Below are positions 1 to 21,907 of a stretch of 21,907 nucleotides of DNA, piece by piece (the first letter of the stretch is position 1; every line of letters starts with the position of its first letter). This stretch comes from a virus, in the IMG/VR virus record IMGVR_UViG_3300021131_000057, positions 1 through 21,907 of that record; one strand, written 5' to 3'. The notes below the pieces were generated by a model that saw only the letters and a list, made by a program, of their open reading frames with translations, had not been told where the DNA came from and did no database searches. Position numbers and translations under genes: made by a program.

Positions 1-759
1 CATAAGGCCAAAATTACTCTTGGCAACTATAAACTCTTTGCTTTGTTGGTTGGCTTTATTTTCATAAATAAATACTGCCTCCTGTGGCTGGTACTCAAGG
101 TTAGCCAGCTCTGCCAGCTTCATATACAAACCAGCCTGCATAATGTGGGTCATAAAAGGCGCGGTTAAGTTATCCCACATTTTGTCTAAATTGCCGTCGT
201 ATTTGGCGGTCATTTGAGGCGCTTCAAACCTAAATGTTCCTGCACCGATAGACTTGATCTCAAGCATCAGAGGTTCACCAAGACCAAGCAAAATACCGTC
301 TGCATGACCATGAATACGCAGTGGTTCGTAAACTAATGGCACTTCTAAGTAATCATAATGTTTAATATCGATATCTGAATCGTGGTCTTTTGGTGTTCCC
401 ATAAAAGTATCGCCACACTCATTGCACTTCCACTTACCCCAAAGGTTACCCATTTCTTTGAATAAGTTCTGCCAACCAGCATGGATATCGTGTCCTACTT
501 GAAACACGCGCTTTTGACTAAGGCTGGCTTTGTATTTGCTAGGCGGTGGTGGAAAACCTAAAAGCTGGAAGTAAGAACTACGGTGGCACCAATCATCTTT
601 AACCATTGCAGATGGGTGCAAAACTGTTGAAGAACGCGAAGTATCAGCAGGCTTTGTTAATACGTATCTTTCCACTGCTTTAAGAACTCTAGAGTCATTC
701 TTACCCGCATCAAGAAACTTTTTAAGATTGCCACTAGGCTTTTCTCCCTTTAATGCCAT
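1..759 (-). CDS. RecB/Cas4-like PD-(D/E)XK exonuclease, 3' end outside window
   Basis: An open frame runs from an ATG at 757-759 to the left edge with no stop, giving 253 residues of a longer protein. It shows the RecB-family nuclease motifs in order: GHDIHAG (His93), GHADG (Asp154), EIK (Glu167, Lys169) and QAGLY (Gln208 to Tyr212, the QxxxY motif). Cys58 sits where Cas4/AddB-type nucleases carry the first Fe-S ligand; the other three would lie beyond the edge. An additional CNEC pair (112-115) has no visible partner pair. The family degrades DNA ends metal-dependently, and in phages it sits with recombination genes, which fits RecA and the small nuclease upstream. The start overlaps the whiB end by about 26 bases, with an AGAGGAG ribosome site inside whiB. 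Nuclease class is secure; Fe-S binding is inferred. Confidence 0.85.
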   Translation of the reverse strand, partial: MALKGEKPSGNLKKFLDAGKNDSRVLKAVERYVLTKPADTSRSSTVLHPSAMVKDDWCHRSSYFQLLGFPPPPSKYKASLSQKRVFQVGHDIHAGWQNLFKEMGNLWGKWKCNECGDTFMGTPKDHDSDIDIKHYDYLEVPLVYEPLRIHGHADGILLGLGEPLMLEIKSIGAGTFRFEAPQMTAKYDGNLDKMWDNLTAPFMTHIMQAGLYMKLAELANLEYQPQEAVFIYENKANQQSKEFIVAKSNFGLM

Positions 760-1066
760 GTTCTGTAACCCACTCCTCTAACGTAAGCCCAACCTTAGCA
801 GCTTTTCTTTTAAGAGCATTACGTTCACGATGACTTAGGCCACCCCAAATGCCGTGCTGTTCATCCATCTTATCTGAGTACAGTAGGCATTGCAAACGAA
901 CAGGGCATGCAGGAGCGCCATCTTTACCAAAACACACGGCTTTAGATTTATCGGCAATAGATTTATACTTGGCTTTATCGCGTGGTGGATACCAAAACTC
1001 CGTGTTCATTCCACGGCACTTAGCCTTATGACGCCAACCTTCGTTGTGTCCTACATCTTCGTACAA
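734..1066 (-). CDS. whiB: WhiB-family Fe-S transcription regulator
   Basis: A 110-residue WhiB-like protein. Four cysteines (17, 45, 54, 60) are placed to bind a [4Fe-4S] cluster, followed by the GIWGG turn (72-76) and a basic C-terminal tail with KRK and KGRK, expected to contact DNA or the sigma factor complex. WhiB proteins usually bind region 4 of the primary sigma factor and alter host or phage promoter choice. The start is TTG at 1064-1066, supported by AGGAG five bases upstream; the next ATG would lose Cys17. An oddity is that the second and third cysteines are eight residues apart, whereas the family norm is CxxC. Its position between nucleases and after RecA suggests expression with the recombination genes, but a role in phage timing or superinfection control is inference. 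Confidence 0.93.
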   Translation of the reverse strand: MYEDVGHNEGWRHKAKCRGMNTEFWYPPRDKAKYKSIADKSKAVCFGKDGAPACPVRLQCLLYSDKMDEQHGIWGGLSHRERNALKRKAAKVGLTLEEWVTEHGIKGRKA

Positions 1067-1071
1067 GTATG

Positions 1072-1108
1072 CTCCTGGGAAATAGACGGGGGCAATATCC
1101 CCTCCCAG
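1072..1108 (-). promoter_or_regulatory. Stem-loop over the whiB ribosome binding site
   Basis: In the mRNA sense a lower stem CTGGGA/TCCCAG (1103-1108 with 1075-1080) and an upper stem GGGG/CCCC (1099-1102 with 1089-1092, loop of six) form an imperfect hairpin with an eight-base bulge. Its 3' foot overlaps the AGGAG site (1072-1076) that serves the TTG start. It could limit whiB translation. There is no U-run after it, so a terminator is less likely. Function is inferred from pairing only. Confidence 0.45.
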
Positions 1109-1122
1109 AGGCTACAAGTCTA

Positions 1123-1452
1123 TCACAAAGTCTCTTTAAGCTCCCGAATCGTATCCCGCATTTCTATAAGGTCATCCTCAAGAACGATACAGTAGTTCTC
1201 ACCGTTGAGGCTAATGCCTAGTACTGGCATACGGCTATCTAAAACAGCCTCGTTTACTATCTTCTCTAGGATAGAAGCCTTAATACTGAACGAAGCTTTG
1301 CCAGTCCATTTATGTTCTACCAACCAATCTGTGGTTCTTACGTCGCCTTTTCTATTCCAAAAAGCACCGCTGGCAGCAGTACGCTTACCGCCCAGCTTTT
1401 TAGCTAGGCGGTCTTCGTGCTTACGACTTTGTTTTTGTCCTTCACTCTTCAT
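1123..1452 (-). CDS. Small PD-(D/E)XK nuclease, Hjc-like resolvase candidate
   Basis: A 109-residue protein with the compact PD-(D/E)XK layout: Glu13 in the first helix, a GKRTAASGA strand-turn, KGDV (Asp37) and VEHK (Glu46, Lys48). Archaeal-type Holliday junction resolvases and many phage resolvase-like nucleases share this order and size. It lies directly after recA with an 11-base overlap, which fits a role in resolving recombination or replication branches before packaging. The ASGA loop and basic N-terminus (KQSRKHEDRLAKK) would face DNA. Nuclease class is well supported by motifs; junction specificity is inferred from size, loop and neighbours. It could instead be a general structure-specific endonuclease. 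Confidence 0.65.
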   Translation of the reverse strand: MKSEGQKQSRKHEDRLAKKLGGKRTAASGAFWNRKGDVRTTDWLVEHKWTGKASFSIKASILEKIVNEAVLDSRMPVLGISLNGENYCIVLEDDLIEMRDTIRELKETL

Positions 1453-2518
1453 CAGAATCTTCGGCTACAAACTTAGAGCCCGATTTAATTGAGTCTAAGA
1501 CATCCTTTTCTAGGGCTTCCTTAAGGTCAATCTCCTCACGGATAGATACTAGAAGGGCGTCAGCACCTTGCCACTGGCGCTGTTCTCCATCGATGGTGTA
1601 GCGATAGTAGGCCCCTGCTCGGGTGATGACCTTGTTAATGATGCCCATAGCCACAATTTCCTTGGCAAAGTCATACTGACCACGGTCTACGATTCCGCCA
1701 GTACCAAAGTAGAAGTCCATAAAAGCGGTCTGAGATGGTGGGGCAGACTTGTTCTTGATGGTCTTGACCTTGATTGTCTGACCTACACGGTACTTTTCTT
1801 GACCTGTGCCTGCATCGATCCAATCATCTCGCTTGACCTCTACGCGGGTGAAGTAAGCATAGTTCTTACCCTTGCCACCTGGTGTGGTGCGTGGATCGCC
1901 ATACATAACTCCTACACGGTCACGCCATTGGTTAATCATAATGCCAATAAATGGGCGTTCATTTTCAGTAAGGGAGCGCTTAGATGCTTTACCAATCTTA
2001 CGAAAGAACTTGTTGGTTAAAAGCGCACCGCGTCCTACGGTTGCTTCATCCATTTCTTTGTCATCCTCCGCGCTAGGAATGAGGGCAGGAAGGCTATCAA
2101 TAACAACGCAATCCACGGACTTACTTTCAACAATCTCGATGACGGCTTCATAAGCCTCCTCCATAACGTTAGTAGAAATAACATAAACGCGTGACAGATC
2201 TACGCCACACATTTCTGCATAAGATGGAACCCATTCTTCTGCTGCAACCCATACAGTTGTGAACTCTGGATCACGTTCTTGGTTAGCTGCAACGGTTTTA
2301 AGTGCAACGGCAGTTTTACCATTTGACTCTTCACCAATAAGCTCATGCCATTGATTGACAGGCCACCCACCACCAAGTGCAACGTCAAAAGATAACGAGC
2401 CAGTAGTCATACGTCCGTGATCGTCAATAATATCTTCACCACGAATAATCGTGTCTTCACCAAACTTTTTATTAAGCTTATTAATTACTTTAAGTAGTTC
2501 TGCGTTTGCTAATGCCAT
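1442..2518 (-). CDS. recA: RecA recombinase
   Basis: A 358-residue RecA close to the bacterial length. Visible are Walker A GEESNGKT (62-69), Walker B CVVID (Asp141), the L1 region with VGRGALL (161-167), and the L2 region with MINQWRD (Gln197, the nucleotide-sensing glutamine) followed by TTPGG. The C-terminus is acidic (EDSDEE), as in cellular RecA, where it damps filament loading. It forms filaments on ssDNA and exchanges strands; in phages it supports recombination-dependent replication and repair. The ATG shares bases with the previous stop (TAATG), so it is translationally coupled to the zinc-ribbon gene. The catalytic Glu region (about 92-95) aligns with a one-residue shift from E. coli Glu96. 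Confidence 0.95.
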   Translation of the reverse strand: MALANAELLKVINKLNKKFGEDTIIRGEDIIDDHGRMTTGSLSFDVALGGGWPVNQWHELIGEESNGKTAVALKTVAANQERDPEFTTVWVAAEEWVPSYAEMCGVDLSRVYVISTNVMEEAYEAVIEIVESKSVDCVVIDSLPALIPSAEDDKEMDEATVGRGALLTNKFFRKIGKASKRSLTENERPFIGIMINQWRDRVGVMYGDPRTTPGGKGKNYAYFTRVEVKRDDWIDAGTGQEKYRVGQTIKVKTIKNKSAPPSQTAFMDFYFGTGGIVDRGQYDFAKEIVAMGIINKVITRAGAYYRYTIDGEQRQWQGADALLVSIREEIDLKEALEKDVLDSIKSGSKFVAEDSDEE

Positions 2519-2874
2519 TAAATGTGTCCAATGATTGTTTGCGGGTTATATCCACCTGTTGCTACCTGGCGTGATGGGGTTGCTGGACCACCACTTGCTT
2601 GTCCTCCTACAACTCCTTTACCAACGCCTGTTCCTGACTGTTGGATTGGGTATCCGCAATCGTAACAGCGCTTACGAGATTCTGCTGTTGCGCCACCGTA
2701 GTTACCGCTGCCACAACCAGGACAACGATCGCCCATCGGAACCTGTTGTTGTACTGGTGGATAGTTCTGTGGTTGATGCGGTTGTTGGTACACATTCGGT
2801 TTTGGGTTTGGTTGGTGCTGTTGCGGTGCAACAGGAGCTTGTTGGTTTACTTTATTTGCCCACCAATTACTCAT
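2518..2874 (-). CDS. Pro/Gln-rich protein with a zinc ribbon
   Basis: An 118-residue protein of unknown role. Residues about 11-45 are almost entirely Gln, Pro, Asn and Val, so disordered. A zinc ribbon follows with CPGC (Cys51, Cys54) and CYDC (Cys70, Cys73), then a Gly-rich tail. The N-terminus MSNWW is distinctive. It overlaps the upstream gene slightly and is TAATG-coupled to recA. The ribbon could bind nucleic acid or a protein partner such as RecA or polymerase; that is inferred from context only. A virion or assembly role cannot be excluded. Confidence 0.7.
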   Translation of the reverse strand: MSNWWANKVNQQAPVAPQQHQPNPKPNVYQQPHQPQNYPPVQQQVPMGDRCPGCGSGNYGGATAESRKRCYDCGYPIQQSGTGVGKGVVGGQASGGPATPSRQVATGGYNPQTIIGHI

Positions 2875-3304
2875 CGTAATCCTCCGTATGTATGTTAGAG
2901 TGAATCATATCAAGTTCTATAGCGGATGAAAACGCCACAATAAGAGACGAAAGAGCGACAGATTTAAAAAAAGCGATCATTATTTCGATGTCTTCCTGGT
3001 TGAGGTCGACCGAAGCCTCCATATCCTCTATCTCTGCTAGCTGTACGCTAGACAAGATTCGAGCGGTTAGCTCTGCAGTAACTTCAATATAAGGTAAAAG
3101 TGGCTGTATTTGTTCAAGGCGTGCGTCACTATCCTCACGTTCTTTTTCATGCCCTTCATCGCTAACTGGGTTAAGGCCTAGGTCAACAGCAACTTTATTA
3201 GGGTTATCTAGGGCAAGATCGTATAAAGACCAACGGGTTATTGTGCTAAATGGGATTTCTTGATGCTTGGGCTCTTCATCCCTAAAGCGTCTAAACCAAC
3301 TCAC
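2867..3304 (-). CDS. Acidic helical protein of unknown function
   Basis: An unrecognised 145-residue protein. It starts with a short basic stretch (SWFRRFRDEE), then becomes strongly acidic and mostly helical, with a hydrophobic helix at about 105-130 (MIAFFKSVALSSLIVAF) before an acidic end (EDYDE). That helix could be a buried core helix or a membrane contact; a single Lys inside it argues against a simple transmembrane span. The start is GTG, overlapping the polA stop as GTGA, so it is read by coupled translation straight after the polymerase. A polymerase or RecA accessory role is suggested only by this position. Confidence 0.6.
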   Translation of the reverse strand: MSWFRRFRDEEPKHQEIPFSTITRWSLYDLALDNPNKVAVDLGLNPVSDEGHEKEREDSDARLEQIQPLLPYIEVTAELTARILSSVQLAEIEDMEASVDLNQEDIEIMIAFFKSVALSSLIVAFSSAIELDMIHSNIHTEDYDE

Positions 3305-5277
3305 TTAGCTTGACCCCATCTCTGTACAGTCTTAACGTCTGCCAGTAATGGCACATCAAGAAGCTTAATGCCTTCCATAGCCTCACGAATCGCTTCTGCG
3401 GTCTCCTCAGCCTTGTTATCAGGGGTAAGAGTAACCAACTCATCGTGAACCGTTAGGAGAAGCTTAGCCTCTTTAGGGATCATGTCCTGGGCTCTAATCA
3501 TAGCAAGTTTCATAATGTCGGCTGCTGAGCCTTGGATTCGCGTGTTGAAGGCCTGCCTTTCAGCTCCAGCCTTGTCTCCAAAATTCTTTGAGTTGATCTC
3601 TGGCAAATACCTGCGGCGACCCAATACTGTGGTCACATAGCCCTTCTGACGGGTGCTATTAACCACCATAAGGCGATACTTATTAATGGAGTTAAACTTC
3701 TTGCTGAAGTCGTCTAACAAGGTCTTAGCCTCGGTTAAAGTACAGCCTATCTGCTTAGCAATCTTGTCAGGGCCTACGCCATAAGCAATAGACAGAACAA
3801 GGACCTTTCCAGCCTTGCGGTCTACTCCCATAGTGTCACCAATAGTGGTGTAGATGTCCCCACCCTCAAGGTAGTTCTTCATCATAATCGGGTCTTTAGA
3901 CATAGAGGCGATAACTCTAGGCTCAATCTGTGAGTAATCAGCTACAACTAATTTATAACCATCAGGCGCAAAAAATAGATTACGAATGGCTTTGCCGTGT
4001 GAGGTGTGCGGTGCAGGAACATTTTGCAGGTTTGGGTTACGGCTAGAGAAGCGACCAGTCTCAGCGCCATGTTGAATAAAGTCACAGTGGATCTTGCCGT
4101 CAATAAGCAAGCTTTCCTTGTATTCGGTCTTAGATTTACCGCTTACAGTACGAGTAACATCGCCGCCCAAATACGGAATAACGTAGGTGCTAAGCAACTT
4201 ATTAAGGTCGGCATAGGTCAGGATTGCAGCGGCAAGTTCATTGGATTCTCTATAAAGTTCTAGGGCTTCTGATGACACTGAGTAGTCAGAGGCATCAAGC
4301 TCTATCCCCTCTGATTGCTTGGTCTTGCCCTTAAGGGTCAACACCTTTGGCTTTAGCCCTTGACCGCCGTTCTCCTTCTTGCCGTAGAGCATGGCTTGCT
4401 TTTCAGGGTTAGAGTTAATATTAAATACCTTGCCAGCAATACGGTAGATTTCTGACCTAGCCTTTTCAATATCAATCTCAAGTTGAGCATGCAGGTCAAA
4501 TAACTGTTCTGTGTCGATAGGGGCGCCAGACAATTTCATATGGCACAGCACCTTAAGAACACCCATCTCCAAGTTCATAACATTGACAAGGTTGCCCTCT
4601 TCGAGCTTCTTTTGCAAGACGCTCTTATAAAGCATAAACGTGTACTTAGCGTCAAGATAAGCGTATTTAGCAACGGTACCGAAATCATACTTCTCAACCT
4701 CTTTACCAACACCTTTGACCATGTGATAGCCAAACTCACGCGCTAAGCAGTCATCAAGACCGCACTTATTCTTATTCTTGTTATCGTACAAAAATGAAGC
4801 AATCATCGTGTCAAAATAAGGCCCAATAGGGAACTGGTTCTCGTAGTACTTAGCAATAGAGGTTAAGTCAAAGATAAGGTTGTGACCAACCAAAGTGCGA
4901 TTATCACCAAACATCAATGGCTTTAGTGCAGCAAATACTTCTGCTGGCAATAACTGCTCAGGAGGCGGTCCAAATACTGTTGTGGCCTTCTTATCGTCTG
5001 TGGAGTAATCCTGTTCACGAAGTGGCAAACCAGCTTCTTTACGTCGCTCTCCAGTGGCTTTAAGTGGTCTAATAAGTTCTAAGAAATCACCGTTTGGGTG
5101 ACCAAGAGGAATGACATCGCCACGTCCGTGGGTAGCCATAGAAATCCAAAGCACTTCATTAACAACGGTAACGCCACGTTGTGGACCCACTGTTTCAAGG
5201 TCATATGCAAAAGCATCTTGCTTTAAGTAATAGGCAACTAATTCATCAAGTTGTTCTTTAGTCGTAATAATATTCAT
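3301..5277 (-). CDS. polA: Family A DNA polymerase with 3'-5' exonuclease
   Basis: A 658-residue replicative polymerase without the 5'-nuclease domain of bacterial Pol I. The exonuclease domain has DLE (Asp26, Glu28), NLIFD (Asn133 to Asp137) and YAYLD (Tyr205, Asp209). The polymerase domain has TGRFSS (from 407), motif A DYSQIE (Asp447, Glu452), motif B with Arg487, Lys491 and Tyr499, and motif C HDE (611-613). All catalytic residues are present. The residue matching E. coli Phe762 is Leu495, a state frequent in environmental phage polymerases. Start is ATG after AAGGGGG, a site that lies in a hairpin. It is the likely main replicase, working with the helicase, primase and ssDNA-binding protein encoded upstream. 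Confidence 0.97.
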   Translation of the reverse strand: MNIITTKEQLDELVAYYLKQDAFAYDLETVGPQRGVTVVNEVLWISMATHGRGDVIPLGHPNGDFLELIRPLKATGERRKEAGLPLREQDYSTDDKKATTVFGPPPEQLLPAEVFAALKPLMFGDNRTLVGHNLIFDLTSIAKYYENQFPIGPYFDTMIASFLYDNKNKNKCGLDDCLAREFGYHMVKGVGKEVEKYDFGTVAKYAYLDAKYTFMLYKSVLQKKLEEGNLVNVMNLEMGVLKVLCHMKLSGAPIDTEQLFDLHAQLEIDIEKARSEIYRIAGKVFNINSNPEKQAMLYGKKENGGQGLKPKVLTLKGKTKQSEGIELDASDYSVSSEALELYRESNELAAAILTYADLNKLLSTYVIPYLGGDVTRTVSGKSKTEYKESLLIDGKIHCDFIQHGAETGRFSSRNPNLQNVPAPHTSHGKAIRNLFFAPDGYKLVVADYSQIEPRVIASMSKDPIMMKNYLEGGDIYTTIGDTMGVDRKAGKVLVLSIAYGVGPDKIAKQIGCTLTEAKTLLDDFSKKFNSINKYRLMVVNSTRQKGYVTTVLGRRRYLPEINSKNFGDKAGAERQAFNTRIQGSAADIMKLAMIRAQDMIPKEAKLLLTVHDELVTLTPDNKAEETAEAIREAMEGIKLLDVPLLADVKTVQRWGQAK

Positions 5278-5281
5278 ATAT

Positions 5282-5330
5282 CCCCCTTAAAGGCGAAGGG
5301 GCTAGGCGAAAGGGGTAATAACGCCTAGCC
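5282..5330 (-). promoter_or_regulatory. Two overlapping hairpins in the polA leader
   Basis: Hairpin A is a perfect 9-bp stem GGCTAGGCG/CGCCTAGCC (5322-5330 with 5300-5308, loop of 13). Hairpin B is CCCCTT/AAGGGG (5296-5301 with 5283-5288, loop of seven) and buries the polA ribosome site AAGGGGG. The two share bases 5300-5301, so they compete at the boundary. A second CCCCTTT in the loop of A can also pair with the ribosome site. This looks like a translation switch or feedback site; no U-run follows, so a terminator is unlikely. Confidence 0.5.
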
Positions 5331-5347
5331 ACTTCACATCTCGTTAT

Positions 5348-6016
5348 TTAGATAAGAGCGTTAACAATCTCTGTTAGCTCATCTACGGAAAGACGACGGA
5401 TGTCTGAAGGATCAAAAGGATTCATCTCTGCAATTTGCGCATCGACCTTTGCTTCATCAATTCCGTAATCTTCCATAAGATCACGACCCTTAACTGGGGT
5501 AACAGTAAACACGACCGCCTGCATTGCGCCACGGCGGGACAACGACCAATAATTCTTGGAAAGAGGCCCTGCAATGGATGACTCTGCAGCATGCAACTGC
5601 TTGAATAATGTTGGAGCGGCATTTAGCCGAGTAAGTGTCGCTGTTCCATCTGGGCTGATAACAGCAACAGAGAACGCACGACGCTTTGATGGATAGTTGT
5701 CAGGAAGCTTCAAACAAATTGGGCAACCCTTTTCGAGGCACACAAAGGACTTCTGTCCTTCCTTCTTTTCATCAAGCCAGTGAGCCTTGTATGTTGCATA
5801 AGGTCCGTCTGGATCGAGGAACTTGACGAGCTGAGGTTCTTCAGAGACTACGAGGTCTTTGGTGAACTGCTTAGGTGCGTCGATTTCTGCAGCAGCAGCC
5901 CAACCACTCTTAATTGGAGGGAGGGATGACGCTGGGCGATCTTCAATATCGCTCTGGATGTTTTCTGTTGCAAATTCATCCACTGGTGGGATGAAGTCTA
6001 TTGGTTGTACTGCCAT
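5348..6016 (-). CDS. Probable ssDNA-binding protein, T4 gp32-like zinc type
   Basis: A 222-residue protein. The N-terminal 60 residues are Pro-rich and acidic, likely flexible. The core (about 60-180) is beta-rich and carries His79, Cys93, Cys98 and Cys101, spaced like the His-Cys-Cys-Cys zinc site built into the OB fold of T4 gp32. Basic and aromatic segments (PSKRRAFSVAV, NYWSLSRRG) could bind ssDNA. A phage with its own polymerase, primase, helicase and RecA needs such a protein, and the gene lies directly before polA. The strongly acidic C-terminal tail of gp32 is absent. The call rests on the zinc pattern and position, since no overall similarity can be computed here. Confidence 0.62.
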   Translation of the reverse strand: MAVQPIDFIPPVDEFATENIQSDIEDRPASSLPPIKSGWAAAAEIDAPKQFTKDLVVSEEPQLVKFLDPDGPYATYKAHWLDEKKEGQKSFVCLEKGCPICLKLPDNYPSKRRAFSVAVISPDGTATLTRLNAAPTLFKQLHAAESSIAGPLSKNYWSLSRRGAMQAVVFTVTPVKGRDLMEDYGIDEAKVDAQIAEMNPFDPSDIRRLSVDELTEIVNALI

Positions 6017-6028
6017 TGTTATTTATCC

Positions 6029-6499
6029 TTAGTTAGTTGGTTTTGTTTCTTCTGCTTGGATTTTGGTCCAAGCCTCGGCAAGCTCAACGGTGAGTTGTCG
6101 GTTCGTACTCCAGTCTATACGGTTGACGTGGAGAACTTCAAATTGAGCAAAAAGGGCAATAGCTGCCTCAATCATTGCTCGGCTATAGAGACGGCGACCC
6201 TTGTGGTCTTCTCCGTTTTTGTTCTTCTTAGTGGGAAGTCTATAGGGCGGTGAAGGTAAGTAACCTTTTTGGTTCCATGTCCTAATGGTGATGAAGGGGC
6301 GATTTAGAGCCTGAGCAAGCGCCCCTGCAGTAAACAGCTCAATGTCCTTGCCATTAGGAAGAGGCTTTATATGAGGGTGCAAATCCCAAGAGGTTTCCTC
6401 TTTAGGCTTAGGTTCTTCAACTATCCGACGTTTTCTTTTACTTCCTGGGTAAAAGTTTTCTAAGTCCGCAATAACGGAGTCAATAATGTCATCAGCCAT
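6029..6499 (-). CDS. MerR-like helix-turn-helix protein
   Basis: A 156-residue protein. A basic, acidic-flanked N-terminal tail (KRKRR at 21-25) precedes a MerR/excise-type winged helix at about 54-115: LFTAGALAQALNRPFITIRTWNQKGYLP, then a wing with basic residues, then GRRLYSRAMI. The C-terminal part is helical and lacks a recognisable effector domain or the cysteines of metal-sensing MerR proteins. It likely binds DNA as a transcription regulator or an architectural (Xis-like) factor. TAATG coupling joins it to the preceding coiled-coil gene. No target site can be assigned. Confidence 0.72.
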   Translation of the reverse strand: MADDIIDSVIADLENFYPGSKRKRRIVEEPKPKEETSWDLHPHIKPLPNGKDIELFTAGALAQALNRPFITIRTWNQKGYLPSPPYRLPTKKNKNGEDHKGRRLYSRAMIEAAIALFAQFEVLHVNRIDWSTNRQLTVELAEAWTKIQAEETKPTN

Positions 6500-6885
6500 T
6501 ACTGCACCAAAAACGCATATGATACTTTTTTAGGGAACATTAACTCAAGCTCTTCTGCTGTAAGTAAGTCCTTCTGATAAGCAACCAAAATAGCGTTCTG
6601 ATCTAAGCGCTCAATAGTCTCAACACACTCTTTATAAATGCCGTGTTTATTTAGAATTTCTGTGGCAACGTCTACATCAAGTGGCGTTGATTCTTTACGT
6701 TGGTTTGTAAGTTTAATGTCGCCAAACTCTAGGTACTTATGACCTTTAGCGGTAACTTCACCAAGCTTTTCTACTGCATCTTTAAGACGAGCTTTAAGCT
6801 CGTTTTGTCGCTCAGTAATAAAGTCTGCTTCGGCTTTAACAGCCATATATTGTTGAGCAAGTTTTTCTACGTCTTGTAGTTCCAT
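6499..6885 (-). CDS. Coiled-coil protein of unknown function
   Basis: A 128-residue protein I do not recognise. Residues about 5-45 form a charged heptad-rich helix (VKAEADFITERQNELKARL), followed by a beta-like stretch (KYLEFGDIKLTNQRKES) and a helical C-terminal half. The shape resembles small phage proteins such as Gam-type nuclease inhibitors, but no diagnostic motif supports that name. It starts after AAGGGGAA, a site that can pair with upstream bases, and is TAATG-coupled to the MerR-like gene. A DNA-replication accessory role is a contextual guess. Confidence 0.6.
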   Translation of the reverse strand: MELQDVEKLAQQYMAVKAEADFITERQNELKARLKDAVEKLGEVTAKGHKYLEFGDIKLTNQRKESTPLDVDVATEILNKHGIYKECVETIERLDQNAILVAYQKDLLTAEELELMFPKKVSYAFLVQ

Positions 6886-6887
6886 GA

Positions 6888-6907
6888 TTCCCCTTTGTTC
6901 TAGGGAA
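6888..6907 (-). promoter_or_regulatory. Hairpin over ribosome site of the coiled-coil gene
   Basis: In the mRNA sense TTCCC (6903-6907) pairs with GGGAA (6888-6892) across a 10-base loop, and the 3' arm is the ribosome site of the gene starting at 6885. The stem is only 5 bp, so it may be chance. It is listed because three other uncoupled starts here show the same layout. Confidence 0.3.
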
Positions 6908-6924
6908 GAGATTAGTAGGGAGGG

Positions 6925-7071
6925 TTACTTCTTGTCAAGATAGGCTTCAAGAGCCGCAATAATGATGCTTGTAACTGTTACCTTTTCAGCTGCTGCCTTC
7001 TTCTGCACAGCCTTCCAGAGGTCATCAGGCACGCGAATAGTGCGTGTGGGGGTCTTTGCTGGTGTAGACAT
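6925..7071 (-). CDS. Ribbon-helix-helix DNA-binding protein
   Basis: A 48-residue Arc/CopG-type protein. A short Thr/Pro/Lys tail leads into the DNA-binding strand TRTIRVP, then helix 1 (DDLWKAVQKKAAAEK), the turn and helix 2 (TVTSIIIAALEAYLDKK). RHH dimers insert the paired strand into the major groove of short repeats. I chose the ATG at 7069-7071: an upstream ATG at 7117-7119 is in frame, but its extra 16 codons would run through a nested inverted repeat that looks like an operator, and the RHH fold needs no extension. TATTAT lies six bases before the chosen ATG, fitting a leaderless actinobacterial transcript. Autoregulation through the adjacent repeats is inferred. Confidence 0.75.
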   Translation of the reverse strand: MSTPAKTPTRTIRVPDDLWKAVQKKAAAEKVTVTSIIIAALEAYLDKK

Positions 7072-7077
7072 TCTTAA

Positions 7078-7083
7078 ATAATA
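7078..7083 (-). promoter_or_regulatory. Candidate leaderless -10 element for the RHH gene
   Basis: TATTAT lies six bases upstream of the RHH ATG and matches the TANNNT -10 of actinobacterial promoters. Leaderless mRNAs are common in these bacteria, and no ribosome site precedes this ATG. No good -35 is visible; the proximal arm of the 13-bp inverted repeat occupies the region directly upstream. Confidence 0.35.
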
Positions 7084-7170
7084 CCGTATAACAAGCGTAA
7101 AAATCTGTCGGATATGCAATTAACTACTTATTGTTCGTTAATTACCCAGTATTTTTTGCTTGTTATACGG
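7084..7170. repeat. Nested inverted repeats between SNF2 and RHH genes, operator candidate
   Basis: A perfect 13-bp inverted repeat CCGTATAACAAGC/GCTTGTTATACGG (7084-7096 and 7158-7170) flanks 61 bases of AT-rich DNA. Nearly concentric inside it is a second perfect 7-bp repeat AATTAAC/GTTAATT (7118-7124 and 7137-7143). One outer arm contains the SNF2 stop codon; the other abuts the candidate -10 of the RHH gene. This arrangement fits an operator bound by RHH dimers with possible looping, or an origin-like site. Confidence 0.6.
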
Positions 7171-8752
7171 AAGCTAAGGTTAAAAATTCCTTTAAACTGC
7201 CTACGCTTAAAGGTACTCCCCCTTTTTCGTCTATCCCTTCACCATCAATAATGGCGTTAGCTACTGAGGATTTTTGTTGGAGGGATTCGTATTGTCGTTC
7301 TTCGATTGATCCTCCGATAAGTATGTCTTGTATAACGGCGGACTGAAATCTAGATGATGCGCGGATGATGCGCCCGTTTCTTTGCGTTGCTGCCCCTGAA
7401 GACCATGGTAAATCGTAGTTAATAAGAAGATTCCCTGACGGCAAATCCACACCGTAGCCACCAGCGTCAGAGCTAATAAGGACACGAATGTTAGGATCGT
7501 TGTTAAAGGCAACCTTGTTCTCCTCTTTTGTTTTAGCGTCTAACTTACCTGAATAAAGACGACATTGGTCTGGGCCAAGTGCTTCAGCAATTTTATCTAA
7601 CATATCTACATAAGTAGCAAAAATAACTACCTTGTTAATCTCATCTTGTTCTAAGAACTCTTGGACATAACTTACAAGATAGTTAAGCTTATTAGAGGTA
7701 GTAATGCCCTCTAAATGCCCCTCTTTTACTAGCTGGTGGACGTACTGTGAACCTTCATTGTCAGTAGAAACATACTTCTCTGAACTGGTTCGTAAAAGAT
7801 CTGGATGGGAGCAGAGCATCTTTAATGCCCCTACCTTAGACATAATCTTTCCACGCCACATATCCTCTGGACCACCGTGAGTGGACTCAACGCCATAGTG
7901 CGCCAAAATATTAAAGGAACCACCAAAAAGGTCTTGTGCTTCTTCTAGATCTGAAAGCAAATCCTTCTTAATCTTTTCGTAAAGCTTAGAGGACTTTCGA
8001 TCGAAGACAACCTTGATGGGATCTTTATGAATAGCCTCTGGTAGATATGGGGCTACATCAGGATCTTTTTGCGCTTTACGAACTGAAGCTTGTTTCATCT
8101 TTTGATGCAGTATCTCAAGGTTGCGGTAACTTGTAACTGCACCCCAGCTATTTCTAATGATGTATGTTTGATCGAACCATTTAAAGTCACCAAGAACTTT
8201 AGAGTCTACAAACTGCATAATGCTAAAGAGTTCTTCAGGCTTACCGTTCTCAATAGGCGTTCCTGTAAGAGCAAACTTATAAGGGGCTCCAGAAAGCCTT
8301 TTTGTGTACTTAGAACGCTTGGAACGAAATGACTTGATAGCCGTAGCTTCGTCTAATACTACAAATCCTCTTGGGAGGTCTTTGACGAATTCCCAGTCAT
8401 TAACGACCTGCTCATAGTTAAGAATGATGTAGTCGACTCTGGAGTTTTTCCAGTCGTTGGCAATTGCGTATTGCTCTTCTCTTTTAGCTTTGGTTCCATC
8501 AATGACCAGAGCACGTGAAGTACCATCTGTAAATTTCTCAATCTGATTAGCCCACTGGTATTTAAGTGAGGATAAACAGATTACCAAACCTGGCTCGCTT
8601 ATGGAACGTGAATCCATGAGGCGTTCTATGGCGGCAATAGTCAGCACGGTTTTACCCAAACCAAGGTCGTAGGCAACGAGCATCTTCTGACGATCGCACA
8701 TACGGTTAACCGCTTCGGGTTGGTAAGGTAAAAGGGTGCCTGTAAAGGTCAT
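7163..8752 (-). CDS. SNF2/SF2-type DNA helicase-translocase
   Basis: A 529-residue superfamily 2 ATPase. Motifs appear in order: Q-like LLPYQPEAV (7-15), motif I DLGLGKT (29-35), motif II DEAT (134-137), motif III LTGTPIEN (162-169), and in the second RecA-like domain VLISSDAGGYGVDL and the arginine-finger motif QRNGRIIRASS. This is the SNF2-type set found in many phages, where such proteins move along dsDNA to remodel forks or strip bound proteins. No additional domain is fused. ATGA overlap with the dNMP kinase gene places it last in the coupled replication run. The stop codon lies inside an arm of the 13-bp inverted repeat. Confidence 0.93.
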   Translation of the reverse strand: MTFTGTLLPYQPEAVNRMCDRQKMLVAYDLGLGKTVLTIAAIERLMDSRSISEPGLVICLSSLKYQWANQIEKFTDGTSRALVIDGTKAKREEQYAIANDWKNSRVDYIILNYEQVVNDWEFVKDLPRGFVVLDEATAIKSFRSKRSKYTKRLSGAPYKFALTGTPIENGKPEELFSIMQFVDSKVLGDFKWFDQTYIIRNSWGAVTSYRNLEILHQKMKQASVRKAQKDPDVAPYLPEAIHKDPIKVVFDRKSSKLYEKIKKDLLSDLEEAQDLFGGSFNILAHYGVESTHGGPEDMWRGKIMSKVGALKMLCSHPDLLRTSSEKYVSTDNEGSQYVHQLVKEGHLEGITTSNKLNYLVSYVQEFLEQDEINKVVIFATYVDMLDKIAEALGPDQCRLYSGKLDAKTKEENKVAFNNDPNIRVLISSDAGGYGVDLPSGNLLINYDLPWSSGAATQRNGRIIRASSRFQSAVIQDILIGGSIEERQYESLQQKSSVANAIIDGEGIDEKGGVPLSVGSLKEFLTLASV

Positions 8753-9267
8753 GCTAAGTTAGCCGCAATCTGTTGCTTAAGACCTTCCATGCCAGCACTA
8801 TTAATAATCATCTTATCAAATTGCCAATCGTCCATAGAAGACTCTGAAGGGTGGTTATTGATAGGAGCAACTCCAGGACGTTGAATGCGCCAAATTTCTC
8901 CACCTAAAGACTTAATCTTCTCTGCTTCATTAGGAAAACGAACATCAGTAAAGACGATCTTATCTCCAGCCTTAACACCAATCATGGCACGATCTATCCA
9001 ACAGGTTGTACCAAAAAAATCTCGTACACCTAGACCAAGCTCTTGAAGTAACCGACGAACCTCTGTACGGCCTTTTGTGTACTCCCAACCATAATCCCTA
9101 ATTACTTCATTTAATCTGTGACCATCTTCAAGAATTGGATTTAAGTGGACAAGAAACTGTCGTACACCATCTGCAAAAGCGCGATTATCGTAACCGTGTA
9201 AACCAATCAACATTCCTGCAACAGTATCTTTGCCACTGCGTGCATACCCTGACAGACCGATAATCAT
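8749..9267 (-). CDS. Deoxynucleoside monophosphate kinase
   Basis: A 172-residue P-loop kinase resembling T4 gene 1 product. Walker A is GYARSGKDT (7-15) with the Asp typical of this family. Further on are FADGVRQ, the helical LID region, FTDVRFPNEAEKI and IQRPG, then HPSES, the order expected of phage dNMP kinases that phosphorylate dNMPs to feed dNTP synthesis. Both neighbours overlap it as ATGA, so it is made with primase and helicase, consistent with supply of precursors at the fork. Which dNMPs it accepts cannot be told from sequence by eye. Confidence 0.9.
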   Translation of the reverse strand: MIIGLSGYARSGKDTVAGMLIGLHGYDNRAFADGVRQFLVHLNPILEDGHRLNEVIRDYGWEYTKGRTEVRRLLQELGLGVRDFFGTTCWIDRAMIGVKAGDKIVFTDVRFPNEAEKIKSLGGEIWRIQRPGVAPINNHPSESSMDDWQFDKMIINSAGMEGLKQQIAANLA

Positions 9268-10193
9268 AAAACAGCCTTCTTTCCATGTATTGAATGACGA
9301 GCGTTATTTAAGCCGTACAGTATCTCAGCCTTGCTCATTCCGCCAATATCCTTTTGGTCTGTCTCATCGTAGTTAAAGAACCAGCACTCAAATCGCATAT
9401 CTTTAGAGGCTTGCAAAATCTCCATTGAAGATGATATGCCAGCCTTATCGTTATCCATAGCAATAATGATGCGTTTAGCTGATCGGATGAGGTTAATCTG
9501 CGCTGGAGAAACTGCGGAACCACAGACGGCTACTCCACCAAAGATTCCCAAAGAAACAAGGCGAGCCACATCTAAAGGCGATTCAACGACAATCATTTCA
9601 TCTTCACGGCGCTCATATCCAAAAAGGCACCTGGACTTAACGATCTTAGGAGGGAAGTTATTAAACCTTCTTTCATGGAACCACTTCTCCTGCCAGCCCA
9701 TAAGTTGTTCAGACTTAGGTTCACGCAACGGCAAGATCCAGCTTTCGTTATTGGGATTCCATAGGATGTTGTAGTAAGCGGCACCATTAGCGGTTATCCC
9801 ACGTGACCTTAAAGCGTACTCAGGAGGCGCTACAAAGGCGCTCAGCATCGATTCGGTAATAGGTTGCACATAATCTTGAACAGGCTGTGGTGGGTTAATG
9901 AGGCGCTCAAAGGCCCTACTAAGGTTGCGTTCGCCATTATTGAGCCAATTGGTTGCAGTATCTAAAGGAACGCCGTTTACATAAGCAACGAGAGTATGAA
10001 CGTTTCCTCTAAAGTGACAAGAGAAACAGTTATGCGCACCAGTATCAGCATTGATTGACCATGAAGGGTTACTGTCTACTTTACCCTTACGCTCAAGGTG
10101 GGCTGGGCAGTGACCTTTAATTTCATCCCCTGTAACAGAGATAATCTCAATCCCTAAACGATCAAGGATAGTCTCCATCTCTTCTACGGTCAT
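9264..10193 (-). CDS. dnaG: DnaG-type primase (CHC2 zinc finger and Toprim)
   Basis: A 309-residue compact primase. The zinc-binding CHC2 domain has CPAH (Cys29, His32) and CFSC (Cys56, Cys59). The Toprim catalytic core shows MIVVESPLDVA (metal-binding Glu) and IIIAMDNDKAG (DxD). It makes RNA primers on ssDNA templated from the zinc domain. It is about half the length of bacterial DnaG and lacks an obvious C-terminal helicase-binding domain, so contact with the DnaB-like helicase must be by another surface, or by the adjacent protein. The gene starts with an ATGA overlap after the helicase gene, the usual phage helicase-primase pair. Confidence 0.95.
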   Translation of the reverse strand: MTVEEMETILDRLGIEIISVTGDEIKGHCPAHLERKGKVDSNPSWSINADTGAHNCFSCHFRGNVHTLVAYVNGVPLDTATNWLNNGERNLSRAFERLINPPQPVQDYVQPITESMLSAFVAPPEYALRSRGITANGAAYYNILWNPNNESWILPLREPKSEQLMGWQEKWFHERRFNNFPPKIVKSRCLFGYERREDEMIVVESPLDVARLVSLGIFGGVAVCGSAVSPAQINLIRSAKRIIIAMDNDKAGISSSMEILQASKDMRFECWFFNYDETDQKDIGGMSKAEILYGLNNARHSIHGKKAVL

Positions 10194-11416
10194 AGGTCAG
10201 TCTCGTCAATCTCCCTAAACTGTCCAGAGTTCCAGTCCCACAACATCGAGACTTCTGCTGGCCCAGAGTTACGAGAGGCAATAACCTTTAATAGACGAGT
10301 GTCATCTACGTTTTCATCTTCCTTTTGTAGACCAAAGATAACATCCGCATCTTGGTGGAAGGATGATGAGTAACCAATAGCGTCAGTGGTTACTTGACCA
10401 TTACGCATCTTGTTCTCAAGAACCTGCGTAGATATAACAATCGGCTTATTAACGCGCTGTGCCAAGCGTTTAAGCGATCGAGTGATGTTGGTAAGAGCTT
10501 GTGGGCTCCCTGGCTTCTCACCGTTCTCATCAACCATCAAATACATACCATCAATAAACACAACGTCAGGTTGGTGAATCTGAATCTTGCTGGCGATGTT
10601 AGATACTGTTGAGCCCTCTGTAGCGCCTACCAACCAAAACTTTTCTCGCATATTCTTGATCGCTTGCAGCTTTGCTTTAACTCGTGACTCTTCTTCATCT
10701 GTTAGGCCACCAACTTGGTAACGAGTGTGAGAAACGCGAGCACGCATCGCAACATAACGAGAAAGCTGTTCTTGGTTAGTCATCTCAAATGATTGGAACA
10801 TCGGAGTACTGCCCTTAAGGTGAATGTTCTGAGCAATCTGTAGGGCAAGAGTTGACTTACCAGTCTTAGGTGGAGCAACGATGATAATTAGCTGGCCGTT
10901 CTGCAAACCATTTGTTGCAGCATCGATCGTAGGAAAACCAGTAGGGACACCTAGTAGCCCTGGGTTGCTCTTGCGGTAAAGGTAATCATCCCAAAGCTGC
11001 ATTGGGTTCTCTGTAATATCAATATCAGAAGACTTAGATAGTCCATCTTCCTCAAGTTTAATAAGACCGCTTTGAATCGCAACAAGTGCGCCTTCATGGT
11101 CTTTTGCTTTATCGATCTGCTCAATAGCATCACCAATCATGGCGACAGTGGCAGATCTACGACGGATGGCGACTATCTCATCAAGAAGATAATCAACGTT
11201 ATCAAGAACCTCTACAACATCATAGGTAGGAAAATTTTCTTTAACAACATCTACACTAGGACACTCTCCGTAACGAGTAAAGTGTTTACGAAGTAAGTTC
11301 CAGACTTTACGGTCTTCATTGTCAACAAACCATGAGTCATTTACATTGCGTTCGAATAAAGGAGCAAGGTTGCGAGTTTGAATAGTTTTGCTGAGTAACA
11401 GCGTTTCTTTATTCAT
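10190..11416 (-). CDS. dnaB: DnaB-like replicative helicase
   Basis: A 408-residue RecA-fold hexameric helicase. The N-terminal 120 residues are helical, as in DnaB. The motor domain has Walker A APPKTGKST (181-189, with Ala in place of the first Gly), FEM (Glu211), Walker B VVFID (Asp289), IVISTQV (about 326-332) and QDADVIFGL followed by ASRNSGPAE, the region of the arginine finger. It unwinds the fork in the 5' to 3' direction in its family. A DnaC-like loader is encoded two genes upstream and the primase directly downstream, giving a full loading and priming set. Confidence 0.95.
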   Translation of the reverse strand: MNKETLLLSKTIQTRNLAPLFERNVNDSWFVDNEDRKVWNLLRKHFTRYGECPSVDVVKENFPTYDVVEVLDNVDYLLDEIVAIRRRSATVAMIGDAIEQIDKAKDHEGALVAIQSGLIKLEEDGLSKSSDIDITENPMQLWDDYLYRKSNPGLLGVPTGFPTIDAATNGLQNGQLIIIVAPPKTGKSTLALQIAQNIHLKGSTPMFQSFEMTNQEQLSRYVAMRARVSHTRYQVGGLTDEEESRVKAKLQAIKNMREKFWLVGATEGSTVSNIASKIQIHQPDVVFIDGMYLMVDENGEKPGSPQALTNITRSLKRLAQRVNKPIVISTQVLENKMRNGQVTTDAIGYSSSFHQDADVIFGLQKEDENVDDTRLLKVIASRNSGPAEVSMLWDWNSGQFREIDETDL

Positions 11417-11820
11417 AACTCAGTTATATCCAATCCCCAGTGACCATACATGCCTTTACGAGTAGGTATGTCTACCACAAAAGCAACCTCAGGTCTAAAC
11501 GGCAGTGCCGATATCAGTTCTTTTTGAGATCCATAAGCGTTACAGTATCGGAAAGGATTAGTTCCTTCGCGTTCCATGTTGTTAAAAGATACGGTTAAAT
11601 CCTCATCGCTCATATCAAATGAAACCATCTCAAATATAAAAGAGCTATTATTAGCAACAAGGTATAACTTGCTAAGTAATCCCCGATTGAACTTTCTGAT
11701 GTGCGTAGTCTTTTTAAAAAATATTTTGGTCTTAGTTTCTACCTCTGTAATTTGAGTAAAAACATCGGCAACTACAAGAATACGCTTTGGCACATCATTA
11801 CTGATATCGCCTTTGTACAC
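11413..11820 (-). CDS. Conserved-looking protein of unknown function
   Basis: A 135-residue protein that I do not recognise. It starts at GTG immediately after the SWIM gene stop. Hydrophobic strands alternate with helices: RILVVADVF (13-21), KLYLVANNSSFIFEMVSFDM (51-70), then REGTNPFRY and a C-terminal RPEVAFVVDIPTRKGMYGHWGLDI. The VVADVF strand recalls the nucleophile strand of HAD phosphatases, but the DxD signature is missing, so this is not claimed. ATGA overlap with dnaB and contact with the SWIM gene suggest that these two small proteins act at helicase loading or fork function. Confidence 0.6.
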   Translation of the reverse strand: MYKGDISNDVPKRILVVADVFTQITEVETKTKIFFKKTTHIRKFNRGLLSKLYLVANNSSFIFEMVSFDMSDEDLTVSFNNMEREGTNPFRYCNAYGSQKELISALPFRPEVAFVVDIPTRKGMYGHWGLDITEL

Positions 11821-12132
11821 TTAAATTACCTCGATTGTCCCAAATCTTGCTACGAACTCTCTGCGGTTTTTGCTAGAAAGCGTTGCCTTGTGCTTGTCTT
11901 GCGTGGTGGCTCGATGGCTTACGCCGTTATCGTAGACACCATTATTCTTCTCCATGCTGTATTTTACAAATCGGGCATGTTTGCAGTTAGTGCTAGATAA
12001 AAACTTGTTGCAGTTACAAATGATCTTATTGTTGTCTGTAAGTCCAACCTCAATGATAACGGGACCTAGCGTGGCTGAGTACGTCAAAAATTGCTGAAGC
12101 AAAGACACGTTTTGATCTAACATGTTTCCCAT
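11821..12132 (-). CDS. Small SWIM-type zinc-finger protein
   Basis: A 103-residue protein carrying the SWIM signature CxCx(n)CxH: Cys39, Cys41, Cys50 and His52, with a strand (VIIEVGL) just before it, as in SWIM domains. The C-terminal half is basic (KHKATLSSKNRREF), fit for nucleic-acid contact. SWIM domains occur in SNF2 ATPases, MULE transposases and Shu-complex proteins working with RecA paralogues, and bind DNA or proteins. Here the domain stands alone between the loader and helicase genes (TAATG coupling to the loader). Motif match is clear; its role in helicase loading or in partnership with the separate SNF2 protein is inference. Confidence 0.62.
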   Translation of the reverse strand: MGNMLDQNVSLLQQFLTYSATLGPVIIEVGLTDNNKIICNCNKFLSSTNCKHARFVKYSMEKNNGVYDNGVSHRATTQDKHKATLSSKNRREFVARFGTIEVI

Positions 12133-12818
12133 TATCTCAAATCCTCATTCCCATCAATCGGTAAATAAATAAACGCTTCTTTAGCAAAACTTCCTGTAGC
12201 TTCTCCGTATACTTCTGCCCAATCATCTCGGGCGATGTTAGTCGTAACAATCGTGGGAAATCCGTTGTTAAAACGTGTACGAAGGATATGATGCAAGATC
12301 GACTTCTGCCAACCTGATGTGTAGGCGTGTTCTTTACCAAGATCATCGATAATCAATACTCGGATGTTGTAGGCGTCTTCTTTGCAGTTACCCATCATCC
12401 CGTCATAAAGGCGCTGCTCATCTTCTAGGCTATCGTCCCCGATCAACTGACCCTTAAGGTCGATAATGTCGTTAAAGGTGGCAAAATAACAAGGGCGGAT
12501 AAGAACCTTGCCCTCTGACGGCATAAAGGTTTCTAGTGGGAAGTTTAAGAGCATATCCTGAATAGCGGCTAGGGCTAGGGTAGTTTTACCCCGACCTGGC
12601 TGTCCGTAAAGGAGCAATCCTCGGCCACAGTGGGGTTTTCCAGTAGCGAGAATGATCTTTCCCTCACTGACGGCAGTTAACCACTTCCTAACGCCCTCCA
12701 AAGCCGTTTTAGGGGCATCTGTACAGTCATCCAAGGTCCACCCAAGACGGGCTTTTGGGATAGAGGCAATCTGAAGCCATGTACGGCGTCTGACCTTCAC
12801 GGTATCTAGGGTAAACAT
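12132..12818 (-). CDS. dnaC: DnaC/IstB-like AAA+ helicase loader
   Basis: A 228-residue AAA+ ATPase. Walker A GQPGRGKTT (72-80), Walker B VLIIDDLGKE (154-163), sensor 1 TTN (192-194) and a helix ending in LRTRFNNGFP match DnaC/DnaI/IstB-type loaders. The N-terminal 60 residues, with several Trp and basic residues, would contact the helicase. Loaders of this type open the DnaB ring and place it on origin ssDNA. Gene order initiator, loader, then helicase a little further down supports this role over a transposition one (no transposase nearby). The start is TAATG-coupled to the initiator gene. Confidence 0.9.
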   Translation of the reverse strand: MFTLDTVKVRRRTWLQIASIPKARLGWTLDDCTDAPKTALEGVRKWLTAVSEGKIILATGKPHCGRGLLLYGQPGRGKTTLALAAIQDMLLNFPLETFMPSEGKVLIRPCYFATFNDIIDLKGQLIGDDSLEDEQRLYDGMMGNCKEDAYNIRVLIIDDLGKEHAYTSGWQKSILHHILRTRFNNGFPTIVTTNIARDDWAEVYGEATGSFAKEAFIYLPIDGNEDLR

Positions 12819-13684
12819 TAAAGCCCCTTCCAGGAATCTTCAGATTGTTGCTTAGCGTTCTCCAGCTTATCGGGAGTTTGAATCCGAACCTTAGCCTGTT
12901 CTGCAAGGGAAGAGAAGTTTTTGATAAACAACATCCAAAGCCTGTTGCTATCGGTCTGCTTGTCAAGCTTTAACTGGGTGAAGAAGATATTAATCATCTC
13001 CTCTTCGATAATCCCATCTGTGCCGTACTTGCGACGGGCGCTGTTAAGAGCGATCAAGAACCGAGAGCCCGTAATTCTCCAAGGGGCAAGTCCCCACGTG
13101 CTGTTAATCCGTTCTACAAAAAGCGTAACTGTGTGGTTGGTACTGATGCTGCTAGTGGCTTCTCGCTCCTCTAGACGCTTCTGGTGAGCACGGGCTTTGT
13201 CTTCCTCGTACTGGCGACGGCGTTCTTTAGCGGCTCTTTGGCGTTCACGCGCTAAATCGAAATCTTCGTTGGAAGCTTTCTTAAAAAAATCATATCCCAC
13301 GTTTGCCTCCACAGAGGGCGCTCGCGCCCCTGTTGTACTGTAGTGATTATCTATTGAATGATTATCTATTTTAGATAATACATTCCATGCACTCATTCCA
13401 ATCTGAAGGTCGGTTTCTGACCTCCACAAAGGGACCTTCACACCCCAGTTATGGGCTGCTAAGAACCCCTCTTTTGTGACGTAGCTTACTGTGACTACTT
13501 TGCTCCCAACCCGTTCTTTACGGGTTATGACGTAGCCAACTTCTCGCAACTCTCTCATTGCGGCTTGTATTGCTTTTCTACCCTCAGCGACCTCTTCGGC
13601 TAGGCGGTCAGCACTAATCGTCATGTCGCTGTTTACGTAGAACATCAAGGCAGCTCGTGCCCTAAGTGATAGTTTTTTATCCAT
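12818..13684 (-). CDS. Winged-helix replication initiator candidate
   Basis: A 288-residue protein. Residues about 5-75 form a winged helix (SADRLAEEVAEGRKAIQAAMRELREVGYVI is the HTH, followed by a basic wing). A linker holds the repeat IDNHSIDNHY (106-115), then comes a highly charged helix (about 140-176) and a C-terminal helical domain (185-265) like those of phage replisome organisers. It sits before a DnaC-like loader, the usual place for a lambda O or DnaD-like initiator. The codons for the IDNH repeat coincide with iteron-like DNA repeats, as in lambda where the origin lies inside gene O. Winged helix is secure; initiator role is inferred from architecture and order. Confidence 0.72.
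   Translation of the reverse strand: MDKKLSLRARAALMFYVNSDMTISADRLAEEVAEGRKAIQAAMRELREVGYVITRKERVGSKVVTVSYVTKEGFLAAHNWGVKVPLWRSETDLQIGMSAWNVLSKIDNHSIDNHYSTTGARAPSVEANVGYDFFKKASNEDFDLARERQRAAKERRRQYEEDKARAHQKRLEEREATSSISTNHTVTLFVERINSTWGLAPWRITGSRFLIALNSARRKYGTDGIIEEEMINIFFTQLKLDKQTDSNRLWMLFIKNFSSLAEQAKVRIQTPDKLENAKQQSEDSWKGL
13345..13379. repeat. Iteron-like cluster, candidate origin
   Basis: ATTATCTA occurs three times in 34 bases: direct copies at 13346-13353 and 13361-13368 (15-base period, 11 identical bases GATTATCTATT each) and an inverted copy at 13372-13379, the last two forming an 8-bp hairpin with a 3-base loop. The stretch is AT-rich and lies inside the initiator candidate gene, in the poorly constrained linker. 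A replication origin is the main hypothesis. Confidence 0.45.
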
Positions 13685-14234
13685 TGATTTTCTTGACTAG
13701 AAGGTCAAGCATGGACTGTATACCCTGAACGGTCTTAAGTAGATCCGTCTTAAAAGCGTCGGCGTGTTGTGACTGCTCCTTGGGTTCTACAGGGGCTACT
13801 GCCTCAACTACGGGTGCTTGTACGGTTTTTTCTGTGACTGATAGGGGTACCAAACCATCACAGAGGTTATAGGCCGAAATTCCTTTGCTAACGCACTGCT
13901 CAACAATGTCTGTGTCATCAGGTGACCATAGAAGGTGGGCTATAGCGTCTTGGTTCTCTAAGAAGGCTGCTGCCTCAGCATAAGGAAAAGCGGCAAAAGT
14001 AATTGATGCCCCTGGGATTCCTGATGTTTTGGCGTCTTCTCGACAGAAAACCAAAATGTCTTTCTTACAATCAACTGCGTATTGGGCTGCGTAGGTTTGG
14101 CTCTTACTAGGCGCATCTTTATACGCTAGTACAAGCGTCCCACCATCGCCTTTTGCGTAGTAGTAATCTTCCATTAGGGCTTCGATATTTGCCCTGCTGG
14201 TCTCGCCAGTACCTGCTACTAGAACGTAGTACAT
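13677..14234 (-). CDS. Rossmann-like protein of unknown function
   Basis: A 185-residue protein with alternating strands and helices: YYVLVAGTGETSRAN (2-16), GTLVLAYKD (32-40), KDILVFCRED (58-67), SITFAAF (77-83), and AHLLWSPDDTDIVEQ ending in LCDGLVPL (124-131). This resembles SLOG or other nucleotide-binding Rossmannoid folds, though no catalytic set is evident. A Pro/Ala/Glu-rich linker (about 139-156) joins a C-terminal helix (158-182) that may oligomerise. It is the first gene of the coupled replication run, starting after a strong AAAGGAGG site and overlapping the initiator gene by eight bases. A nucleotide-sensing role is speculative. Confidence 0.6.
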   Translation of the reverse strand: MYYVLVAGTGETSRANIEALMEDYYYAKGDGGTLVLAYKDAPSKSQTYAAQYAVDCKKDILVFCREDAKTSGIPGASITFAAFPYAEAAAFLENQDAIAHLLWSPDDTDIVEQCVSKGISAYNLCDGLVPLSVTEKTVQAPVVEAVAPVEPKEQSQHADAFKTDLLKTVQGIQSMLDLLVKKING

Positions 14235-14238
14235 GATT

Positions 14239-14254
14239 CCTCCTTTGACGGAGG
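14239..14254 (-). promoter_or_regulatory. Hairpin over a strong ribosome site at the start of the replication run
   Basis: In the mRNA sense CCTCC (14250-14254) pairs with GGAGG (14239-14243) with a 6-base loop. The 3' arm is the near-perfect ribosome site four bases before the ATG at 14232-14234. It may hold back translation of the first gene of the replication run, or be chance pairing with a strong purine-rich site. Confidence 0.4.
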
Positions 14255-14257
14255 GCC

Positions 14258-14286
14258 AGCATACACAGAATCTAGGCTATGACCAA
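14258..14286 (-). promoter_or_regulatory. Candidate promoter of the replication run
   Basis: TTGGTC (14281-14286) and TATGCT (14258-14263) lie 17 bases apart in the gap between tail and replication modules. TATGCT fits the TANNNT actinobacterial -10. A transcript starting about seven bases downstream would begin at the hairpin over the ribosome site. The match to consensus is moderate. Confidence 0.3.
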
Positions 14287-16317
14287 CTAGGTATTAGGTT
14301 GGGCAAAAAAGAGCTCAAAAGTGCTTCCATAGTTAATCCAATCAGGAAGCTTAGAGATAAGTCGACTTTGTACTACAAAGCGGTTACGGTAGTAGTGGCT
14401 TCGGGATGCGTTAGCGGTGCCTTCCCAGAATAGGTCGCTGAGTTGTGCCAAACCGTTGCTGCCATCAAAATATGAATTAACAAACGCCGATTTTTCAAAC
14501 AAAGCTGCATCAACAACTATTTGGTTTCCGTTTCCAGGACTTCCTGCTGCAGTTGCTGTCCATGTAACTCCAACCTTTGCAGTTACTGCATTACTAGGTG
14601 CGACACTAGTTACAAATGGACGAACAAGAGATGCTGTGGCAGTTAGTGCATCTCCGTGTACCGTGCTAATCAGCGTATTAGATCCGTCATACCAACTAAT
14701 GTAAGGTGTTATTGCCGTAGGAGAATCTCCTGAATCAGCAGCGGCTGTATAAATGCTAAATGTATAGTCATTGTTAGCAAAAATTGGCATAGATTGAGAA
14801 GCTAGGGTAACTAAACCAGCAGCACTAGCGTATATTTCTCCAGCCTCAGCACTATTAGTAATAGATCCGTTTACTGCCAAAATATCGTCTGGGTTAGTTG
14901 ACGCAGAGATAGTTCCGTTAGTAACGGTCCACCCATTCTCTGGTGATGCAAAATTAGGGTTTATAATCTCATTAATACGGGTTGCTATTAACGTAATCTC
15001 AATTTGTCGAGCATCTTGGAAATATGTTGCAGAAGAACCTTGTTCAAATTGAAGTGCGTCAAAGTAGTGCACTTCACCCGATGCTGTGCTAGCAATTTTA
15101 ATACGAGGAACTGCAAAAAAAGCACCTGAAGGAGCTGTAACTGACGTTGTAAAGCGCGTCCACCCTGATGTTCCATCAGTAGTGGTGCTACCAGAAGTAG
15201 AAGGCGTTAATGCGTTTCCTGTTCGGTCGTACCAATATATTTGTGCGCTTATTGCCCTAGCACTTGTAGCCGCTTGTGCGTATCCAGTAAATGTATAAGC
15301 AGTAGAATCTGTTACTGGGATGCCGTAATGAATAGGGTTATCTCCAGTAAGACCTATAAAAACGTTTCCACTAGCTGCGGATGTAACTTGAAGAGTTGCT
15401 TTTTGGCTATTAGGGAAGTCTGGTTGAGAAGATATCTCGTGATAAGGAGTTACTGTTGGGCTATCAGTAGCCGCATGGCGAGCTAAAACAGCGTTTGTTA
15501 TAGAGCCCCATGAACCGATTGACTGTTCAAAAGAAGAGTCATTGAAATCAAGCATAAGATTTTTGCCCATGACAATCTTGCTGTCAAAGCCAGCATAGGC
15601 TTTAAGGAACTCGTTAAGACCAGCACGTGTGCCCTTATTTTTATATAAACGAGTTGCATTTCTTAAAAAGATTCTAGACTGCTTAAGCCCTAAGCTAGGT
15701 TCGTATGTAAGACCAAACTCTTGCATAAACGCAGGAATAAGTCGACCATCCAGATTTGTTACGTCATATCGGTTCATAACATTGTCAGCTTGAGTTTTGT
15801 ACAGGTCTAACTGAAAAGCAAAAAGTTTAATAAATCTATAAAGAAAGTCATTTGTAGATTCTAAAGAGGTGTCATAGGGAATATTGCTTCTAACAATTTC
15901 TGGAAGGCTGTTATACATTCTTGTAGCAGAGCTATAGTTTTTAACGGAAATACCAATAGCCGTACCCGCTAACTGCCAAGAGTTGTGCACTGTTTCTCTT
16001 ACAAAAAGCGTATAATAGTATGCGTGCCCAGCTTTAAGGCCTACATAGTTTGGCGTTTGACCCGTATCTGGGTAAAACCCAGGATCAGCAGCGGCTGTTG
16101 CCTCAAATAGTAGGTCACCATCATCTGCTGTTACTGGAAATCCATAACTGTTTCTTACAAGACGAATGTAATCCCAAGAACCAGATGGGCTACCCCATGT
16201 AAGCCAAATATTTGAGTAATCATGTGGCTTTGCTACAAAGTTGGCAGCGCTAAACTGTACGGAAGAACTTGCACCGTAATACGCCCCACCATAGTAATCA
16301 ATGCCATATGTTGCCAA
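14287..16317 (-). CDS. P2 gpI-like baseplate/tail protein with lectin-like modules
   Basis: A 676-residue modular protein. A Tyr/Gly-rich start leads to a fibronectin III-like domain (about 35-125). Residues about 135-250 match the P2 gpI tail-protein core (PEIVRSNIPYDTS, RFIKLFAFQLDL, FGLTYEPSLGLKQSRIFLRNATRLYKNKGTRAGLNEFLKAYAG, listed in parts). Two carbohydrate-binding-like beta-sandwiches follow (from about 252 and about 440), suited to cell-wall glycan recognition. P2 gpI joins the baseplate to the fibre. The start is TTG at 16315-16317 directly after an in-frame TAA, with GGGTGG upstream as a weak ribosome site; the next ATG would remove the first domain. It lies last in the baseplate cassette. 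Confidence 0.82.
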   Translation of the reverse strand: MATYGIDYYGGAYYGASSSVQFSAANFVAKPHDYSNIWLTWGSPSGSWDYIRLVRNSYGFPVTADDGDLLFEATAAADPGFYPDTGQTPNYVGLKAGHAYYYTLFVRETVHNSWQLAGTAIGISVKNYSSATRMYNSLPEIVRSNIPYDTSLESTNDFLYRFIKLFAFQLDLYKTQADNVMNRYDVTNLDGRLIPAFMQEFGLTYEPSLGLKQSRIFLRNATRLYKNKGTRAGLNEFLKAYAGFDSKIVMGKNLMLDFNDSSFEQSIGSWGSITNAVLARHAATDSPTVTPYHEISSQPDFPNSQKATLQVTSAASGNVFIGLTGDNPIHYGIPVTDSTAYTFTGYAQAATSARAISAQIYWYDRTGNALTPSTSGSTTTDGTSGWTRFTTSVTAPSGAFFAVPRIKIASTASGEVHYFDALQFEQGSSATYFQDARQIEITLIATRINEIINPNFASPENGWTVTNGTISASTNPDDILAVNGSITNSAEAGEIYASAAGLVTLASQSMPIFANNDYTFSIYTAAADSGDSPTAITPYISWYDGSNTLISTVHGDALTATASLVRPFVTSVAPSNAVTAKVGVTWTATAAGSPGNGNQIVVDAALFEKSAFVNSYFDGSNGLAQLSDLFWEGTANASRSHYYRNRFVVQSRLISKLPDWINYGSTFELFFAQPNT

Positions 16318-16812
16318 TTACATACCACCCAGCAAAAGGTTTCCTGTAAAGTCTGAACCACCGCCAGAACCAACTTGACCCCCAGCAGCATAGAGAATTC
16401 CATCTGGACCAACGCGTGTCACAACCGTGCCAGAGGAGTCTTTCCACTGCATAAGGTCGGCACTTTGACTTGTAGCAGCCGTAATGGATAGTCCAACAAC
16501 ACTTGCTGAGCTAATAACAATTGCACTTCCACCGATATTTTTAACGTATTGATTGTGGGTATCAGCAACAATTCCAGCTTCAATATTGGCAAGGCGTGAG
16601 GTTATAGTTCCATAATCCCTACCATCGTTATACCAAGTAGCTGAAGAAGATGGCGCTGTTGATAGCGAAGGAGTGATACCCAAAGTTGTCTCAATAGCAA
16701 CAACTTCAGCACGAAGCGTATTTGGGTCATTGGCAACAACAAGGTCTACAGAGTTAACCTTGTCTGGACCAAAGTTAACAACTGTGCTTGGATAAGATGC
16801 TGTAAGTGTCAT
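16318..16812 (-). CDS. Short tail-fibre-like protein
   Basis: A 164-residue protein. The N-terminal half has NTLRAEVVAIETTLGITP and SRLANIEAGI, short trimerising-type helices common at fibre attachment ends, and THNQYVKN. The C-terminal part ADLMQWKDSSGTVVTRVGPDGIL is the beta-repeat motif of phage fibres, ending Gly-rich (GGGSDF, LLGGM). It is Ser/Ala/Thr-rich like adsorption proteins. It sits between baseplate J and the gpI-like gene, and is in the same reading frame as the latter with one TAA between. Probably a short fibre or spike attached at the baseplate; receptor is unknown. Confidence 0.6.
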   Translation of the reverse strand: MTLTASYPSTVVNFGPDKVNSVDLVVANDPNTLRAEVVAIETTLGITPSLSTAPSSSATWYNDGRDYGTITSRLANIEAGIVADTHNQYVKNIGGSAIVISSASVVGLSITAATSQSADLMQWKDSSGTVVTRVGPDGILYAAGGQVGSGGGSDFTGNLLLGGM

Positions 16813-16820
16813 TTTTTTCC

Positions 16821-18548
16821 TTAGCCTACGATTCCGCCTGAAGGGACAATGGTAAAGACTCCAGATTTAGGAATCTCATAAGTCGCACAAGGAATCTTGT
16901 TGACCCCTGTTGTTGATATAGAAGATGTCCAAAGATTGGCACCTGTGGTAGAACCAGTTCCCCCAGCATTGCCAGAGAGAGTGATGGTTTTAGCCCCCGT
17001 ATCAAATGCCGTAATAGTTGTCCCAGAAGGAATGGTCACCGTTCCCGATGCCCCTACCGTAAGCGCAATTTGTTGACCAACAGCTACATTCGTAAATGAA
17101 GATACATTGTTGATTGTTGAGCTAGACGCTGCAATATCCCCCGTAAACGTAGCATCTGCACGGGTAAGGAGGGTTACATCAGCGTAATCAACGCCACTTA
17201 CAGAGCTTATTGCAGTATGTACATATTGAAGAACTACCTGTTCTGCAAAAATAACATTGTTAAAATCAAATAAGCTTTGAAGTACCTGGTTAACTGCAGC
17301 CACTACATCAGATTGCTTGTATTGAGGAAGCAAATTTACATTTAATGTGATGTTAATTGGCACATAAACTGGTGGATTTATTGTAAGAGTAGTTGTTGCA
17401 GGGGTTTTGTCTGTAATGTACGTTATTAGAGCAGTTGAGGCGTTTGTAAATGCTGATGTAACATTTCCAGATGAATCTACTCCAGGTGTTCCCAGGCTGG
17501 TATCTCCAAAAGGAGCAATATACAGAATTATGCTGTTATAAGCAGAACCAGAGTCAGCAATAGCTTTTGCAATAGAAGGGACTTGAACAGCTATAGCCGC
17601 ATAATCTGCTAAAGAAACAGCACGATTTAAAGCGGTCAAAGAATAGGGAGTATTAAAACGAATGCTGTCAGTAGTTTCTGGGTCAGCACCGCCGTTTGCA
17701 GCAGCTGCGTTATTGACTCTAATTCCTGCTACTACATTGTTAAGTTGATAATTAAGAGTTCCTGGACCAACGTTTCCAGATGCTCCCCCACCTACACGAT
17801 ATGTAACATAAACGCCATTAGTTGGCGGAATTCTTCCACTAATTCCATCTCCAAAATTAATATATGAAATTCCATTAGCATCTGTTGATACGCTATAAGA
17901 AGGGTCGTTATATCCAGCATCAATAAGGTATGGGATTTCTGTATAAATAGTTCCTGTTGGAACTCCGCCAACAAGAGTGCCCACAATAACGCTACTTGTT
18001 TTAGAAATAAGCGGGTAATTAGCTAGAGCAAAAACTTGATTTGCTGTACCGTCTGAATCTCCTACATGCTCATAAAAATATGTTTTACCTTGAGTAGCTG
18101 TAACGGTGTTTGTTCCATTAGCTGAGACTGTCACAGCAGCGTCTGTTTCAAAAATAATTTGCGTGCTTATTCCATTGACTGTGGTTGTAGTGGCTACTTG
18201 GGTAAGGGCAGGAACAGTTACTGGATTAGCTGTGCTGTTGGAAAAGGTAAGAGTGACTGTTGCTGGAGTTCCTGTGCTTGGGGTGTATCCGAGCATGTTG
18301 GCCTGAGCAAGAACAGAGCTTCTTTGGGTTGCCGTGGCAATAAACCCCTCGTTAGCAGCTCTGTCGATGTAGTAATTTAAGCCATCTCCTTCATAAGCAA
18401 ATAGCTCAATAAGAGTAATACCAAAATCTGAAGCGTCTGTGCTTGTCCATTCAGGCAAAAAGTATGGAATTAGGGCAATCATGTCATCACGAATGGCCGA
18501 ATAATCACGTGATGTGTAATCTACAGACGGAATATAGTTTGATGCCAT
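16821..18548 (-). CDS. Baseplate J (P2 gpJ / T4 gp6-like) wedge protein
   Basis: A 575-residue baseplate wedge protein. The N-terminal stretch FGITLIELFAYEGDGLNYYIDRAANEGFI with TATQRSSVLAQANMLGYTP is the hallmark of the Baseplate_J family, followed by the Thr/Val-rich beta core and PLISKT region. Near the middle LNRAVSLADYAAIAVQVPSIAKA is also family-typical. The C-terminal 100 residues are Gly/Thr-rich (SSTINNVSSFTNV, GNAGGTGSTTG) and look like an added beta domain. Wedge proteins of this kind exist only in contractile-tail particles. It is TAATG-coupled to the gp25/gpW gene. Confidence 0.95.
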   Translation of the reverse strand: MASNYIPSVDYTSRDYSAIRDDMIALIPYFLPEWTSTDASDFGITLIELFAYEGDGLNYYIDRAANEGFIATATQRSSVLAQANMLGYTPSTGTPATVTLTFSNSTANPVTVPALTQVATTTTVNGISTQIIFETDAAVTVSANGTNTVTATQGKTYFYEHVGDSDGTANQVFALANYPLISKTSSVIVGTLVGGVPTGTIYTEIPYLIDAGYNDPSYSVSTDANGISYINFGDGISGRIPPTNGVYVTYRVGGGASGNVGPGTLNYQLNNVVAGIRVNNAAAANGGADPETTDSIRFNTPYSLTALNRAVSLADYAAIAVQVPSIAKAIADSGSAYNSIILYIAPFGDTSLGTPGVDSSGNVTSAFTNASTALITYITDKTPATTTLTINPPVYVPINITLNVNLLPQYKQSDVVAAVNQVLQSLFDFNNVIFAEQVVLQYVHTAISSVSGVDYADVTLLTRADATFTGDIAASSSTINNVSSFTNVAVGQQIALTVGASGTVTIPSGTTITAFDTGAKTITLSGNAGGTGSTTGANLWTSSISTTGVNKIPCATYEIPKSGVFTIVPSGGIVG

Positions 18549-18943
18549 TAGTACTCCTGAATAACGTTGCCAGTACGGTCAAGGACGCCTGTCTTAAAAG
18601 ATACTTGTGCTTTATCTCTATTAGGCAGGGTATAGTCAATTGTAACGCTTAGAACACCCTCTTGTTGGTCAATAGCGCCCGAAACCTTATTAAGAACAAG
18701 GGAGGTTAGGTACTTATTAAAGACATCTCTGACGCTGCTAGCCACAGTATTTATCGCATCTGAATCGGTTTCAAAAAGAGAACTCTTTACAGTTCCTCCG
18801 TATTGAGGCCTAAATACCCGCTCACCTATTTCAGTCATCACAGCAGTGACTACACGACTTTGCCATATAGCTTTTTGGTCGTTAGAGGAAAGAATAGAAC
18901 CAGAGCTATCTACTGAAAAAGGAAGAATAATTGCTCTCTCCAT
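18548..18943 (-). CDS. gp25/gpW-like baseplate wedge protein
   Basis: A 131-residue protein of the GPW/gp25 family, the wedge piece that nucleates the sheath in contractile tails: LPFSVDSSGSILSS, then WQSRVVTAVMTEIGERVFRPQYGG with the conserved ERVFRPQYG and EIG, then SLVLNKVSGA and VTIDYTLP. I set the start at ATG 18941-18943 (MERAIILPF): it overlaps the spike gene stop as TAATG and has AGGAG seven bases upstream. An upstream ATG adding six residues (MGRSIL) lacks these supports. Despite the family's old lysozyme label, no lysozyme active site is expected. Confidence 0.93.
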   Translation of the reverse strand: MERAIILPFSVDSSGSILSSNDQKAIWQSRVVTAVMTEIGERVFRPQYGGTVKSSLFETDSDAINTVASSVRDVFNKYLTSLVLNKVSGAIDQQEGVLSVTIDYTLPNRDKAQVSFKTGVLDRTGNVIQEY

Positions 18944-19446
18944 TAAAATACTCCTACCCATAGAGGAAAGTTAACGTCTCCGCCTTCAAACATGACCCAT
19001 ACTCCTTGCCCAATATTTGGAACTTCTCTGTGGTAAGTGTGCTCAGCCGCAGAACCGCCATTTTCTGAACCGTCTTTGTCAAGAGAATCTGTAGAGACAA
19101 CGTGAGGGTGAACAAGTTGACCACTATTTCCAGTATGAGCTGCATGAGAAGCTGTCGTACTAAAAGTATGCGTGTGGGCATATGCTCCTCCCAAACTGCT
19201 TCCAGTTGTACCGCTAATAGTGTGAGTAGCGTGCGTGTTTAACAAAGCAGCTACTTCGGAAGCTAGGTGCGGAATGTGGTCAAGATGGTTTGCGTTTCCT
19301 GTAACGGGATTTACTGGAAAAGCCCAATTAGACCAATTAGTGTGCAAAACTTGTGGACAAGTAAAGCGTATTTTATTTAAATTATCTGGGTCTTGATTAT
19401 CTTGGCATACACCTCGATAAATTCCGTAATAAAGGTTATCTGACAT
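18943..19446 (-). CDS. gpV/gp5-like baseplate spike with His-rich insertion
   Basis: A 167-residue central spike protein. An OB-like N-terminus (YRGVCQDNQDPDNLNKIRFTCPQVL and WAFPV) is completed at the far end by the conserved VPNIGQGVWVMFEGGDVNFPLWVGVF, split here by an insertion (about 46-140). The insertion holds 13 of the 14 histidines, several as HxH pairs (91/93, 113/115). Spike tips of P2-type phages bind iron through His residues, which may be the parallel, but there the site is C-terminal. It would pierce the envelope at injection. The gene overlaps the hub gene by 11 bases. Confidence 0.85.
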   Translation of the reverse strand: MSDNLYYGIYRGVCQDNQDPDNLNKIRFTCPQVLHTNWSNWAFPVNPVTGNANHLDHIPHLASEVAALLNTHATHTISGTTGSSLGGAYAHTHTFSTTASHAAHTGNSGQLVHPHVVSTDSLDKDGSENGGSAAEHTYHREVPNIGQGVWVMFEGGDVNFPLWVGVF

Positions 19447-20758
19447 GTGCTTTACTCATTTTCTCTAAAACAATTGGTGGCATCTTTTTTTCAACAACAA
19501 TAGGGGCTTTTAGATTACCACCAGAGCCAACCCATTTATGCGATGGAGCAGCTTTATTAGAGGTTTTAGGTGCATTAACCGCTTTTGATACGGATGTTTT
19601 TAAAGATTCTTTAGGGGTTTTTCCTACTGTTTGTAGCTGCGTTTTGGCAACCACAGTCTTTTGACGTATTCCTGGTGTTATTACCCTTTTAATGGTTTGG
19701 CTAGGTAATGATACGTTTTTATTATCAGTCCACTGGGATGCCACTCCAAGAGAGTCTGTCCCTACCATAAGAGTGGTCGAATATTCTTTATTTCCTTTAA
19801 TATCATGCGACACCCCTAAAACAATCCAATACCCAGAATAATCTTTTCCTATTCCGTCTAAATAAATTGGAGAGTCTGGAAGAATAGTTGGATTTCCTTG
19901 AATAGTCACTTCTCCACGATATGCATATCGGTTTCTTTCATCAGCAGCGTCAGCTTCGTATTTAGCAATTTCGTATGTGGGAGCTACAGTTCTTGTATGG
20001 TATGCGTCAAAAACTGGGTCTGAAGTTTTCTTTCTAGTTTTTGTGTTAGGAGTTTGATTTACGTAAGAATGCGATACTGAATTTGCTCTATCTGTTCCGT
20101 TAATAGCTACTGTAGTTTTTTGTGCATCTTCATAAGGAATAGACTCACCAATAAGAGGGGTAAAAGAGTAAATTCCAGTTGCCCTAGTCTCTAAGCCTCT
20201 CATTGCGTAGTATGGGGCTTCTTGCCTAACATCGGTAAAGTCTTGTGTAAGGGGCTGAAAAATAATTGATGTATTATCTGCTTTAAGCGAGTATCCATTT
20301 TGTTTAGCAAGCTTAACCATAAGCTCCCAGTCAGTCATTCCGCTTTGTGAAATTTGGTCATAAACACGGGGGGATGGAACAGCAATATACGAAAAGTTAT
20401 TTTGTTGGGCTAAATCCGCAACAACTTGGTCCGCAGTAGAGTTAATCCATACTCTTTGAGATTGTTGTTTAAATACATAAGAAGCGCCAATTATGTGTAC
20501 ATCTACATAGTTTTTATCAGAAGAAAGGTCTGGTTGGATATGGTGAACATAGCCGTTAATAGTCCTAGTACTGCCAATACCACTAATAGTAAGGGTTACA
20601 GGAGTTCCTCCAGAAATTGAGTCATAAGAAACGCTCCAGTCAATAAAGCGCACAGTATGCATCTCATGCTCGTACCTAGCATGGCTAGAGGTTAGGCTGT
20701 ATGCTCTAGTTAAAGGCACGCTAAGTGTAGGAAACTTAATATCTATATGACTAAACAT
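19436..20758 (-). CDS. gpD-like baseplate hub protein
   Basis: A 440-residue protein of the phage late control D (gpD, T4 gp27-like) family, the trimeric hub between tube and spike. Typical parts are GTPVTLTISG, INGYVHHIQPDLSSDKNYVDVHIIG, WINSTADQVVADLAQQNNF, and MTDWELMVKLAKQNGYSLKADNTSIIF (the family's YSETDWEFV-like segment). The C-terminal 90 residues are Lys/Thr/Pro-rich and low complexity (from about 340), probably flexible, beyond the usual family end. Order with the LysM protein before and spike after matches contractile-tail clusters. Confidence 0.9.
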   Translation of the reverse strand: MFSHIDIKFPTLSVPLTRAYSLTSSHARYEHEMHTVRFIDWSVSYDSISGGTPVTLTISGIGSTRTINGYVHHIQPDLSSDKNYVDVHIIGASYVFKQQSQRVWINSTADQVVADLAQQNNFSYIAVPSPRVYDQISQSGMTDWELMVKLAKQNGYSLKADNTSIIFQPLTQDFTDVRQEAPYYAMRGLETRATGIYSFTPLIGESIPYEDAQKTTVAINGTDRANSVSHSYVNQTPNTKTRKKTSDPVFDAYHTRTVAPTYEIAKYEADAADERNRYAYRGEVTIQGNPTILPDSPIYLDGIGKDYSGYWIVLGVSHDIKGNKEYSTTLMVGTDSLGVASQWTDNKNVSLPSQTIKRVITPGIRQKTVVAKTQLQTVGKTPKESLKTSVSKAVNAPKTSNKAAPSHKWVGSGGNLKAPIVVEKKMPPIVLEKMSKAHVR

Positions 20759-21029
20759 TAGGTATTCTCAAAACTGTTCCTGGAACGATATTACTAAAGT
20801 CCACAATTTGTGGATTATATTCAGGTATTAACCACCAATAATCTGGGCGTCCGTAATACTGCTCAGAAATTTGGTCTAAGCGCTCATTTTGAGAATAGGT
20901 ATGCTCTTGCCATTTTACAGTTCCAGGATTATCAAACTCGTAAAAAACAATTGGAAAAGAATTTCCATCAGGAACAAACGCTACATAATCGATAAGCTGC
21001 GTATAGTAACGAGAGTTTTGGTAAATCAT
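20751..21029 (-). CDS. LysM-type tail protein (P2 gpX / T4 gp53-like)
   Basis: A 92-residue protein whose C-terminal half is a LysM-like fold: HTYSQNERLDQISEQYYGRPDYWWLIPEYNPQI in parts, then IVPGTVLRIPNV. Such small proteins sit between the tube initiator and hub in contractile tails and injection systems, and bind sheath or wedge pieces rather than acting as enzymes. ATG is TAATG-coupled to the upstream tail gene, and the end overlaps the hub gene by eight bases. An N-terminal 40-residue strand region precedes the LysM part. Confidence 0.87.
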   Translation of the reverse strand: MIYQNSRYYTQLIDYVAFVPDGNSFPIVFYEFDNPGTVKWQEHTYSQNERLDQISEQYYGRPDYWWLIPEYNPQIVDFSNIVPGTVLRIPNV

Positions 21030-21907
21030 TAACCCACCACACCATTATTAGTAGTTTGTTGAATATTTGCACGAAGGTCAACAGTAACGTTAACATCTGT
21101 ACGGATAGGAATAAGGTCACGGGTAAAGGCAAGATGATTTACTTCAATATCAGAGACCACCCCTACAAACTTTTGATTTCCTAAATCAAGACGAATAAGA
21201 GACGGCATGAGGTATCCTATATTAGATGTTTGACGCCCACCAATACCTGTCCAACCAGACCCATTAATAGTCCTATAAAGAAACTCTAAATCGGATTCTG
21301 TTCCATACGATAATAGGTTTGAAATATTTTCTTCAATAATATCTACTGTGTTTGTTGTTAAGTTTCCAACAGAGTAAAAAGGAACAATGTCAGATAAACT
21401 TGCTAAATATCTTTGATATTTTTCCATTGCAACGTCTGTCAACGGAGCGTTTTGTGGACCAGACACTAAATTTTTTGCACATGCAAAGTCATTAGTCCTA
21501 TCCAAACGCAAAGTAAACGATATAGTTGAGTTCGCTGCAGCAAAACCAGTAAGAGCAAGAGTTGGGTCAGAAGCATTTGGAGTAATGCTCATATTTACAG
21601 CTGTATTTTGACTAAATGTTTCTGGGTTCCACATAAACTGAAAGCCATATTTATTAGAACTTCCTTTAGCACCAGCAGGTGGTGTGTATATTCCCGTTGT
21701 TTTGTAGTCTGGTGCACTTGTTGGCCCCACATAGCCGTTGTAATACCAAATACGTCCTCTACGAGTAGCGTGGTGGCTATCCTCTCTGTGGACAACAGTA
21801 TCTGGTGAAACCGCATCAGGCTCTAATGGCAAACTCCACTTATGTGGGGGAAGATTGAATTTATAATCTGAAGTAGGATTTAAAGGAGGAGGAGTTAGAT
21901 TTTGTTG
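21029..21907 (-). CDS. gpU/CIS-tube-like baseplate protein, 5' end outside window
   Basis: The frame is open from the right edge to the stop at 21029, giving 292 residues. A TTG at 21830-21832 could be mistaken for the start, but the 25 codons before it read as plausible protein (NLPPHKWSLPLEPD) with no ribosome site, so the gene is partial. Features are RGRIWYYNGYVGP, the FQFMWNPETF strand, VNMSITPNASDPT, a jelly of beta strands and a terminal VVSDIEVNHLAFTRDLIPIRTDVNVTVDL. The NPE segment and the place directly before the LysM gene fit gpU or CIS-tube-type proteins that start the tail tube. Family assignment is moderate. Confidence 0.72.
   Translation of the reverse strand, partial: QQNLTPPPLNPTSDYKFNLPPHKWSLPLEPDAVSPDTVVHREDSHHATRRGRIWYYNGYVGPTSAPDYKTTGIYTPPAGAKGSSNKYGFQFMWNPETFSQNTAVNMSITPNASDPTLALTGFAAANSTISFTLRLDRTNDFACAKNLVSGPQNAPLTDVAMEKYQRYLASLSDIVPFYSVGNLTTNTVDIIEENISNLLSYGTESDLEFLYRTINGSGWTGIGGRQTSNIGYLMPSLIRLDLGNQKFVGVVSDIEVNHLAFTRDLIPIRTDVNVTVDLRANIQQTTNNGVVG

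Follow-up and report, generated by a model that had tools for sequence, protein, structure and literature searches.

A nested palindrome between phage SNF2 and RHH genes reads as an optional RNA hairpin with a strongly conserved tip

What is the role of two concentric inverted repeats lying between the gene for an SNF2-type DNA helicase and the gene for a small RHH protein in a virus genome? We addressed this question in IMG/VR record IMGVR_UViG_3300021131_000057, of which the whole analysed stretch of 21,907 nucleotides is called the window here. A preliminary description had read the repeats as binding sites, and its geometry proved accurate: both pairs of arms are perfect and lie, to the base, where it had placed them, and their centres, given as about four bases apart, fall at 7127 and 7130.5, that is, 3.5 bases apart. 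The gap that holds them (7072-7162, 91 bp) is indeed the largest between genes as called in this analysis. We likewise confirmed that one outer arm (7158-7170) covers the SNF2 stop codon (7163-7165), and that the other (7084-7096) abuts the hexamer TATTAT (7083-7078, minus strand), with the RHH ATG (7071) six bases further on. The features of the locus are as follows.

7084-7096 and 7158-7170: outer arms, perfect over 13 bp, CCGTATAACAAGC and GCTTGTTATACGG
7118-7124 and 7137-7143: inner arms, perfect over 7 bp, AATTAAC and GTTAATT
7084-7170, minus strand (the strand of the genes): predicted structured RNA element, 87 nt, from RNA folding, covariation over 7 sequences and model R1
7147-7170, minus strand: outer stem, 5' side, including the last SNF2 codons and the stop codon (7163-7165)
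7084-7107, minus strand: outer stem, 3' side, ending directly at the RHH -10 box
7137-7145, minus strand: inner 9-bp stem, 5' strand, GUAAUUAAC
7116-7124, minus strand: inner stem, 3' strand, GUUAAUUGC
7134-7136, minus strand: apical loop, 5' side, GAA, invariant in 7/7 sequences
7125-7128, minus strand: apical loop, 3' side, AGUA, invariant in 7/7 sequences
7108-7115, minus strand: asymmetric internal loop, AUAUCCGA, with AUCCG invariant in 7/7 sequences
7078-7083, minus strand: RHH -10 box TATTAT, at -12 to -7 from the ATG
6925-7071, minus strand: RHH protein, 48 aa (RHH_1/CopG; Arc-like PHROG 6506)
7163-8752, minus strand: SNF2-type DNA helicase, 529 aa

The outer repeat is longer than first described, with 24 nt per arm (7084-7107 and 7147-7170) that are 83% complementary, and the inner stem extends to 9 bp (7116-7124 and 7137-7145). 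The GC content of the element is 33%. A perfect 13-bp pair with a spacer of up to 100 occurs once in the window, and 4 of 100 dinucleotide shuffles contain any such pair (mean 0.05). The inner 7-bp pair taken alone is unremarkable, since the window holds 24 pairs of this kind against 20.7 ± 6.3 expected.

That the nested palindrome corresponds to an RNA hairpin of 87 bases, the tip of which is strongly conserved, is well supported by comparison of seven distinct IMG/VR sequences, all of one locus. On the gene strand, the 87 nt fold at -29.2 kcal/mol (z = -6.5), a value matched by 0 of 200 shuffles. Folding z-scores range from -4.5 to -6.9 for the window and five relatives, and the sense strand is more stable than the antisense strand in 6/6. 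(The strongest gene-strand folding of the window, -36 kcal/mol for 87 nt, lies elsewhere, inside an ORF at 1337-1450 on the minus strand.) With six sequences in a plain MAFFT alignment, both sides had changed in 9 of the 33 pairs, a number reached by 1 of 500 shuffles. Addition of the relative L222, to make seven sequences, brought these both-side changes to 15/33 pairs (0/500 shuffles; 0-4 in slid controls), in an alignment (A3) that was fitted to the covariance model and so leans towards it, whereas the six-sequence MAFFT alignment was not model-fitted. On the first six sequences, RNAalifold credited no net bonus for covariation (+1.07), since some of the pairs do not form in one member or another. 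G.U cells outnumbered A.C cells by 14 to 4 (p about 0.03, the cells not being independent). Furthermore, identity in the core is 0.73-0.98, against 0.43-0.62 at fourfold-degenerate SNF2 sites of the same phage pairs; it is 0.42-0.85 in the outer stem, the arms of which vary in sequence among carriers with pairing retained. Covariance model R1 finds L222 and L223 at 57.7 bits (E 3.7e-15 for L222). By eye, no open frame runs through the core. Pairing that is kept, constraint in the core and a strand bias favouring the gene strand together form the signature of a structured RNA. The proposal that two palindromes of different size call for two binders is not supported, as a single hairpin accounts for both, the outer repeat forming its lower part and the inner repeat its upper part.

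The element follows a common formula in 7/7 sequences. On the 5' side, the outer stem is followed by CUG, 1-2 nt, the inner stem (about 8-9 bp) and GAA; 4-5 nt separate GAA from AGUA, after which come the second strand of the inner stem, a few nt, AUCCG(A/U), CAG and the other side of the outer stem. GAA facing AGUA in an apical loop is the arrangement of the sarcin-ricin (bulged-G) module, and AGUA is found opposite GAA in 7/7 sequences. The hallmarks of this module are a bulged G, a conserved U and a sheared A-G pair (PMC8450098). Judged by its letters, the apical loop would fit such a module.

Rfam 15 gave 0 matches in the window, and none over the element even at E values up to 5. The element is not a tRNA, as ARAGORN finds none in carriers, nor a dispersed repeat, since scans of IMG/VR with the core pattern gave this locus only, plus chance matches. 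Among GTDB genomes there were 13 pattern matches, none above noise by the covariance model; cultured phages gave no significant DNA match to the element, and the covariance model detected it in none of 64 loci belonging to an SNF2 clade further away. A scan for intrinsic terminators found none at 7084-7170, where a GC-rich stem and small loop followed by a U run are not present.

We then asked how the element is distributed. A query with the SNF2 gene gave 80 relatives in IMG/VR, and the set was widened by scans from L010, L222 and L352. Carriers comprise the clade of the window (L001/L002, L004, L005/L006, L007, L009, L010) and L222/L223, with elements of 85-89 bases. All seven element sequences occupy the slot that separates the SNF2 stop codon from the promoter of RHH, and the distance to the -10 box varies from 0 nt to the 13 nt of L222. 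Every carrier record searched (5 records) has one copy at one locus. The element can be missing from very close relatives: L003 lacks it with an SNF2 gene 99% identical to that of the window in protein and 94.6% in DNA, and so does L008, although it is nearest to the carrier L007 (92.9% SNF2 DNA identity). On the SNF2 tree, the presence of the element needs four changes, with L222 outside the main carrier clade. This patchiness marks the element as an optional module, which by the sequences compared could be either old, with several losses, or transferred between phages.

The slot between SNF2 and RHH varies strikingly among relatives, and in many of them it spans only 7-17 bases. In L008, the SNF2 stop codon is followed not by the element but by a short, plain hairpin that lacks the conserved core. 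In many relatives the slot is filled by an array of tRNA-Asn(gtt), tRNA-Gly(gcc) and tRNA-Gln(ctg) (L041, L043, L046, L050, L053, L057, L070, L071, L073, L079, L258 and L265), and L263 and L333 have one or two of these three tRNAs. Inserts of about 500-800 nt, in several cases between tRNA genes, occupy the slot of L304, L350, L352, L358 and L267, which gives it the look of a hotspot for insertions. In L028, L029 and L031, the SNF2 stop codon is followed by an insert of about 225 nt; read by eye, its antisense strand resembles a fragment of an HNH endonuclease (HLDHVIALSKGGTDLIENIRPTHVLCN).

Among cultured phages, the nearest are BRock-type phages of Streptomyces, with about 40% identity in SNF2 and DNA polymerase. 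This agrees with an actinobacterial host; we infer a freshwater actinobacterium. In BRock, no annotated RHH gene directly follows SNF2, and a search of GTDB genomes with SNF2 gave no relative, hence no host link. Elsewhere in the window, a 156-aa protein (6029-6499, minus strand) without Pfam or PHROG match has, by eye, the look of a MerR/excisionase-type DNA-binding protein.

Whether or not the palindrome is there, a TAnnnT motif stands at exactly -12 to -7 of the RHH ATG: of 58 distinct upstream sites, 57 have it, and the sole exception is the L028/L029/L031 group with its insert in the slot. In compact relatives, the SNF2 stop codon itself forms part of the RHH -10 box (GTATAAT). TANNNT about 12 bp before the start codon, without a Shine-Dalgarno (SD) sequence, is the signature of leaderless actinobacterial genes (PMC3160421), and the RHH gene shows both this position and the absence of an SD; the next gene after it has an ordinary one, AAAGGGG. 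At spacings of 16-18 we found no TTG of a -35 hexamer in 60 distinct RHH upstream regions, so that there is nothing of that kind for an arm of the hairpin to overlap. A leaderless promoter means that the RHH gene opens a transcription unit, and places the hairpin in the tail of the preceding one. The earlier suggestion that the palindrome may split the gene run into two transcripts is thus supported as to the spot, where RHH has its own -10 box, but not as to the divider: since the box stands at the leaderless distance regardless of the palindrome, it is the promoter that marks the division.

We put at about one half the probability that the element is a cis-acting structured RNA that ends the helicase (DnaB/primase/SNF2) transcript and carries a core recognised by a factor; a boundary RNA of this kind is the most likely function of the hairpin. 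This model builds on the structure established by comparison, on the position, on the constraint and on the optional presence. It supposes in addition that the element is transcribed, that an end forms there and that a factor reads the core. Once the polymerase had passed the SNF2 stop codon, the RNA would fold, and the folded hairpin would set the 3' end of the helicase mRNA, be it through pausing or termination, through processing by a nuclease or as a stability end. Formation of this end would keep read-through off the RHH promoter, and the frozen core would be the recognition site of a putative host or phage factor. In favour of the model, 0-13 nt separate the end of the hairpin from the -10 box belonging to the next unit. 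Moreover, relatives with tRNAs in the slot and some others (L043, L053, L071, L258, L265, L325) have another hairpin, ACCCAACG...CGUUGGG, GC-rich and lacking a U run, that stops 0-5 nt short of the RHH -10 box, an indication that hairpins have repeatedly been of use at this border. Against it, the stem is AU-rich and the loop too large for a classical intrinsic terminator, and the sole U-rich tail is the -10 box itself. Border hairpins are evidently not required, because most relatives have none there, and a frozen tip would be superfluous in a hairpin that did no more than mark a border. It is possible, if on balance unlikely, that the element represents a new class of small phage RNA of about 87 nt, a stem with a sarcin-ricin-like cap and a frozen AUCCG internal loop, which would bind a specific host factor or ligand (or self-cleave) and thereby control the boundary at which the helicase unit meets the leaderless RHH unit.

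The strongest rival of the boundary RNA is a small RNA acting in trans, the GAA/AGUA and AUCCGA loops of which would pair with or bind a host target, the outer stem serving only as end protection. A conserved single-stranded core on a variable, covarying stem is what such an RNA would look like, the element is an independent, single-copy, gene-like unit, and the tRNA genes in the same slot of relatives indicate that the slot tolerates RNA genes. However, a promoter of its own was not found, the SNF2 stop codon lies within its 5' arm and the target is without a known candidate, so that we regard this reading as doubtful.

A role at the DNA level, as a replication or recombination hairpin (a single-strand origin or an attC-like site) or as a site for a protein other than RHH, appears improbable. 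Its position between replication genes and the perfect 13-bp arms of the window copy would agree with it. On the other hand, the G.U bias is to one strand, arm sequences are not conserved, the spacing to the promoter is variable, and a turn in GC skew near 7.1 kb was looked for and is absent. The loss of the element in very close relatives also shows that it is not an essential origin.

No more credit can be given to a riboswitch-like or protein-operated attenuator of read-through into the RHH operon. The frozen core on a variable stem is aptamer-like and the element stands directly before the RHH gene, but in essentially all relatives the leaderless RHH promoter lies downstream of the hairpin, a conserved alternative pairing is not seen and there is no SD to be hidden. 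Presence or absence between close relatives, in a slot that also holds tRNAs and the putative HNH fragment of L028, could be expected of a decayed, functionless MITE-like mobile element; this is very unlikely, as there is no target-site duplication, no second copy in any record searched and the core is strongly constrained.

Finally, the operator for the RHH protein, with or without looping, that the preliminary description had proposed is hardly credible: the palindromes do adjoin the RHH gene, and the centres of the arms are 74 bp apart, about seven helical turns, but the arms are missing from about 50 distinct relatives in which the RHH gene is kept. Arm conservation in RHH-bearing relatives had been named as the decisive check, and it went against the operator. 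Indeed, L007 and L008 have one and the same RHH protein sequence, and the element is in L007 only; L001 and L003 offer the same contrast, and the RHH protein of L003 begins like that of the window (the contig ends there), yet the element is absent. Among carriers the arms read AACAAGC, AACTGGC, AATTGGC, ACATTGGC and AATATGGC, while the DNA-contact strand of the protein, TRTIRV, is invariant in those compared.

To our knowledge, almost nothing is known of how genes are regulated in the phages of Actinobacteria that are uncultured and probably live in freshwater. The element provides a defined RNA with a natural on/off contrast (L007 versus L008, the window versus L003), and the precise leaderless promoter allows the early region to be split into units of transcription. 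Should the core bind a host factor, it would also offer a handle on host RNA biology that is beyond the reach of culture.

Several known systems bear comparison with this locus. The resemblance to leaderless TANNNT genes (PMC3160421) concerns the neighbouring RHH promoter and not the hairpin. RNA motifs found by comparative genomics (PMC2864571, PMC8040213; Rfam) share with the element covarying stems, a conserved single-stranded core, an intergenic location and a metagenomic origin, whereas the element matches no Rfam 15 family, has a tiny distribution and stands at the 3' end of a unit instead of in a 5' leader. Like intrinsic terminators, it is a hairpin after the last gene of a unit, followed in the main clade by a U-rich stretch (UAUUAUUU); unlike them, it has a structured loop region of 40 nt and an AU-rich stem, and its U-rich stretch is the -10 box of the next promoter. 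The early mRNA of phage T7 is processed by RNase III at intercistronic hairpins that are long and imperfect, contain an internal loop and have a stem sequence free to vary. The element differs from these in its invariant apical loop, which RNase III does not need, but it resembles them in being a long, imperfect hairpin between early genes, with an internal loop and a variable stem sequence.
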